DNA of 60,525 nt from positions 1-60,525 of the forward strand of contig DATLYY010000005.1 of assembly GCA_035574275.1 (NCBI GenBank). The letters run 5' to 3'. This document shows positions 1-60,525 of the stretch, piece after piece (positions within the stretch are counted from its first letter, which is position 1; each line of letters opens with the position of its first letter). The notes beneath the pieces were generated by a model, which was given only the letters and a program-made list of their open reading frames with translations, was not told the origin of the DNA and did not search any database. Origin of the DNA: Verrucomicrobiia bacterium (GTDB taxonomy: Bacteria > Zixibacteria > MSB-5A5 > DSPP01). The position numbers were made by a program, and so were the translations under genes.

Positions 1-1405
1 CCCCGCCGGTCGCCAAAAGGGTAATCCAGCCCCCCTGGCCGAATTTTTCAATGGAGGTTATGGTCAAAACGGTCAGGCAAAGAAAGAGCCCGATTAAAAA
101 GAGGGCGAGCCGGCGTTTTCCGGACTTCCCTTCCCGGACCCGTTGCCAAGAAAGCCGGCTCATGCCGAGCATGGAAAGGGAGAAAGTCAGAAAGACGTTA
201 ATGCTGTACATGACCACCAAATGGCGGACGTCCCCACGCGTGTAAAGCAGGGCGGCCAGCGACGCAATTCCCATCAGCAGAATGCCATTTTGCACCGTCA
301 GCCGGTCGGAAAGGGAGGCAAATCGGTGGGGCATCCAGGAGTCGATTCCCATGTTGGCCAAAACCCGGGGGCCGCCAAAAAAACCGGCTTGAGCGGCCAC
401 CACGAGAAGCGCGGAGGTGGAAAAGAGGGTCAACATCAAAAAAACCGCCCCACCCGGAATTCCCCGTACCAGATCCCCGAACAAAACGGCATTCAAGGTT
501 TTTCCTTCCACCGGTTCCACATTCCAGAGCAGGTAATTGATCAAAAGGCCGGTGGCGGTGAACGCGAGGGAAGCCCCCATGTAGTTCATCGTTTTTTTCG
601 CGGTTTCCACTCTCGGCTCCCGCATTAGCGTGAGCCCGTTGGAAACCGCCTCGATACCGGTGTACGTTCCGCCTCCGAGTGAATAGGCATGCGCCAACAG
701 CAGAAGCATGCCTCCCATTCCGAGCGTCATGGACCCTTGCTGGAAACCCGTGCTCACCTGCCGCGCCGTTTCAGGCAATTCCGGCGCATGGGCAATAATC
801 CCGCCGATGATTCCAACGACATGGGTGACCACGAATATTAAAAAGACGGGGGTCAAGGGAATCACCGATTCCCGCACGCCGCGCATATTGAGTGTGGTCA
901 TTATCAAAACCAAAAAGATTTCAAGGGGAAGCTTGGCGTTGTGCCAGGCATAGGGCAGAAAGCTGAAGAGCGCGTCTCCGGCAGCGGCCAGCGAAATGGT
1001 GATCGTCAGGATATAATCCACGAGCAAGGCGCAGCCGGAAACCACCCCCAGCTTCTCTCCCAGCAACTTCGTCGCGACCACATATCCACCGCCGCCGCTG
1101 GGGAATTCTTCAATGATTCGTTTGTAAGCAGCCGCAATGATTAAGACGGTCGAAGCCATTAAAGCGGCCAGGATTACCGCCAAATAGCGGTGCTCACCGA
1201 GCGTGCGAAAGGCTTCCTCCGGGCCGTAGGCGGAGGAGGAAAGCCCATCCGCCCCAAATCCCACCCAGGCCAAGAAAGCCACCAGAGAGAGCCGGTGGAA
1301 GATGGCCTTGTCCGTAAGCCGGCGCGGGCCGCCTAAGAGGATGCGTTTAAGCCGCTGGCCAAAAGAAGGACCTTCCCCTCCTGCGCCAGACGGGTCTATT
1401 TCCAT
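1..1405 (-). CDS. APC-superfamily permease (3' end outside window)
   Basis: The minus-strand frame opens at ATG 1403-1405 and stays open to the window edge, giving 468 N-terminal codons. The product is a polytopic membrane protein. A hydrophilic leader of about 35 residues is followed by a first helix with GADGLSSSAYGPEE, then a second conserved element, PSGGGGYVVATKLLG. Both are typical of the KimA/YdaO and amino-acid permease branch of the APC superfamily. It probably moves K+ or an amino acid by cation coupling in the inner membrane; the substrate cannot be read from sequence. The C-terminal part is missing. It is divergent from tsaB, with about 85 bases between the two starts. Confidence 0.85.
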   Translation of the reverse strand, partial: MEIDPSGAGGEGPSFGQRLKRILLGGPRRLTDKAIFHRLSLVAFLAWVGFGADGLSSSAYGPEEAFRTLGEHRYLAVILAALMASTVLIIAAAYKRIIEEFPSGGGGYVVATKLLGEKLGVVSGCALLVDYILTITISLAAAGDALFSFLPYAWHNAKLPLEIFLVLIMTTLNMRGVRESVIPLTPVFLIFVVTHVVGIIGGIIAHAPELPETARQVSTGFQQGSMTLGMGGMLLLLAHAYSLGGGTYTGIEAVSNGLTLMREPRVETAKKTMNYMGASLAFTATGLLINYLLWNVEPVEGKTLNAVLFGDLVRGIPGGAVFLMLTLFSTSALLVVAAQAGFFGGPRVLANMGIDSWMPHRFASLSDRLTVQNGILLMGIASLAALLYTRGDVRHLVVMYSINVFLTFSLSMLGMSRLSWQRVREGKSGKRRLALFLIGLFLCLTVLTITSIEKFGQGGWITLLATGG

Positions 1406-1489
1406 AAGGGGGGGATGGTAGGGGGTGGGCGAAGGTTTGTCAAGGGCGTGCGTGCTTGTTTTTGGCTTCTAAGGAGCTATTTTAGCATT

Positions 1490-2323
1490 GTGAAGGTTTT
1501 AGCCCTCGATTCCTCCGGACTTGTGGTGACTTTGGGTCTGGCCGACGGCCGGAAGATTTTAGCCGAGAGCCGGTTTGCCGCCGGAAGTAAAACAGTCGGG
1601 CTTTTAACGCCGGAGATTCAGAAACTTCTTGCCGAAACGGGAATCAGCCCGGCGAATTTGGACGGTTTTGCCCTCGGCTCGGGGCCGGGCAGCTTCACCG
1701 GCCTTAAAGTCGGCTTTGCCGCCATATTCGGTTTGGCCTTTAACGGCGATAAACCGATTTGGACTTTTCCGTCACTCAAACTGACCGCGCTTGGGCTGGC
1801 ACTTGCAGCGGAGTTCAAAAAAGGGCTCTCCGCCGCCGACTCCCGGGCAATCCAGCCGGCTTTTAAACCTGATGCGGGCGGGATGCATCTTGGTTTCGGT
1901 CAAGGGTCGAAAAGCGCCTCCAAGGATATGGATGCTCCGGCCGGGCACTCCAAGAATGCGATGAATAAAGTTTTAGTGTTGACGGGGGCGAAAAAAGGGT
2001 ATTTTTACCGTGGCATGTTCGTTTGGGCCGAAAATGGTCTGGAGGAAGCGGAGCCGCTCGCCGCACAAAAAATTGAGGAGTTGATCTGGCCGGAGGAACC
2101 GGTCTGGGTGACCGGCTCCGCTTTCGAAACGGAGCGGGTGGAGGTGACGGGGCGGGTACGTCCGGAAGACCGGGCGGCGGCCAAAGAATTCTGGCATCCT
2201 TCGGCCGGGCTCCTGGCCCAGATGGCGGCTGCCGGCAGGCTCGGAAACCCGGCCGGCAAGGAGGACGTTTTGGAACCGATTTTTTTGAAATCGTTCGAGA
2301 CCAAATTCAAGGAGTTCGCGTAG
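1490..2323 (+). CDS. tsaB: TsaB, tRNA threonylcarbamoyladenosine biosynthesis subunit
   Basis: TsaB is an inactive ASKHA-fold partner of TsaD in the complex that puts t6A on A37 of ANN-decoding tRNAs. The start is taken as GTG 1490, because the family begins at VKVLALDSS; AAGGAG lies upstream at 1471-1476, somewhat far. An ATG-like upstream extension from 1415 is open but not family-like. The signature GSGPGSFTGLKVG is at residues 63-75. Residues of roughly 110-150 form a Gly/Ser/Ala-rich insertion absent from typical TsaB, just before LTGAKKGYFYRG, where other TsaBs have a DAR-type strand. Its stop is 4 bases before rimI, a common bacterial pairing. Confidence 0.9.
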   Translation: MKVLALDSSGLVVTLGLADGRKILAESRFAAGSKTVGLLTPEIQKLLAETGISPANLDGFALGSGPGSFTGLKVGFAAIFGLAFNGDKPIWTFPSLKLTALGLALAAEFKKGLSAADSRAIQPAFKPDAGGMHLGFGQGSKSASKDMDAPAGHSKNAMNKVLVLTGAKKGYFYRGMFVWAENGLEEAEPLAAQKIEELIWPEEPVWVTGSAFETERVEVTGRVRPEDRAAAKEFWHPSAGLLAQMAAAGRLGNPAGKEDVLEPIFLKSFETKFKEFA

Positions 2324-2327
2324 CAAG

Positions 2328-2864
2328 ATGCCGCAAGTGAAAGAACCGAAAACCGGAGGTCTAATTCGCGTCGAGCGAATGGCGGTGACGGATCTGGATG
2401 AAATAGTCCGGCTGGAAAGGGAATCGTTTACCGATCCCTGGCCCAGGAAGGCGTTTGAGATTCAGTTGGGGGACGGTTCTTCCATAATGCTGGCAGCCCG
2501 CATGGCGGATTCGGGAGGCGGCGAGCTTGCGGGCTATTTGTGCGCCTATCTGATTTTCGAGGAACTGCAACTAGCCAGCGTGGCGGTGAAGGAAAATTTT
2601 AGACGGCAAGGGATTGCCCGCCGGTTGATACTCGAGATGATCCGGCAGGGACGGGAAGGGGGCGCCAAGGAAGTCTGGCTGGACGTGCGGGAGTCGAACG
2701 CGGCCGCACGCCGGTTGTATGACGAGCTTGGTTTCCGGGAAGTGTACCGCCGTAAAAACTATTACCGCAAACCGAAGGAAGATGCCTTGGTGCTGTTCCG
2801 GCCGGTGGCGGCGGTCCTTTTGCGCCCGCCCGGTCCGTCCGTCAAAGCGGGATTGCGGGGATAA
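2328..2864 (+). CDS. rimI: RimI, ribosomal protein alanine N-acetyltransferase
   Basis: This is a 178-residue GNAT-fold enzyme that transfers acetyl from acetyl-CoA to a protein N-terminus; RimI in E. coli modifies ribosomal protein S18. RimI-like landmarks are ESFTDPWPRKAFE at residues 32-44, the acetyl-CoA pyrophosphate-binding RRQGIA at 92-97, and LDVRESNAAARRLYDELGF at 118-136. It follows tsaB by 4 bases and precedes accD by 2, so all are probably co-transcribed. About 30 residues after the usual GNAT end (Pro/Arg-rich) look dispensable. Confidence 0.88.
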   Translation: MPQVKEPKTGGLIRVERMAVTDLDEIVRLERESFTDPWPRKAFEIQLGDGSSIMLAARMADSGGGELAGYLCAYLIFEELQLASVAVKENFRRQGIARRLILEMIRQGREGGAKEVWLDVRESNAAARRLYDELGFREVYRRKNYYRKPKEDALVLFRPVAAVLLRPPGPSVKAGLRG

Positions 2865-2866
2865 AA

Positions 2867-3724
<858 letters not shown>

Positions 3725-3760
3725 CTTTCCCGCCGTTGGGATTTGGACCATCCCGATACG

Positions 3761-5074
3761 ATGACTTCGAGCGCGATAAAATTTATTTTTGACCTGGAGC
3801 TTTTCGGCATCAAGCTGGGGCTGGATAACATCCGGGCTCTCTCTGAGTTTTTAGGCAACCCCCAAAATCGGTATCCGGTTGTACACCTCGCCGGCACCAA
3901 CGGCAAGGGTTCCACGGCGGCCATTTTGGAGTCGATGCTTCTTGCGGCCGGTTACAAAGTCGGGCTGTACACTTCACCCCATCTGGTCCGTTTCAACGAG
4001 CGGGTGAGAGTGAATCGCGAAGAAATTCCGAATGCATTTATTGAGGGTTTTATTGGACCGCTTCGCCCCGAAATAGAAAAACATAGAGCAACTTTTTTTG
4101 AAGCGACCACGGCGCTGGCTTTTCAATACTTTGCTGATCAGAAAGCGGATATCGCGGTCATCGAGACCGGCCTCGGCGGGCGGTTGGATGCGACGAACGT
4201 CGTTTCACCGGTGCTCTCGGTCATTACCAGCATCGACAAGGACCATACCGACCGGCTGGGTAAAAGTTTGGCTAAAATCGCATTCGAAAAAGCGGGCATT
4301 ATCAAACCGGAAAGACCCGTTGTGGTCGGAAACTTGAAAAGCGCCGCTTTTCGGGTTGTTGCAGAAACGGCTGAAAGGAAAGGGGCGCCCTTGACCGTAG
4401 CCGCCGAGCGTGCGCCGGTCAAATTGCTGAAGTCCGATTGGTCGGGAAGCCGCTTCCGGGTGGCTGAAGATTTCAGTCCAAGCGGAGAACTTTTTTTGAA
4501 CCTGGCCGGGCGGTATCAAGGGGAAAATCTTTCGGTTGCCCTGACCGCTGTCGAGCTTCTGCGCAAACACAGTTTTTCGATACCGCCCGAAGCCTGTGAA
4601 GCGGGAGCCCGATCGGTATTTTGGCCGGCCCGGCTGGAGCTGATTTCCAAGGAGCCGCCGGTGGTTCTGGACGTGGCCCACAACGCCGCCGCCGCCGCCC
4701 GGCTGGCCGGGTCTCTCCGCCGGCTCTGGCCGGGAAAAGTGGTTTTCGTTTTGGGGATTTTGGCAGACAAGGATTACCATCGCTTCCTTTTGGCCTTGAA
4801 ACCGCTGGCCAAATATTTTTACTTCGTCCGGCCGGATTCCAAGCGGGCGCTTGAGCCGGGGATTTTATCCAAGGCCATCGGGGACAGTATTCCCCATGAG
4901 ATTGTTGAAAAGCCGGCGGATGCGCTTTGGAAAGCGTATGCCTTGCTTGGACCTGGGGAGCTTTTGACGGTGACCGGCTCGCACTACGTGGTCGGGGAGA
5001 TTCTGGAGGCCTGGCGAACCTCCGGGCGGGAATATCCTTTTGTCCGGGAACAAGAGCCGGTTATATTGGGTTGA
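3761..5074 (+). CDS. folC: Folylpolyglutamate synthase / dihydrofolate synthase
   Basis: FolC ligates glutamate to dihydropteroate and/or polyglutamylates tetrahydrofolate in the cytoplasm, using ATP. From ATG 3761 the protein has 437 residues. An in-frame TTG at 3743 would add six residues; neither start has a clear ribosome site. The Mur-ligase P-loop GTNGKGST is at residues 45-52. Further conserved elements are IETGLGGRLDATN, DHTDRLG and the C-terminal domain's DVAHN. It lies 36 bases after accD on the same strand. Confidence 0.93.
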   Translation: MTSSAIKFIFDLELFGIKLGLDNIRALSEFLGNPQNRYPVVHLAGTNGKGSTAAILESMLLAAGYKVGLYTSPHLVRFNERVRVNREEIPNAFIEGFIGPLRPEIEKHRATFFEATTALAFQYFADQKADIAVIETGLGGRLDATNVVSPVLSVITSIDKDHTDRLGKSLAKIAFEKAGIIKPERPVVVGNLKSAAFRVVAETAERKGAPLTVAAERAPVKLLKSDWSGSRFRVAEDFSPSGELFLNLAGRYQGENLSVALTAVELLRKHSFSIPPEACEAGARSVFWPARLELISKEPPVVLDVAHNAAAAARLAGSLRRLWPGKVVFVLGILADKDYHRFLLALKPLAKYFYFVRPDSKRALEPGILSKAIGDSIPHEIVEKPADALWKAYALLGPGELLTVTGSHYVVGEILEAWRTSGREYPFVREQEPVILG

Positions 5075-5100
5075 TAATGCAAGTAGAATGGAGGCAATGA

Positions 5101-5424
5101 ATGAAACCGATGGAAGTTACCGACGCCACTTTTGAAGCGGAAGTTTTGCGGGCCAAGGAACCGGTCTTGGTTGATTTTTGGGCCGTCTGGTGCGGCCCCT
5201 GCCGGGCGGTGGCGCCGATTGTGGACGAACTGGCCAAAGAATACAACGGCAAGCTGAAGGTGGTCAAAGTGGATGTGGATGCCAACGTCGAGACCGCTTC
5301 ACGCTACAATATCCTTTCGATTCCGACTCTTTTGATTTTCAAAGACGGCAAGCCGGTGGAGCAGGTGGTGGGGGCGGCGCCCAAGAAGATGTTTGTGGAC
5401 AAGCTGTCCAAAGTGCTGGCCTAA
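5101..5424 (+). CDS. trxA: Thioredoxin
   Basis: A 107-residue cytoplasmic disulfide reductase. The active site is WCGPC with cysteines 31 and 34, inside [11 protein letters not shown]. The cis-proline segment [11 protein letters not shown] follows. The common WAxWCGPC Ala/Glu position is Val here, which is tolerated. ATG 5101 has GGAGG at 5090-5094. The gene is complete and could be read with the upstream folC transcript. Confidence 0.95.
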
Positions 5425-5502
5425 GGCGAATTTTTTCGAAAGGGGAATTAAAACTGATGCGGCTGCTCCAGTAAACCGGGGCGGCCGTTTTGACAACCGA
5501 AT

Positions 5503-5940
5503 ATGACTCTTGTCTCCCCCAACGGCCGGTGGAGAAACCCTTCCGATGACGAAATTGTCCACTTCTTGAAGGCGGCCAAACGAATCGCCATCGTCGGGCT
5601 TTCCTCCAACCCGGCCCGCCCCAGCAACGAAGTGGCCCGGTTTCTTTTATCCAAGGGATATGAAATCGTCCCGGTCAATCCGCAGGAGACCGAAGTTTTG
5701 GGGCTGAAGGCGTATCCCGATTTGCGCTCGGTTCCCGGCGTCATTGATTTGGTTGATTGCTTCCGCCGTTCGGAAGCGGTCGGAGAAACGATTGACGAGG
5801 GGCTATCACTCGGCATCAAAAACTTCTGGCTGCAGGAAAGGATTCGGGACGAAGGCCGCGGTTTAGTCATCCGTCAAAAGTGGGGTTTTATCATAATGGA
5901 CCGCTGCATTGCCAAAGAATACGCCCGCTTGATGAAGTAA
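5503..5940 (+). CDS. CoA-binding domain protein (YccU type)
   Basis: A 145-residue single-domain protein with a Rossmann-like CoA-binding fold, related to the N-terminal domain of succinyl-CoA synthetase alpha. The glycine/serine loop VGLSSNPARPS is at residues 31-41, followed by KGYEIVPVNP and YPDLRSVPG. Proteins of this family have no settled biochemical role; they are thought to bind CoA or acyl-CoA. It is flanked by trxA and mgsA on the same strand. Confidence 0.85.
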   Translation: MTLVSPNGRWRNPSDDEIVHFLKAAKRIAIVGLSSNPARPSNEVARFLLSKGYEIVPVNPQETEVLGLKAYPDLRSVPGVIDLVDCFRRSEAVGETIDEGLSLGIKNFWLQERIRDEGRGLVIRQKWGFIIMDRCIAKEYARLMK

Positions 5941-6062
5941 CCGGTCAATTTGCCATCCCATCTGAGACTTGTTTGATTATGGAGACCCTTTAGACCTCCA
6001 ACGGGTTTTTCTTGCTTTTCGCCAGAAAAATTCGGTTGTTGCTCTTGTAAAAGGAGAACGGA

Positions 6063-6530
6063 ATGGCGCACAAAAAAATTTTTATGCAGCCCCGAAAAAA
6101 AATCGCCCTGGTGGCCCACGACAACAGGAAAGAACATCTGCTTGAATGGGCCCGCTTTAACAAAGGGTCGCTTTCCCATCACCAACTTTTCGCCACCGGC
6201 ACCACCGGCAAGCTTGTTGAAGAGGAACTCGGTCTCAAGGTCATCAAGCTCCAAAGCGGCCCCTTGGGGGGCGACCAGCAGGTGGGAGCCAAAATCGCCG
6301 AGGGAGAAATCGACTTTCTCATCTTCTTTTGGGACCCCTTGGAGCCGCACCCGCATGACCCGGACGTAAAGGCGCTTTTGCGCATCGCTGTGGTCTGGAA
6401 CATTCCCGTTGCCTGCGATCGCGCCACGGCCGATTTTATGATTTCCTCCCCGTTAATGTCCGTTGAATATGAACGGCTTTTGCCGGATTACGAGGGGTAT
6501 CTCGAGAGAATGAAGGCGGAAAAACGTTAG
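6063..6530 (+). CDS. mgsA: Methylglyoxal synthase
   Basis: MgsA converts dihydroxyacetone phosphate to methylglyoxal and phosphate, a bypass that relieves sugar-phosphate stress. All E. coli catalytic positions are kept, even with the same numbers: His19, Asp20, Asp71 (in [12 protein letters not shown]), Asp91, His98 and Asp101. The phosphate loop GTTG is at 46-49. The start has AAAGGAG about 7 bases upstream. It ends 11 bases from the convergent MFS gene. Confidence 0.95.
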
Positions 6531-6541
6531 TAAGCGGTGCG

Positions 6542-7879
6542 CTATTCCTTCGGCGGGGTGGCCATGCCGGTTGCCGCCCGCAGCCCCTCCGCGATTTCCG
6601 GGATGATCCCCTTTTTGGCATAAACCGGGCGCACCATTTGCCGCCAAGAGGGGAGATGGCGGGCGAAAAGCAAAGCTCCCAGGATGCAGCAAAGCCCGCC
6701 AATCAGCAAAGTAGAGGGGGCGCCGATTTGGCCGGCGAGGCTCCCGGCGAGCAAGCTGCCGAACGGCATCATTCCCATAAAGGCGGTGGCGTATAAGCTT
6801 ATCACCCGTCCCCGCTTGTCGTCATCCGCCAGCGTCTGCAAAACAGTGTTGCTGGAAGCCATCTGCACCATCATTCCGAAACCAGTCAGAACCATCGCGA
6901 AAAGCGAAAGCCAAAGAATCTTTGAAAAGGAGAAAATGACAATCCCGGCGCCGAAAAGTCCCGCCGAAAGGGCAATTATCTTTCCCAATCCCCGGACGTT
7001 TTTGCGGGAGGCCAAAAAAAGCGCCCCGCTCAAAGCCCCCAGCCCCACGGCGCTCATCAAAAACCCCTGCGTGTGCGAGCCGCCGTGCAAAATGTCGCGC
7101 GCAAAAACCGGCATCAAGGTGGAATAAGGAATCCCCATCACGCTGGCCAGAGCCACCAAAAACAAGACCGAGCGGATCGGAGTGAAGGTAAAAGCGTAGC
7201 GGAGCCCTTCCCTCAAGCCGTGAAGCGAATTGGTTTGCTGTCCGGCCATTTTTTGCGGCTGGAGGCGCATCGCCAAAAGAGCCGCCAGAACCGCCAGAAA
7301 ACTTAAAGCATTCAGAAGAAAACAGACCCCTTCGCCGGCCAGCGCAATTACAACTCCGGCAATCGACGGTCCAATCAACCGGGCGGCGTTGAACATCGAG
7401 GAATTTAAGGCAATGGCATTCCCCAAGTCCTGCCGGTTTTCAATCATATCCAAAAGAAAGGCCTGGCGGGTGGGGATGTCGAAGGCATTGATACTACCAA
7501 TGAAAATTCCCAACGCAATGATATGCCAGACCTGAATGTTTTCGGTTAAAACGAGGAGAGCCAAGGTCAGAGCTTGCAGCATCGATAGAATCTGTGTGAC
7601 GAGCAAAACCCGATGCCTGTTGGCCCGATCGGCCAACACCCCGCCGAAAGGTGTCAGAATAAAAGCCGGTATTTGGTTGGAAAAACCGACTACGCCGAGC
7701 ATAAAGGCAGAGTCGGTCAGCCGGTAAACCAGCCAAGTCATGGCGGTTTGCTGCATCCAAGTGCCAATCAGCGAAATCCCCTGCCCGGCGAAAAAGAGGC
7801 GATAGTTGCGGTACCCCAACCCGCGCAGCAAAAACTTGACGCTGAATGTGAGATTCGATGAACTTTCGTCCGGTTTCAT
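6542..7879 (-). CDS. MFS efflux transporter (EntS-like)
   Basis: A 445-residue protein with about twelve hydrophobic helices. It begins with LGYRNYRLFFAGQGISLIGTWMQ, and after TM2 has the loop-2/3 motif GGVLADRANRHRVL typical of the major facilitator superfamily. The N-terminus and the TWMQQTA stretch match the EntS / macrolide-efflux-like exporter group. It probably exports a small hydrophobic compound by proton antiport; the substrate is unknown. It is a single gene, convergent with mgsA. Confidence 0.85.
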   Translation of the reverse strand: MKPDESSSNLTFSVKFLLRGLGYRNYRLFFAGQGISLIGTWMQQTAMTWLVYRLTDSAFMLGVVGFSNQIPAFILTPFGGVLADRANRHRVLLVTQILSMLQALTLALLVLTENIQVWHIIALGIFIGSINAFDIPTRQAFLLDMIENRQDLGNAIALNSSMFNAARLIGPSIAGVVIALAGEGVCFLLNALSFLAVLAALLAMRLQPQKMAGQQTNSLHGLREGLRYAFTFTPIRSVLFLVALASVMGIPYSTLMPVFARDILHGGSHTQGFLMSAVGLGALSGALFLASRKNVRGLGKIIALSAGLFGAGIVIFSFSKILWLSLFAMVLTGFGMMVQMASSNTVLQTLADDDKRGRVISLYATAFMGMMPFGSLLAGSLAGQIGAPSTLLIGGLCCILGALLFARHLPSWRQMVRPVYAKKGIIPEIAEGLRAATGMATPPKE

Positions 7880-8052
7880 CCTTTTTTTGCTCGCCGGCTT
7901 GGCATCAAATTTTTGATGATACCCTTTTTCGCTTGGAAATCAAGAATTGGATTGCTTTGCCTTGACAAAGCTTGCACCAGCCGGTAACTTCGCCACTTCC
8001 CGGTTGAAACAGAGAGCGGCTCTTTCTGTTTTTGTGGGATCAACGAGAGCAT

Positions 8053-8463
8053 ATGAAAGCCACGGTTGTCTGGAAGGAGAAAATCGCTTTTCTGGGGAAA
8101 AGCGAGTCCGGCCATACCGTCCGGATGGACTCGGCGGTGGAGAAGGGAGGGGATAATTCAGGCCCCAGCCCGATGGAATTGATGCTAATTTCGCTCGGGG
8201 GATGCACGGGAATGGATGTGGTCGCCTTCCTCAAGAAACGGAGGGTGGAGCCGGCAGGGCTGGAAATCGAAATAGAGGCGGAACGGGCCAAGGAGCATCC
8301 CCAGGTTTATACCAAAGCCACCATCCTGTACAAAATCAAAGGGGAAGGAATAAAGGAAAGCGACGTGAAATGGGCCGTGGAGCTTTCCCAAAACAAGTAC
8401 TGTTCGGTCACCGCCATGTTCGCTCAAACGGCCAAAATCGACTTCCGCTGGAAGATAAACTGA
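8053..8463 (+). CDS. OsmC/Ohr family peroxidase-like protein
   Basis: 136 residues from ATG 8053. OsmC-fold dimers reduce organic hydroperoxides using two cysteines; both are present: Cys51 in LISLGGCTGMDV and Cys117 in SQNKYCSVTAM. The order fits the general OsmC (YhfA-like) subgroup better than Ohr. The preceding 170-base gap to the divergent MFS start presumably holds its promoter, but no strong boxes were seen. Confidence 0.9.
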   Translation: MKATVVWKEKIAFLGKSESGHTVRMDSAVEKGGDNSGPSPMELMLISLGGCTGMDVVAFLKKRRVEPAGLEIEIEAERAKEHPQVYTKATILYKIKGEGIKESDVKWAVELSQNKYCSVTAMFAQTAKIDFRWKIN

Positions 8464-8567
8464 CCGGCCTTTGCACGGCGGAGCTCCTCCGGTCTCCAAA
8501 AATTACGGCGCAAAATAACCGAATTTTTTGCTTGATTGAAGGGGATTTTAGCTTAGCTTAAGGCAGT

Positions 8568-9401
8568 ATGCGTTCGGAACGCTACATCGAGCCCTTGCAA
8601 CGCCCTTCCTGGCCGGTTTACGGCGGGCTGACCCCCGCCGTCCGCAATCTTTTGCTGGCCAACGGGATCGTCTTTCTCCTTCAATTGATTGTACGCTCCG
8701 GCTGGCTGGTGCAGTATTTCGGACTCACCCCCACTTTGGTTCATCAAAAGCTTTATTTCTGGCAGTTGGGTACCTACATGTTTTTGCACGGCGATTTTTT
8801 CCATATCCTTTTCAATATGTTCACCCTCTGGATGTTCGGGCAGGATTTGGAGCGGGATTGGGGCACGCGATACTTCTACAAGTTCTATTTCGTCTGCGGC
8901 ATCGGCGCCGGGCTTTTCACCTTGGGGCTTACTTGGAACTCATCCGCGGCCACCATTGGAGCTTCCGGGGCGCTTTTCGGCATTCTGGCGGCATTCGGGC
9001 TTCTGTATCCCAACCGCATTATTTACCTCTGGTTCCTGGTGCCGGTCAAGGCGAAATATCTGGTGTTATTTTTCGGTTTTTTTGCTCTTTTGGCCTCCTT
9101 TCAGCACACCTCCGACGGCATCGGCCACATCACCCATCTGGGGGGGCTTCTGGTCGGCTGGGTCTATTTAAAGCGGGGCCGTTCCTTAAAATGGATTACA
9201 GATTTCGGCCGCAGCTTCCGATATAAACTAAAGGAGCGGAAGTACTACCGGGAAGAGGCCGAGCGAAGGGCGCTTCTGGCTTCCGCCGATGAGGTTTTAG
9301 ACCGTATCAAGCAAGTAGGGGGATACCATAAACTTTCTCGCCGGGACAAAAAGATTTTGGAAAAAGCCAGCCAACTTCTGGGAGAGCGGGACAACGAATA
9401 A
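8568..9401 (+). CDS. Rhomboid-family intramembrane serine protease
   Basis: A 277-residue polytopic protein that should cleave membrane-spanning substrates within the bilayer. The catalytic serine is Ser133 in GASGALFG, and the catalytic histidine is probably His190 in THLGGLLVG. The oxyanion/structural HGDFFHILFN segment is at residues 74-83. About six helices are followed by a charged cytoplasmic tail (residues 200-277), with a segment common in bacterial rhomboids that precedes DKKILEKASQLL. Eight bases separate its stop from the extended start region of the response regulator. Confidence 0.92.
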   Translation: MRSERYIEPLQRPSWPVYGGLTPAVRNLLLANGIVFLLQLIVRSGWLVQYFGLTPTLVHQKLYFWQLGTYMFLHGDFFHILFNMFTLWMFGQDLERDWGTRYFYKFYFVCGIGAGLFTLGLTWNSSAATIGASGALFGILAAFGLLYPNRIIYLWFLVPVKAKYLVLFFGFFALLASFQHTSDGIGHITHLGGLLVGWVYLKRGRSLKWITDFGRSFRYKLKERKYYREEAERRALLASADEVLDRIKQVGGYHKLSRRDKKILEKASQLLGERDNE

Positions 9402-9424
9402 ACCTTGGATTGCAGGGGAGGGGA

Positions 9425-10753
9425 ATGTCTAAGGTTTTAGTCGCCGACGACTCGGCCACCATCCGCGGGGTGGCGGAATCGCTTTTGCGCCACAACGGCT
9501 ACGAGGTCATTTCCACCTCGGACGGCGCCAAGACCTTGGTGATGGCTAAAAGCCAGAACCCCGATTTGATTTTTCTGGACTACACGATGCCCGGCAAGGA
9601 CGGGCTTGCGGTTTGCCGGGAACTGAAAGCCGATTCGCATACCCGCAATATCCCCGTGATTATGCTTTTGGGAGCCGGCGAAGCCCGCGAGGCGGAGAAG
9701 TTTCTGGCCGCGGGCGCCTCCGATTATTTGTTCAAGCCGTTCGTTCCAAAGGATTTTATTGAAAAAGCCCAGAAGTATCTTTCTCCTTTTGCGCAGGGCT
9801 CCAGCCGGGCCCAGGACACAAGCAAAATCGCCGCATCCTCGCTTCTGGAAGAGGCCCTTTCTTCCACCGGCAAGGAAGAGGAGGAGCTGGATTTGGAAAA
9901 ACTCTTGAGCGCGGCGGCAACCCGTCAACTGGAGGAGGAAACGGGCAAAGTCCCGACCGTTCCGTCCGAGACAACCTCCAAGCCCGCAAATCCGCAAATC
10001 TGGGGGCCCGCCGATCCGGACGAAATGACCATCAAATTATACAGTCAAGAGGAGAAAACCAAACCCAAAGCGCACGAACGCCCCAAGAAAACCGAGCCGT
10101 CCAGAAGCGCGGCCGCACCGTCAAAGTCCGACTCCGACAAGCTCAAACTGGAAAAACAAAAGGAAAAGGATGATTTGATTCTGGCCTCAAACCCGTTCGG
10201 GCTGGGGGAGGAAGAGCTTGACCTCACCTTCAGCGCAGGGGCCTCGCAGGAGGCGCCCCACGATTACGACTGGTTTTTGAAGGAGATGCAAAAGGAATCC
10301 CAAAGCCCCACCCCGCAGGCCAAGAAACCGCATTCCCCCGCGCCTCCGCCGGCGTCCAAACGGAAGGAAGAGACCTCCGAGGAGCTGAAGCTCAAAGTGG
10401 AGGAATTGGGAACCTCCCGGCTGGGGTACGAGCGTTTCATCAACGAGTTCAAAAAGGAAATGACCAAGCTGGAGTCCGAAGAGAAACCGGTTTACGGCGA
10501 AACCAAGATTGATCCCCACGCCGTGGTGGAGGCCCAGCAGAAAGTAAAGACCGACAAGGTTAAAATCGCATCCGCGCCTCCAAGTCCCGCGCCGGCCCCC
10601 GCCCCAGCCGCTCCGGCGGTCAATCCGGAGGAACTCGTGAACCAGGTGGTTTCGGCCGTGGTGAAGGAGGTCGCCCAGCGGCTCTCCTCCCAATTGGACA
10701 AGGAAGAGATTCTGAGGATTTTGCAGGAAAAATTGGGCAAGTCGGGCAAGTAA
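9425..10753 (+). CDS. Response regulator receiver protein with long low-complexity tail
   Basis: From ATG 9425 (preceded by GGGGAGGGG) the protein has 442 residues. Residues 1-120 are a CheY-like receiver: acidic Asp8/Asp9, phospho-acceptor Asp52 in LDYTMPGKDG, and Lys104 in LFKPF. The usual switch Thr/Ser of MLTA is Leu82. Residues 121-400 are Lys/Glu/Pro/Ala-rich and look disordered, with no DNA-binding or enzymatic domain seen. The last 45 residues are predicted helical (EELVNQVVSAVVKEV). Output is probably by protein-protein contact. No histidine kinase is nearby. Confidence 0.88.
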   Translation: MSKVLVADDSATIRGVAESLLRHNGYEVISTSDGAKTLVMAKSQNPDLIFLDYTMPGKDGLAVCRELKADSHTRNIPVIMLLGAGEAREAEKFLAAGASDYLFKPFVPKDFIEKAQKYLSPFAQGSSRAQDTSKIAASSLLEEALSSTGKEEEELDLEKLLSAAATRQLEEETGKVPTVPSETTSKPANPQIWGPADPDEMTIKLYSQEEKTKPKAHERPKKTEPSRSAAAPSKSDSDKLKLEKQKEKDDLILASNPFGLGEEELDLTFSAGASQEAPHDYDWFLKEMQKESQSPTPQAKKPHSPAPPPASKRKEETSEELKLKVEELGTSRLGYERFINEFKKEMTKLESEEKPVYGETKIDPHAVVEAQQKVKTDKVKIASAPPSPAPAPAPAAPAVNPEELVNQVVSAVVKEVAQRLSSQLDKEEILRILQEKLGKSGK

Positions 10754-10879
10754 TTTTATTCCTACTCAAGTTCAATCGTAACAAGAATAAATTTTACCGC
10801 GGGCGGAAATTCTTTTTTTTGCGTCGAAAAAACATATATTTTGGGAACGGATGATTACTAAAAAGGGTTAAAGAAACGT

Positions 10880-11623
10880 ATGTTCACGGAAAACATCAGC
10901 TTGCTGGCGGCGTTGGGGGCTGGTTTCATTTCATTCATTTCCCCCTGCGTTTTGCCTTTGATTCCCGGCTATCTGTCCTTTATTTCCGGGGTTTCCGTGG
11001 CCGATATGAGTGCCGCCGAAAAACGAGCAGAGGTTCTGCGCAAAGTGGCCCTAAGCTCGTTCATCTTCGTTTTGGGTTTTTCGGCCGTGTTCATAACCCT
11101 GGGGGCTTCCGCCACGGCGGTTGGGAAATTTCTGCTCTCCAACAAAATCGGTCTGTTTAACCGGATTGCCGGAGTCGTCATCGTGATTTTGGGACTGCAC
11201 GTCATGGGGGTCATCCGCATCCCGTTTTTGAATTATGAAAAGCGGATTCAAACCCGCAGCAAGCCGCTGGGGGCCTTGGGCACCTTTCTGGTGGGCGTCG
11301 CTTTTGCATTCGGCTGGACCCCCTGCATCGGGCCGATTTTGGGAGGGATTTTGGGGCTGGCCGCCAATCAGGGGACGGTGGGGCAGGGGATGCTGCTATT
11401 GACGTTTTATTCTTTGGGCCTCGGCATTCCATTTCTGATTACCGCGGTCAGCTTCAACTGGTTTATCGGTTTTTCCGGTTTTTTTAAAAAACATTTCCGC
11501 ACCATCGAAATTGTCTCCGGCCTGCTTCTGGTCGGCATCGGCGTGCTCATCTTCTTCAACCGCCTCGGCGCTTTGGGCAACTGGCTTCTGGAAACCTTCC
11601 CCGCCCTGCAGAATATCGGCTGA
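10880..11623 (+). CDS. ccdA: CcdA, cytochrome c biogenesis / thiol electron carrier
   Basis: A 247-residue inner-membrane protein with six hydrophobic helices. The paired redox cysteines are Cys23 (FISPCVLPLIPGYL) and Cys149 (GWTPCIGPILGG), the hallmark of the CcdA/DsbD beta domain. It passes electrons from cytoplasmic thioredoxin to periplasmic thiol proteins, often for cytochrome c maturation. No other cytochrome genes are adjacent. trxA at 5.1 kb could be its donor (inference). Confidence 0.93.
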   Translation: MFTENISLLAALGAGFISFISPCVLPLIPGYLSFISGVSVADMSAAEKRAEVLRKVALSSFIFVLGFSAVFITLGASATAVGKFLLSNKIGLFNRIAGVVIVILGLHVMGVIRIPFLNYEKRIQTRSKPLGALGTFLVGVAFAFGWTPCIGPILGGILGLAANQGTVGQGMLLLTFYSLGLGIPFLITAVSFNWFIGFSGFFKKHFRTIEIVSGLLLVGIGVLIFFNRLGALGNWLLETFPALQNIG

Positions 11624-11769
11624 TACGGCCCTTCGCCGGGGATACCTCCAAGCGTTTTTATTTTGCTTCGCACTCGTTAGGCAAAAGAGAGAAAAAGCTC
11701 GCTCTTATCTGAGCGAACGTAGCGGGTTTCCACTGCCTTGGCTTCTTGGGCGCCGGATAGGCAATACAT

Positions 11770-12681
11770 TTACTTCATAAACTGTTCATACAACAGTCGA
11801 GAAATTTTGGCCACGGCCAAGGTAGCCATATTGTCCGGCTGTTCCCCCAAGTCGGCGGAGTTATCGCAAAAGATGGCATAGACGTAACTTCCTTTGGCGG
11901 AAGAGACGATCCCCACGTCGATTTTGCGGTCGTCCAAAGAGCCGGTCTTGTTGGCAATCCAGAGGGAGGTATCTTCCGTAAACGGCAGAAAACGGGCGGC
12001 CTGCGACTTGTCCATTTGATTTCTCATAATGGCAATCATCTCCTCCGAGGCCTTTTTGTTTACCGTTTCGCCGCGCACCAGTTTTTCCAGAAGCAGAACC
12101 ATGTCGGTCGGGCTGCTTACGCCGATGCCGAACCGGCGCGCCTCTTCCGTGTTCTTCTTGGTCTTGAGCGAGTAGAGCTTGTTGAGCAATTTGGTGTTCT
12201 TCAAGCCGAGCTGCCGCATCCGGCGGTTGACCGCCTCCAGTTTTTCATCATGAGTATTGCCCAACTGGTCAATGACATAGTTGGTTGCCGTGTTGTCACT
12301 CAAAATTATCATCAATGTGGCGATGTCGATAAGCTGGAGGGTTTGACCTTGGTGAAAGAACCGTAAAACACCATCGCCGGGCACGCTGGTTTCCGCCGAA
12401 AGGGGGACGGGCTTTTCCGGCTGCAATTTCCCTTCCTGGAACTGTTGGAACAACTCTACCAATACCGGCAGCTTGATGACGCTGGCCGTTGGGAAAAGGG
12501 TATCCGCGTTGACGGCAATCGTTTCGCCGGTGGTGAGCGATTTGGCCGCCAGTCCGACACGGCCGCCAAATTCGTCGGCATAACCTTGAATTCGCGTTTT
12601 CCAATCCGCAGTATCTTCAGCGCTCACGGCGACTTGAAGAGACATAGATGCGAGCAGCATTAGAAAAGAAATTTTCCGCAT
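11770..12681 (-). CDS. Secreted class A beta-lactamase-like serine hydrolase
   Basis: 303 residues with a signal peptide (about 1-21, ending AVSA). The penicillin-binding fold motifs are SVIK with nucleophile Ser67 and Lys70, SDN at 128-130, and KTG at 245-247. The omega-loop ExxxN of true class A enzymes is not recognisable around residues 165-185 (SLKTKKNTEEARRFG). It may therefore be a beta-lactamase relative with another periplasmic substrate rather than an efficient antibiotic hydrolase. It is divergent from the ECF sigma gene. Confidence 0.85.
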   Translation of the reverse strand: MRKISFLMLLASMSLQVAVSAEDTADWKTRIQGYADEFGGRVGLAAKSLTTGETIAVNADTLFPTASVIKLPVLVELFQQFQEGKLQPEKPVPLSAETSVPGDGVLRFFHQGQTLQLIDIATLMIILSDNTATNYVIDQLGNTHDEKLEAVNRRMRQLGLKNTKLLNKLYSLKTKKNTEEARRFGIGVSSPTDMVLLLEKLVRGETVNKKASEEMIAIMRNQMDKSQAARFLPFTEDTSLWIANKTGSLDDRKIDVGIVSSAKGSYVYAIFCDNSADLGEQPDNMATLAVAKISRLLYEQFMK

Positions 12682-12829
12682 AGGACCCTCTTTTAGGGTT
12701 TATCATGGTGAACGGTTGGCCCGCTTGTCAGCATCCCAAGGAAAATAACGGCAGAAGCCCCGCCGGGCAAGGCGATCCGGGACGCTTTACTTTTCTCGTT
12801 GGCCGCCCTACCTTTCACGGCGAGCGAAG

Positions 12830-13405
12830 ATGGCAGGAGAGAACCACAAGGAATTTGAACAACTCGCACTGCCCCACGCCGATGCGCTCTTGCGCACGGC
12901 TTTGCGGATGACCCGCAATTCCTCCGATGCGGAGGACTTGGTGCAGGAAACCTACCTGAAAGCGTACCGTTTCTTTAACCGGTTCGAACAGGGGACCAAC
13001 ATCCGGGCCTGGCTTTTCAAAATTATGACCAACCTTTTCATCAACTCCTACCGGGACAAGGCCAAGCGCCCGGAAGAAACCTCCTTTGACGACATGGAAG
13101 AGTTTTCCCTCTACAGCAAGATCGCGGGGGGGGCCCAAAAAGACGGAACCAATCCGGAAAAGGAGTTGTTTGATAAGCTGTACGGCGACGAAGTTCAGAA
13201 AGCGCTGGACCGCCTGCCGGAAGAGTTCAAAATGGTCGTTTTATTGAATTTTGTTGAAGGTTTTTCCTATCAGGAAATAGCCGAAATTCTGGGGATTGAG
13301 TTGGGTACCGTCAAATCCCGCCTGCACCGTGGCCGCAAGCTTTTGCAAAAAGCGCTCTGGGAGTTTGCCAAAAAATCCGGTTTTGCCAGGGAAAAAAGCG
13401 AATAA
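12830..13405 (+). CDS. ECF RNA polymerase sigma factor
   Basis: A 191-residue sigma-70 family protein with only domains sigma2 and sigma4. Region 2 spans about residues 33-76 (DAEDLVQETYLKAYRFF, NIRAWLFKIMTN) and region 4 about 130-173 (LPEEFKMVVLLNFVEGFSY, GTVKSRLHRGR). The sequence resembles the SigR/RpoE-like stress group. The stop codon overlaps the anti-sigma start by one base (TAATG), so the pair is translationally coupled and the cognate inhibitor is the next gene. Confidence 0.94.
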   Translation: MAGENHKEFEQLALPHADALLRTALRMTRNSSDAEDLVQETYLKAYRFFNRFEQGTNIRAWLFKIMTNLFINSYRDKAKRPEETSFDDMEEFSLYSKIAGGAQKDGTNPEKELFDKLYGDEVQKALDRLPEEFKMVVLLNFVEGFSYQEIAEILGIELGTVKSRLHRGRKLLQKALWEFAKKSGFAREKSE

Positions 13406-14181
13406 TGGACTGCCGCAAAGCCGCCCAATACCTGTACGAATACGTGGACCGGGAACTGGACGGCCAGACGATGGCCGAGGTGGAGGCCCATTTAAAGCTC
13501 TGCAGCCATTGTTTCGACGCTTTTGACATGGAATTCAAAATCAAGGAACTGGTGCGCCAGCGCTCGGTTGCCTCGCCGCAGGCGGAGCAGTTGAAGGTGC
13601 GGATTTTGACGGAGCTCGCGACCATCGCCTCCCAGCCGGAAAAAACGGAGCCGAAATCGAACCGAATTTGGCTCTGGGGCGGGACGGCCGCCGCCGCGGC
13701 CGCCGTGGTGCTCTTTTTTGCCTTCGGCCTGCCGGATTTGGGCGGCTCTTCTGATCCGCTCGTTCTGCAGGCGGCCGCCGAGCATACCAATCATCTTTCG
13801 GTCAATACCCCGCAACTGCCCGAAGCGGTTTCCATCGATTCCGTCAACGCCGTTTTGACCTCCCTTTTGGGATTTAACCCGGAGATAAACGAGTTGAAAT
13901 TCTCCGGCCAGCTTAAAGCCTTCCACGCCGGCGCCTGGAACGGCAAGCCGGCCGCCTGTTTGTATTTTACCGGTCCGGATGGAGAAGGGATTTCCTTTTT
14001 AATCTGTAAAGAGCCGGCGGCGCTTCCAAAAGGGGAAAAATACAACCGTAACGGCAGGGAATACATCGTCGCGGAGCATAAAGGGGCGCGTATGGCCTTC
14101 TGGGTCTGGGACGGCATGCTCTGCTGCAGCGTTGGCAATTGTTCGGAAAAAGAACTTTTGGATTTCACCGGCTCGGTTTAG
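13405..14181 (+). CDS. Membrane-anchored anti-sigma factor with zinc-finger (ZAS) domain
   Basis: 258 residues. The N-terminal anti-sigma domain has the zinc motif His29-x3-Cys33-x2-Cys36, with an additional Cys3. A membrane helix rich in Ala spans about 88-109, leaving a 150-residue extracytoplasmic domain without a family I recognise. It should hold the upstream sigma factor at the membrane until an envelope or redox cue acts. The periplasmic region has a few paired Cys (CICK-like spacing is not clear), so the signal is unknown. Confidence 0.9.
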   Translation: MDCRKAAQYLYEYVDRELDGQTMAEVEAHLKLCSHCFDAFDMEFKIKELVRQRSVASPQAEQLKVRILTELATIASQPEKTEPKSNRIWLWGGTAAAAAAVVLFFAFGLPDLGGSSDPLVLQAAAEHTNHLSVNTPQLPEAVSIDSVNAVLTSLLGFNPEINELKFSGQLKAFHAGAWNGKPAACLYFTGPDGEGISFLICKEPAALPKGEKYNRNGREYIVAEHKGARMAFWVWDGMLCCSVGNCSEKELLDFTGSV

Positions 14182-14276
14182 CACCATTTTCCAATTTCCA
14201 AACTTCCTTTGAGTCCTTTGGCATCCCTAAGGGGTTGATTTATCTTTTTGGAGCGTTACATTGATGCAGGGCTTGT

Positions 14277-15008
14277 ATGAACAATTCTGAACGCGCGCTC
14301 GTAATTCTGGCACGGGAACCGGAAGAGGGAAAGGTCAAAACCCGCCTGAACCAGGATCTTTCCGCCCGGGACACCCTTGATTTATATCAGGCCCTTGTGC
14401 TGGACACCCTTCATTTGGCAATCTCCGCCGAAGTGGGGCATTTGTACGTGGCCTGTCTGGCAAACGGCCCCAAGGTTCATCTGAATGAATTGCTGCAAAA
14501 CTTCGCTTCGGAACTCAAGGGGAAAAAACGGGAGTTCTTGAAGGAGAAGCTGGTGCTGACCGACCAGCGCGGCCGCCAGCTGGGAGAGCGGCTGGAGAAG
14601 ACCTTCCGCCAGGTATTTAACGAAGGGTACAAGGAGGTCGTCGTCATCGGCATTGACAGTCCCAGTTTGCCAAAGAAAACGCTGGACCGGGCCTTCAAGG
14701 TGCTGCACAAAAAGGACGTGGTGCTGGGGCCGACTCTGGATGGCAGTTATTATCTTATCGGCCTCAAGAAACCGCATCCCCGGCTTTTTGAAAACATTCC
14801 CTGGGGTACGGGTGGGGTGTACCGCGAAACGGTGGAGCGGATTAAAAAGCTGGGCCTTGAGTGGGAGGAGCTTGAGCTGTGGTACGACGTGGACACCACC
14901 GACGATTTGGAATTTTTGGTGCGGGACATTAATCAGCTCCGTATGGCGGGGGATGAGAAAAGTTTAAAGCACACCGAAGAAGTTTTGGCCAGAATCCTTC
15001 AGACGTAA
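14277..15008 (+). CDS. DUF2064 / TIGR04282-type nucleotidyl- or glycosyltransferase-like protein
   Basis: 243 residues with a GT-A-like fold. Landmarks are LVILAREPEEGKVKTRL near the N-terminus, VVVIGIDSPSLP (the DSP metal-binding region), VLGPTLDGSYYLIGLK, and LWYDVDTTDDL near the C-terminus. Members were named after arsenosugar biosynthesis gene clusters, but most have no proven function. Its stop overlaps the start of the creatininase-family gene by one base (TAATG). Confidence 0.85.
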   Translation: MNNSERALVILAREPEEGKVKTRLNQDLSARDTLDLYQALVLDTLHLAISAEVGHLYVACLANGPKVHLNELLQNFASELKGKKREFLKEKLVLTDQRGRQLGERLEKTFRQVFNEGYKEVVVIGIDSPSLPKKTLDRAFKVLHKKDVVLGPTLDGSYYLIGLKKPHPRLFENIPWGTGGVYRETVERIKKLGLEWEELELWYDVDTTDDLEFLVRDINQLRMAGDEKSLKHTEEVLARILQT

Positions 15009-15730
15009 TGAAGCTGGCCCACCTGACCTGGCAGGAATTCGGTGAGGTCGTGCCGGCCCTGCGCGAGACGGCGATTCTGCCCGTCGGCACCATCGAAGCC
15101 CACGGCGTCACTTCCCTCGCCACCGACGTCCTAATCCCCGAAAAAATTGCGGAAGAAATTGCCGATCGTTTGAAGGCCGTCGTGCTCCCCGCCGTCCCCT
15201 ACGGCATCACCCGCTCCCTTTACGGCTATCCCGGTTCCCTCACCGTCCGTCCGGCGACTTTTGAGGCCTACATTTCCGAAATCATCGATTCCTGCTTTGA
15301 CCACAAATTCAAAAAACTGGTGATTTTGAACGGCCACGGCGGGAACAGTTCTTCGCTAAACAAGGTTGGATTGGAAGGATTCCACCGCACCGGGCTGAAA
15401 GTCGCCGTGGTGCACTGGTGGATTTTGGCAACGGAGGTTTGCAAGAACGTGTACGGGCAATCGGGCGGGCACGCCGCCTTGGATGAAAACGCCTTCATTC
15501 TGGCCTTTTGGCCGGAATTGGTGAAAAAGGAGCGCTACAAACCGGAAATGGTTTATCCCAACAAGGAAGGAATCGAGGCGTATCCCAATCCCGGTTCCAT
15601 CATCACCTACGCAAAGGGAGAGGGGTATCCGGATTTTGACCCGGTCAAAGCCAAGCAGTATGCCTTGGGAGCGATTGAAAAAGTGGCCGCCCATCTCGAA
15701 GAGGTCTTTCAGCGCTGGGAAAGAATTTAA
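15008..15730 (+). CDS. Creatininase-family metal amidohydrolase
   Basis: 240 residues. Metal ligands typical of the family are visible: Glu30 and His32 in PVGTIEAHG, Asp40 in LATDVLI, then LNGHGGNSSSLN, and a GHAALDENAF segment. Members include creatininase, the mycofactocin peptidase MftE and the archaeal FAPy-deformylase ArfB. Here it overlaps by one base with a GTP cyclohydrolase II gene, which makes a role with pterin or riboflavin precursors worth considering (inference). Confidence 0.88.
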   Translation: MKLAHLTWQEFGEVVPALRETAILPVGTIEAHGVTSLATDVLIPEKIAEEIADRLKAVVLPAVPYGITRSLYGYPGSLTVRPATFEAYISEIIDSCFDHKFKKLVILNGHGGNSSSLNKVGLEGFHRTGLKVAVVHWWILATEVCKNVYGQSGGHAALDENAFILAFWPELVKKERYKPEMVYPNKEGIEAYPNPGSIITYAKGEGYPDFDPVKAKQYALGAIEKVAAHLEEVFQRWERI

Positions 15731-16458
15731 TGTCCCTGTCCAAAGAGCAGATTAAAAAAATATTATCCGAGAATGAAAAGCACATCTGCCCGGAATGCAC
15801 GCTTTGCGTACGGATTGTGGCGGTTGCCGGCCTGCCTTCCCGCTTCGGCCAGTTTCAAGTCGTCGCCTTTCACAACAATTTCGACAATTTGGACCATGCC
15901 GCGTTTCTTGCCGGTGACGTTTACGGCGCCGAAAACGTTCCGGTCCGCCTGCATTCCGAATGTTTGACCGGCGACGTGGCCGGTTCGTTGCGCTGCGACT
16001 GCCGGGAGCAGCTGGAAGCGGCCCTCGACTACATCGGCCGGCAGAACTTCGGCATCCTTTTGTATTTGCGGCAGGAGGGGCGGGGGATCGGGCTTTCCAA
16101 CAAAATAAAGGCCTACGCCCTGCAGGAGGAGGGTCTGGACACTTTCGATGCCAACCGGGCCTTGGGCTTCCGCGAAGATGAGCGGGACTACCGCATCGCC
16201 GCCCATATGCTCGCCTCCCTGAAGGTCCGCTCGATAAAGCTTTTGACCAACAACCCCCAAAAAATCAAGCAATTGACCGATTTGGGCATCAACGTTGTCG
16301 AACGGATACCCCTCATCGTTACCCCCAACGAGTTCAACCGCCGCTACCTCGAAACCAAAGCCAGCCGGGGTGCACACCTATTGGGAGACAAAAGCTCGCT
16401 CCGGTTTCTGGAGCAGATGGATGAACTTTTGGTTGACGAGGACGGGAAAAACAGTTAA
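15730..16458 (+). CDS. ribA: GTP cyclohydrolase II
   Basis: RibA opens GTP to the pyrimidine precursor of riboflavin, releasing formate and pyrophosphate. Zinc ligands Cys78, Cys89 and Cys91 (HSECLTGDVAGSLRCDC) are present, as are RQEGRGIGLSNKIKAY and LLTNNPQKIKQL. The tyrosine matching E. coli Tyr105 is kept (Tyr129), which argues for complete formate release. Compared with E. coli (196 residues) it has an N-terminal extension of about 30 residues with C20-P-E-C23-T-L-C26, an unusual cysteine cluster. No DHBP synthase domain is fused. Confidence 0.93.
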   Translation: MSLSKEQIKKILSENEKHICPECTLCVRIVAVAGLPSRFGQFQVVAFHNNFDNLDHAAFLAGDVYGAENVPVRLHSECLTGDVAGSLRCDCREQLEAALDYIGRQNFGILLYLRQEGRGIGLSNKIKAYALQEEGLDTFDANRALGFREDERDYRIAAHMLASLKVRSIKLLTNNPQKIKQLTDLGINVVERIPLIVTPNEFNRRYLETKASRGAHLLGDKSSLRFLEQMDELLVDEDGKNS

Positions 16459-16522
16459 AGTAATACTTTAACCTATTTCTCGATGAACCGGAGCGTCAGG
16501 AGCTACTCTTGACCCGGCTTTC

Positions 16523-17785
16523 TTACCGGTGGCGCAGCCAGCGCACAAGCTCCGGCAAAGTCGGGCGTTTGCCGTACATCAAAATCCCCACCCGGAAAAT
16601 CTTGGCCGCCAGCCAGCCCATGGCCAGAATCGACAGGAACATTATGGCGTAGCTGGCCAAGAGCTCCGGCCAGGAAGGGGGAAGGTAGGAAATCCGCATC
16701 ACCATCAATGTCGGCGTGAAAAAGGGAATAAGGGAGAGAACGGTAATCCACCCGGCATTGGGGTTTTGGGCCACCAAAAATCCAATCATCATCGGAAGCA
16801 CCATCGCCCAGACAATCGGCGCCACCATGCTTTGCACCTCCTGATCGGAGTTGGAAATGGCCCCCAGAATGGTGAAGATGGACATGAAGAAAAAATAGCC
16901 GAGCAAAAGGTAGACTACAAAATTGACCAGAAGCAGCGGGTTGAAAACGTTTTTTATGTTTTCCATCTCCAGCATCCGCACGAGCGGGGCGCCGAAAAGA
17001 AATCCCAGGAAGAACATCGCCAGAACTCCGGATAGGGCTGCGGCGCCCAACCCGATCGTTTTTCCCATCAGCAACTGAAACGGCGTGGCCGAGGAGGTGA
17101 GCACCTCGATGATGCGGGTGTTTTTCTCCTCCACGATGGAGCGGGCCAGGTGCTGGCCGTATCCCAAAACAGTGGTGAAGAGCAGGATGACCAGAAAAAA
17201 GGAGGTGAGGTATACGGTAAAAAAGCTGGTTTTTGTCGTCCCCTTTTCAGTCACTTGCCGCAGTTCGATTTCCACGTCCGATAGCAGGCTTTTCAAATTC
17301 CCTACGGTCACTCCCTGTTTTTCCAATCGCCGGGCGACCACCAAATCGTGCATGCGATTTTCCAGCCGGTTCTGGGTCACCACGTTTCCCGCCGAGCGGG
17401 TGTAATATACCGGCGGGGTGCCGGTATCAATTCCGGCCGGTATGAAAAGATAGCCGTCCAGTTCCTTTTTCAAAATCCGGCCGCGGAGTTGCTCTTCCTC
17501 CTGTTTGAGCGTCGCCAACTGATAAGGCACTTGAGAGAGGATATAGGCTCTCTCGCCTCCCGGCAGGGTGTCCACCAACACGCTGTCCAGCTTGTTGTAA
17601 AGCCAGCCGGTCTGGTCGATTATGGCCATCCGCTGCTGCGGCTCCTTCGACTTTCGGGCCAGAAAAGCGGGAAGAAACATGAAGGCCCCCAGAATGAGCG
17701 GCCCCAAAAAAATGCCGATGACAAACCCCTTGGTTTTCACCATCCCAAAAAATTCCTTCTTGGTGACCACCCACAGATTTCTCAT
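16523..17785 (-). CDS. ABC-2 type exporter permease (NatB-like)
   Basis: 420 residues. A first helix of about 23 residues is near the N-terminus (FVIGIFLGPLILGAFMFLPA), then a large extracytoplasmic domain of about 150 residues and five or six further helices near the C-terminus. VEEKNTRIIEVLTSSATPFQLLMGK is the typical NatB signature region. It pairs with the ATPase encoded immediately upstream; the ATPase stop overlaps this start by 4 bases. It could export Na+, lipid or peptide; the cargo is unknown. Confidence 0.88.
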   Translation of the reverse strand: MRNLWVVTKKEFFGMVKTKGFVIGIFLGPLILGAFMFLPAFLARKSKEPQQRMAIIDQTGWLYNKLDSVLVDTLPGGERAYILSQVPYQLATLKQEEEQLRGRILKKELDGYLFIPAGIDTGTPPVYYTRSAGNVVTQNRLENRMHDLVVARRLEKQGVTVGNLKSLLSDVEIELRQVTEKGTTKTSFFTVYLTSFFLVILLFTTVLGYGQHLARSIVEEKNTRIIEVLTSSATPFQLLMGKTIGLGAAALSGVLAMFFLGFLFGAPLVRMLEMENIKNVFNPLLLVNFVVYLLLGYFFFMSIFTILGAISNSDQEVQSMVAPIVWAMVLPMMIGFLVAQNPNAGWITVLSLIPFFTPTLMVMRISYLPPSWPELLASYAIMFLSILAMGWLAAKIFRVGILMYGKRPTLPELVRWLRHR

Positions 17786-18693
17786 TTTCCCTCCGATCCC
17801 CGCACCGCCTCGATGAAAATGTTGTGCAATGAGGGCTCCATCAGTTCAAACCGGTGCACGACGCTCCGGCTGGTTATTTCCTGCAACAGTTTTTGCGAAT
17901 TGCCTCCATTGACGAGGCGAACCTCCTTATAAGCGCCGTAGTCGTCCACCCGCGCCACGCCGGGGAGCCCGGACAAGTAGGAAGAATCCCCCTCGACCGA
18001 TACGGCGAGCGAGGATTTGCCGAAGCCCCGTTTCACCTCCGAAAGCCGCCCGTCCAAAACTTTCCGCCCTCGATTAATGAGACAGATATATTCGCACAAC
18101 CGTTCGGCGCTGTCCATCTGGTGGGTGGAGAAAAGAATCGTGGAACCCTTGGCTTTCAACTCCAGAATGGTATCCTTCAGCAAATCCATGCTGATGGGGT
18201 CAAGACCCGAAAAGGGTTCGTCCAGAATCAAAAGCCTGGGCTCGTGCAAAACCGTGCAGATGAACTGAACCTTCTGCTGCATTCCCTTGGAAAGCTCTTC
18301 CCCTTTTTTCTTCAACCAATCCTTCAATCCCAAGCGCTCCGCCCATTCAGATCCCCGGCGTTTGGACTCTTTGGAGGAAAGCCCCTTCAATTCGCCGAAG
18401 TAACTCAACAAGTCAAGGATTTTCATTTTCTTGAAAATTCCCCGTTCCTCCGGCAGATAACCAATTTGTTTTTTCAGCTCCTCGGAAAAGGGCTTGCCGC
18501 CGATTTCGATTCGGCCGGAATCCGGCGCGATGATGTTCAAAAGCATTCGAATGGTGGTGGTTTTCCCCGCGCCGTTTGGCCCCAAAATGCCGTAAACCGA
18601 ACCGGCGGGCACTTCCAACGAGAGGGAATCAACGGCTCTAAAGGCGCCGAAACTTTTGCAAATCGAGTCGATTTTTAGATAAACTTCAGCCAT
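17782..18693 (-). CDS. ABC transporter ATP-binding protein (NatA-like)
   Basis: 303 residues from ATG 18693; an ATG four codons upstream also exists but adds little. Walker A GPNGAGKTT is at 38-46. The signature is LSKGMQQKVQ and Walker B LLILDEPFSGLDP. The C-terminal 80 residues form the accessory domain seen in ABC-2 drug and sodium exporters. It is co-transcribed with the permease that follows. The 150-base gap to the next gene is divergent. Confidence 0.93.
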   Translation of the reverse strand: MAEVYLKIDSICKSFGAFRAVDSLSLEVPAGSVYGILGPNGAGKTTTIRMLLNIIAPDSGRIEIGGKPFSEELKKQIGYLPEERGIFKKMKILDLLSYFGELKGLSSKESKRRGSEWAERLGLKDWLKKKGEELSKGMQQKVQFICTVLHEPRLLILDEPFSGLDPISMDLLKDTILELKAKGSTILFSTHQMDSAERLCEYICLINRGRKVLDGRLSEVKRGFGKSSLAVSVEGDSSYLSGLPGVARVDDYGAYKEVRLVNGGNSQKLLQEITSRSVVHRFELMEPSLHNIFIEAVRGSEGK

Positions 18694-18844
18694 TTTTCCG
18701 CACACCCCAATTTTTTTCCATACGTTTGATTTCCTACGCTAATCCGGGCTCGTGGTTGCATTTTTCTCCTTGTTTAGCGGGCCAATATAATCTAAATTTG
18801 CCGGATATGATAATTGCTTGGTTAAAAATGCTTTAGGAGAACGT

Positions 18845-20011
18845 ATGATTGCAGAAAAGCTGGCACAAGCTGTTGAAATCCTGAAAGAGAAGAAAATCGA
18901 TTCATGGCTAACCTTCGTGCGGGAAACAGAAGTTATCCCCGACCCGGCCTACGATTACTTTGGAAGTTCAATGATTGTCTGGCAGGCCGCCTTTCTGGTT
19001 TCCGCCAAAGGGGAAAAAATCGCCATTATGGGGCATTACGACACCGAAAACTTCAAGCGAATGGGGGTGTACGACAAAATCATCGGCTACCATCAAGATT
19101 TTGCCCCGTTTTTACTTGAGGAACTGAAGCGGCTCGACCCGAAAACGGTTGCCATCAACTATTCCCCCGACAACAACCTTTCCGACGGCTTGACGTACGG
19201 AATGTTTTTGCTTTTGGACAAGGTCCTGCAGGGCACACCCTACCGCGACCGTCTGATTTCCGCCGAGCCGGTGATTTCCGCCCTTCGAGGGCGCAAGCTT
19301 CCGGGCGAGGTGGCCAAAATCAAAGAGGCAATCAAAATCACCGAAAAGATCTGGCAGGAGCTTCTGGGCTGGCTCAAAGCGGGCGTCACCGAGAAGCAGG
19401 TGGATGCCTTCGTTGCCGAGCGGAGCGGGGCTTATAACGCCCCAAAATCCTTTGCTTCAATCATCAACCACGGCGACAAATCGCCGGTCGGCCATGTCGG
19501 TCCTTCCGATGCCAAGCTGGAGCCGGGAGATATTTTTCACATCGATTTCGGACACCGGGTGGACGGCTACTGTTCCGACCTCCAACGCCTTGCTTACTTT
19601 TTAAAACCGGGAGAGAAGGAGCCGCCCACGGCGGTAAAGAAAGGGTTTGAAGCGGTCAAGGATACTATTCTGAAGTCCAAAGAGGCCCTTAAGCCCGGCG
19701 CAATTGGGGCGGAAATAGACGATTTAGCCCGCAAAGTCATCAAAAGTCACGGTTTTCCGGATTATCAGCATGCTTTGGGCCACCAACTGGGGAGGGCTGT
19801 TCATGACGGCGGCACGCTTTTGGGTCCCCGCTGGGAGCGCTACGGCCAGACTCCATACGGCAAAGTGGAAAAGGACAACGTTTTCACCCTTGAGCTGGAA
19901 GTGCAAATTCCTGGCGCTGGCTGGGTTTCGCTGGAGGAGGATCTTTTGGTTACAACGAATGGCTCGGAGTTTCTTTCCACGCCCCAATTGGACTGGTTCT
20001 ATATAAAATGA
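18845..20011 (+). CDS. M24-family aminopeptidase (Xaa-Pro type)
   Basis: 388 residues from ATG 18845, preceded by AGGAGA. The creatinase-like N-terminal domain is followed by the pita-bread catalytic domain. Metal ligands are Asp234 (HIDFG), Asp245 (SDLQR), His313 (GHQLG), Glu350/352 and Glu364/365. It is expected to remove an N-terminal residue before proline. A second, only distantly similar M24 gene lies at 53 kb. The stop overlaps the UbiA start by 4 bases. Confidence 0.88.
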   Translation: MIAEKLAQAVEILKEKKIDSWLTFVRETEVIPDPAYDYFGSSMIVWQAAFLVSAKGEKIAIMGHYDTENFKRMGVYDKIIGYHQDFAPFLLEELKRLDPKTVAINYSPDNNLSDGLTYGMFLLLDKVLQGTPYRDRLISAEPVISALRGRKLPGEVAKIKEAIKITEKIWQELLGWLKAGVTEKQVDAFVAERSGAYNAPKSFASIINHGDKSPVGHVGPSDAKLEPGDIFHIDFGHRVDGYCSDLQRLAYFLKPGEKEPPTAVKKGFEAVKDTILKSKEALKPGAIGAEIDDLARKVIKSHGFPDYQHALGHQLGRAVHDGGTLLGPRWERYGQTPYGKVEKDNVFTLELEVQIPGAGWVSLEEDLLVTTNGSEFLSTPQLDWFYIK

Positions 20012-20871
20012 TAAATCGCTTCTGGGCCTTTGCCCGGCTGGGAAGGGTCTGGAACGGCGCAATGGTCGTCGCCTCCGTACTTATCGGGGCTTTTTTTGCC
20101 GCCGGAGGAAAAAGTCAGAGCGCCGCATGGATTAATCCGGGGGTATACCTGGGCTGCCTTTCCGCCTTTCTGATTGCCACCGGCGCTTATGCTTTAAACG
20201 ATTTTTTCGACTGGACAATCGACAAAATCAACAAACCCACCCGCCCCCTTCCGGCGGGGGAGCTTTCCGGTCCCGCCGCCGTTTTTTTCGGATTTTTGTG
20301 TGTGTTGGTTGGAATTGTACTTTCCTATTTTATCAATCCAAAAAGCTTTTTTGCCGCTTTCCTCTCCGGACTTTTGGTGGTTCAATATGCGGTGATATTC
20401 AAACGGGTGGCCGTTCTCGGCCATCTGGTCACCGCCTTTCTTTCCGCGTTCGGCTTGCTTTTCGGTGCCTGGGTCTCGGGGTATCCGGGAATCCGCCTTC
20501 CGCTTTATGCCTTTGTTTTCGGCTTCCTCTTTCACTTGGGCCGCGAGTTTATGAAAGCTGCCGAAGACCGGGAAGCCGACTTGCAGCAAGGGGCCAAAAC
20601 CTTTGCCGTTCTCACCTCCGCCAAACTTTCGGCGCATGTTGCCGCCGCCATTCTCGCCTTGTTGGCCGTTGTCGCTTGGCTCCCTTTTTTCACGGAGGGA
20701 TTTAACTGGCTCTATCTGGTTTTGGTGATTGCCGGCATTGACGTGGTTTTATTCATCACCCTTTACCGTGTCCTTTCCAATCCCGTGCCGGCCGTTTTGT
20801 GCCGGGCCAACCGCTACCTTAAATTCTCGATGGCCGCCGGGCTTTTGGCCCTCTGGCTGGGGAAGGTATAG
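20008..20871 (+). CDS. UbiA-family membrane prenyltransferase
   Basis: 287 residues with about eight helices. The first prenyl-diphosphate motif is Asn64-Asp65-x2-Asp68-x3-Asp72 (ALNDFFDWTIDKINKPTRP), and the second is GREFMKAAEDREADLQQGAKT. The pattern is like geranylgeranylglycerol-phosphate or chlorophyll/menaquinone-type prenyltransferases. The acceptor cannot be assigned. It overlaps the upstream M24 peptidase and is followed by the MoxR-Bat operon. Confidence 0.88.
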   Translation: MINRFWAFARLGRVWNGAMVVASVLIGAFFAAGGKSQSAAWINPGVYLGCLSAFLIATGAYALNDFFDWTIDKINKPTRPLPAGELSGPAAVFFGFLCVLVGIVLSYFINPKSFFAAFLSGLLVVQYAVIFKRVAVLGHLVTAFLSAFGLLFGAWVSGYPGIRLPLYAFVFGFLFHLGREFMKAAEDREADLQQGAKTFAVLTSAKLSAHVAAAILALLAVVAWLPFFTEGFNWLYLVLVIAGIDVVLFITLYRVLSNPVPAVLCRANRYLKFSMAAGLLALWLGKV

Positions 20872-20945
20872 GATACCCGTACAAACCAATTGCTTTTGGA
20901 ACTTTCCGTGTATAAGTTTATATGCTTTTACAGAAGGAGGGTATA

Positions 20946-21932
20946 ATGCACGAAGAGATTGAAAAAATTCAATCTCAGGTGGAAAAAGCCGCCTTTTTCG
21001 TCCGTCCGCTACAGGACGAAGTCGGCAAGGTCATCGTCGGCCAGAAATATATGATCGACCGGATGCTTGTTGGCCTTTTAACCGGCGGCCATATTCTAAT
21101 CGAAGGGGTTCCCGGTTTGGCCAAAACGCTGGCCGTGCGCACCCTTTCGGCGGTCATAGACGCCAGCTTTCAGCGCATTCAATTCACCCCCGACCTGCTC
21201 CCGGCCGATTTAATCGGCACGATGATTTATTCCCCCCAAAAAGGGGAGTTTTCGGTCAAAAAAGGGCCGATCTTTTCCAACTTCATTTTGGCGGACGAAA
21301 TCAACCGCGCTCCGGCTAAAGTCCAATCGGCCTTGCTGGAGGCGATGCAGGAAAAGCAGGTGACCATCGGGGAGAAAACGTTTCCACTCGAAGAGCCTTT
21401 TTTGGTTATGGCCACCCAGAATCCAATTGAACAGGAGGGGACTTATCCTTTGCCGGAAGCGCAATTGGACCGTTTCATCTTCAAGCTGTCCATCGGCTAC
21501 CCCAACCGCAAGGAGGAACTGGAGATTTTGAACCGGGAAACCGTCGGGACCAATCACAAGGTCAACGCGGTAATCAAGCCGAAGGATATTCTGGCCGCCC
21601 GGGAAATCGTCCATAAAATCTATGTAGATGAAAAAGTGAAGGATTACATCCTGAACATCGTTTTTGCAACCCGCGAGCCCAAGGCGTACAAGGTTCCGGT
21701 GGAAGGGCTGATTGCCTACGGTGCCTCCCCGCGCGCCACGATTTTCCTGACTTTGGCATCCAAGGCCCACGCCTTTCTGTCTGGACGGGGGTACGTCACG
21801 CCGGAGGATGTCAAGGCGATCGGCTTGGACGTTTTGCGCCACCGGGTGCTTTTGACCTTCGAGGCGGAGGCGGAGGAGATGAGCTCGGATGCGGTGGTGC
21901 GCAAGGTTTTTGACCAAATCGAAGTGCCGTGA
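20946..21932 (+). CDS. MoxR-type AAA+ ATPase
   Basis: 328 residues from ATG 20946, preceded by AAGGAGGG. Walker A GVPGLAKT is at 54-61, Walker B is FILADEINRAP, and a MATQNPIEQEGTYPLPEAQLDRF sensor region is present. MoxR proteins act as chaperones with VWA-domain proteins; here the DUF58 and BatA/BatB VWA genes follow directly. It is the first gene of an eight-gene unit with 1-4 base overlaps. Confidence 0.94.
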   Translation: MHEEIEKIQSQVEKAAFFVRPLQDEVGKVIVGQKYMIDRMLVGLLTGGHILIEGVPGLAKTLAVRTLSAVIDASFQRIQFTPDLLPADLIGTMIYSPQKGEFSVKKGPIFSNFILADEINRAPAKVQSALLEAMQEKQVTIGEKTFPLEEPFLVMATQNPIEQEGTYPLPEAQLDRFIFKLSIGYPNRKEELEILNRETVGTNHKVNAVIKPKDILAAREIVHKIYVDEKVKDYILNIVFATREPKAYKVPVEGLIAYGASPRATIFLTLASKAHAFLSGRGYVTPEDVKAIGLDVLRHRVLLTFEAEAEEMSSDAVVRKVFDQIEVP

Positions 21933-22807
21933 TTCCCAAGGAAATCAAGGAGAAAATCCGCCGGATTGAAATTTTCTCCCGCCGGCTGGTCAACGAGGTT
22001 TTTTCCGGCGAATACCATTCCACCTTCAAAGGGCGGGGGATGGAGTTTGAAGAGGTGCGGGAGTATCAACCGGGGGACGATATCCGGCTTATCGACTGGA
22101 ACGTCACCGCCCGCACGGGGGTCCCCTTCGTCAAAAAATTCCGGGAGGAGCGGGAGCTTACGCTGGCTTTTCTGGTGGATGTCTCCGCCTCCGGCCGCTT
22201 CGGCACGGCGGGGAAGTGGAAATCGGAAACCGCCGCCGAGGTCTGCGCCATTCTCTCCTTTGCCGCCGCCTTCAACAACGACAAAACCGGTTTGATTTTG
22301 TTCACGGAACAAGTGGAGCGCTTCGTCCCGGCGGCCAAGGGGAAAAGCCATGTGCTCCGACTGATCCGCGAACTTTTGTATTTTGAGCCGCAGGGGAAAA
22401 AAACCTCCCTGGCGGCGGGGCTTGAGTTTGTAATAACCGCCCTCAAACGGCGAAGCATCGTTTTCCTTGTCTCCGATTTCATCGATTCCGGCTGGGAGCG
22501 GGCGCTCTCCGTCGCTTCCCGCAAGCATGACGTTATCGCTTTGGTTTTGTCCGACCCGCGTGAGGAAGAGTTGCCCCCTGTGGGGCTGGTCACGCTGGAA
22601 GATGCCGAAACGGGGCAGCGGGTTGTAGTGGATGCCGCCGATCCGCAATTTAGAAAAATTTACAAAGGGCGCGCGCGGGCCTTTCAGGCAAATTTGGAAC
22701 GCACCTTCCGCCGCTACCAAACCGACTTCATCCCCATCCAAAATGGCCGCCCGTACTTGGTTCCCCTGATGAAATTCTTCAAAGAACGGGAAAGACGATT
22801 TAGATAG
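21929..22807 (+). CDS. DUF58 domain protein (VWA-like)
   Basis: 292 residues, starting at GTG 21929, which overlaps the MoxR stop (GTGA). The DUF58 signature REYQPGDDIRLIDWNVTAR spans about residues 44-62, with an LVDVSAS metal-ion site at 82-88. DUF58 proteins accompany MoxR ATPases in bacterial envelope-associated complexes. It ends just before a repeat-bearing gap in front of the next gene. Confidence 0.92.
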   Translation: MIPKEIKEKIRRIEIFSRRLVNEVFSGEYHSTFKGRGMEFEEVREYQPGDDIRLIDWNVTARTGVPFVKKFREERELTLAFLVDVSASGRFGTAGKWKSETAAEVCAILSFAAAFNNDKTGLILFTEQVERFVPAAKGKSHVLRLIRELLYFEPQGKKTSLAAGLEFVITALKRRSIVFLVSDFIDSGWERALSVASRKHDVIALVLSDPREEELPPVGLVTLEDAETGQRVVVDAADPQFRKIYKGRARAFQANLERTFRRYQTDFIPIQNGRPYLVPLMKFFKERERRFR

Positions 22808-22830
22808 ATGCGTTGTGCAATCCCCCAATC

Positions 22831-22860
22831 TGTCGTTCTGAGCAAAGCGAAGACTATTAG
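22831..22860 (+). repeat. Dispersed repeat, TTCTGAGCAAAGCGAAG type
   Basis: The stretch GTCGTTCTGAGCAAAGCGAA is a variant of a short repeat seen dispersed in many bacterial genomes (consensus near TCATTCTGAGCGAAGCGAAGAATCT). It lies in the gap between the DUF58 gene and the start of the following Bat gene. The frame through it happens to be open. A second variant occurs at 25884. Confidence 0.6.
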
Positions 22861-22876
22861 CGGGGGAGGGAGGGCG

Positions 22877-23839
22877 TTGTTTCGGGGGGGCATACTCTTC
22901 TTGTGCACCAATTTTTTTGCATTTTCACTCACGTATGCCCAAACCAACCTTTCGCCTGTCGAGGTCCGGGCCTCGCTTTCCAAAGACAAAATCACGGTAG
23001 GGGATGTCACCGCCTACACCCTCGAGATTTTCAGTTACCCGGAAGTCAAGCTGGATTCCGTCCCTTTCGGCTCCAATTTGACCGGTTTTGAAATCAAGAA
23101 GGACACCATTTTGCCGTCAATCCGTCTGAAAGGGCGCGAGGTGCGCCGCGCGGTTTTTGAGATCACCGCCTTTACCGTCGATACGCTCACCATTCCCCCT
23201 CTGCCGATAACCTATCGAAATCAAAAAGGGGACAGCGGTGGAATGGTTTTTTCCCCCGCTTTAAAGCTGGTAGTTGTTTCGCTTCTGGAACCGGACTCGA
23301 CCCAGCACCGCCTGAAAGCCGAAAAACCGCCGTTAGAAGTCGGCATCAACTGGTGGCCCTGGATAGGCCTATTCCTATGGGTGCTTGCGGTCGCTGCTTT
23401 CGTTTTCCGGGTTATGAAGCATAAAACGGTCGAAATTCCGGTGGAAAAAAAGCCGGATCTAAGACCGCCGTGGGAAATCGCGTTGGCCGAGTTGGAGGAG
23501 CTTTTGCTTTCGACCCTCCTGACCGAAAGAAACCTCAAGCATTTCCACATCCGTCTTTCGGAAATATTCCGCTGGTACGCCCACCGGATGTACAAAATCC
23601 CGGCCGAGGATTTGACCACCGAAGAGCAGTTGACGAACCTGCGGAATTTTTTGCCCGACGAAGCATGGTCGGAGACCAAACGATTTTTGACCTTCTGCGA
23701 TTTGGTCAAATTCGCCCGCTGGGAGCCGGACGAAAAACGGATGGCCGAAAACGTGGAACGCTTGAAAAAACTGATAGCGGCCACCCGCCCCAAACCGAAA
23801 CCGGAAACGGCGGCCCTTGCAGAGGAGGTGCCGGCCTGA
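22877..23839 (+). CDS. Small BatD-like membrane protein
   Basis: 320 residues from TTG 22877, chosen because GGAGGGAGGG lies just upstream and a signal peptide (RGGILFLCTNFFAFSLTYAQ) follows at once. The frame is open from ATG 22808, but that part is the repeat. A beta-rich extracytoplasmic domain (about 25-160) has VGDVTAYTLEIFS. It is followed by a membrane helix (WWPWIGLFLWVLAVAAF) and a cytoplasmic helical domain similar in plan to the C-terminus of BatD. It is a short relative of the BatD gene at 26.6 kb. Confidence 0.75.
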   Translation: MFRGGILFLCTNFFAFSLTYAQTNLSPVEVRASLSKDKITVGDVTAYTLEIFSYPEVKLDSVPFGSNLTGFEIKKDTILPSIRLKGREVRRAVFEITAFTVDTLTIPPLPITYRNQKGDSGGMVFSPALKLVVVSLLEPDSTQHRLKAEKPPLEVGINWWPWIGLFLWVLAVAAFVFRVMKHKTVEIPVEKKPDLRPPWEIALAELEELLLSTLLTERNLKHFHIRLSEIFRWYAHRMYKIPAEDLTTEEQLTNLRNFLPDEAWSETKRFLTFCDLVKFARWEPDEKRMAENVERLKKLIAATRPKPKPETAALAEEVPA

Positions 23840-24828
23840 TGTTCCAGTTTGCCCACCCGGAAGCGTTCTGGCTGTTTGCCTTGCTCCCCCTTTTATGGCT
23901 CGTCCGGCACTGGAGAAAAAAGAAGGCGCCGACGATTCGATTCTCGGACGTGGCCCGTGCCGCCGGCGTGCGCAAAAGCTGGCGGCAGAAGTTTTCCTTT
24001 TTGCCCGAACTTTTGCGGATGTTGGTCTTTTCGTTTCTGATTCTCGGAATGGCCCGCCCGCAGAAGGGAACCCGCAATCTGGAAAGCTCCACCTCCGGCA
24101 TCGACATTATGCTGGTGATGGACATCTCCGGCAGCATGAAAGCGGAGGATTTTCACCCCCAAAACCGGCTCTATGTGGCCAAGGACGTCGTCAAAAATTT
24201 CATTATGGGGCGCCAGACCGACCGGGTCGGGCTTGTGATTTTCGCCAAGGAAAGCTTCACCCAGTGTCCCCTCACCATCGATTACGGTGTTCTCCTTAAC
24301 CTCTTGGGGGATGTCCGTTTCGGTCTTATTGAAGACGGCACGGCCATCGGGATGGGGTTAATCAACGGGGTCAACCGCTTGAAGGATTCCCCCGCCAAAA
24401 ACAAGGTGGTCATTTTGCTCACGGACGGGGCCAACAACGCCGGCGCCATCGACCCGCTCACGGCTGCCGGCGTGGCGCAGGCGCTGGGCATCAAGGTCTA
24501 TTCCATCGGCATCGGCCGGCCGGGGTTGGTGCCGATGCCGGTGGACGACCCGGTTTTCGGAAAGCGCTACATGCAGGTTCAATCCGATATCGATGAGCCG
24601 ACTCTGCAAAAAATGGCCCAGTTGACCGGCGGCCGCTTCTTCCGGGCCAAAGACCCGCAGGCCCTCTCCCAGATTTTCAAGGAAATCGATGCGCTGGAGA
24701 AAACCAAAATCAAAGTGAAGGAGTTCTGGGAATTTGATGAAAAATTCCGCATCTGGGCGCTTTTGGCCTTGTCGGTTTTGGTTTTTGAACTCTTTCTTTC
24801 CGGCACTGTTTTTCGGAGGCTGCCGTAA
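23839..24828 (+). CDS. batA: BatA, VWA-domain membrane protein
   Basis: 329 residues, ATG overlapping the previous stop (TGATG). Two N-terminal helices precede a VWA domain with MIDAS residues Asp95-x-Ser97-x-Ser99 in MDISGSMKAEDF. A C-terminal helix (WALLALSVLVFELFLSGTVF) closes it. BatA and BatB, known from Bacteroides and Leptospira aerotolerance studies, probably form a periplasm-facing complex with MoxR. It is followed at once by BatB with a one-base overlap. Confidence 0.9.
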   Translation: MFQFAHPEAFWLFALLPLLWLVRHWRKKKAPTIRFSDVARAAGVRKSWRQKFSFLPELLRMLVFSFLILGMARPQKGTRNLESSTSGIDIMLVMDISGSMKAEDFHPQNRLYVAKDVVKNFIMGRQTDRVGLVIFAKESFTQCPLTIDYGVLLNLLGDVRFGLIEDGTAIGMGLINGVNRLKDSPAKNKVVILLTDGANNAGAIDPLTAAGVAQALGIKVYSIGIGRPGLVPMPVDDPVFGKRYMQVQSDIDEPTLQKMAQLTGGRFFRAKDPQALSQIFKEIDALEKTKIKVKEFWEFDEKFRIWALLALSVLVFELFLSGTVFRRLP

Positions 24829-25874
24829 TGCGTTTTGCCGAGCCGGTTTTTCTGTTCGGGCTTTTGGGCCTGCCGCTTTTGTTTTTGTTCTTTTACTGGC
24901 TGGAACGCCGCCGCAAAAAGGCACTGGGAAAGATCGGGGATGTGGAGCTGCTCTTTCGTTTGATGGAGGGGTTTTCAGAAAAAATCCGCCGATGGAAATA
25001 TGCGCTGGTTTTGCTGGCCGCGGCTTTTGTGATTCTCGCTTTGGCCCGTCCGCAGTGGGGAAAAAAAATGGAGTTAGTCAAACGGGAAGGGCTGGATATT
25101 ATTGTGGCGATTGACGTTTCCGCCTCGATGCTGGCGGCCGATATGCCCCCCTCGCGGCTGGCAAAGGCCAAGTCGGAAACCGCCGGATTGATTGACATGT
25201 TAAAGGGGGATAGGATTGGGTTGGTCGTTTTCGCCGGCGAGGCGTACGTCCAATGCCCCCTTACCATGGATTATTCCGCCGCCAAAATGTTTTTGTCCGA
25301 CATCGACTACGGCTCTGTCCCCCAACCCGGCACGGCTTTGGGGGAAGCCATCCGCCGGGCCGCTTCGGCTTTTGTGGAAAAAGAGCGGAAGCACAAGGTT
25401 TTGATTGCCATCACGGATGGGGAGGATACCCAGGAATCGGACCCGCTGAAAGCGGCAGAGGAGGCGAAAAAGGCCGGCATCGTCTTGTACACCATCGGGG
25501 TGGGAACTCCTGCCGGCGAACCGATTCCACTGCGCAACGTCGCCGGGCAGGTAACCGGGTATAAAAAAGACGACGAGGGGCAGGTGGTAATGAGCCGGCT
25601 GGATGAGGCCGGACTGCAGGAGGCGGCCCTCAAGACCGGCGGCAAATATTACCGGGCGACCGCCGGGGAGTTGGAATTGGACAAGATTTTTGACGATATA
25701 TCAAAAATGGAGCGGAAGGAGCTAACCGGCCAGTTTATGGCCCGCTGGGAGGAGCGCTTCCGTTGGTTTCTGGCGGCCGCTTTTGCTCTTTTGGGTGTAG
25801 AATTCCTATTGAACGAAAGAAGGAGGATTTGGAAAAAAGTTGGAATGGAACGTCAATATGAAACGGTGCGATAG
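24828..25874 (+). CDS. batB: BatB, VWA-domain membrane protein
   Basis: 348 residues. The same plan as BatA is kept: two N-terminal helices, a VWA domain with MIDAS Asp96-x-Ser98-x-Ser100 (AIDVSASMLAADMPPSR), and a C-terminal helix near WFLAAAFALLGVEFLL. It is a paralogue of the neighbouring BatA from an old duplication. The last bases overlap or abut the BatC upstream region. Confidence 0.9.
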   Translation: MRFAEPVFLFGLLGLPLLFLFFYWLERRRKKALGKIGDVELLFRLMEGFSEKIRRWKYALVLLAAAFVILALARPQWGKKMELVKREGLDIIVAIDVSASMLAADMPPSRLAKAKSETAGLIDMLKGDRIGLVVFAGEAYVQCPLTMDYSAAKMFLSDIDYGSVPQPGTALGEAIRRAASAFVEKERKHKVLIAITDGEDTQESDPLKAAEEAKKAGIVLYTIGVGTPAGEPIPLRNVAGQVTGYKKDDEGQVVMSRLDEAGLQEAALKTGGKYYRATAGELELDKIFDDISKMERKELTGQFMARWEERFRWFLAAAFALLGVEFLLNERRRIWKKVGMERQYETVR

Positions 25875-25883
25875 GGTAAAGGA

Positions 25884-25916
25884 TGTCATGCTGAGTGTCA
25901 ACGAAGTATCTCGCGG
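25884..25916 (+). repeat. Second dispersed repeat at a Bat gene start
   Basis: TGTCATGCTGAG followed by GAAGTATCTCGCGG matches a common variant of the same repeat family as the copy at 22831. It falls exactly at the 5' end of the BatC gene, overlapping the candidate ATG at 25888, and the signal peptide begins right after it. Confidence 0.6.
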
Positions 25917-26640
25917 GCGGGTTTTGGCGGCTCTTTGCTTTTTGGCGGTCGGTTCACCCGTATTTGCCGATTCCTTCAAGAAGGAAATCTCGAAAGGTAA
26001 CGAATTCTATCGGGAAGGAAAATATGAAGAAGCGGCCAAACATTACCGCTCGGCGGAAATCGACCGCCCCGGTTCGCCGGTGGCCGCCTACAATTTGGGG
26101 ACGGCTTTGGTGACCGGCAAAGATTATGAAGAAGCCCTTCCCAAATTGGGGGAGGCCGCCTCCAAACTGTCCGGTTCCGAGCAGGCCCAGGCGCACTACA
26201 ACATTGGCAACGGCCTTTTCGGCGCGGGAAAGTTTGAAGAGGCAATCGGAGCGTACAAGAGAGCCCTGGAAATCAACCCGAGCGACCGGGACGCCAAGTA
26301 TAATCTGGAACTGGCCTTAAAAATGCTTGAAGAGCAGAAGAAAGACCAGCAAGATCAAAAAAAGAATCAAAAGCAAGACCAGAAAAACGAAAAAAAGGAT
26401 AAGGGAAGCTCCTCCGATTCCGACTCAATGCAGCAAAAGCAGAACCAAAGCCAGCCGCAGAACCAGGAGCAACAGAAATCCCCCGACCAGAAGGAGCAGC
26501 AAAAAATGGCCCGCCCCAAGCAGCAGATGACCAAGGAGGAGGCGGAACGGATACTGGCGGCCTTGAAAAACGAGGAGATGAAGGCCAAAAAGCAAAAGAA
26601 AGCGGAAGCCATACCGATTGTGGGGGGGAGGGACTGGTGA
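25888..26640 (+). CDS. batC: BatC, TPR periplasmic protein
   Basis: 250 residues from ATG 25888; alternative in-frame ATGs at 25840 and 25858 overlap batB. A signal peptide (RVLAALCFLAVGSPVFA) precedes about three TPR repeats (GNEFYREGKYEEAAKHY, YNIGNGLFGAGKFEEAIGAY). A long Gln/Lys/Asp-rich segment (about 155-215) follows, then a helical end. The product is probably exported and scaffolds the Bat complex. Confidence 0.88.
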   Translation: MLSVNEVSRGRVLAALCFLAVGSPVFADSFKKEISKGNEFYREGKYEEAAKHYRSAEIDRPGSPVAAYNLGTALVTGKDYEEALPKLGEAASKLSGSEQAQAHYNIGNGLFGAGKFEEAIGAYKRALEINPSDRDAKYNLELALKMLEEQKKDQQDQKKNQKQDQKNEKKDKGSSSDSDSMQQKQNQSQPQNQEQQKSPDQKEQQKMARPKQQMTKEEAERILAALKNEEMKAKKQKKAEAIPIVGGRDW

Positions 26641-28424
26641 CGAGAAAAGCCGGCTTGCTTGCGGCGGGCGTGTTTATGGCGTTAACCGCTTGGGCTGTTG
26701 CACAGGGATTGAACTTTTCGGCCTCGGTGGACAAGGACCGGCTTGAAATCGGGGACCAGTTGACTCTGACACTAGTCGTTACCGGCAACGTGCAGAAAAT
26801 CCCGGAGCCCAAAATCCGGAACGTGGGGGACTTTGCCCTGTACGCCTCCGGCCGTTCGCAGAGCATCACTTTTGTCAACGGTGCGGTCACCGCCACCACC
26901 CAGTTCAACTTCGTTCTGGTTCCGAAAAAAGTCGGCACCTTCAAAATCGGCCCGGCGGAACTGGAAATCGACGGAAAACTTTTGCAGACGATGCCCCAAA
27001 CTGTCACCGTTTTACCCTCCGGCAGCATTCCCAAACAACAAGCTCCTGCCCCGACGGAAGCCCAGGTGCGGGAAGGACTGAAAGATATCTTCGTCACTGC
27101 CTCGGTGGATAAGTCCAAAGTGTACGTTTCCGAACAGGTCACCTATACGGTGAAATTCTACCAGGCCGTGCGGCTCTTCGACAACCCGGAATATTATCCC
27201 CCGACCGTCACCGGTTTCTGGAAGGAGGACCTGCCGCCGCAAACCTCCCGCTACGAAACGGTCGGCGGCCGCCGCTATCTCGTTTCCGAGGTGAAGATGG
27301 CCCTTTTCCCGACCGCCTCCGGCAAACAAACCATCGGCGAGGCGACGGTAAAATGCAAGGTGGAGGATTTGGACGCCCTTTTTGACCGTGATCCGTTTAA
27401 TGTGGATTTGAACCAGTTTTTCAACCGCGGTATGCGGGAGAAGGTTTTGCGCTCCAACCCGATTACTGTCGAAGCCCTGCCGTTGCCCGAAGGAAACCAG
27501 CCGGAGGATTTCACCGGGGCCGTCGGACATTTCCAGATGAAAGCCGAATGGAACAAAACCGCCACGCAGGTAAATGAGCCGGTGACGGCGAAAATCACCA
27601 TCTGGGGAACGGGGAACATCAAATCGATCGCCGAGCCGAAGGTTTCCACGCCGCAGAACTTTCGCGTGTTTCTGGCCGGCTCCTCCGAGCGGCTGACCCG
27701 CGAGGGGACGAGAATCGGCGGCGGCAGAACCTTCGAGCTTTCCTTCGTCCCGCGCGAGCCGGGAAGCTTCTCCCTGCCGCCGATCACCTTCTCCTATTTT
27801 GACCCGGCCAAGCGGCGCTACGTCAGTCTGAAAGGCCAGCCGCTCCATTTAACCGTCACCGGCACCCGCGAGCTGGCGGGGGGATACTCCGGCATCACCC
27901 AAAAGGAGCTGGACGTAAAACAGACCGACCTGCGCTATCTGAAGAAAGAGCTGGGGGATGAACATGGCAGTTTTGTCGGTTCTCCCGGTTTTTGGGCTTT
28001 GCAGACCCTGCCGGTTTTGCTTCTCGGGGCGACCATGTTGATGCGCCGTGTCCGCGACCGGGAGGAATCGGATGTCTCCTATTTCCGTTCCAAGCGGGCT
28101 TCGAAGATGGTCAAAAAAGGGCTGAAGGAAATCCGTGCCGCTTCACAACTTCCGCCGGCGGAGTACTTCGGCCGCTTACACAAGATGCTTTTGGAATATC
28201 TTGGCGACCGATTCAACGTCGCCAGTTGGGGGATGACGAGGGGAGAAATTGTAGTTCTTCTCAATTCCAACCAGGTCGCTGATGAACACAAAGTTTCCCT
28301 TTTGGAACTGCTTGACTTGGCCGACCGTGCCCGCTTTTCCGGCTGGCAGCCCTCGCTGGCCGAGCGGGAGGAGGCCCTTGCCAAAACCGAGCGTGTTATC
28401 CGTATCCTGGAGGGAAGCCGATGA
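26637..28424 (+). CDS. batD: BatD, oxygen-tolerance-type exported protein
   Basis: 595 residues, GTG start at 26637 overlapping the BatC stop. A signal peptide is followed by three or more beta-sandwich domains (FSASVDKDRLEIGDQLTL, TASVDKSKVYVSEQVTYTV, MKAEWNKTATQVNEPVTA), then one membrane helix and a C-terminal cytoplasmic helical domain. The BatD family (PF13584) is defined by this plan. A shorter relative with the same end occurs at 22.9 kb, so the operon carries two BatD-like proteins. Confidence 0.9.
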   Translation: MTRKAGLLAAGVFMALTAWAVAQGLNFSASVDKDRLEIGDQLTLTLVVTGNVQKIPEPKIRNVGDFALYASGRSQSITFVNGAVTATTQFNFVLVPKKVGTFKIGPAELEIDGKLLQTMPQTVTVLPSGSIPKQQAPAPTEAQVREGLKDIFVTASVDKSKVYVSEQVTYTVKFYQAVRLFDNPEYYPPTVTGFWKEDLPPQTSRYETVGGRRYLVSEVKMALFPTASGKQTIGEATVKCKVEDLDALFDRDPFNVDLNQFFNRGMREKVLRSNPITVEALPLPEGNQPEDFTGAVGHFQMKAEWNKTATQVNEPVTAKITIWGTGNIKSIAEPKVSTPQNFRVFLAGSSERLTREGTRIGGGRTFELSFVPREPGSFSLPPITFSYFDPAKRRYVSLKGQPLHLTVTGTRELAGGYSGITQKELDVKQTDLRYLKKELGDEHGSFVGSPGFWALQTLPVLLLGATMLMRRVRDREESDVSYFRSKRASKMVKKGLKEIRAASQLPPAEYFGRLHKMLLEYLGDRFNVASWGMTRGEIVVLLNSNQVADEHKVSLLELLDLADRARFSGWQPSLAEREEALAKTERVIRILEGSR

Positions 28425-29161
28425 AGAAACTTTTGACCCTGTTGGCCGTTTTCTTGTTTGCGGTTCCAGTCGTTTGGGGGCAAGAAAACGACCCCAAAAA
28501 GCTTTTTGCCGAGGCCAACCGGCTGTACGACGCTCAAAATTACCTTGGCGCCATTCAACTGTACGAACAACTGACAGAGCAGGGGGTGCGCACGCCGGCT
28601 TTGTATTATAATCTGGCCTCTGCCCACTTCAAAACCAAAGCAATCGGCCAATCAGTTCTCTACTTGTTGCGGGCACAAAAGCTTTCTCCGGGGGATGACG
28701 ATATCGAGGGAAATTTGCGCTTTGTCTCCCAATTCACTATTGACAAGGGAACCCTTTCCTCCCCGCCTTTGGCTTTTTTCACCGAACTGTTTCCTTTAGG
28801 TACTTGGGCCTTGTGGGGCACGGTATACTACTTCCTTTTTACCGGCATAATCACCCTTCGTATCTGGTTTAAATCCCGGGCGTTCCTCTTGCGCTGGGGT
28901 ACTTGGCTGGTTGGAATTCTTTTGGGGGTTTTTGCTCTTGGTTTCTACTTGAGTTGGAGTTGGTCAAAAGTTCCGAAGGGTGTCCTTATCGCCAAGGAAG
29001 CTCCGGTCAAATCCGGCCCCGGCGAGGATTTCGTCACCCAGCTGCTCGGCCACGAAGGGCTGACCTTCCAGATTCTGGAAAAACGTGAAGATTACCTTGA
29101 AGTGCTTTTGCCCAACGGTGTCAAGGGGTGGGTGAAGAAAGAAGAAGCGGCCAAGGTTTAG
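28421..29161 (+). CDS. batE: BatE-like TPR/SH3 membrane protein
   Basis: 246 residues, overlapping BatD by 4 bases. A signal peptide, two TPR-like motifs (LFAEANRLYDAQNYLGAIQLYE), two membrane helices and a C-terminal bacterial SH3 domain (GPGEDFVTQLLGHEGLTFQI) match the BatE architecture. It is the last gene of the operon. The opposite-strand DUF4173 gene ends 13 bases beyond it, so the two transcripts converge. Confidence 0.88.
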   Translation: MKKLLTLLAVFLFAVPVVWGQENDPKKLFAEANRLYDAQNYLGAIQLYEQLTEQGVRTPALYYNLASAHFKTKAIGQSVLYLLRAQKLSPGDDDIEGNLRFVSQFTIDKGTLSSPPLAFFTELFPLGTWALWGTVYYFLFTGIITLRIWFKSRAFLLRWGTWLVGILLGVFALGFYLSWSWSKVPKGVLIAKEAPVKSGPGEDFVTQLLGHEGLTFQILEKREDYLEVLLPNGVKGWVKKEEAAKV

Positions 29162-29173
29162 ATTCCGTTATAC

Positions 29174-30760
29174 TCAAAAAGCTGTAGAAAATCCCAGAAT
29201 CGGCGAATTTTCGTAATTCCACGATTTCATAATATTCTCAAAAGGCGTTCGGTATTCCGCAAGCACTTTCTCGGCTTGATAACGGCTCCAACTCCAGGTA
29301 CGCCAGTCCGACTTTTGAGAAGACGCCAGCCTGGGTGCAATCACACGGTCAAACACTTTCTTTTGTTCGGCTTCCTTTAAGAAGGGCAGCGCTCCAACGA
29401 TGGCGGGGAGTGCGTCGTCGCTCAAGGTGGCGGCATAATCGACGTCAAAGTCCTTGCCGGTCTGTGCCAGCGAAACGTTGGTGCGGACAATTAGGTTTTC
29501 CGGATTGATTACTTGGAGCGCAAATATGGCCACGAAACCGGTTACGACCGCTCCGAACATAAAACGTTCCCGCCGGTTGCGCAAAACGGTCAGGGCGAAC
29601 CAGACGAAGACCGCCGCCAGCCAGCCCATAAACGCGGTGGCGTAAAGCCGCTGCTCGGTGAGCCCGTATTCGCTCTGGTAAAGCCGCATCCGTTTGACGG
29701 CGGAAACCATTATTACGAAAAGAAGGACAATCATAGCCCCCGCCAATACCTGAAAGAGTTTTTTGGATTTTGGATTCTCTTTTGGCAAAAGCCAGTGCCA
29801 GCCCAAAAGCAGGGGCAAAACCAAACCGGCGACCGCCACCAGTTCAAAAAACCCCCGGCGGGCGTATTCGGCATAGGTCAGCCCCGACGTGACTTCGACC
29901 AGATTGGCGCCCCCAAAAAGATAACGGAACTGAACGAGAACAAAACCCAAAAAAAGCAGATTCAAAAGCCCCAAAGCGATGGTCGTTTCGGTGTTTCCAA
30001 TAACCAACGATCGGGAAAGCGGATTTTCCGGCAGGCGTATTTCCTTGGAGAAGAAAATTCCGTGGAAAATCCCTCCCGCAATCCAGGTGCCCAAGCCGGT
30101 GAAGAAAAGATGTTTTAAAATCTCCTCCGCTATTTCGATGTTTATAATCTTTTTCACCATCCCTTCAAAAACCGCATCGGCGGCCATCAAAAGGGCGCCG
30201 AACAGCAAAACAATTGGAAGGGCGATCAAAATGCCGCGTCCGATGGGCAGGGCTTTTTTGCTCCATCCCTCACTCTGAATTTCGTCCCATTTGATTTTGA
30301 TAAATAAAAGGGGGAAAACGCCGGCGATGGCGTTCAAGGCCGTAAAGACGGCTCCCCAAAGATATTTTACAAACCCGGCGACTCGGAGCGGAATGGCTTG
30401 CGACCGCATAGTCAAAAGCGTCAACGCTGTTAAAACCGCAACAACGTTCAGGAACGTTAGGAAGTCGGAATCCCGCCAGGCAAATCCGGCGGCAAAAGGA
30501 ATGGCTAACAGTGTCAACCATCGTGTGTCTTTGGACGGATTGTTGTTCCACCGGCGGGCGAGCAGGACAAGAAAGGAAAAAAGGAAAGTGATCCAAAGTG
30601 AAATGTTAAGCCCCCAAGGGGTTTGCCGTAGCGAAAGGTCGCCCCAAACCCCCAAAATAAAAGCCGCACCAAGAACGGAAAGTCCTAAACGGGTTTTATC
30701 TCCCATTTCAGGCAGGGCGGGCAGGCTTTCCGGCGGTTTCGGTATGGCGGTTGTCGTCAT
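29174..30760 (-). CDS. DUF4173-family integral membrane protein
   Basis: 528 residues, about ten hydrophobic helices with a charged C-terminal domain. Near the end, LSDDALPAIVGALPFLKE and WSWSRYQAEKVLAEY are typical of DUF4153/DUF4173 proteins. ATG 30760 is preferred; AAAGGAG lies 7 bases upstream (TTG at 30763 also possible). Function is unknown. A 17-bp palindrome 41 bases upstream is identical in plan to one at the promoter of the regulator unit, so it is probably controlled by the adjacent winged-helix regulator. Confidence 0.85.
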   Translation of the reverse strand: MTTTAIPKPPESLPALPEMGDKTRLGLSVLGAAFILGVWGDLSLRQTPWGLNISLWITFLFSFLVLLARRWNNNPSKDTRWLTLLAIPFAAGFAWRDSDFLTFLNVVAVLTALTLLTMRSQAIPLRVAGFVKYLWGAVFTALNAIAGVFPLLFIKIKWDEIQSEGWSKKALPIGRGILIALPIVLLFGALLMAADAVFEGMVKKIINIEIAEEILKHLFFTGLGTWIAGGIFHGIFFSKEIRLPENPLSRSLVIGNTETTIALGLLNLLFLGFVLVQFRYLFGGANLVEVTSGLTYAEYARRGFFELVAVAGLVLPLLLGWHWLLPKENPKSKKLFQVLAGAMIVLLFVIMVSAVKRMRLYQSEYGLTEQRLYATAFMGWLAAVFVWFALTVLRNRRERFMFGAVVTGFVAIFALQVINPENLIVRTNVSLAQTGKDFDVDYAATLSDDALPAIVGALPFLKEAEQKKVFDRVIAPRLASSQKSDWRTWSWSRYQAEKVLAEYRTPFENIMKSWNYENSPILGFSTAF

Positions 30761-30800
30761 CAACGGCTCCTTTCAGTGAAAAGTTCGATTTCAAAAAAGC

Positions 30801-30817
30801 ACTTTGCCTTGCAAAGT
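30801..30817. promoter_or_regulatory. Candidate operator (copy A), 17-bp palindrome
   Basis: ACTTTGCCTTGCAAAGT is a perfect inverted repeat of 7 bp about a 3-base centre. It lies 41 bases upstream of the DUF4173 start and immediately downstream of the regulator gene. Copy B is at 31850. Two copies in one small unit beside a winged-helix gene make an autoregulatory operator likely (inference). Confidence 0.65.
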
Positions 30818-30834
30818 ACTCGGGCAAAATTTTT

Positions 30835-31200
30835 TTACTGCTCGTGCATAATGTCAATCAGATTTTCCATCTCATCCAGATACCGTCCCAGCGCCCGCCG
30901 CCCGGCTTCGGTGATTTTGTACTCCGTTTTCGGCATTCGCCCGACAAAGGATTTGCTGCATTTCACCAATCCGGCTTCTTCCAATTTGCGGGCATGCACG
31001 CTCAAATTGCCGTCCGTGGTTTTTAACAGCTTTTTCAAATTGTTGAAGCTCAAAGCGGGATTGACCGCCAGCGCGCTGACGATGCCCAGCCGTATCCGCT
31101 CATGAATCAAGCGACTGGGGGTTTCGGCCGGCTTGGCTGCAAAACTCTTTACCACCCGCAAAACCCGGTCTTTGCCCCGGTTATTTTTTGATTGTTCCAT
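30835..31200 (-). CDS. Winged-helix transcriptional regulator (HTH_34-like)
   Basis: 121 residues from ATG 31200 (GGGAGAG upstream). The central winged helix reads LGIVSALAVNPALSFNNLKKLLKTTDGNLSVHARKLEEAGLV, then KSFVGRMPKTEYKITEAGRRALGRYL, a MarR/PadR-like wing and dimer helix. It resembles small regulators found next to DUF4153/DUF4173 membrane proteins. It is preceded 16 bases upstream by the small membrane protein and followed by operator copy A and the DUF4173 gene, all minus strand. Confidence 0.88.
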   Translation of the reverse strand: MEQSKNNRGKDRVLRVVKSFAAKPAETPSRLIHERIRLGIVSALAVNPALSFNNLKKLLKTTDGNLSVHARKLEEAGLVKCSKSFVGRMPKTEYKITEAGRRALGRYLDEMENLIDIMHEQ

Positions 31201-31216
31201 GGTTAAAACACTCTCC

Positions 31217-31804
31217 CTAACCACCATATCTCCGGGCAATGATGGATCCAAAAACTATATGCAATCCTCCGAAACCGATTAGCATATAGGTATTTCCCCA
31301 GCCGGCGGGAGAAAAAAGTGCCGCGGCTCCCGCCAGCATGAAACAGAAGCCCATCATCGGCACCACCCGGATGGAGAAAGCGCCGCCGGTGACCACCCCG
31401 GTGCCATAAAGCAAAAGCCATAGACCCGGTAGATGGGGGAAAATGTCTTGGTACAGAATCAGCGTAAGCAGTGCTCCCGCGAAAAGCGGCGGTGCCAAAC
31501 TCAAAATGAATCTTGACCCGGGACCGGAAAAGGCGGGTTGGTTGGACTTTCGAGCTTTCTGCCGGATGGCAAAAATGGCGATAGCTAAAGCCAAGGCCGC
31601 CTCCGCCAGCCAGACCAAAAGCCATTTTGGACTGGTCGGTTGTTTGGAAGCCAGAATTGACGCTCCAATGGCAGTCAGGCCCATCACCACCAGCCCCTTG
31701 CCCGGGACGCCCGTGAAAGAAGAGGCCTGCTCCATCGTGGAGCGGATAAAGCGGAGGTCTTCCAGCGCCTCTTTCGGGTCTCTTCGTGCTGGTTCGTCCG
31801 TCAT
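31217..31804 (-). CDS. Small polytopic membrane protein of unknown function
   Basis: 195 residues from ATG 31804, with GTG at 31813 as an alternative. A hydrophilic N-terminus ([20 protein letters not shown]) is followed by about six helices. This N-terminal helix before a membrane domain is recurrent in proteins encoded next to HTH_34 regulators. It heads the regulator unit. A near-consensus promoter lies just upstream, leaving a leader of about 10 bases or none. Confidence 0.8.
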
Positions 31805-31819
31805 CCCAATCACCTGTAT

Positions 31820-31847
31820 ATTATATCGGCAAAATTTGTAATGTCAA
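31820..31847 (-). promoter_or_regulatory. Sigma-70 type promoter of the regulator unit
   Basis: On the minus strand TTGACA (31847-31842), a 16-base spacer and TATAAT (31825-31820) give a consensus housekeeping promoter. Transcription would start near 31813-31815, about 10 bases before ATG 31804 or directly at GTG 31813. Operator copy B ends two bases upstream of the -35 box. Confidence 0.75.
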
Positions 31848-31849
31848 GT

Positions 31850-31866
31850 ACTTTATAATACAAAGT
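31850..31866. promoter_or_regulatory. Candidate operator (copy B), 17-bp palindrome
   Basis: ACTTTATAATACAAAGT is a 17-bp inverted repeat (one half-site mismatch) with the same ACTTT...AAAGT halves and spacing as copy A. It abuts the -35 box of the unit's promoter, where a bound dimer would affect RNA polymerase. Confidence 0.65.
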
Positions 31867-31976
31867 GAAATGAAACCGGAATCGTACTTATTGGCATCCT
31901 TGCAGCACCCCGGTGGCGCTTTCCGAACCGTCCAAAGGGGCTCGTCTGCAATCAGCGAATGCTGGTTGCGGGGCAT

Positions 31977-32711
31977 TTAATCCTCCTTTTGCCAATCCTT
32001 CCGCATTGCCTCTTTTTTCAACGACGTTGGCAATTTTTCAATCGCATATCGCAAAGCGGTTCTCGGCATCTTCTGACGGTTTTTCATCACATACCGGAAA
32101 ACCTCTTTCGGAAACCGGTTGCTGGCCTCCTTCAACATCCACCCATATCCTTTCTGCACCAAATCTTCCTCATCCTGCAACAGAACATCCGCCGTTTGAA
32201 ACGCTTCTTCCAGCAGTAATTTTCTTCGCAACGCAGGTATCAGCGCCACCGCCGCCGCCCGCCGTTTCCAATGGTTTTTGGAGTACGCCCATTTTTTGGT
32301 CTTTACGGCCAGTTCGGGATATTGCAGAATCAAATGCCCCAAAGGATGCACACACAAATGGTCACACGACCCCCAGCTCTTGACATATTTTTTCAGCCAT
32401 CGTTCAAACGTTCTGAAATCCTTCTTTTTGTATCGCCTTCTACATCGATACACCCAGTCAAACGCAATATCCCCCAAATTTCCGTCCCTTTCCTCCAAAA
32501 GCGCTTTACATAGTTTGAAAATCTTCTCTTTTCGAAGGTTTCTGATTTCCCGAAAGTGGTTTGCCGAAATTCCCCTTACAATCGGTGTCCGCAAAACGAA
32601 GGGGGTGTCCAATTTCTCCTTCTCAAATCGCTGCGAGTTCATAAAGTATTTGGGGTGAGAAAAGCGGGAGAGGGAGGATTGAACTCGTTGCACGATGGAG
32701 TGCTTGTTCAT
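31977..32711 (-). CDS. DNA alkylation repair protein (AlkD-like)
   Basis: 244 residues from ATG 32711. HEAT-repeat helices with conserved Trp/Arg pairs (WGSCDHLC, NHWKRRAAAVALIPALR, LVQKGYGWMLKEA) match the AlkD family, which excises alkylated bases such as N3- and N7-methyl purines without base flipping. A longer frame from 32789 runs through the tRNA gene and was not used. It is transcribed downstream of tRNA-Glu. Slightly AT-richer than its neighbours. Confidence 0.85.
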   Translation of the reverse strand: MNKHSIVQRVQSSLSRFSHPKYFMNSQRFEKEKLDTPFVLRTPIVRGISANHFREIRNLRKEKIFKLCKALLEERDGNLGDIAFDWVYRCRRRYKKKDFRTFERWLKKYVKSWGSCDHLCVHPLGHLILQYPELAVKTKKWAYSKNHWKRRAAAVALIPALRRKLLLEEAFQTADVLLQDEEDLVQKGYGWMLKEASNRFPKEVFRYVMKNRQKMPRTALRYAIEKLPTSLKKEAMRKDWQKED

Positions 32712-32730
32712 GATTTTACGAAATAAAAAA

Positions 32731-32803
32731 TAGCCCCACGGGGAGTCGAACCCCGGTTTGATGGCTGAGAACCACCCGTCCTGGGCCACTAGACGATGGG
32801 GCC
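32731..32803 (-). tRNA. tRNA-Glu (CTC)
   Basis: Read on the minus strand from 32803, the acceptor GGCCCCA pairs with TGGGGCT, ending in discriminator A73. The D-arm GTCTAGTGGCCCAGGAC is as in E. coli tRNA-Glu. The anticodon stem-loop GGTGG-TTCTCAG-CCATC has anticodon CTC. The T-arm is CGGGG-TTCGACT-CCCCG. G1-U72 is a wobble pair, as in other tRNA-Glu genes. CCA is not encoded; a T-rich run follows. Confidence 0.95.
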
Positions 32804-32873
32804 AGAGTTTTCACAAAACCAGAAAGAATTTACTTTTTCCGGCAATTTCTGTCAACCATCTTGCTTTTCAATT

Positions 32874-32908
32874 CCCTCTCCATTTATGGAGAGGGTTAGG
32901 GTGAGGTT
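32874..32908. repeat. CCCTCTCC hairpin repeat with AGGGTGAGG tail
   Basis: CCCTCTCC (32874-32881), a six-base loop and GGAGAGGG (32888-32895) form a stem of 8 bp, followed by TTAGGGTGAGGTT. The same hairpin and tail recur at 59912. This is a known kind of dispersed intergenic palindrome in many genomes. It lies 46 bases before the IscS start. Confidence 0.8.
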
Positions 32909-32953
32909 AAAGCATTGGCAACAAGAATAGAAATTGGTTATATTTTATCAGTT

Positions 32954-34120
32954 ATGAAGCGCAGGGTGTACTTTGACCACAATGCCACAACGCCCATCGC
33001 CCCAGAGGTCTGGCAGGCAATGACCGAGGCGGTTGCCAATTTCGGCAACCCATCCTCCATCCACACCTTCGGCCGGGAGGCCAAGGTGGCTTTGGAAGGG
33101 GCAAGGGAGAGGGTGGCCGCCTTCATTGGCGCCAAGTCCTCGGAAATCATCTTCACCTCCGGCGGCACGGAAGCGGACAATCTCGCCTTGTTCGGCATCG
33201 CACAGGCCTTCGCCCATCGCGGCAAGCACATCATCATCTCCCAAATCGAGCACCACGCCGTTCTGGAATCGGCCCATCATCTGGTCAAGCAGGGGTTCGA
33301 AGTCAGCTATTTGCCGCCAACAAGGGAAGGAATCGTTTTGCCAGGGGAACTGGTCAAGGCAATCCGCCCGGACACGGTTTTGGTCTCGATAATGGCCGCC
33401 AACAACGAAACCGGTACCATCCAACCGATTGCAGAGTTAGCCAGAATCGCTCGCGAGAAGGGTATTCTATTCCACACCGACGCCGTGCAGATGGCCGGCA
33501 AGCGGCCCATCAACGTCGGTGAATTGGGGGTCGATTTGCTTTCCATTTCCGCTCACAAACTTTACGGTCCAAAGGGTGTCGGCGCCTTGTGGGTACGCCG
33601 CGGCGTCAAAATTAACCCAATTTTGGTAGGCGGCGGCCACGAGCAGAACCGGCGCGCCGGGACGGAAAATTTTGTTTCAATTATCGGCTTTGCCAAGGCC
33701 TGTGAAGCGGCTTCGGTGCGGATGGAGGCGGACGAAAAAAAGTTTGCGGCTTTCAGCGAGAAGCTGTATAGAGGTTTAAAAGAGAAGGTGGAGGATTTTC
33801 GGATAAACGGCTCACTTGAGCGGCGGTTGCCAAATACGCTCAACATTTCCTTCCCCGGCATCGACGGCGAAGCCGTCATCGTCGGGCTGGATATGGAAGG
33901 AATTGCCGTCGCCTCCGGCTCCGCCTGCACCTCCGGCGCCACCGAACCCTCCCACGTCTTGATGGCGTTGGGCCTTTCCAAGCGGGAGGCATTGGGTTCT
34001 ATCCGCGTCAGTTTTGGCCGGGACAATACGGAAGAGGAGGTCGTTTACTTCCTCTCCGTTCTCCCGCCCATTGTAGAACGCTTGAAGGCCTTGTCCAAGG
34101 AGATTGTAGAGGTAAATTGA
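32954..34120 (+). CDS. iscS: Cysteine desulfurase (IscS/NifS)
   Basis: 388 residues from ATG 32954. It takes sulfur from cysteine as an enzyme persulfide. The N-terminus YFDHNATTP is family-typical; His100 (QIEHHAV) stacks on the cofactor, Lys202 (SISAHKLYG) binds PLP, and Cys325 (SGSACTSGATEPSHVL) carries the persulfide. It is adjacent to MnmA, the tRNA thiolase that accepts this sulfur, with a 4-base overlap. A separate Fe-S scaffold is not present here. Confidence 0.95.
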   Translation: MKRRVYFDHNATTPIAPEVWQAMTEAVANFGNPSSIHTFGREAKVALEGARERVAAFIGAKSSEIIFTSGGTEADNLALFGIAQAFAHRGKHIIISQIEHHAVLESAHHLVKQGFEVSYLPPTREGIVLPGELVKAIRPDTVLVSIMAANNETGTIQPIAELARIAREKGILFHTDAVQMAGKRPINVGELGVDLLSISAHKLYGPKGVGALWVRRGVKINPILVGGGHEQNRRAGTENFVSIIGFAKACEAASVRMEADEKKFAAFSEKLYRGLKEKVEDFRINGSLERRLPNTLNISFPGIDGEAVIVGLDMEGIAVASGSACTSGATEPSHVLMALGLSKREALGSIRVSFGRDNTEEEVVYFLSVLPPIVERLKALSKEIVEVN

Positions 34121-35208
34121 AGGATTTGATTTTAGCCGCCATGTCCGGCGGCGTCGATTCCACCGTGGCCGCCTGTATGCTGGCTTCCGAAGGACATCCG
34201 GTCGTTGGTGTTACGATGAAGCTCTGGGATTATTCCAAAGTCGGCGGCGATGTCCATCTGGATGGCCGTTGCTGTTCTTTGGAATCGATGGCGGATGCCC
34301 GCCAGGCGGCGGTACGCTTCGGCTTCCCGCATTACGTTCTGGATTTTCAGAAGCCGTTCTTCGAGGCGGTGATTTCCGATTTCACCTCGGAGTATATTTC
34401 CGGCCGCACCCCCAATCCCTGCGTGCAGTGCAACCGTTTCATCAAGTTCCGCGCCCTGTGGGAAAAGGCGCGCCTGTACGGCGCAATGAAAATCGCCACG
34501 GGGCACTATGCCCGAATTGAATTCTCGGAGGAACGGGAACGGTTCATCTTGATGAAGGCCGCCGATTTGTCCCGCGACCAGAGCTATTTTCTCTGGGGAC
34601 AGACGCAGGAAGAACTTTCTAAAACCCTCTTTCCACTTGGCGAGATGACCAAAGCCGAGGTACGCCAAAAAGGACGGGAGATGGGACTGTCCGCCGCCAA
34701 CAAGCCGGAAAGCCGGGAAATCTGTTTCGTCCCGGACGGCAACTATGGGCGCTTTGTTTCCGAATTTGCTGGCGCATCCGGAGCCGGCCCTATAATCGGG
34801 CCGGACGGCCGGGAGGTCGGTGCGCATGATGGCGTTTACCACTATACTATCGGCCAGCGCCACGGGTTGGGCATTTCCTTCGGCCAGCCGGTTTATGTCA
34901 AAAAAATTGACCCGTCCCGCAGGGCTGTCTATCTTGCCTACGACTCCGAGCTTTGGAAGCGGGCTTTTATTGTTCAGGAAGTGAATTGGGTATCGATTGC
35001 TGCGCCGAAAAAGAAAATAAACGTTTCGGTTCGAATCCGCTACCTCGCCAAAGAAAAGCCGGCGAGTATAACCCCGCTTGGTGAAGGGAAGGCGGAAGTG
35101 ATATTCGATGCCCCCGAACGGGCGATTACCCCCGGCCAGTCGGCGGTTTTTTATGACGGCGATTTGGTTCTTGGGGGCGGCATCATTGAGCAGGTTATAG
35201 ACGATTGA
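34117..35208 (+). CDS. mnmA: tRNA-specific 2-thiouridylase MnmA
   Basis: 363 residues starting with TTG 34117 (TTGA overlap with iscS). MnmA makes s2U34 in tRNA Lys, Glu and Gln; a tRNA-Glu lies just upstream of this locus. PP-loop SGGVDS is at 10-15. Catalytic Cys102 (NPCVQCN) and Cys203 (REICFVPDG) correspond to E. coli Cys102/199. The C-terminal domain ends normally. Sulfur is supplied by the preceding desulfurase. Confidence 0.96.
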   Translation: MKDLILAAMSGGVDSTVAACMLASEGHPVVGVTMKLWDYSKVGGDVHLDGRCCSLESMADARQAAVRFGFPHYVLDFQKPFFEAVISDFTSEYISGRTPNPCVQCNRFIKFRALWEKARLYGAMKIATGHYARIEFSEERERFILMKAADLSRDQSYFLWGQTQEELSKTLFPLGEMTKAEVRQKGREMGLSAANKPESREICFVPDGNYGRFVSEFAGASGAGPIIGPDGREVGAHDGVYHYTIGQRHGLGISFGQPVYVKKIDPSRRAVYLAYDSELWKRAFIVQEVNWVSIAAPKKKINVSVRIRYLAKEKPASITPLGEGKAEVIFDAPERAITPGQSAVFYDGDLVLGGGIIEQVIDD

Positions 35209-35227
35209 GGTTTTTTAAGGAGGGAAA

Positions 35228-35911
35228 ATGGCCAAGCTTACCTGGTTCGGACACGCCGCTTTTCTTTTGGAAACGGGTCAGTACAAAATTCTTATTGACC
35301 CGTTTATCACCGGAAACCCCGTAACCCCGGTCAAGGCGGAAGAGCTTCAAGCCACTCATATTCTGGTCTCCCACGGCCACGGCGACCATTTAGGCGACAC
35401 CGTGGCGATCGCCAAACGGACCAAAGCCACGGTTATCGGCCCCTTCGAATTGGCAGAGGGGTACTGCGGATCCAAAAGGTGCAACGTTCATCCGATGCAT
35501 ATCGGTGGCAGCCACGCCTTTCCCTTCGGCCGGGTGAAGCTGACCATTGCCCACCACGGCTCGGGGGATCAAATAGACGGAGAAATGCTCTACTTGGGCA
35601 ATCCCTGCGGGTTTGTGGTCACGGTGGAAGGGAAAAATCTCTACCACGCCGGCGACACGGCCCTTTTCATGGATATGCAGCTCATCGGCCAGATGAATCC
35701 CTTGGAAGTGGCCCTTCTCCCCATCGGCGACAATTTCACGATGGGGCCGGAGGACGCCGTCAAGGCCGTGGAATTTTTGAAACCCAAAACCGTCGTGCCG
35801 ATGCACTACAGCACTTGGGATATAATCAAACAGGACCCCAAATCCTTCGCCTCCAAGATTAAGGGTTCCAAAGTGGTGATTCTGGAACCCGGAAAGTCGC
35901 TGGAATTTTGA
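35228..35911 (+). CDS. UPF0173 metallo-beta-lactamase-fold hydrolase
   Basis: 227 residues. The MBL zinc motif HGHGDH is at 49-54, with further metal ligands in YHAGDTALF and PMHYSTWD. It is homologous to the YtkL/UPF0173 group, conserved hydrolases of unknown substrate. ATG 35228 follows AAGGAGG. The stop overlaps the AsmA start by one base (TGATG). Confidence 0.92.
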   Translation: MAKLTWFGHAAFLLETGQYKILIDPFITGNPVTPVKAEELQATHILVSHGHGDHLGDTVAIAKRTKATVIGPFELAEGYCGSKRCNVHPMHIGGSHAFPFGRVKLTIAHHGSGDQIDGEMLYLGNPCGFVVTVEGKNLYHAGDTALFMDMQLIGQMNPLEVALLPIGDNFTMGPEDAVKAVEFLKPKTVVPMHYSTWDIIKQDPKSFASKIKGSKVVILEPGKSLEF

Positions 35912-38313
35912 TGAAAAAGCTGCTCAAGGGAGTCCTCTGGATTTTCGGCGGGCTCCTTTTGTTCTGGATTGCCGGAGCCGCGGTTTTATATTTTTACTTC
36001 ACCAAGGAACGAATTTTGGCTTTGGTTTTGCCCAAGGCACAACAGGCCCTCCAGCGGCCGGTTTCCGTGGGGGACGCCTCCTTTTCCGCCTGGGGAAAAA
36101 TCAAGCTCAATTTGACCGACGTCAAAGTAAGAAATAAGCCCGGGTTCAATGATTCGTTGTTGTTTTCCGCCCAAAAAATCGCCGTGGCGGTCAAAATTCT
36201 GCCCCTTTTGAAAAAACAGATTGAGATAACCTCGCTGGAACTGGGCGCTCCGGTGGTCAGCTACGAGGTTCGCCCCAGCGGCAAAAGCAACGTCGCCGAC
36301 TGGTTCGTCCCTTCCACCGATACGCAAAAAACGAAGGGGGGCGGTGCTGTTTTTCTCCTGGTTGAAAATCTGGCGCTCTCCAACGGTCAGCTTCGCTACC
36401 GCAACGACTCCACCGGCACCATTTTGTTCCTTTCCCGATTGAACTGGGAAAGCAAATCGGCCTATCGGGAAGAAGAGAAGAAGCTCGACTTTTCCGGCAA
36501 GCTGACTTCCGGGCTGGTTCGCTACCGCTCCCCCAAACAAAAATTTGAAACGGACAAGCTGGTGCCGGAGATTGCGTACAATTTCGGGTATTCGCTAGAA
36601 CAGGATAAAATGGAGTTTCGCAGCGCCTCCTTCCGCTTCGGCCAGATAGCCCTTCTGGCCTCCGGCGAGCTCTCCGGCCTGCGCGGGAAGAAAAAAGGCC
36701 GCTTCGACATCAAATCGGAGGAATTTTCGGCCGCCGAGCTGAAGGAAAGCTTCGCCGCCTTTCTGCCAGCCGCCGCCAAAGAGTGGAAACTTGCTGGAAA
36801 AGGGAGAGTAAGTGGTCAGATTCGTTTCGCTTCCCCCGTGCAGGGGCAGTTGGGTGTGGTGGTGAACGGCTTCGAGCTTTCCGCACCCGAGGTTAAGGAA
36901 AAAATCAGAATTGAAAAGCTGGAAACGAAAGTCGATTTGGGGGAAAAACGGCTGAATTTGACCACCTCCAACGGTTTCTGGGGCGGAGAGCCGTTTCGCG
37001 TCGACCTGTCCGTCCAGGACTGGGAAAAACAGAATGTTGTTTTGGATTTGAAGGGGAAATTGAACCTGGCCGTTCTGCCCGGGCTTTTGAATATGGCCGA
37101 GACCAAACTCTCCGGCGAACTTTCCCCCGATATCTCACTCTCCGGCTCGGCCAAGAACAAAGAGTCGTTTAGTTTGAACGGCCGGCTGATCGTAAAGAAC
37201 GTGGAATATTCCTCTTCCAAATCAAAATACCCAATCAGTGATTTGAACGCCGACATCGGTTTTTCCGGCAAGGATATCAGCCAGCTCAAGCTGGCCCTCA
37301 AGGCCGGCCGCTCGGACATTTCCATTGACGGCAAAGTGGCCAACGCCGTCGCCTGGGCGGCCACTAAGCGAAAAGTGCCTGCCTCCGCAACCTTCGAATT
37401 CCGTTCGCAGTTTCTGGACTTAGACCAGCTTATGCCGCCGCCGGAGCGGTTGCCCAACGGCAAAGTTAAGGTGGACACCGTTCCCCTTCCGGACTGGAAC
37501 GGCTCGGGCAGTATCTCCATTGGCAAAGGAGTCATCAATAAGCTCCCTTTTTCCAATTTCCGATCGCCAGTTAAAATCGACGACGGCGTCATCCGTATGA
37601 ATGGATTCAAAATGGATATGCTAAACGGTAAGGTGGAAGGGGATTTGACCCGCAATATGGTTGATCTATCCCGGCCGGAGTTCGACGTCAAAATTCAAGC
37701 CAGCGACATCGAGGCCAACGAGCTGTTCTCCGCCGTCACCCCGCTCAAGGGTACGGTGTTCGGTAAAATGAATCTTTCCGGCAATTTCTCTGGCGCCGGC
37801 CTGGTCGCCTCCGAAATCATGCGCTCGATGTCCGCCAACGGCAACTGGAACATCGATTCCGGCAAGCTGGTCCGCTTCGGCCCTTTGGCCAAACTCGGTG
37901 AAAAATTGGGGCAGGACTGGAAAAAGGAACTCCCGCTTAAAAATCTAAAGGCTCTTTTCCGGATGCAGGACGGCCGACTCATATTCAATCCGCTCAATTT
38001 CGGCCTGCCCTTGGGGGATTTCAAATCGACCGGTACGCTGGGGTTGGACGGGGTTTTGGACTTTGTTGTGGATTCCCGGATCACCCCCGAAGCGGCCGAG
38101 CGCTTCGGTCTGCCGCCGGCCCTTTTGGAAATGATGAAAGACCCGCAGGGCAAAATCCCGGTCTCCTTCGCCCTGACCGGCACCGGCGCCGACCCGAAAA
38201 TCAATCTATCCCTCCCCGGCGCTCAGCAGAAAAAAGAAAGCTTGCTTGAAGAGAAAAAAGAGGAACTTAAAGAGAAGGGAAGCGAACTTTTAAAGCGACT
38301 AAAGCCGAAATAA
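35911..38313 (+). CDS. AsmA-family inner-membrane protein
   Basis: 800 residues with an N-terminal anchor (about 10-32) and a very long beta-rich periplasmic region ending in a charged Lys/Glu helix. Segments such as SVGDASFSAWGKIKLNLTDVKV and SGSGLVASEIMRS-like C-terminal repeats match the AsmA/TamB-like group, thought to bridge lipids between membranes in Gram-negative cells. It is followed by LPS genes. No cognate partner protein can be named. Confidence 0.85.
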   Translation: MKKLLKGVLWIFGGLLLFWIAGAAVLYFYFTKERILALVLPKAQQALQRPVSVGDASFSAWGKIKLNLTDVKVRNKPGFNDSLLFSAQKIAVAVKILPLLKKQIEITSLELGAPVVSYEVRPSGKSNVADWFVPSTDTQKTKGGGAVFLLVENLALSNGQLRYRNDSTGTILFLSRLNWESKSAYREEEKKLDFSGKLTSGLVRYRSPKQKFETDKLVPEIAYNFGYSLEQDKMEFRSASFRFGQIALLASGELSGLRGKKKGRFDIKSEEFSAAELKESFAAFLPAAAKEWKLAGKGRVSGQIRFASPVQGQLGVVVNGFELSAPEVKEKIRIEKLETKVDLGEKRLNLTTSNGFWGGEPFRVDLSVQDWEKQNVVLDLKGKLNLAVLPGLLNMAETKLSGELSPDISLSGSAKNKESFSLNGRLIVKNVEYSSSKSKYPISDLNADIGFSGKDISQLKLALKAGRSDISIDGKVANAVAWAATKRKVPASATFEFRSQFLDLDQLMPPPERLPNGKVKVDTVPLPDWNGSGSISIGKGVINKLPFSNFRSPVKIDDGVIRMNGFKMDMLNGKVEGDLTRNMVDLSRPEFDVKIQASDIEANELFSAVTPLKGTVFGKMNLSGNFSGAGLVASEIMRSMSANGNWNIDSGKLVRFGPLAKLGEKLGQDWKKELPLKNLKALFRMQDGRLIFNPLNFGLPLGDFKSTGTLGLDGVLDFVVDSRITPEAAERFGLPPALLEMMKDPQGKIPVSFALTGTGADPKINLSLPGAQQKKESLLEEKKEELKEKGSELLKRLKPK

Positions 38314-38403
38314 GAAGCCGATTACCCAGACCGCTTCAAAAGTAACATCTTGTTCGTTCCTAGGATATCCCTCTCTTTTACGTAAAAAACAAATCCCGCT
38401 TGA

Positions 38404-38439
38404 CAGACACTTCCTTTTCCTTGCTTTTGATTGTGTCTG
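38404..38439. other. Inverted repeat before the acyltransferase gene
   Basis: CAGACAC (38404-38410) and GTGTCTG (38433-38439) are perfect 7-base arms separated by 22 bases. The left arm overlaps TTGACA (38400-38405), but no -10 box is well spaced from it. It could be a regulator site or a weak hairpin; the spacing is too wide for a clear call. Confidence 0.3.
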
Positions 38440-38479
38440 GTATTTTCTTTGAAATGCAAACCGATGAAAGCACAAAATC

Positions 38480-39406
38480 ATGCACAGACTTAAACACCTT
38501 TTTGAATTTCTCGTATTAGATGTCGTTGGCCTGCTTTTTGCCTGCTTGCCAAGAGACTCTGCCGCTTGGCTGGGTCGAAAGTTTGGCGCCATTTATTACC
38601 GGCTTTCCCCCTTCCGCCGCCGGGTGGCGGAAACCAATCTTGAACTTGCGGGATTGAGCCCGTCTTTGGCTAAAGGCGCCTTTGAAAACGTGGGGCTGAC
38701 GATTGCGGAATTCGCCCGCTTCCGGCGACTGGATAAGAATTTCTTTGAAAGCCGGTTTGAGGGGAAAGATATTGAGCATTTGCGAGAAGCGGCAAGAGGA
38801 GGGAAGGGAGTCGTTCTGGTAACCGGCCATTTCGGCAATTGGGAGCTTATCGGGGCCTACATCCGCCAGTCCGGTTTTCCCCTTGATGTAGTGGTAAAAG
38901 AACAGCGTAATCCTTTCGTTGACCGCTGGACTGACAAGAATAGAATGCGGCAGGGAGGGGGCATCATCAAAACCGGCATTGCCACCCGCGCCGTGGTGCG
39001 TTCTTTTTCCGAAGGCCGGCTGGTCGCCTTCGTTTCCGACCAATACGTCGGCGAAGACGGCATTTTGGTCAACTTTATGGGCCGGCCTACAACCGTTTCC
39101 AAAGGCCCGGCCGCTTTTGCCGTGCGGTTGGGGCTTCCCATCATCGTCGGTTTTCTCGTGCGCACGGGGCCATGGAAATTCAAACCGGTGATTTTCCCCG
39201 CACTTTTGCCGAACCCTTCTGCCAACCGGGAAGAGGAGATTCTGCGTCTGACCCAGGCGTACACATCCCTGTTGGAGGAACTGGTGCGAAAGCATCCCGA
39301 CCATTACCTCTGGATGCACCGCAAATGGAAAAATCTGGTCGATTATAAAACCGGCGTTTTCAAATCCGCCTCGCCCATCCAAGGGGAGAAAAAAATACTT
39401 TTCTGA
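38480..39406 (+). CDS. LpxL/HtrB-type lipid A acyltransferase
   Basis: 308 residues, one N-terminal membrane helix (about 8-24). The acyltransferase motif is His117-x4-Glu122 in TGHFGNWELIG; VSDQYVGEDGILVNFMGRPTTVSKGPAAFAVRLG is typical of the late lipid A acyltransferases. It adds a secondary acyl chain to lipid A (or to a related glycolipid) at the inner face of the inner membrane. Heptose transferase waaF follows, supporting an LPS role. Confidence 0.88.
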   Translation: MHRLKHLFEFLVLDVVGLLFACLPRDSAAWLGRKFGAIYYRLSPFRRRVAETNLELAGLSPSLAKGAFENVGLTIAEFARFRRLDKNFFESRFEGKDIEHLREAARGGKGVVLVTGHFGNWELIGAYIRQSGFPLDVVVKEQRNPFVDRWTDKNRMRQGGGIIKTGIATRAVVRSFSEGRLVAFVSDQYVGEDGILVNFMGRPTTVSKGPAAFAVRLGLPIIVGFLVRTGPWKFKPVIFPALLPNPSANREEEILRLTQAYTSLLEELVRKHPDHYLWMHRKWKNLVDYKTGVFKSASPIQGEKKILF

Positions 39407-39451
39407 AGCTTTTTCTTTTCAAATCGCCCCCCAAATACTTTCTTCCCGTTT

Positions 39452-40498
39452 GTGAACCGAATTGCCGTCCGGATGCCCAACTGGCTCGGAGACGCCGTAA
39501 TGGCCACACCGGCCTTACAGGCGCTGCATCAGCTTTTTCCAAATGCCGCTATAACCATCCTTGTCCGTGAAAACCTTGCAGAACTTTTTGCCTCGTGTCC
39601 TTTTGCTGAGGAAGTCATTCCCCTACAGAAGGTTTCGGGCGGACGCAAAATTTCCCGGCTTTTCAGCGCCGCCTCCGCCTTGAAAAAGAAAAAATTTGAT
39701 TTGGCCGTTTGCTTCCCACATTCCTTCTCCTCCGCGATGATGTTCCGGCTGGCCCGTATTCCGCAACGGGTGGGATTCTCCGCCGAAGGGCGCAAAATGT
39801 TCCTTACCCGTTCGCTTCCATATTCCCTTGATGGCGAACGTCCGCACCGTGTCCGTTTTTATTGCCAATTAATCGAGTTAATTGCCGGACAAAAGTTGAG
39901 TATCCCGCCCTTGCAGGTCTGGCCGAGGCGGTTGAATAAGGAAGAGGCGGAAATTTTGGAGAAAAAAGTGGGCGGATTTCACAATCTGGTCTGCATAGCC
40001 CCCGGCTCGGTGGGCCCGGCCAAACGCTGGTTTGCCGGCCGGTTCGCCGAAGTGGTTAAGGAGCTGGTGGGGGCGAAAAAGATGCGGGTGGTTTTGGTTG
40101 GTGCCCCCCACGACCGCCCAAGCTGCGAAGAAGTGGCCCGTTTAACCGGCGCCTCGCCGGTCAATCTGGCGGGTGAAACTTCACTTTTCGAATTGTATTA
40201 TTTGCTCCAGAAAAGCCGCTTGTTTTTGGGGAACGACTCCGGCGCCGGTCATCTGGCGGCCGCCGCCGGAATCCCCGTCGTCGTTTTGGCCGGAGCCGGC
40301 GACCCGGATGAAATCGCCCCCTGGACGGATAAAAAAACAGTTCTGTTTAAAAGGATTTTTTGCTCCCCCTGTTACAGTCCTGCCTGTCGTCGCAAAGACC
40401 ACCCGCTGGAGTGTATGGATTTGATAGGAACGAGCGAGGTTTGCCGGGCCGTCGAACACTGGCTTGAAAAATCGGAAAAACCCGTTGTCGCCCCATAA
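39452..40498 (+). CDS. waaF: LPS heptosyltransferase II (WaaF-like)
   Basis: 348 residues from GTG 39452. The GT9 family fold shows RMPNWLGDAVMATPALQAL at the N-terminus, AFCFPHSFSSAMMFRLA-like transferase segment, VCIAPGSVGPAKRWF, and NDSGAGHLAAAAGIPVV in the nucleotide-sugar binding half. It transfers ADP-heptose onto the LPS inner core. The ADP-heptose makers HldE1/HldE2 are encoded at 50.4-51.9 kb. It overlaps the PfkB gene downstream. Confidence 0.92.
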   Translation: MNRIAVRMPNWLGDAVMATPALQALHQLFPNAAITILVRENLAELFASCPFAEEVIPLQKVSGGRKISRLFSAASALKKKKFDLAVCFPHSFSSAMMFRLARIPQRVGFSAEGRKMFLTRSLPYSLDGERPHRVRFYCQLIELIAGQKLSIPPLQVWPRRLNKEEAEILEKKVGGFHNLVCIAPGSVGPAKRWFAGRFAEVVKELVGAKKMRVVLVGAPHDRPSCEEVARLTGASPVNLAGETSLFELYYLLQKSRLFLGNDSGAGHLAAAAGIPVVVLAGAGDPDEIAPWTDKKTVLFKRIFCSPCYSPACRRKDHPLECMDLIGTSEVCRAVEHWLEKSEKPVVAP

Positions 40499-41408
40499 AA
40501 TCGCCGTCCTTGGCTCCATCAACGAGGACTTCATCATCCACAAACGAAAACAAAAGCATTCCTATGGGGGTATTTTATACAACCTCGTCGCCCTCGCTTC
40601 ACTTTTGCCGGAGACCAAAATTCATCCCGTCGCCTTTCTTGGAAAAAACGTTTGGCCAAAAGTTGGAAATCTTACCCCGGGTTTGAACAATCTGGACTGG
40701 CACCATGCTCGGAAACTGAAACAAAAAACCAATCAGGTCCGCCTCCTTTATCTGCCAAACGGCGAGAAACGGGAAATCCTGAAGCATCCGGTTCCCAAAT
40801 TCGCTTGGTCGGATTTGAGGCCGGCCCTGCAGGGGGATGCCCTATTGCTCAATTTCATTTCCGGCTGGGAAATCTCTCCCCGATTGTTTCAGAAGTTTCG
40901 CCGTAAATACGCCGGCGTCATCCATGTTGATTATCATTCGCTGCTTCTGGGAATCCGGAAAAATGGAGCGCGGTTCAGGAGGATTCCAAAAGATTGGCCG
41001 GTCTTTTTGGATGCCGACTTCGTCCAAATGAACCAGCGGGAATGGGAACTGGTGGCCGGAACGCCTTTCAGCCGGAAGAACCTGATTCGTTTTTGCCGCC
41101 GATGGGGAAGGAAAAAATGGCAGGTTATAATCGTCACCCTCGCCGAAATAGGAGCGGTTTTGGCCTATCGCAACAAAACGCTTTCCGCAATTTCCTGTCC
41201 GGCTCCAAGAGTGAAAAACCCGGAGCAAACCGGCGCGGGGGATTTCTTCGCCGCCGGTTTTCTTTCCGCAACGCTGAAAGGAAAAAGCTGGAAAGCCGCC
41301 TTGCGGCAGGCCGTCCGCACGGCGAGTTGGAAGTGCCGGTATGAAGGAATCGAAAGCGTGCTGGAGCACAGGCACGAGCTTAAACGGTTCTTGACTCCGC
41401 GCAAATAG
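40485..41408 (+). CDS. PfkB-family carbohydrate/nucleoside kinase
   Basis: 307 residues from TTG 40485; TTG 40464 would overlap waaF by 35 bases. The ribokinase-like fold shows KIAVLGSINEDFI at the start and the catalytic GAGD at about 250-253 in QTGAGDFFAAGF. Family-conserved GG near residue 30 is degenerate (SYGGILYN), so substrate is unclear. Placement behind waaF suggests sugar metabolism linked to LPS, which is only inference. Confidence 0.8.
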   Translation: MSPHKIAVLGSINEDFIIHKRKQKHSYGGILYNLVALASLLPETKIHPVAFLGKNVWPKVGNLTPGLNNLDWHHARKLKQKTNQVRLLYLPNGEKREILKHPVPKFAWSDLRPALQGDALLLNFISGWEISPRLFQKFRRKYAGVIHVDYHSLLLGIRKNGARFRRIPKDWPVFLDADFVQMNQREWELVAGTPFSRKNLIRFCRRWGRKKWQVIIVTLAEIGAVLAYRNKTLSAISCPAPRVKNPEQTGAGDFFAAGFLSATLKGKSWKAALRQAVRTASWKCRYEGIESVLEHRHELKRFLTPRK

Positions 41409-41477
41409 CGGTCTAAATTGGGCGCTTTACCAAATGCCGGGTATCTTCCGTCGGCACCAAAGAGTTTTGGAGGAAAT

Positions 41478-42920
41478 GTGAAAGAAGAGTTGCTGGACGT
41501 AATCAAATACCTGAAATCCAAAAAGGTGGACTATGCGGATGCCCGGCATGTCCGCGCCCAGGCCGAAACCATCGTGGTCAAAGACGGCAAGGTGGAATCC
41601 CTTTCCCGTTTGAACGACGCCGGCTTTGGCATCCGCGTATTGATAGGCGGCGGCTGGGGATTTGCCTCCAGTTCCAAGCTCTCCGGGGCCGAAATGAGAA
41701 AAACGGCCAACCAGGCCTTGGAAATCGCCCGGGCCTCGGCCACCGTGGCCAAGGAAAAAGTCCGTCTGGCCCCCGTGGAATCCTACCGGGATAAATTCGT
41801 CACCGCCGTCCGCAAGGACCCTTTTTTGGTTTCCCTGGATGACAAAATCAATCTTCTCGTCTCCTGCTGCGATATATTGAAAAAACATCCCAAAATCGTG
41901 GTGGCGGAGGCAACGATGAACTTTTTTGACACGGAGAAAATTTTCGTTTCCACCGAGGGCTCGATCATCGAGCAGAAAATCCTCGAATCGGGTGCCGGCT
42001 ACACGGCCACAGCGGCGGACGAGGGAAACCTTCAGCGCCGTAGCTACCCAAACTCCCACGGCGGCGACTTCGCCACCCGCGGCTGGGAATTTATCGAGGA
42101 GATGGATTTGTTGGGAAACGCCGAGCGGGTGCGCGACGAGGCCGTGGCACTGCTTTCCGCGCCGAACTGCCCCGCCGGAAAAAAAGATATTATCATCACC
42201 GGCTCCCAGATGGCTTTGCAGGTGCACGAATCCTGCGGCCACCCGATTGAACTCGACAGGGTCTTGGGCACAGAAATCTCTTTGGCCGGCGGCAGCTTTA
42301 TGACGCTTGACAAATTGGGGAAGTTGCGTTACGGCTCCGGCCGGGTGAACATCGTCGCCGACGCCACCACGCCGGGCGGTTTGGGCACCTTCGGCTATGA
42401 CGACGAGGGAGTAAGAGCCCAGCGCGCCGACATCATCCGGGAAGGGCTCTTCGTCGGCTATTTGACCTCCCGCGAAACGGCTCCCATCATCGGCGCTTCC
42501 TCCAACGGCACGATGCGGGCCGACGGCTGGAATCGGATCCCCTTAATCCGGATGACCAATATCAACCTTTTGCCGGGAGAATGGACGCTGGCCGACTTGA
42601 TTGCCGATACGAAAGACGGGCTTCTAATCGACACCAACAAAAGCTGGTCGATTGACGACCGGCGGCTGAATTTCCAATTCGGCTGCGAGGCGGCCTGGGA
42701 AATCAAGGACGGAAAAGTAGGTCAATTGTACCGCAACCTGATGTACACCGGCATCACCCCGGAGTTCTGGAACTCCTGCGATGCCGTCACGAACGAGAAA
42801 CACTGGCACGTCTGGGGGGTTCCGAACTGCGGCAAAGGGGAGCCGATTCAAACCGCCCACGTGGCGCACGGCGCCTCGCCGGCCCGTTTCCGGGGCGTAA
42901 CGGTGGGAGCGACCCGATGA
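41478..42920 (+). CDS. tldD: TldD-type metallopeptidase
   Basis: 480 residues from GTG 41478, with GGAGGAA just upstream. The zinc site His250-Glu251-x3-His255 lies in HESCGHPIELD. TldD works as a heterodimer with TldE, which has lost the zinc site; the pair removes residues from unfolded peptides and matures some ribosomally made peptides such as microcin B17. The next gene is its partner, overlapping by 4 bases. Confidence 0.92.
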   Translation: MKEELLDVIKYLKSKKVDYADARHVRAQAETIVVKDGKVESLSRLNDAGFGIRVLIGGGWGFASSSKLSGAEMRKTANQALEIARASATVAKEKVRLAPVESYRDKFVTAVRKDPFLVSLDDKINLLVSCCDILKKHPKIVVAEATMNFFDTEKIFVSTEGSIIEQKILESGAGYTATAADEGNLQRRSYPNSHGGDFATRGWEFIEEMDLLGNAERVRDEAVALLSAPNCPAGKKDIIITGSQMALQVHESCGHPIELDRVLGTEISLAGGSFMTLDKLGKLRYGSGRVNIVADATTPGGLGTFGYDDEGVRAQRADIIREGLFVGYLTSRETAPIIGASSNGTMRADGWNRIPLIRMTNINLLPGEWTLADLIADTKDGLLIDTNKSWSIDDRRLNFQFGCEAAWEIKDGKVGQLYRNLMYTGITPEFWNSCDAVTNEKHWHVWGVPNCGKGEPIQTAHVAHGASPARFRGVTVGATR

Positions 42921-44269
42921 TTGGAAAAAGCAAAATCTTCGCCGCGCTTGAACCGTTGTTGAAGAAATCGGGCGCGGATGAGGCGGAAGCGGTTTTCGTC
43001 GGCTCCAATTCCGGCTTGACCCGCTATGCCAACTCAATCATCCACCAAAACGTGGCGGAAAACAATTCCCGCGTTTACTTTCGTGTTGTTCTGGGAAAGA
43101 AAATCGGCGTGGCCTCCACGAATACCTTTGAAAAGCCGGACCTCTCCCGGGCTTTGAACGCCGCTTTGGAAATCGCCCGCCACCAGTTGGAGCTGCCCCA
43201 CTTCAACGGCCTGCCGGAGAAGCAGAAATATCCAAAATTGACTTCCTATTACAAGGCCACGGCCGCTTTCGGTCCCAAGGAGCGGGCAGCGGTTTTGAAA
43301 AAGATTTTTGAAAAGGCCGCCAAGCAAAATTTGCAGGCCTACGGCTCGCTCAAAACTGGCGAGGGGGAGCTGGCGGTCCTGAACACCAACGGCATCCGGG
43401 CCTACCAGCCCACCACCACCGCCTCCATCAATTTAATCACGATGTCGGACGACTCCTCCGGCTATTCCGAAGGGCTGGCGCAGAACGTGAAGAGACTGGA
43501 CTTCGACGAACTGGCGGAAACCTCCATCGAAAAGTGTTTGACCGCCCGCCATCCCAAAGAAGTCCCGCCGGGAAAGTACGAAGTGGTTTTGGAGCCGGTG
43601 GCGGTGGGGAATCTGTTCGAATGGCTCTCCTTCGTTTCCTTCGGCTCGGTCGCCTTTCAGGAAAAGTCCTCCTGCCTGGCAGGAAAAATCGGCCAGCAGG
43701 TCTTCGGCCCGAACGTTACCATCTACGATGACGCCACGGATTCAACGGCCCTCCCATTTCCTTTCGATTTCGAAGGGACGGCCAAAAAGAAGGTGACGAT
43801 GGTGGACAAAGGCATAGCCAAGGGAGTGGTGTACGACAGTTTGACGGCCGCCAAGGAAGGAAAAAAGTCCACCGGCCACGCCCTGACGCCGGACGCTTCC
43901 GCTCAGGGGGCGGTTCCCATGCATATCGGAATGAAGGGCGGCAGCGCCACGCTTGCCAAAATGGTCAAAAACGTCGGCAAGGGGCTTTTGGTCACCCGCT
44001 TCCATTACTTAAACGGCTTTTTGGACCCACCCCAGGCCACGATGACCGGTATGACCCGTGACGGTGTTTTTCTGATCGAGAATGGCCAAATCAAGCACGG
44101 GGTCAAAAACCTGCGCTTTACCGAAAGCATGGTGAAGGCCTTCTCCAACGTGGTGGAGTTGTCCCGCGAAAAGAAGCTCGTCAATACCTGGTGGGACGCC
44201 GTGGGCGGCATCCACGTCCCCGCCCTCCGCATCCGGGAGTTCACCTTCAGCGGCAAAACGGACTTTTAA
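42917..44269 (+). CDS. pmbA: TldE/PmbA partner subunit
   Basis: 450 residues, ATG overlapping the TldD stop. The sequence follows the TldD fold but has no HExxxH, as usual for TldE/PmbA. GMTRDGVFLIENGQIKHGVKNLRFTESM marks the conserved C-terminal region. It probably forms the heterodimeric metallopeptidase with the upstream TldD. No RiPP precursor was seen nearby. Confidence 0.92.
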   Translation: MIGKSKIFAALEPLLKKSGADEAEAVFVGSNSGLTRYANSIIHQNVAENNSRVYFRVVLGKKIGVASTNTFEKPDLSRALNAALEIARHQLELPHFNGLPEKQKYPKLTSYYKATAAFGPKERAAVLKKIFEKAAKQNLQAYGSLKTGEGELAVLNTNGIRAYQPTTTASINLITMSDDSSGYSEGLAQNVKRLDFDELAETSIEKCLTARHPKEVPPGKYEVVLEPVAVGNLFEWLSFVSFGSVAFQEKSSCLAGKIGQQVFGPNVTIYDDATDSTALPFPFDFEGTAKKKVTMVDKGIAKGVVYDSLTAAKEGKKSTGHALTPDASAQGAVPMHIGMKGGSATLAKMVKNVGKGLLVTRFHYLNGFLDPPQATMTGMTRDGVFLIENGQIKHGVKNLRFTESMVKAFSNVVELSREKKLVNTWWDAVGGIHVPALRIREFTFSGKTDF

Positions 44270-44280
44270 TTTGATTTGTG

Positions 44281-44330
44281 GGGACGGTTTGCGAACCCCC
44301 TCATACTTGCAGGCCGGGCTCCAGTCCGGC
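44281..44330 (+). repeat. Intergenic palindromic repeat remnants
   Basis: GCCGG...CCGGC (44313-44330) forms a hairpin, preceded by a GGGACGGTTTGCGAACCCCC-like stretch. Both resemble dispersed repeat palindromes elsewhere in the window (46461, 54602, 60042), but this copy is degraded. It separates pmbA from the next gene. Confidence 0.45.
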
Positions 44331-44382
44331 TTTAACTCCCAACAAATCTGAAACTTACCCCCCTTCGGGGGCGTATGATGAG

Positions 44383-46173
44383 ATGATGAGTGTGTGGCGT
44401 GTTATATCCCTGATACTTAGCTTACTCGTAAGCTTCATTTTTTCGTTTGTCCTGTCCAAAGCGCAGCAGACCCCTATTGTCAACTGGAACGATTTCGGCC
44501 CCGGTGAGCTGCGGGTGGAACGCTTTCAAATTAGCCAGCCCCTTTCCATTTCGATTACCGGGATGGGGATAAAGCCGGATTATGGCAAGGATGACTGGGA
44601 TGATTGGGACGATTGGGAAGGGCGGGAGGATTACGCTTTGGCCTACGGGTGGATTCTGGATTTGGAAACCAGGAAGCCGGTCTGGTCGATGGCCCGCGAA
44701 CTGCGCCCCGGCAAATTCTGGGGAAAAAAGGGAACCGCGAAGGTGGAGGCCAAAGTCAACCTCCCCGCCGGCAAATACGCCCTGTATTACTACTGCGGAA
44801 TCGGCAAAGACCAGTTCTACTACTTTAATTCCGACTGGAATGACAACGGCTTTTTTGAAGGGCTCAAACGTTTCTTCGGCAACACGGACAAATTCTATTC
44901 CGAAAAGGACCGCCGCAAACTTTACTTCACCGCCACGGCAGAGAAAAACGTCCTCCGCCCGCTGGCGGCCGACCCGCTGGAATCTAAGGTTTCCCTTTCC
45001 ATCACCCGGCCCCGCAACTCCAGCTTCAAGAGTTTGAACTTCAAGCTTTCCGAACCGGCCTCCCTCACCGTCTACTGCCTCGGCGAAAATCCCAAATCGT
45101 ACGACCGGCCGGCCGACGGCGGCTACCTTCAGGATATGCGCTCCCGCAAAAAGCTCTGGGAGCTTGTCCATTCCCGCTCCGAGCATGCCGGGGGGGCGGA
45201 AAAAAACCGCAAGTTTTTCGGCAAAATTTCGCTCCCCGCGGGGGATTATCAAATGGTTTATTTCACCGACGATTCCCACACCTTCGGCCGCTGGAACTCC
45301 CCGCCCCCGTACGATCCGGAATTCTGGGGCATTTCGCTTTTGGCCGAGCCGGGGCAGAAAAGAATCGTCCCGGTCGAGCCGGTCAAGGAGCCGGTCGTGG
45401 TGCAGTTCCTCCGGGTGGGGGACAACGAGCTTCTCTCCACCGGTTTTGTCTTGGACAAGCCGATGGATTTGCGGATCTACTGCATCGGCGAATATTCCGA
45501 AGGGGACCACACCTTTGCCGACTTCGGCTACATTGAAGACGCCGCCACCGGCCAGCGGGTCTGGGAAATGACCCGTTCCAACACCGAGCAGGCCGGCGGG
45601 GCGGACAAAAATCGGATGTTCGACGGCATTGTCCATTTCCCACGGGGCAAATATCTGGTCCGCTACGTCACCGATGACTCCCACTCCTTTGGCGACTGGA
45701 ACTCCACGGCCCCCTACGACCAGGACCACTGGGGGATCGTGGTGGCCGGCGTTCCCGGCAGCTTCGACCCCAAAGCCGTCCGCCCCTACAACGAGGAAAT
45801 TGAATCCAAGGAGGTTTTGGTCAAGCTGGTCGGCGTCCGGGATGACGACGAGCGGGAACAGCGTTTTCGGCTCACCAAAACCACCGCCCTGCGCATCTAC
45901 GCCATCGGCGAGGGAAGCCGGGATGAAATGTACGACTACGCCTGGATTGAAAACAACCAGACCGGACGCACGGTCTGGGAAATGACTTGGCGCAACACCC
46001 TTCCCGCCGGCGGCGCCTCCAAAAACCGGCTTTTCGACGACATTGTTCTCCTGCCCCCGGGAAGCTACACGGTAAAATACGTGACGGACGGCAGCCACTC
46101 CGCGGGGGACTGGAACGCCGCCCCTCCAAAAGACCCCTTCAACTGGGGCGTAACCATCTCCTTGGCGCAATGA
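44383..46173 (+). CDS. Exported protein with four tandem related repeats, function unknown
   Basis: 596 residues from ATG 44383. A signal peptide (MSVWRVISLILSLLVSFIFS, ending near AQQ) is followed by four copies of a repeat of about 120-130 residues. Each has an AIGE/CIGE-like strand, a WEM/WEL segment, an AGGA-K-NR turn, and, in the last three copies, a YVTDDSHSFGDWNS-like end. The first is most diverged. The repeats look like beta-sandwiches, possibly ligand- or surface-binding. The family is not one I recognise. A long opposite-strand frame is a shadow. Confidence 0.8.
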   Translation: MMSVWRVISLILSLLVSFIFSFVLSKAQQTPIVNWNDFGPGELRVERFQISQPLSISITGMGIKPDYGKDDWDDWDDWEGREDYALAYGWILDLETRKPVWSMARELRPGKFWGKKGTAKVEAKVNLPAGKYALYYYCGIGKDQFYYFNSDWNDNGFFEGLKRFFGNTDKFYSEKDRRKLYFTATAEKNVLRPLAADPLESKVSLSITRPRNSSFKSLNFKLSEPASLTVYCLGENPKSYDRPADGGYLQDMRSRKKLWELVHSRSEHAGGAEKNRKFFGKISLPAGDYQMVYFTDDSHTFGRWNSPPPYDPEFWGISLLAEPGQKRIVPVEPVKEPVVVQFLRVGDNELLSTGFVLDKPMDLRIYCIGEYSEGDHTFADFGYIEDAATGQRVWEMTRSNTEQAGGADKNRMFDGIVHFPRGKYLVRYVTDDSHSFGDWNSTAPYDQDHWGIVVAGVPGSFDPKAVRPYNEEIESKEVLVKLVGVRDDDEREQRFRLTKTTALRIYAIGEGSRDEMYDYAWIENNQTGRTVWEMTWRNTLPAGGASKNRLFDDIVLLPPGSYTVKYVTDGSHSAGDWNAAPPKDPFNWGVTISLAQ

Positions 46174-46219
46174 AGGATACCTCTCTTTTCCAGTGGGAAC
46201 TTTTTCCTCGCGAGAGGGT

Positions 46220-46225
46220 TATAAT
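46220..46225 (+). promoter_or_regulatory. -10 box of candidate ncRNA
   Basis: TATAAT at 46220-46225 lies 5-6 bases before the first hairpin at 46231. The -35 region (around 46197-46202) does not match TTGACA, so the promoter strength is uncertain. Confidence 0.45.
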
Positions 46226-46230
46226 AAATG

Positions 46231-46435
46231 AAGGCCAAAATCGGGTCGACCGAACCTTTGGCCTTCTATGGAACACACAGGAGGGATGCCTGGCTCTTCT
46301 CAAGGGTCAAGTCCCTTCTACCAAGAGCCTCCCAGATAGCTGTGTCTGGGATAACCTGCCCTAAGTTCCGGACAGGGTCCGGAACTCTGCAATCGAGCCG
46401 CCTTCGGTCCTACTGAAGGCGGCTCCCGCTTTTTT
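46231..46435 (+). ncRNA. Candidate structured non-coding RNA, unknown family
   Basis: About 205 bases between an exported-protein gene and the AT-rich island. Structure visible by eye: hairpin 1, AAGGCCAAA (46231-46239) with TTTGGCCTT (46257-46265) and inner TCGG/CCGA; a long branched stem, ACACAG (46275-46280) with CTGTGT (46340-46345), GGCTCTT with AAGAGCC, and AAGGG with CCCTT; hairpin 3, AGTTCCGGAC (46364) with GTCCGGAACT (46377), loop AGG; terminator at 46395. No open frame fills it. It matches no 6S, SRP, RNase P or tmRNA motif I could find. Confidence 0.65.
46395..46435 (+). terminator. Strong intrinsic terminator
   Basis: An 11-bp perfect stem, GAGCCGCCTTC (46395-46405) and GAAGGCGGCTC (46415-46425), with a nine-base loop, is followed by CCGCTTTTTT. 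It ends the candidate RNA. Confidence 0.85.
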
Positions 46436-46460
46436 AGCCCTTTTTCACGTGTTTTTGTGG

Positions 46461-46481
46461 GGGCGGGTCTTGTGCCCGCCC
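46461..46481. repeat. Palindromic repeat, GGGCGGG-TCTTGTG-CCCGCCC
   Basis: Seven-base arms GGGCGGG (46461-46467) and CCCGCCC (46475-46481) around loop TCTTGTG. The same 21-mer occurs at 54602, and a variant with changed arms at 60042. It lies just 24 bases before the cyclase start. Confidence 0.8.
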
Positions 46482-46504
46482 GCTTTGCTTTTTATTATAT
46501 AAAT

Positions 46505-47251
46505 ATGGAAGGTGCCAAACGCTTATTGGACTATCTCAACAAGCATGGTGTCAATGAAATAGTTTATTTCTCCGATGGGGCTTTAATAAATCCTGTTAGA
46601 TTTCCAATAGCTGCACTTGAAACGAATGGAGCTATACTTTTTGCAGACTTACCGGGTTTCAGCAAGTATGCAGCTGGGATGGAAGCGGTAGATAGCGCCT
46701 ATTTGGTAAATAATTTCTTCGCTTGGTTTGAGGGAGAAGCCCTACGTCCATACGGTGGTATTGTTGATAAATTCATAGGTGATGCAGTAATGGTAGTTTT
46801 CTTGCCCTTAGAATGCAAGTTGGAACCTCTTGAAGCAGCAATGCAAGCAGCAAGGGCAATGTTAGAAAGAGACCCTTACAGTTTTCGACCGAAAATTGGA
46901 ATTGCCTTTGGACCTATCGCGATATCATTAGTTGGTACTGAAAACTCTGCTATGATTACTACTATGGGGCATACCGTAAACTTGGCATCGAGGTGTGTAT
47001 CAAAATTGGAAAAATCGGGGTCGGTAAGAATTGCCTCTAATGATATCGACCTTGCGAAAAAAGTTTTCAAAGAAGATTCTTCATGGAAACTCAGCGGCCC
47101 GAAAGAATTTTCTCCGAAAAACATGCCGCAAGCGACGATAATAGACGTTGAACGAACGGCAATGTGGGTGCCTAATTGGAATTACAGCCAAAAAATTAAA
47201 GAGGGTATCAAGTTCGCGAGAGATAAGGGCGCAGTGAAGAGTAATTTTTAA
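46505..47251 (+). CDS. Class III nucleotidyl cyclase, cytosolic
   Basis: 248 residues from ATG 46505; upstream codons are repeat sequence. A class III cyclase catalytic domain fills it. Metal-binding Asp48 (FADLPGFS) and Asp93 (KFIGDAVMVVF) are kept, as is Lys89 in the position that selects adenine in many cyclases; Asn159 and Arg163 (GHTVNLASRC) stabilise the transition state. The Asp of the usual GDTVN is His156, so base preference is uncertain. There is no regulatory or membrane domain. The gene is AT-richer than the flanks and may be transferred. Confidence 0.85.
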   Translation: MEGAKRLLDYLNKHGVNEIVYFSDGALINPVRFPIAALETNGAILFADLPGFSKYAAGMEAVDSAYLVNNFFAWFEGEALRPYGGIVDKFIGDAVMVVFLPLECKLEPLEAAMQAARAMLERDPYSFRPKIGIAFGPIAISLVGTENSAMITTMGHTVNLASRCVSKLEKSGSVRIASNDIDLAKKVFKEDSSWKLSGPKEFSPKNMPQATIIDVERTAMWVPNWNYSQKIKEGIKFARDKGAVKSNF

Positions 47252-47304
47252 TAGCGGGAGGCGATTTTCTGAAGAGTCATTCTGTATTTGCCGCTGTACT
47301 GGGA

Positions 47305-47724
47305 TTGGTTTTGGGCTTAATTGTTGGATGGGTGGGTCACGATGTATTAGTATCATATCGATACCAAGTTAAACAGTCTGGCCCAGAAAAAACGAAAGGA
47401 GTTGTAGATGGGGGGCGGTCAATTCCCTCAAAAAAGAAATTCACACCCTTGGAAATCGTTGAGATTGACGCTAAAGTTACTGAATCAAATGATGTGTGGT
47501 GGAAATATGCATGGCGTTTGACGGTTCAGAATTTTTCGGGAGAGCCAATTTCATTTAATGCAACGATTGAGTTTTTAGATAAGGATGGTTTTGTAGTAGA
47601 TGATGATGACGAATATGGTCTTTATCTGGAGTATGGTCAAAAAAAGACATTTACGGGTTATGATCTCATCGTTAGCTCTGTAGCTCCCAATATTGTTAGT
47701 GTAACCGCGAAAGTGGGTCGTTGA
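47305..47724 (+). CDS. Small membrane-anchored protein, beta-rich extracytoplasmic domain
   Basis: 139 residues from TTG 47305. A CTG at 47269 has GGGAGG upstream at 47256-47261 and would add twelve residues, completing a hydrophobic anchor. After the anchor comes a domain with ITVxNFSGEPISFNATIEFLDKDG-like text, reminiscent of FxLYD domains of exported proteins. No catalytic residues were seen. It follows the cyclase by 53 bases and precedes the next gene by 3, so these three are likely one unit. AT-rich. Confidence 0.7.
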   Translation: MVLGLIVGWVGHDVLVSYRYQVKQSGPEKTKGVVDGGRSIPSKKKFTPLEIVEIDAKVTESNDVWWKYAWRLTVQNFSGEPISFNATIEFLDKDGFVVDDDDEYGLYLEYGQKKTFTGYDLIVSSVAPNIVSVTAKVGR

Positions 47725-47727
47725 ATT

Positions 47728-48261
47728 TTGCGAACAAAGAGGATTATTATCATTGGGGCAGTTTCATTTCTGATTTTTGCGGCTATTCTCTTCAGTAACT
47801 ATTTCAACCTTCAATATCGAGTAGACCAACGACTATCTAAAGACCCTCGTAATGAGGGAATACAGATATGGGTGCACTATGCTATGTTAATCAACCCCAC
47901 TAAACTCATTCTCGATTTGAGAAAAGTTAGTTTAGATAAAGCGCCAGCTGATGTATTTCGCTGCCTCAATCACGCCGCCGAGGCCCTGGCCTCAAAGGAT
48001 TTTACTACTGTAGAGTTGCAGTTTCGAGGGAAACCAAAATTTTTACTGGAAGGGAGTTACTTTAAAACACTAGGGCAGGAATATGAATTGCAGAACCCCG
48101 TTTACACCATTCGGACCTTTCCGGAGAATGTTAAAAATATGGACGGAACAGCCGCTTTTTCATCTTGGTCGGGGGGTATGTTAGGGGTATTGCAAAAACA
48201 GATGGAAGATTTTTTGGAATTTAACAAACAGTGGTATGTTAATGAGCTTTCTGAACAATAA
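47728..48261 (+). CDS. Small single-pass membrane protein of unknown function
   Basis: 177 residues from TTG 47728. A helix near the N-terminus (RIIIIGAVSFLIFAAILFSNYF) anchors a domain of about 145 residues. LRKVSLDKAPADVFRCLNHAAEALASKDFTTVELQF and YELQNPVYTIRTFPENVKN are its strongest features; I recognise no family. AT-rich like the cyclase and the preceding gene. It ends 10 bases from the convergent GH57 gene. Confidence 0.65.
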   Translation: MRTKRIIIIGAVSFLIFAAILFSNYFNLQYRVDQRLSKDPRNEGIQIWVHYAMLINPTKLILDLRKVSLDKAPADVFRCLNHAAEALASKDFTTVELQFRGKPKFLLEGSYFKTLGQEYELQNPVYTIRTFPENVKNMDGTAAFSSWSGGMLGVLQKQMEDFLEFNKQWYVNELSEQ

Positions 48262-48271
48262 GGTGGAGAAT

Positions 48272-49990
48272 TTATTTTTCTGTTAATTGATATTCCATCG
48301 GCCAAAACGACTGCACCGAAAAATCGGCAAACAGTTTATCCGATTCCTCGCAATCCTTCAAATAATTTTTCTCCCCCTCGTTCAATTTGTTTCCCTTCAA
48401 AATGCTTTGCGCCATTTCGGACAGCCGGTTGAATTTCTCCCAATGCTCGGCAAAGCGCATCTCGGCGTAATCCCGCGCGGCAAAAGTGGAAATCAAAAAC
48501 TGCCAGTCAGAGGACTCCAAAAGCAAAAGCTCCCGCCCCAGCTGGGTTAGGACTCTTTGGAGATTTTCATTCGTAGAAGCGGCTTGGAGCAGTTCGAGAT
48601 ACTTTTTTTCAGCTTGATAGATTTTCTCCCACGTCCAAACCGTGTCCTTGTTCAGCCAGATGTAATGATGCCCCCCTTCCCCCCAGGAACCCTCCGGAAT
48701 GCTTATCCTTTCGGTAGGGGGGGAAAGTTCAAGCGCCTGACTGCCGGTGGCAAGGGAGCCCTCCGGGTTTTGAGAGAGCTTTTTCCAGAGTTTCTTCAGA
48801 AACTGCGGCCCTTCGAACCACCAATGTCCGAAAAGCTCCGTGTCGTAAAGGGCCGAAAGCACGCCGGGGGTTTTGTTCGTTTCATAATGCTGTTTTAACT
48901 GTTGCGTGACCAGTGAAACCATGTGGTTGGCATTCTCTTCCAGCCGGCTCTCGACATTTGCAAGATTGTACTCCTCTTTTTCCCCCAAATCCGACTTGAT
49001 GCGCGTTACCTTCCAATACCTAAGCCCCCCGGGATAATGTTTCTTGTGAAAATCAAGATAATTCCCATCCCCCGGATACCCGTGCTCCCCCGACCAAACC
49101 AAAACGGTGGTCACCGGGTCGCGGCTGAAAATTGCGACCGGCTTTTTCTCTTTGGCTTCTCCCACCCAGTACGGCCGGTAGGGGCTCCGCTCGCTTTCTG
49201 ATGTTGTTTTCGTTCCCTTCTCTTCCTGCTCTTTCAAGAATCGGAGTGCCGGAAAGCGGTCGATGTACGTGCCCAAAGCTTTCCCCCCCTTAAGCAGATG
49301 GCTGTCGATGAAAAAATACTCGATGCCGTTCTCCTGCAAAAATTCCTCAACCCCTTTGCGCAAAACAGGCTTGATGTCACCGACCGGCGGCGCCCAGGGA
49401 TAGGAGGGACGATAGGCACACTCCGGCAGCCAGATCCCTTTTGGTTTTTTCCCAAAGTGTTTTTGATAGGTTTTTACCGCTTCTTTTACCTGGGCCTGAA
49501 TGGAATTATCCGTTCCCAAAAGGGGAAAATAGCCGTGCGTGGCGCCGGAAGTCAGAATCTCGATAATCCCGTCGTTCTGCAGATTGCGCAGATGGGGGAT
49601 AAGATTGCCGCCGAATTTGTCAAAATACCATTCCTGGGTCTCGGCATAAAATTTCAGCCAGAAACGAGCCACTTCCGCCCGGTTTTCCAGCCCTTCCCGT
49701 ACAAACGTTTCAACATCCGCTCTTGCGGCTTCTCTTTTCTCTTTCAGATAAAAATGCAGTTCTTCCCCCAGCCGTTTGTCCGCCAGCTGTTCGGATAAAA
49801 CGGGAGTCACGCCGAGGGTTGCCCGTGCGGCAATTCCTTCCGCTTTCAACTCGGAAATGGCCCGCAGAATCGGCACATAGCATTCGCAGACCGCCTCGGT
49901 GAGCCAGTCCGTCCCGTGCGGCCAGCGTCCGTGCCCCAAAACATAGGGGAGATGGGTGTGCAGAACTAAATTGAAATACCCGGCCGTCAT
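48272..49990 (-). CDS. GH57 family 1,4-alpha-glucan branching enzyme
   Basis: 572 residues. It cuts an alpha-1,4 glucan and re-joins it as a 1,6 branch. Conserved GH57 regions: HTHLPYV (residues 11-17), the nucleophile Glu190 in WLPECAYRP, and acid/base Asp383 in YDTELFGHWWFEG. Length and C-terminal helical domain fit branching enzymes of the Thermus/Thermococcus type. The stop of DUF3467 overlaps its start by 4 bases. Glycogen synthase genes are not in the window. Confidence 0.93.
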   Translation of the reverse strand: MTAGYFNLVLHTHLPYVLGHGRWPHGTDWLTEAVCECYVPILRAISELKAEGIAARATLGVTPVLSEQLADKRLGEELHFYLKEKREAARADVETFVREGLENRAEVARFWLKFYAETQEWYFDKFGGNLIPHLRNLQNDGIIEILTSGATHGYFPLLGTDNSIQAQVKEAVKTYQKHFGKKPKGIWLPECAYRPSYPWAPPVGDIKPVLRKGVEEFLQENGIEYFFIDSHLLKGGKALGTYIDRFPALRFLKEQEEKGTKTTSESERSPYRPYWVGEAKEKKPVAIFSRDPVTTVLVWSGEHGYPGDGNYLDFHKKHYPGGLRYWKVTRIKSDLGEKEEYNLANVESRLEENANHMVSLVTQQLKQHYETNKTPGVLSALYDTELFGHWWFEGPQFLKKLWKKLSQNPEGSLATGSQALELSPPTERISIPEGSWGEGGHHYIWLNKDTVWTWEKIYQAEKKYLELLQAASTNENLQRVLTQLGRELLLLESSDWQFLISTFAARDYAEMRFAEHWEKFNRLSEMAQSILKGNKLNEGEKNYLKDCEESDKLFADFSVQSFWPMEYQLTEK

Positions 49991-50313
49991 TTACTGCCGG
50001 AACTCTGAAAGCCGATCCCCCCCGCCCCTTTCTGGTCCTGCCCGAATACCTTGATGGACCCGAACTGCCCCTCGAATTTTTTGATGTTGTCCTCCAGCGC
50101 CTGCTGGAGCGATTTGACGTGCTGGGGGGTCATGATCACCCGGGCATATACCTTCGATTTCGGCAGCCCCGGCAAAATCCGGGCGAAGTCCAGAATGAAC
50201 TCCGAGGGGGAATGGGTGATTAAAACGAAATTGGAATAAATCCCCTCGGCCTCCTTTTCCGGAAACTCCAGATTTATCTGCTGCTGCACCGGCTGCGGCG
50301 GTTTGTCGCTCAT
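49987..50313 (-). CDS. DUF3467 domain protein
   Basis: 108 residues. YSNFVLITHSPSEFILDFARILPG and ARVIMTPQHVKSLQQALEDNI are the two conserved blocks of DUF3467, a small cytosolic family of unknown role. ATG 50313 is preceded by AAGGAGG. It overlaps the GH57 gene by 4 bases and so is co-translated with it. Confidence 0.9.
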   Translation of the reverse strand: MSDKPPQPVQQQINLEFPEKEAEGIYSNFVLITHSPSEFILDFARILPGLPKSKVYARVIMTPQHVKSLQQALEDNIKKFEGQFGSIKVFGQDQKGAGGIGFQSSGSK

Positions 50314-50401
50314 TTGTCCTCCTTGTTTTCGCTAAAGATAACAATATATTCAAAAGCTCGGAATGCGCAAAGAAAGGTTGAAAACGTAAATTTTTCGGCG
50401 G

Positions 50402-50426
50402 CGCCGAATGGATTCTGTATTCGGCG
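50402..50426. promoter_or_regulatory. 8-bp inverted repeat upstream of hldE1
   Basis: CGCCGAAT (50402-50409) and ATTCGGCG (50419-50426) are perfect arms around a nine-base loop, followed by TTTT. They lie 28 bases before the RfaE1 start and in the leader of the divergent pair. It could be a weak terminator or a regulator site. Confidence 0.4.
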
Positions 50427-50453
50427 TTTTCCGATAGGCTGGGAAAATAATCG

Positions 50454-51446
50454 ATGTCCGACGCCATAAAAATCTCCCGTCTGAAACAAATCCTCTCCCG
50501 CATGGGGAAAAAACCGGTCGTCGTGCTGGGGGATTTGATGCTGGACGAATATCTCTGGGGCAGCGTCAGCCGCATCTCCCCGGAAGCCCCCGTGCCGGTG
50601 GTGGAAGTTGCCTCCCGGACGATGAAACTGGGGGGCGCCGCCAACGTCGCCTCCAATTTGCGCGCCCTCGGCCATCCGGTTTCACTTTTTGGTTTGATAG
50701 GAAAGGACGACCGGGGGGCATCCCTTTTGGGCCTTTTAAGGCGGATGAAAATCGGCTCGGACGGCGTTTTGGCTTCCCAATCCGCCCCCACCGTCACCAA
50801 AACCCGCATTATCGCCCACTCCCAGCAGGTGGTACGGGTGGATTACGAAAAGCTGGATGAACTGAATGGCAATCTTCTGGAAAAGATGATTTCTCGCTTG
50901 AAAACCGAACTTGCCCGCTCCAAATTTTTGATAATCTCCGATTACGGCAAGGGAGTAATCACCCAGTCGCTTTTGCGTGAGCTGCTCGATTTCTGCCGCC
51001 GGAAGGGGGTTTTCACCGCCGTCGATCCCAAGGAGACCCATTTTCACGAATACCGGCGCGTCTCGGTAATAACCCCCAACCACCACGAAGCCGGGTTCGC
51101 CTTTGGAAAAAGAATTCGCGACCACCAATCCTTGAAGGAGGTCGCCTTCGGTCTCCTAAAAAAACTGGAGGCGGAGTCAATGCTCGTCACACTCGGCGAA
51201 AAGGGGATGTCCCTTTTTATGGACAAAAAGGAATGTTATTTCCCGGCACGCGCCAAAAAAGTGTACGACGTCACCGGCGCGGGGGACACGGTAACCGCCG
51301 TTTTCACTTCCGCCGTCTCCGGCGGGGCAAACTTGCCCGAAGCGGCTTACCTTTCCAATCGCGCCGCCGGTTTGGTGGTGGAAGAACTGGGCACCGCCCA
51401 AGTCACCAAAAAACAGCTCTTGAACGAAATCAAAACGGAGCTTTGA
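50454..51446 (+). CDS. rfaE1: D-glycero-beta-D-manno-heptose-7-phosphate kinase (HldE N-terminal half)
   Basis: 330 residues. PfkB fold with VLGDLMLDEYLWGSVSRISPEAPVPVVEV at the N-terminus and the catalytic GAGD at 275-278. It phosphorylates heptose-7-phosphate at O1 on the path to ADP-heptose. In E. coli kinase and adenylyltransferase are fused as HldE; here they are separate genes with no gap between them. Confidence 0.93.
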   Translation: MSDAIKISRLKQILSRMGKKPVVVLGDLMLDEYLWGSVSRISPEAPVPVVEVASRTMKLGGAANVASNLRALGHPVSLFGLIGKDDRGASLLGLLRRMKIGSDGVLASQSAPTVTKTRIIAHSQQVVRVDYEKLDELNGNLLEKMISRLKTELARSKFLIISDYGKGVITQSLLRELLDFCRRKGVFTAVDPKETHFHEYRRVSVITPNHHEAGFAFGKRIRDHQSLKEVAFGLLKKLEAESMLVTLGEKGMSLFMDKKECYFPARAKKVYDVTGAGDTVTAVFTSAVSGGANLPEAAYLSNRAAGLVVEELGTAQVTKKQLLNEIKTEL

Positions 51447-51914
51447 TTGGGACTCGTTTCGCTTCCCGCTTTAAAAAAAATTGTTTCCCGTCTTAAAAGA
51501 AAAAAGAAAAAAATCGTTTTCACCAACGGCTGCTTTGACCTTCTGCATGCCGGCCACATCACCCTTTTGCGCAAGGCCAAAAGCTTGGGGGATGTTCTAA
51601 TTGTCGGCCTGAACACCGACCGTTCGGTGCGAAATCTGAAGGGAAAAGGCCGCCCGGTCGCCCCGGAAAAAGACCGGGCGCTGGTGCTTTCTGCTCTTCG
51701 CGATGTGGACTACGTCGTTCTCTTTTCCGAACCGACACCAATTAATCTTATTCAAACCCTTTCCCCCGATCTGTTGGTCAAAGGGGCCGATTACAAAAAT
51801 TCCCAAATCGTCGGCGCCGACTGGGTGAATGCAAACGGCGGAAAAGTCGTCCGAATTCCCTTGGTTAAAAGCAAAAGCACATCAGCTATTTACCGGAAAT
51901 TAAAGCGGCTTTGA
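51447..51914 (+). CDS. rfaE2: D-beta-D-heptose-1-phosphate adenylyltransferase (HldE C-terminal half)
   Basis: 155 residues from TTG 51447. The cytidylyltransferase-like nucleotide site is TNGCFDLLHAGH (residues 27-37) with His34 and His37. It makes ADP-heptose for WaaF. A Lys-rich stretch (KRKKKKI) precedes it. The next gene is preceded by its own promoter. Confidence 0.92.
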   Translation: MGLVSLPALKKIVSRLKRKKKKIVFTNGCFDLLHAGHITLLRKAKSLGDVLIVGLNTDRSVRNLKGKGRPVAPEKDRALVLSALRDVDYVVLFSEPTPINLIQTLSPDLLVKGADYKNSQIVGADWVNANGGKVVRIPLVKSKSTSAIYRKLKRL

Positions 51915-51967
51915 ACTGTTCTTTGCCTGCCGGCAACCAGTTGTGCGGCAAGAGCTTCCTTTTCCCC

Positions 51968-51996
51968 TTGACATCCTATTTGGCATACGGTTTATT
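51968..51996 (+). promoter_or_regulatory. Sigma-70 type promoter
   Basis: TTGACA (51968-51973), a 17-base spacer and TTTATT (51991-51996) give a plausible promoter. Its start near 52003 lies before ATG 52054, which supports that start for the TPR gene. Confidence 0.6.
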
Positions 51997-52053
51997 AACT
52001 TGCAATGCAGAACAAACCAGGCGCAGGAGGCGTTGGGTAGTTCTCTTTTCAGG

Positions 52054-52998
52054 ATGGACTGGAAAACCAGCAAAGTCGATTATTACCTCTCAGAAGCCAA
52101 AAAGCCGGAGAACGGGGCGTTTTTTGCCCGCATTGCCTCCCGCCTTTTGGAATTGGGGCGTGCCGAGGAAGCCGCGGCCCTGTGCAGTGAAAACATAAGC
52201 CGCTTCCCCAACTACCTTTCCGGTTTGATGGTTCTGGGGGAAAGTTATTTGGCGCTGGGGAACCATGAAAAAGCCAGGGAGCTGTTGAACACCGCCTTAA
52301 AACAGGACCCGGACAACCTGCGCGCCCTCTATTTGCTGGGGAAAACGGCCCAGGGGGCCGGCGAAATTCTTCTGGCCTATTCCTACTACGAGCGCCTTTT
52401 GGAGGCCGATCCCTACTGCGAAGAAGCTTCGCTGGAGGCGGAAAAGCTCAAGCACGAAATCGAATCAAGGGAATTTGCCCCGCCCGCCCGTCCCGCGCAG
52501 GCAGTGGAAAGATCCCCGCAAATTGCGGACAAGGTGGAATTGACCGTCGCCGTTCCGGATTTGGAGGAAGGGGAACTGGAATTCCCCAAGGAAAAACCGA
52601 AAGCCGAGCGGGCCCGTCCGGCCCGCAAGGAGCCGGGGGATTTTATGAAAGCCACGGAGGTGGGAGTGGACACTCCTTTGGTCGGGGTTGATATAAGTTT
52701 GGCGGAAAAGGCGGCCGAACCGGTCGCCTCCAGCCCGGCTTCCGTTTCCCCGCGCGATTTGGAACCCAAACCGGCTCCCGCGCCGGAACCGGAGCCTCCT
52801 CCGGCCTCCGCCCCGCCGCCGGCCGCCCCCAAGCCGCTTTTCGAAACCGCCTCCATCGCCGAAATTTACGCCAAGCAGGGGCTTTTCGAGCTGGCCTTGC
52901 GGGTCTATCAAAAATTGTTGAACGCCAACCCGGACGAAGCGTTGTATAAAAGTAAAATTGCCGAACTGGAACAGAAAATAAAGGAACAACGGGCTTGA
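52054..52998 (+). CDS. TPR-containing protein with Pro/Glu-rich linker
   Basis: 314 residues from ATG 52054; a frame from 51943 is open but lies before the promoter. Several TPRs (GRAEEAAALCSENISRFP, LGNHEKARELLNTALKQDPDN) fill the first 140 residues. A long Pro/Ala/Glu linker leads to a final TPR (FELALRVYQKLLNANPDEA) and a coiled end. It probably scaffolds other proteins; no enzyme domain was seen. Its stop overlaps the M24 start by one base. Confidence 0.8.
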   Translation: MDWKTSKVDYYLSEAKKPENGAFFARIASRLLELGRAEEAAALCSENISRFPNYLSGLMVLGESYLALGNHEKARELLNTALKQDPDNLRALYLLGKTAQGAGEILLAYSYYERLLEADPYCEEASLEAEKLKHEIESREFAPPARPAQAVERSPQIADKVELTVAVPDLEEGELEFPKEKPKAERARPARKEPGDFMKATEVGVDTPLVGVDISLAEKAAEPVASSPASVSPRDLEPKPAPAPEPEPPPASAPPPAAPKPLFETASIAEIYAKQGLFELALRVYQKLLNANPDEALYKSKIAELEQKIKEQRA

Positions 52999-54086
52999 TG
53001 AATCCGAAAGTGTATGCCGCCCGCCGCCACCGCTTGGCGGAGCGGCTGAAAAAAGAAAATCTGGACGGCTTCGTGGCGACCGCCCCGCACCATTTGCGCT
53101 ATTTGTTCGGCTTTTCCGGCTCCAACGGGCTGGGCTTGGTGGCCAACGGGGACGGCAGCTGGTTTTTCACCGATTCCCGCTATGCGGAGCAGATAAAAAA
53201 AGAGGTGCGCGGGGTCAAAACGGAAGTCGTTTCCGGCCCGCTTTTGAACGGGCTTAAGGAAGTCCCTTTTTTCAGAAAGCCCCGCCAGCGGGTCGCCCTG
53301 GATGCCAAAAATGTGACTGTCAAGATGCTGGATTTGTGTAATACGGCCATCCGTTCCGCCCTCTGGGAAAAGACCGAGAATCTTGTGGAAGGGCTCCTGG
53401 CAGTAAAGGACGCAAACGAGCTGGCCCGCATAAAACGGGCCGTGGAAATTGCCGATATTACTTTTGAGGAGATTCTCCCCGCCATCCGCCCCGGGGTTCG
53501 GGAAAACGAAATCGCCGCCGAAATCGAGTACCGGCTGAAGAAAAACGGCGCGGATGAGCCGGCCTTCGGCACCATCGTCGCCTCCGGCCGCCGCAGCGCC
53601 ATGCCCCACGGGCGGGCGAGCGACAAAAAGATTGGCCCGGGGGAGTTTGTGACGTTGGACTTCGGCGCCTTTTATTCCGGCTACTGTTCGGATATCACCC
53701 GCACGGTGGTGGTGGGAAGGGCAAGCTCCCGGCAGAAAAAAGTTTATGATGTGGTTTTGCGGGCGCAGAAAAAAGGGATTGAGGCGGTCCGCCCCGGGCG
53801 CAGGGGAAAGGATGTGGATGCCGCCGCCCGCGCGGTGATTCGAAAAGCCGGTTTCGGCAAATATTTCGGCCACGGCACCGGGCACGGATTGGGGCTTCTG
53901 GTGCACGACGTGCCGGGCTTGGGACAGACGAGCGAGGATATCTTGAAAACGGGAATGGTGGTGACCATCGAACCCGGAATCTACCTTCCCGGATGGGGCG
54001 GGGTGCGGATTGAAGACGACGTTTACGTGGGGCCGAAAAAAGGCTTGGTTTTAAACAAGGCCCCCAAAGAGCTTTTGGAACTGTAA
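52998..54086 (+). CDS. Xaa-Pro aminopeptidase (M24B)
   Basis: 362 residues from ATG 52998. Creatinase-like N-terminal domain (about 1-130), then the catalytic domain with metal ligands Asp221 (LDFGAFYSGY), Asp232 (SDITRT), His296 (GTGHGLGL), Glu325 (TIEPGIY) and Glu339 (RIEDDVY). His204 (PHGRAS) is also kept. It removes N-terminal residues before proline. It is followed by accB, in the place often taken by efp. Confidence 0.93.
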   Translation: MNPKVYAARRHRLAERLKKENLDGFVATAPHHLRYLFGFSGSNGLGLVANGDGSWFFTDSRYAEQIKKEVRGVKTEVVSGPLLNGLKEVPFFRKPRQRVALDAKNVTVKMLDLCNTAIRSALWEKTENLVEGLLAVKDANELARIKRAVEIADITFEEILPAIRPGVRENEIAAEIEYRLKKNGADEPAFGTIVASGRRSAMPHGRASDKKIGPGEFVTLDFGAFYSGYCSDITRTVVVGRASSRQKKVYDVVLRAQKKGIEAVRPGRRGKDVDAAARAVIRKAGFGKYFGHGTGHGLGLLVHDVPGLGQTSEDILKTGMVVTIEPGIYLPGWGGVRIEDDVYVGPKKGLVLNKAPKELLEL

Positions 54087-54113
54087 TCTCCCGAGGAGGG
54101 GAGAGGAGGAGCT

Positions 54114-54578
<465 letters not shown>

Positions 54579-54601
54579 TTTTGTTATGTGCGCATTTGCC
54601 G

Positions 54602-54622
54602 GGGCGGGTCTTGTGCCCGCCC
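54602..54622. repeat. Palindromic repeat, second copy
   Basis: GGGCGGG-TCTTGTG-CCCGCCC, identical in 21 bases to the copy at 46461. It lies 23 bases after the accB stop. Confidence 0.8.
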
Positions 54623-54648
54623 TGTTTTATTTGGCCGATTGCCGAAAA

Positions 54649-54803
54649 TGACCTTCCAACAGGTTCTCACAGAAATCAAGGGCGGCACGCTTCCCCGGTT
54701 ATTGGAGGAATCCCCCCAACGGCATGAAGGATTCCCCTTTTTTTGCCATCCTCATAAAGGGTTTTTCCAGTCCGCCGCCCCATCCAATTCGCCAAGTCCT
54801 TGA
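54649..54803 (+). other. Short reading frame, doubtful gene
   Basis: A 51-codon frame (MTFQQVLTEIKGGTLPRLLE at its start) lies between accB and miaA. The first 15 residues loosely recall the N-terminus of DNA polymerase III delta subunit (HolA), but the rest does not fit. No good ribosome site. It may be chance or a relict. Confidence 0.2.
54707..54744 (+). terminator. Possible intrinsic terminator between accB and miaA
   Basis: GGAATCC (54707-54713) and GGATTCC (54729-54735) form a 7-bp stem with a 15-base loop, followed by CCTTTTTTT. The long loop lowers confidence. Confidence 0.5.
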
Positions 54804-55714
54804 GCTGCCTGGAAGAAGCCTTCCCGGTTTACATCCTCTGCGGGCCGACAGGTGTGGGAAAGAGTCAATTGGCGGTCCAAATTGCCGATAAATATAAAGG
54901 GGAGGTGCTAAGCGCCGATTCCCGGCAGGTTTATACCGGAATGGATATCGGCACGGCAAAGCTCCCCCCGGCGGAAAGAGGGGTACGGCACCATCTTTTG
55001 GATGTCGTCCGGCCTGACGAGCCCTTTTCCGCCCAGGATTTTTGCCAAAAGGCGCTTATGGTATTGAACGACCTGAAAGCAAAGAAAATAAAGCCGTTCA
55101 TAGTCGGCGGCACCGGGCTGTACCTTAAGGCCCTGACCGAGGGGCTTTTTGCCGGCACCGGAAGGGTTCGGGAACTGCGGGAGCGGTTTTCCGAAAAATC
55201 GACGGAGGCGCTCTATACCGCGCTGGCCAAAGTCGACCCGGCCAAGGCGGCCCGCCTCTCCAAAAACGACCGCCAGCGAATCGAGCGGGCCTTGGAGGTC
55301 TTTTACACCCACGGCCGGCCGATGTCGGAACTGGAGAAAAGACGCACCCCCCTTTCCGGTTTCAAGTTCCTCTGGGCCGGTTTGACCTTGGGGCGAAAGG
55401 AATTGTACGCCCGAGTCGACGCCCGGGTGGAAAAGCAATTGGCGGATGGCTGGGTGGATGAAGTAAAAAATCTGATAAAAACCGGCTTCCGCCCGGAATG
55501 GCCGGGGTATAAAACCATCGGCTACCGGGAAGTGTATCGCCATTTGGCCGGGGAGCTGGTGTATTCTGAAATGGTACAACTGATTAAACAAAAAACCAAG
55601 AACTACGCCAAACGCCAGCTTACCTGGTTCCGGCATCAAGCGCCGGTTCACTGGTTCAATGCCGCTGACCCGAATGTCCGGCAGAAAATTGAAAAATTCT
55701 GGGAGCTGAATTAG
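54800..55714 (+). CDS. miaA: tRNA dimethylallyltransferase
   Basis: 304 residues from TTG 54800. MiaA adds dimethylallyl to A37 of UNN-decoding tRNAs. P-loop GPTGVGKS is at 15-22, the dimethylallyl/tRNA-binding SADSRQVYTGMDIGTAK follows at 38-54, and GGTGLYLKAL is also conserved. A weakly conserved upstream start leaves the N-terminus a little long. mutL or hfq, frequent neighbours, are not present. Confidence 0.95.
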   Translation: MSCLEEAFPVYILCGPTGVGKSQLAVQIADKYKGEVLSADSRQVYTGMDIGTAKLPPAERGVRHHLLDVVRPDEPFSAQDFCQKALMVLNDLKAKKIKPFIVGGTGLYLKALTEGLFAGTGRVRELRERFSEKSTEALYTALAKVDPAKAARLSKNDRQRIERALEVFYTHGRPMSELEKRRTPLSGFKFLWAGLTLGRKELYARVDARVEKQLADGWVDEVKNLIKTGFRPEWPGYKTIGYREVYRHLAGELVYSEMVQLIKQKTKNYAKRQLTWFRHQAPVHWFNAADPNVRQKIEKFWELN

Positions 55715-55762
55715 TAAGATGAAACCATTCATAGGGTTGTCGAAAAAAGTTAATAAAAAAAC

Positions 55763-55791
55763 TTGACAAGCCATGACTAATTCCATTATTA
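55763..55791 (+). promoter_or_regulatory. Sigma-70 type promoter of the transglycosylase gene
   Basis: TTGACA (55763-55768), a 17-base spacer and TTATTA (55786-55791), or TATTAC with 18, lies 30-60 bases before the lipoprotein gene start. Confidence 0.65.
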
Positions 55792-55819
55792 CTAACGGCT
55801 TATGAGGAGGGATAGCAGA

Positions 55820-57706
55820 ATGGCTAAACTTTTGTTCATATTTTTCTGCCTATTTGTGGCTCTCTGGGGCTGCAGCAGCAGCCGTTCCGCTTCCAAGCGG
55901 GCGGCGGGAAAACCGGCTGTAACAGCTCCCCAAAGCTCGACCGAGCAAACCACCACTTCTTCCGGCGGCCTGCAGGCAGTCGAAACGCCGGACGAAAGCA
56001 AGGAAAAACCCTCCAATGGCGAAGGCGGCAACGGCTCCGGCGAAAACGGCGAGGATGAATACGCCGCCCAGCTTCTGGAAGTTGAAGACCTTTTAAGCGA
56101 AGGGGTAACCGCCAACCGCCAGGGGAATTGGGACCTGGCGCAAAAGAATTTCGAAACCGCCCTGAAGCAGCTTTCCGAAATGGGGATTGAGGAGGAGGAA
56201 TTCCCGGAACTGCACGGCCGGATGAACAAGCTGCTTTCCGAAATCGCCGACGAGCTGAAAATCACCCTCGAGTCGCAGGGAAGCCTGGGAACGGAGGCCT
56301 CCATCACCTCCTTTCTGGACCGCTTTCGCCATTTGAAAAATTTCGAGGCATTGAAGGGGCAGCTTCTGCCGCAGGCCCTCACCCGGCCGGACCCTGCCAT
56401 CCAGTTCGACGTGCAGATTCCGTTCAACGAGCGGGTGGCGGACGCCTTGGCCTATCTGCAGACCGTGGCGCGCAAGCCGTTTTCCCAGTATCTCTCCCGC
56501 TCCAGCCGCTATATCCCGCTGATGCGGCAGATTCTGAAAAAACAGGGGGTGCCGCAGGATTTGGTCTATCTGCCGCTTATCGAATCCGGTTTCAACCCCC
56601 ACGCCTATTCCTACGCCCATGCCGTCGGCCCCTGGCAGTTCATCGCCTCCACCGGCCGGCTGTACGATTTGGACATCAACTATTTCGTGGACGAGCGCCG
56701 GGATTTCGTCAAGTCCACCTATGCGGCGGCCAATTTTTTGAGCGACCTATACGCCCAATACAATTCCTGGGAGTTGGCCTTGGCGGCCTACAACGGCGGC
56801 CCGGGGCGGATTTCCCGCGCGATGAAGCGCCAGGACACCAAGGATTTTTGGGAGATGAAGCTGCGCCAGCAAACGGAGAACTATGTTCCGCTTTTCGCCG
56901 CCGCGGTGATGATTGCCAAGGAGCCGAAAAAATACGGTTTCGGCGACGTGATTTATGAACCCCCCATTGAGTTCGACACGGTGGTGGTGCGCAAGCCCCT
57001 GGAGCTTTCCGTGGTGGCCCGCTTCGTGGACTGCATCGTGGCGGAGCTGAAGGAACTGAACCCGCACCTGGCCCGCGGCGTCACCCCGCCGGGAAAATTC
57101 ACCCTGCGGATTCCCTCCGGCAAGGAAGGGGTGTTCTGGGCGCATTACGAGCAGATGCCGCAGGCCCGGAAAATGGTCTTGGTGCGTCATAAAATCCGCC
57201 GCGGCGAATCGCTCGCCGCGATTGCCCAGCGCTACGGCACCACGGCCGGCGACTTGATTCGCATCAACCGGCTGCGCAAGGCCTACCGCCCCAAGGCGGG
57301 CCGGACCCTTCTCGTCCCGGCCTACGTTTCCAGCGATTACCTGGCGGAAAAGAAATCCTCAAAGGGCACCTACCGCGTCCGCCGCGGCGACACGCTCGGC
57401 AAAATCGCCCGGCGCTTCGGGGTAACCGTGGATGCTTTGAAACAGGCCAACAATCTGGATTCCGATATTGTCTCCCGCGGCCGGCGGCTGGTCATTCCGG
57501 GCAAGAAACCAACCGCTTACGCCAGCACGGCTCCAGTCAAGGACAGCACCAAGGGGGCCGAACGCCCCTCCACCTACCGGGTCCGGCGAGGAGACTCCCT
57601 CTGGGAAATCGCCCAGCGCTTCGGCGTCACCGTCCGGGAGCTGAAGGCCTTCAACAACCTTTCCTCCCACATTCTGGCGGTGGGAACGATTATCCGGATA
57701 CCGTAA
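55820..57706 (+). CDS. MltD-like lipoprotein lytic transglycosylase with three LysM domains
   Basis: 628 residues from ATG 55820, preceded by GAGGAGGG. A lipoprotein signal ends ALWGC with Cys18. Residues 85-190 are helical. The SLT domain (about 215-370) has catalytic Glu255 in LIESGFNP, GPWQFIASTGR and AYNGGPGR. Three LysM domains are at about 456-500, 518-560 and 586-628 (RRGESL/RRGDTL/RRGDSL). It cleaves peptidoglycan strands at the outer membrane inner face. Confidence 0.93.
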   Translation: MAKLLFIFFCLFVALWGCSSSRSASKRAAGKPAVTAPQSSTEQTTTSSGGLQAVETPDESKEKPSNGEGGNGSGENGEDEYAAQLLEVEDLLSEGVTANRQGNWDLAQKNFETALKQLSEMGIEEEEFPELHGRMNKLLSEIADELKITLESQGSLGTEASITSFLDRFRHLKNFEALKGQLLPQALTRPDPAIQFDVQIPFNERVADALAYLQTVARKPFSQYLSRSSRYIPLMRQILKKQGVPQDLVYLPLIESGFNPHAYSYAHAVGPWQFIASTGRLYDLDINYFVDERRDFVKSTYAAANFLSDLYAQYNSWELALAAYNGGPGRISRAMKRQDTKDFWEMKLRQQTENYVPLFAAAVMIAKEPKKYGFGDVIYEPPIEFDTVVVRKPLELSVVARFVDCIVAELKELNPHLARGVTPPGKFTLRIPSGKEGVFWAHYEQMPQARKMVLVRHKIRRGESLAAIAQRYGTTAGDLIRINRLRKAYRPKAGRTLLVPAYVSSDYLAEKKSSKGTYRVRRGDTLGKIARRFGVTVDALKQANNLDSDIVSRGRRLVIPGKKPTAYASTAPVKDSTKGAERPSTYRVRRGDSLWEIAQRFGVTVRELKAFNNLSSHILAVGTIIRIP

Positions 57707-57707
57707 G

Positions 57708-58622
57708 ATGGCGGAAAAAAGAAATTTAATCGTCGGGCTGGTCATCCTTTTTCTGTTTCTTGGAATCGGGCTTCTGGCCGCCTTGGCCTACCTCTCTTCC
57801 GGCGCCGGCTACAGCGAAACGGAAGACGGCGTTTTCGCCATCGGCGCCAAAGTCGCCATCGTGGACGTCACCGGAATCATCTCCAGCTCCTCGGAAGTTG
57901 TCCGCCAGCTGAAAAAGTACGCCGACGACGGCTCGGTCAAATCGATTGTTTTGCGCATCGAAAGCCCCGGCGGCGGGGTCTCCGCCTCGCAGGAGATTTA
58001 CGACGCCGTTCTGGAGGCCAAGGGAAAAAAGGCCGTGGTCGCATCCATGGGTTCCGTGGCGGCCTCCGGCGGCTACTACATCGCCTGCGCCGCCGACACC
58101 ATCATGGCCAACCCCGGCTCCCTCACCGGCTCCATCGGCGTGATCGCCGAATTCCCGGTCTTCGGCGAACTGTTCAAAAAAATCGGCATCAAAACGGAAG
58201 TAATCAAATCCGGGGAACTGAAGGATGCCGGCTCCCCCACCCGCCCGATGACCGAAAAGGAGCGGGCGATGATTCAGTCGGTCATCAACGACACCTACGA
58301 CCAGTTTGTGGAGGCGGTGGTGAAAAACCGCAAAATGGAGCGGGAAAAAGTGCTCTCGCTGGCGGACGGCTCGGTTTTCACCGGCCGGCAGGCCCAGGCC
58401 AACGGACTTATCGATGTTTTGGGCAATCAGGAGGATGCCATCCGCCTGGCGGGCAAGATGGGGGGGATTTCCGGCGAACCGCGAACGGTGAAGGAGAAAA
58501 AATACCGCCGCCGCACCATTTTCGATTTTGCGGCGGAAGAAATGTTCGGCAAGGGAATGGAACTGCCCGAGGAGTGGAAGGATTTGCTCTCCCCCGGACT
58601 AAAATACCTGTATAAAATGTAA
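57708..58622 (+). CDS. sppA: Signal peptide peptidase SppA
   Basis: 304 residues. One N-terminal membrane helix (about 8-28) and a ClpP-like serine protease domain. The catalytic dyad is probably Ser120 (GSVAASGGYY) and Lys172 (SGELKDAGSP). It degrades leftover signal peptides. It follows the transglycosylase by one base and is the short (67-kDa-less) SppA type of about 300 residues. Confidence 0.93.
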   Translation: MAEKRNLIVGLVILFLFLGIGLLAALAYLSSGAGYSETEDGVFAIGAKVAIVDVTGIISSSSEVVRQLKKYADDGSVKSIVLRIESPGGGVSASQEIYDAVLEAKGKKAVVASMGSVAASGGYYIACAADTIMANPGSLTGSIGVIAEFPVFGELFKKIGIKTEVIKSGELKDAGSPTRPMTEKERAMIQSVINDTYDQFVEAVVKNRKMEREKVLSLADGSVFTGRQAQANGLIDVLGNQEDAIRLAGKMGGISGEPRTVKEKKYRRRTIFDFAAEEMFGKGMELPEEWKDLLSPGLKYLYKM

Positions 58623-58630
58623 ATTTGATA

Positions 58631-58855
58631 ATGCCTATCTACGAATATCGTTGCAAGGACTGCGGCAAACCGTTCGAGCTCCAGCAGAAAATGGAGGAGC
58701 GGGGAACGGCCGTTTGCCCGGCCTGCGGCTCAAGGAAGGCAGAAAAGCTTTTTTCGGTTTTTGGCGTGGGAACAGCCGGTTCCGCGGAGGGGAATGATGC
58801 TTCTTCCTGCGGGCCGGAAAGCTGCATGTGCGGCAAATACGGAGGAGACGATTGA
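58631..58855 (+). CDS. FmdB-family zinc ribbon protein
   Basis: 74 residues from ATG 58631. MPIYEYRCKDCG starts it, with zinc ligands Cys8, Cys11, Cys29 and Cys32; the tail has further Cys (SSCGPESCMCG). FmdB-like proteins are small putative regulators without a settled target. It lies 8 bases after sppA. Confidence 0.9.
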   Translation: MPIYEYRCKDCGKPFELQQKMEERGTAVCPACGSRKAEKLFSVFGVGTAGSAEGNDASSCGPESCMCGKYGGDD

Positions 58856-58886
58856 AAAGGACGCCAAGCGGGCGAGGAGGTGAACG

Positions 58887-59171
58887 ATGACCAAAGCGGA
58901 TTTGGTCGAACGGGTGGCCGAAAAAACCGGACTCACCCGGACCGACGTGATGGTGGTGGTGGAAAACTTTCTCGAGCAGATTAAAAAGACGCTCGAGGAG
59001 GGAAACAACATCGAAATACGGGGCTTCGGGACATTTAAAGTCAAGGCCCGGAAGGCGCGCAAGGCGCGCAACCCGCGCACCGGCGAGGAGGTGCCGGTGC
59101 CCGACCGCAAAGTCCCGGTTTTCAAGCCCTCCAACGAATTCAAAGCGGTAATCGTAAAACAGCCCTTATAG
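58887..59171 (+). CDS. HU/IHF-family DNA-binding protein
   Basis: 94 residues. The HU signature GFGTFKVKARKARKARNPRTG spans the DNA-wrapping arm, with TKADLVERVAEKTGL at the start. It bends DNA in the nucleoid. GGAGG precedes ATG 58887. The slightly extended basic arm (KARKARKARN) is normal. It is followed by the tiny basic gene below. Confidence 0.95.
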   Translation: MTKADLVERVAEKTGLTRTDVMVVVENFLEQIKKTLEEGNNIEIRGFGTFKVKARKARKARNPRTGEEVPVPDRKVPVFKPSNEFKAVIVKQPL

Positions 59172-59178
59172 GAGAAAG

Positions 59179-59274
59179 ATGCCCAGCGGAAAAAAACGGA
59201 AGCGGCGCAAAATCAAAAAGCACAAATTGCGCAAAAGGCGCCGCCGCGACCGTCACAAAAAGAAACTGCGCTAA
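59179..59274 (+). CDS. AURKAIP1/COX24-type tiny basic protein
   Basis: 31 codons from ATG 59179, with GGAG at 59171-59174. It is almost entirely Lys/Arg/His (MPSGKKRKRRKIKKHKLRKR and onward, ending RHKKKLR). This matches the AURKAIP1/COX24 (DUF1713) family, related to mitochondrial small-subunit protein mS38 and to actinobacterial bS22. It therefore is probably a ribosome-associated protein. It lies 7 bases after the HU gene and is usually missed because of its size. Confidence 0.8.
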   Translation: MPSGKKRKRRKIKKHKLRKRRRRDRHKKKLR

Positions 59275-59404
59275 GCCGCGGTTTCTCGGGGCTCCCCTTT
59301 CACCGGCTCAAAATTGGTTTGAGTTGTGGTTTTTAGCTATTTTGTCATACCGGACAAAGCCGGAGAGGTCTTTGACCCTTGATTAAACCAATGGGAAGTT
59401 TTAC

Positions 59405-59899
59405 ATGCCGACTGTCTATCTAATCTCCGATACCCACGTCCCGGAACGCCGGGAGGAAATTCCCAGGGAATTTCTCTCCCAATTGAAGGAAGAGGACATC
59501 GTCCTCCACGCCGGCGACTGGACTTCCGGCAACACCCTCAAGCTCCTCCAGCAAAAAGCCAAGGTTTTCGGTGTCTGGGGGAATATGGACGACGGCGCCA
59601 TCCGCAAGGAACTGCCGGAAAAGACGATTGTGGAGATTCAGGGATTCAAAATCGGCATCACCCACGGCTTTGGCGCGCCGGAGGGGATGGTGGAGAAGGT
59701 GCAGTCAAAATTCCCTGAAAAAGTGGATATGATTCTCTTCGGCCACACCCACGTCCCCCATAGCGAAGAAAAGGACGGTATCCTCTTCTACAACCCCGGC
59801 TCCCTTTCCTTCAACAACGACCGCCGGGAGTTGACTTATGCAATATTAGAAATTAAAGACAACGAATTGGCTCCTCGGCTGGTTTCTCTAAACATATAG
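59405..59899 (+). CDS. YfcE/MJ0936-type metallophosphoesterase
   Basis: 164 residues. Metal ligands typical of the calcineurin-like family: Asp9 and His11 (SDTH), Asp38 (HAGDW), Asn60 (GN), His87 (THG), His114 and His116 (GHTHVPH). It hydrolyses phosphodiesters such as bis-pNPP in vitro; the natural substrate is unknown. The last 26 codons have a diverged second copy at 59953, and the tail here is AT-richer than the rest of the gene. Confidence 0.92.
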   Translation: MPTVYLISDTHVPERREEIPREFLSQLKEEDIVLHAGDWTSGNTLKLLQQKAKVFGVWGNMDDGAIRKELPEKTIVEIQGFKIGITHGFGAPEGMVEKVQSKFPEKVDMILFGHTHVPHSEEKDGILFYNPGSLSFNNDRRELTYAILEIKDNELAPRLVSLNI

Positions 59900-59911
59900 C
59901 TTTTTTTACTT

Positions 59912-59950
59912 CCCTCTCCTTACGAAGGAGAGGGATTGAGGGTGAGGTTT
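59912..59950. repeat. CCCTCTCC hairpin repeat, second copy
   Basis: CCCTCTCC (59912-59919) and GGAGAGGG (59927-59934), then ATTGAGGGTGAGGTTT. The stem and tail match the copy at 32874; the loop differs. It sits between the two phosphoesterase tails. Confidence 0.8.
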
Positions 59951-59952
59951 CC

Positions 59953-60034
59953 CGACCGCCGGGAATTGACCTACGCCATTTTGGAAATCAAAGACAACGA
60001 ACTCGCCCCCCGGCTGATAACCCTCGATTTGTAA
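59953..60034 (+). pseudogene. Diverged duplicate of the phosphoesterase C-terminus
   Basis: Codons D-R-R-E-L-T-Y-A-I-L-E-I-K-D-N-E-L-A-P-R-L are identical in protein to the gene tail from residue 139, but at least ten codons differ silently. It ends I-T-L-D-L-stop instead of V-S-L-N-I-stop. Alignment is gap-free with an offset of 135 bases. It has no gene body, so it is a relict. Confidence 0.85.
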
Positions 60035-60041
60035 TCTGTAG

Positions 60042-60062
60042 GGGCGAACCTTGTGTTCGCCC
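60042..60062. repeat. Palindromic repeat, compensated variant
   Basis: GGGCGAA (60042-60048), loop CCTTGTG, TTCGCCC (60056-60062). Compared with the copies at 46461 and 54602, both arms have changed but still pair. A T-run follows. Confidence 0.8.
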
Positions 60063-60071
60063 TGTTTTTTT

Positions 60072-60107
60072 GTCCCCCTTACCAAGGGGGACGAGACCCG
60101 AAGGGTC
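60072..60107. repeat. Repeat hairpins GTCCCCCTT/AAGGGGGAC and GACCC/GGGTC
   Basis: GTCCCCCTT (60072-60080) and AAGGGGGAC (60084-60092) form a 9-bp stem with a 3-base loop, followed by GACCC/GGGTC (60095-60107). Similar CCCCCTT palindromes are dispersed in many genomes. Confidence 0.75.
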
Positions 60108-60125
60108 GGAGGGGGTGTTTTTTAA

Positions 60126-60145
60126 GGGCACGGCGTACCGTACCC
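60126..60145. repeat. Palindromic repeat GGGCACGG/CCGTACCC
   Basis: GGGCACGG (60126-60133), loop CGTA, CCGTACCC (60138-60145), one mismatch in the stem. It belongs to the same dispersed repeat background as its neighbours. Confidence 0.6.
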
Positions 60146-60218
60146 GTTTTCTCTGAATTTCCCCTTTTGTTTTCTCTTTTAACTACTATCTTTCTTTTAG
60201 GAACTGAAAGGAAACCGG

Positions 60219-60386
60219 ATGAAGCGATTGCTTCTGATACTCGCGTTCACAGCGCTACCTACTATTCTTTTTGCCCAAAGCAGCTATTTGAACATCCTCG
60301 CTCTCATTCGGGGTGATAGTTTGGGCGCAGAATTCGGTAAAAAAGTAGTTCCGGCTGGAGATGTAAACAACGATGGAATGCCTGAT
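60219..60386 (+). pseudogene. FG-GAP repeat exported protein, 5' fragment cut by IS
   Basis: ATG 60219 starts a signal peptide (RLLLILAFTALPTILFAQ), then an FG-GAP-like repeat start (GDSLGAEFGKKVVPAGDVNNDGMPD). At about 60387 the frame enters an IS end and stops at 60404. FG-GAP proteins are beta-propeller surface proteins; only 56 codons remain here. Confidence 0.8.
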
Positions 60387-60525
60387 TGTACTGCTCCCCT
60401 TTAGTCAAGCGGCCTGATATGGAGTCATCGGGCTGAGGTTATAGGTTTTCTCGAACCTGTTCGGCGGCTGGTAGCCCAGGGCCGAGTGCAGGTAGGTTTC
60501 GTTGTACGTTTCGATCCAGCCGTTC
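60387..60525 (-). mobile_element. IS3-family element, terminal part
   Basis: TGTACTGCTCCCC at 60387 resembles the terminal inverted repeat of IS3 elements, and the transposase end follows on the minus strand. The element continues beyond the window. The other end and any target duplication are not visible. Confidence 0.8.
60405..60525 (-). CDS. IS3-family transposase OrfB, C-terminal end (partial)
   Basis: The minus-strand frame reads N-G-W-I-E-T-Y-N-E-T-Y-L-H-S-A-L-G-Y, then ends Q-A-A-stop at 60405. NGWIETYNETYLHSALGYQP is the end of the DDE integrase core of IS3-type OrfB. Only 39 codons lie in the window. Confidence 0.9.
   Translation of the reverse strand, partial: NGWIETYNETYLHSALGYQPPNRFEKTYNLSPMTPYQAA

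Follow-up and report, generated by a model that had tools for sequence, protein, structure and literature searches.

The window, 60,525 nucleotides in length, covers contig 5 from end to end in a draft Zixibacteria genome that is 99.9% complete (79 contigs, 2.51 Mb). Close to its right end lies an open frame of 164 aa, the product of which matches PF12850 at E = 7.3e-36 and scores 111.4 bits with TIGR00040 (yfcE; curated cut-off 56.25), assigning the gene to the YfcE-type calcineurin-like phosphoesterases. The frame ends in a stretch that we call tail 1 (GAC...TAG), and the last 26 codons of the gene together with the stop are repeated 135 bases downstream as tail 2 (GAC...TAA). Tail 2 carries all of its codons and its TAA stop, has no start and is preceded by no front part of a phosphoesterase gene. 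For comparison we used Candidatus Zixiibacteriota bacterium PMV_8.32 (hereafter PMV_8.32), the sole relative of the same genus among the genomes searched and the sole empty site. From 12.8 kb onward the window is broadly collinear with one contig of PMV_8.32 (18 blocks, 72-95% DNA identity), the final block stopping at 59881, within tail 1. The features of the locus are listed in Table 1.

Table 1. Features at the 3' end of the phosphoesterase gene (positions in the window).
Feature	Position	Strand	Basis
YfcE-type calcineurin-like phosphoesterase gene, now a putative chimera of native body and incoming tail 1	59405-59899	+	Open frame; PF12850; TIGR00040; body compared with PMV_8.32
Putative inserted unit of 135 bases (tail 1, stop and hairpin repeat)	59818-59952	+	Copy spacing of 135; absent from PMV_8.32
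12-base word CGACCGCCGGGA common to both tails, probable left crossover zone	59818-59829	+	No longer exact word is common to 59405-59905 and 59931-60034
Tail 1: in-frame gene end closed by TAG, diverged and putatively incoming	59819-59899	+	More differences from PMV_8.32 than tail 2; GC3
Dispersed palindromic repeat, stem CCCTCTCC...GGAGAGGG, 3' end ...GAGGGTGAGGT	59904-59949	+	Own-genome search with 59893-59956
Second copy of the 12-base word; predicted right junction with native sequence	59953-59964	+	Direct repeat, shared word
Tail 2: displaced native gene end by comparison, codons intact, TAA stop, no start	59954-60034	+	Comparison with PMV_8.32
Native downstream sequence by comparison: palindrome with GTAG head and T-run (60041-60063, terminator-like), followed by a GTCCCCCTTACCAAGGGGGAC palindrome	60038-60101	+	Order in PMV_8.32; terminator scan

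Tails 1 and 2 are identical at 60 of 81 bases (21 differences), and comparison of their 27 codons, stop included, revealed 12 silent differences and four residue changes, leaving 22 of 26 residues identical, 21 of them consecutively. The pair is the longest direct repeat returned by the repeat search (64 nt, 83%, spacing 135). When the sequences on either side of the hairpin were aligned locally, they scored 73, whereas the best of 30 shuffles reached 21, and a protein search of the whole genome matched tail 2 at E = 1e-7, indicating that the duplication is far beyond chance. An earlier sequence-only reading had claimed that the end of the gene recurs at this spacing, with 21 identical residues and at least ten silent codon differences, and these claims hold, coordinates included. 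Its view that the tails diverged as parts of working genes agrees with the dominance of silent changes, and the repeat hairpin that it placed between the tails is indeed there.

The hairpin (fold z = -3.0) spans from about 5 bases past the TAG stop to 3-4 bases short of the second copy. A 64-base query taken across it gave 31 matches in the genome (E up to 10, its own place and a reverse-strand echo counted), the nearest other copy being 87% identical, and Rfam gave no match at this place. A strict pattern for the stem subfamily found 18 copies in 437 kb of this genome, the given one counted, and 3 in 370 kb of PMV_8.32, a density that is not representative since the sampled 437 kb were drawn from hairpin-rich contigs. 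The flanks of 32 copies in the same 437 kb were long enough to be compared (those of one further copy were too short). Nine copies had flanks more alike than shuffles, and eight of these were judged by eye, untranslated, to be other dispersed non-coding repeats; with one copy in 32 accompanied by a gene tail, we rejected the idea that the repeat generally goes along with duplicated tails. Elsewhere in the window a hairpin repeat at 32874 lies beside a tRNA gene (32731-32803, minus strand) situated in a 130-base stretch 95% identical to PMV_8.32; the next collinear block in that relative begins 4 kb away, so there may have been an insertion near this tRNA gene. Many copies of the CCC(C)TCTCC type lie within about 800 bases of contig ends (at the first bases of contigs 3, 7, 25, 30, 44, 45 and 48 of this genome), and given these positions the assembly was probably interrupted by the repeats or by sequence next to them.

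The hairpin between the tails lacks a GTAG head, and no hairpin copies were found within about 700 bases of the two Y1 transposase genes of this genome. RAYT genes carry GTAG-type palindromes on both sides. One of the Y1 genes (PF01797; contig 55, locus L086, 11522-11848) is flanked on both sides by such palindromes (GTAGGGG... / ...CCCCTAC), and the GTAG palindrome after tail 2 is of the type that flanks it. In the portions of the literature available to us, nothing related to palindromic repeats of Zixibacteria was found. Further to the right, the stretch 60219-60525 holds an ORF of 61 aa with a signal-peptide-like start that stops at 60404. On the minus strand, the product of 60408-60524 weakly resembles the integrase core rve_3 (E = 3e-4, short of the cut-off) and, judged by this match, looks like a piece of a transposase, presumably IS3-type, cutting the 61-aa ORF.

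To determine which of the two tails is native, we compared both with PMV_8.32. The single copy of the gene in this relative runs straight into a tail-2-like end, with the 135-base unit absent; its peptide ends in ...ITLDL, as does that of tail 2, whereas tail 1 ends in ...VSLNI. Over the 81 bases, tail 1 differs from PMV_8.32 at 24 positions and tail 2 at 13. Tail 1 alone departs from PMV_8.32 at 14 sites and tail 2 alone at three (sign test, p = 0.013; hand count with the codon table). The same order of elements, a GTAG-headed palindrome followed by the GTCCCCCTTACCAAGGGGGAC palindrome, stands after the gene of PMV_8.32, and a search for the composite pattern of both palindromes gave a single hit in the 437 kb sampled from this genome and a single hit in the 370 kb sampled from PMV_8.32, each of them after this gene. 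The terminator scan placed its terminator-like hairpin after tail 2 and reported none between the tails. Since tail 2 is the closer to PMV_8.32 and is followed by the downstream elements in the order of that relative, orphan tail 2 with its downstream sequence is the native end of the gene, so that the in-frame tail 1 with its stop and the hairpin would be a 135-base insertion. The search suggested by the sequence-only reading, for a full homologue with the second type of tail, thus found one in the same genus and in a matching setting, and refines that reading in that the orphan second tail is native and the in-frame first tail the newcomer.

The body of the gene supports this polarity. It differs from PMV_8.32 at 67 of 414 bases, against 24 of 81 in tail 1 (Fisher p = 0.007), and the 30-base blocks at gene positions 360 to 419 are identical to PMV_8.32 at 26/30 and 27/30, indicating that the resident body stands at orthologue distance right up to the 12-base word and tail 1 does not. 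The excess divergence of tail 1 is modest. Gene ends commonly diverge further than the bodies they belong to, and in a gene-by-gene comparison with PMV_8.32 two other tails in the window exceed tail 1 in silent divergence (16/21 and 14/19 codons, versus 13/20 in tail 1). GC3 is 12/27 in tail 1 versus 0.74 in the gene body; values as low occur in 41 of 303 gene tails, and a drop as large below the own body in 7 of 303. We therefore do not argue a foreign origin from composition; the case for it lies mainly in the order of elements and the paired comparison, which point to tail 1 as the incomer. Some states are common to both tails against PMV_8.32, so the donor may be a near relative.

Searches for a donor and for further copies covered several sets. 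In this genome, the protein search gave the gene and tail 2 only, with no second full copy. Among 132 genomes of the phylum, in which the genus is represented by two genomes, no donor of tail 1 was found, with three weak matches of 19-34 bases outside its own genome. A scan of genome contigs for a donor returned PMV_8.32 and seven distant relatives; a 16-base word common to tail 1 and locus L084 was dismissed as a chance match inside other sequence. A tail-duplication scan of the sampled 437 kb of this genome, which took in 1343 stop-to-stop frames of at least 120 aa on either strand and counted nested frames, placed 13 frames above the best reversed control (47), the phosphoesterase gene among them. 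The other 12, of which the one at L072 was read, look like within-gene repeats or antisense frames and were set aside. The same scan of PMV_8.32 placed 5 of 991 frames above the best control (47).

We consider it probable that DNA carrying a diverged gene end and a hairpin repeat joined the chromosome by an additive, homology-anchored recombination. The incoming piece would have come from a diverged relative and brought the end of the same gene along with the repeat. On the left, a homologous crossover with the resident gene would have taken place at or near the first copy of the 12-base word, thereby keeping the gene in frame and giving it a new ending; the native body is fused in frame to tail 1 at this shared word. 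At the right-hand joint, the repeat would have been linked by its end to the resident gene, again at the 12-base word and without clear homology, leaving no need for any loss of sequence and displacing the resident ending downstream as a headless tail. Copies of the repeat end in GAGGT(T) and the native sequence restarts 3-4 bases beyond, which places the right joint where a repeat copy ends, or very close to that point. Either homology-facilitated illegitimate recombination or one crossover involving a small circular molecule could have produced this layout. The data show the two tails, their order, that tail 2 is native and that the genome has no second full copy, from which we infer the donor, the exact place of crossover and the nature of the right joint. 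The displacement looks recent, given that the headless tail 2 has kept every codon and its stop, and the 12 silent differences, being old, suggest that the newcomer diverged elsewhere. In view of the residue identity between the tails, enzyme function is probably unaffected by the swap. Of three routes to this arrangement, the others being integration of an element and deletion between paralogues, additive recombination takes the fewest steps and is the likeliest cause.

The duplication could alternatively be the relic of an integrative element that used the 3' end of the gene as its attachment site and restored it with its own diverged copy, in the manner of e14 in icd, the inside having since been lost to leave attL (body, core, tail 1), the hairpin and attR (core, tail 2). 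The geometry is that of attL and attR around a 12-base core (59818 and 59953), with the new tail in frame and the native tail on the far side, and the piece duplicated by e14 in icd is of a like kind (165 bp, 12 exchanges; PMC11148124, as far as the available part of that source goes). However, the 123 bases between the words are tail 1 and the hairpin alone, with no integrase gene or element body; the spacer from the TAG stop to the second copy measures just 53 bases, too few for an integrase relic, and is occupied by a dispersed repeat of this genome. Nor did the viral contigs searched carry this tail: no relative and no exact 29-mer of tail 1 was found among them. The relic would thus require loss of a whole element and a host-dispersed repeat in its place, and we regard it as unlikely.

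An artefact of assembly, in which strain variants or a chimeric read were joined, had been raised by the sequence-only reading. The genome is a draft, the contig ends 491 bases beyond tail 2 in transposase-like sequence, and dispersed hairpins lie near many contig ends. Against a false join, the tails share at most 12 consecutive bases, and words from 59801-60010 recur in the sampled 437 kb at lengths of no more than 16 bases, too short for the usual k-mers; usual assemblers require longer words. The divergence of even the closest other hairpin copy also argues against it, and a join would require a molecule in which the hairpin already abutted tail 2, all of which makes an artefact distinctly unlikely.

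Recombination between paralogues or strains had also been proposed. That recombination joined the tails stands; the paralogues fare less well. Two full copies head to tail with the hairpin between them, from which a deletion running from the end of the hairpin to the 12-base word took the front of the second copy, would fit the order gene, repeat, tail and a silent divergence built up during long separate function, yet each of the 18 other genomes that matched in a protein search of 58 (PMV_8.32 included; 39 had no match) holds exactly one match, and a body at orthologue distance beside a tail that is not means that this route also needs conversion of the body, so we hold it to be quite improbable. 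A further reading, very improbable indeed, takes the 135-base unit as a minimal mobile cassette, in which the hairpin would move together with a prefabricated gene end, insert at a matching word in the gene and restore the gene as a prophage does, with no other cargo.

Together, the data suggest that DNA exchange has left a small scar here, one more case of a known type: a readable trace, in an uncultured phylum, of a single event of additive recombination, with its polarity told from one relative. If hairpin repeats are preferred right-hand joints, such scars would be informative on how these repeats spread. Like the REP palindromes associated with RAYT transposases (PMC3733652), the repeats are short hairpins dispersed downstream of genes in a genome that has Y1 transposase genes. 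Unlike GTAG-type REPs, the hairpin between the tails has no GTAG head and was not found beside the Y1 genes, the GTAG-headed element being the one after tail 2.

The event may be compared with three known systems, each as described in the available parts of its source. At rhs loci, displacement of C-terminal tips has been proposed, with a circular intermediate (PMC2935791). In both cases a new end becomes fused to the gene in frame, and the old one moves to a silent place downstream with no loss. The rhs tips are non-homologous, their exchange is mediated by a conserved core and arrays form, whereas here the ends are homologous and encode a nearly identical peptide, 12 bases are shared and there is a single event. 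For the ends of type VI secretion (T6SS) effectors of Vibrio cholerae, displacement by homology-facilitated illegitimate recombination has been proposed (PMC5361080), likewise with a homologous 5' anchor and a displaced 3' end retained downstream, and with an illegitimate 3' joint of the kind that we propose here. The V. cholerae modules come with immunity genes and are probably under selection, in contrast to the 135 bases seen here, which bring no cargo. Gene-end displacement, proposed for toxin loci, can thus also affect an ordinary enzyme gene, here probably in a neutral way. Finally, as with the e14 prophage in Escherichia coli icd (PMC11148124), the end of a gene is partially duplicated with mainly silent exchanges, and the copy fused to the body reads in frame and works; a prophage lies between the copies in icd, and here a hairpin repeat only.
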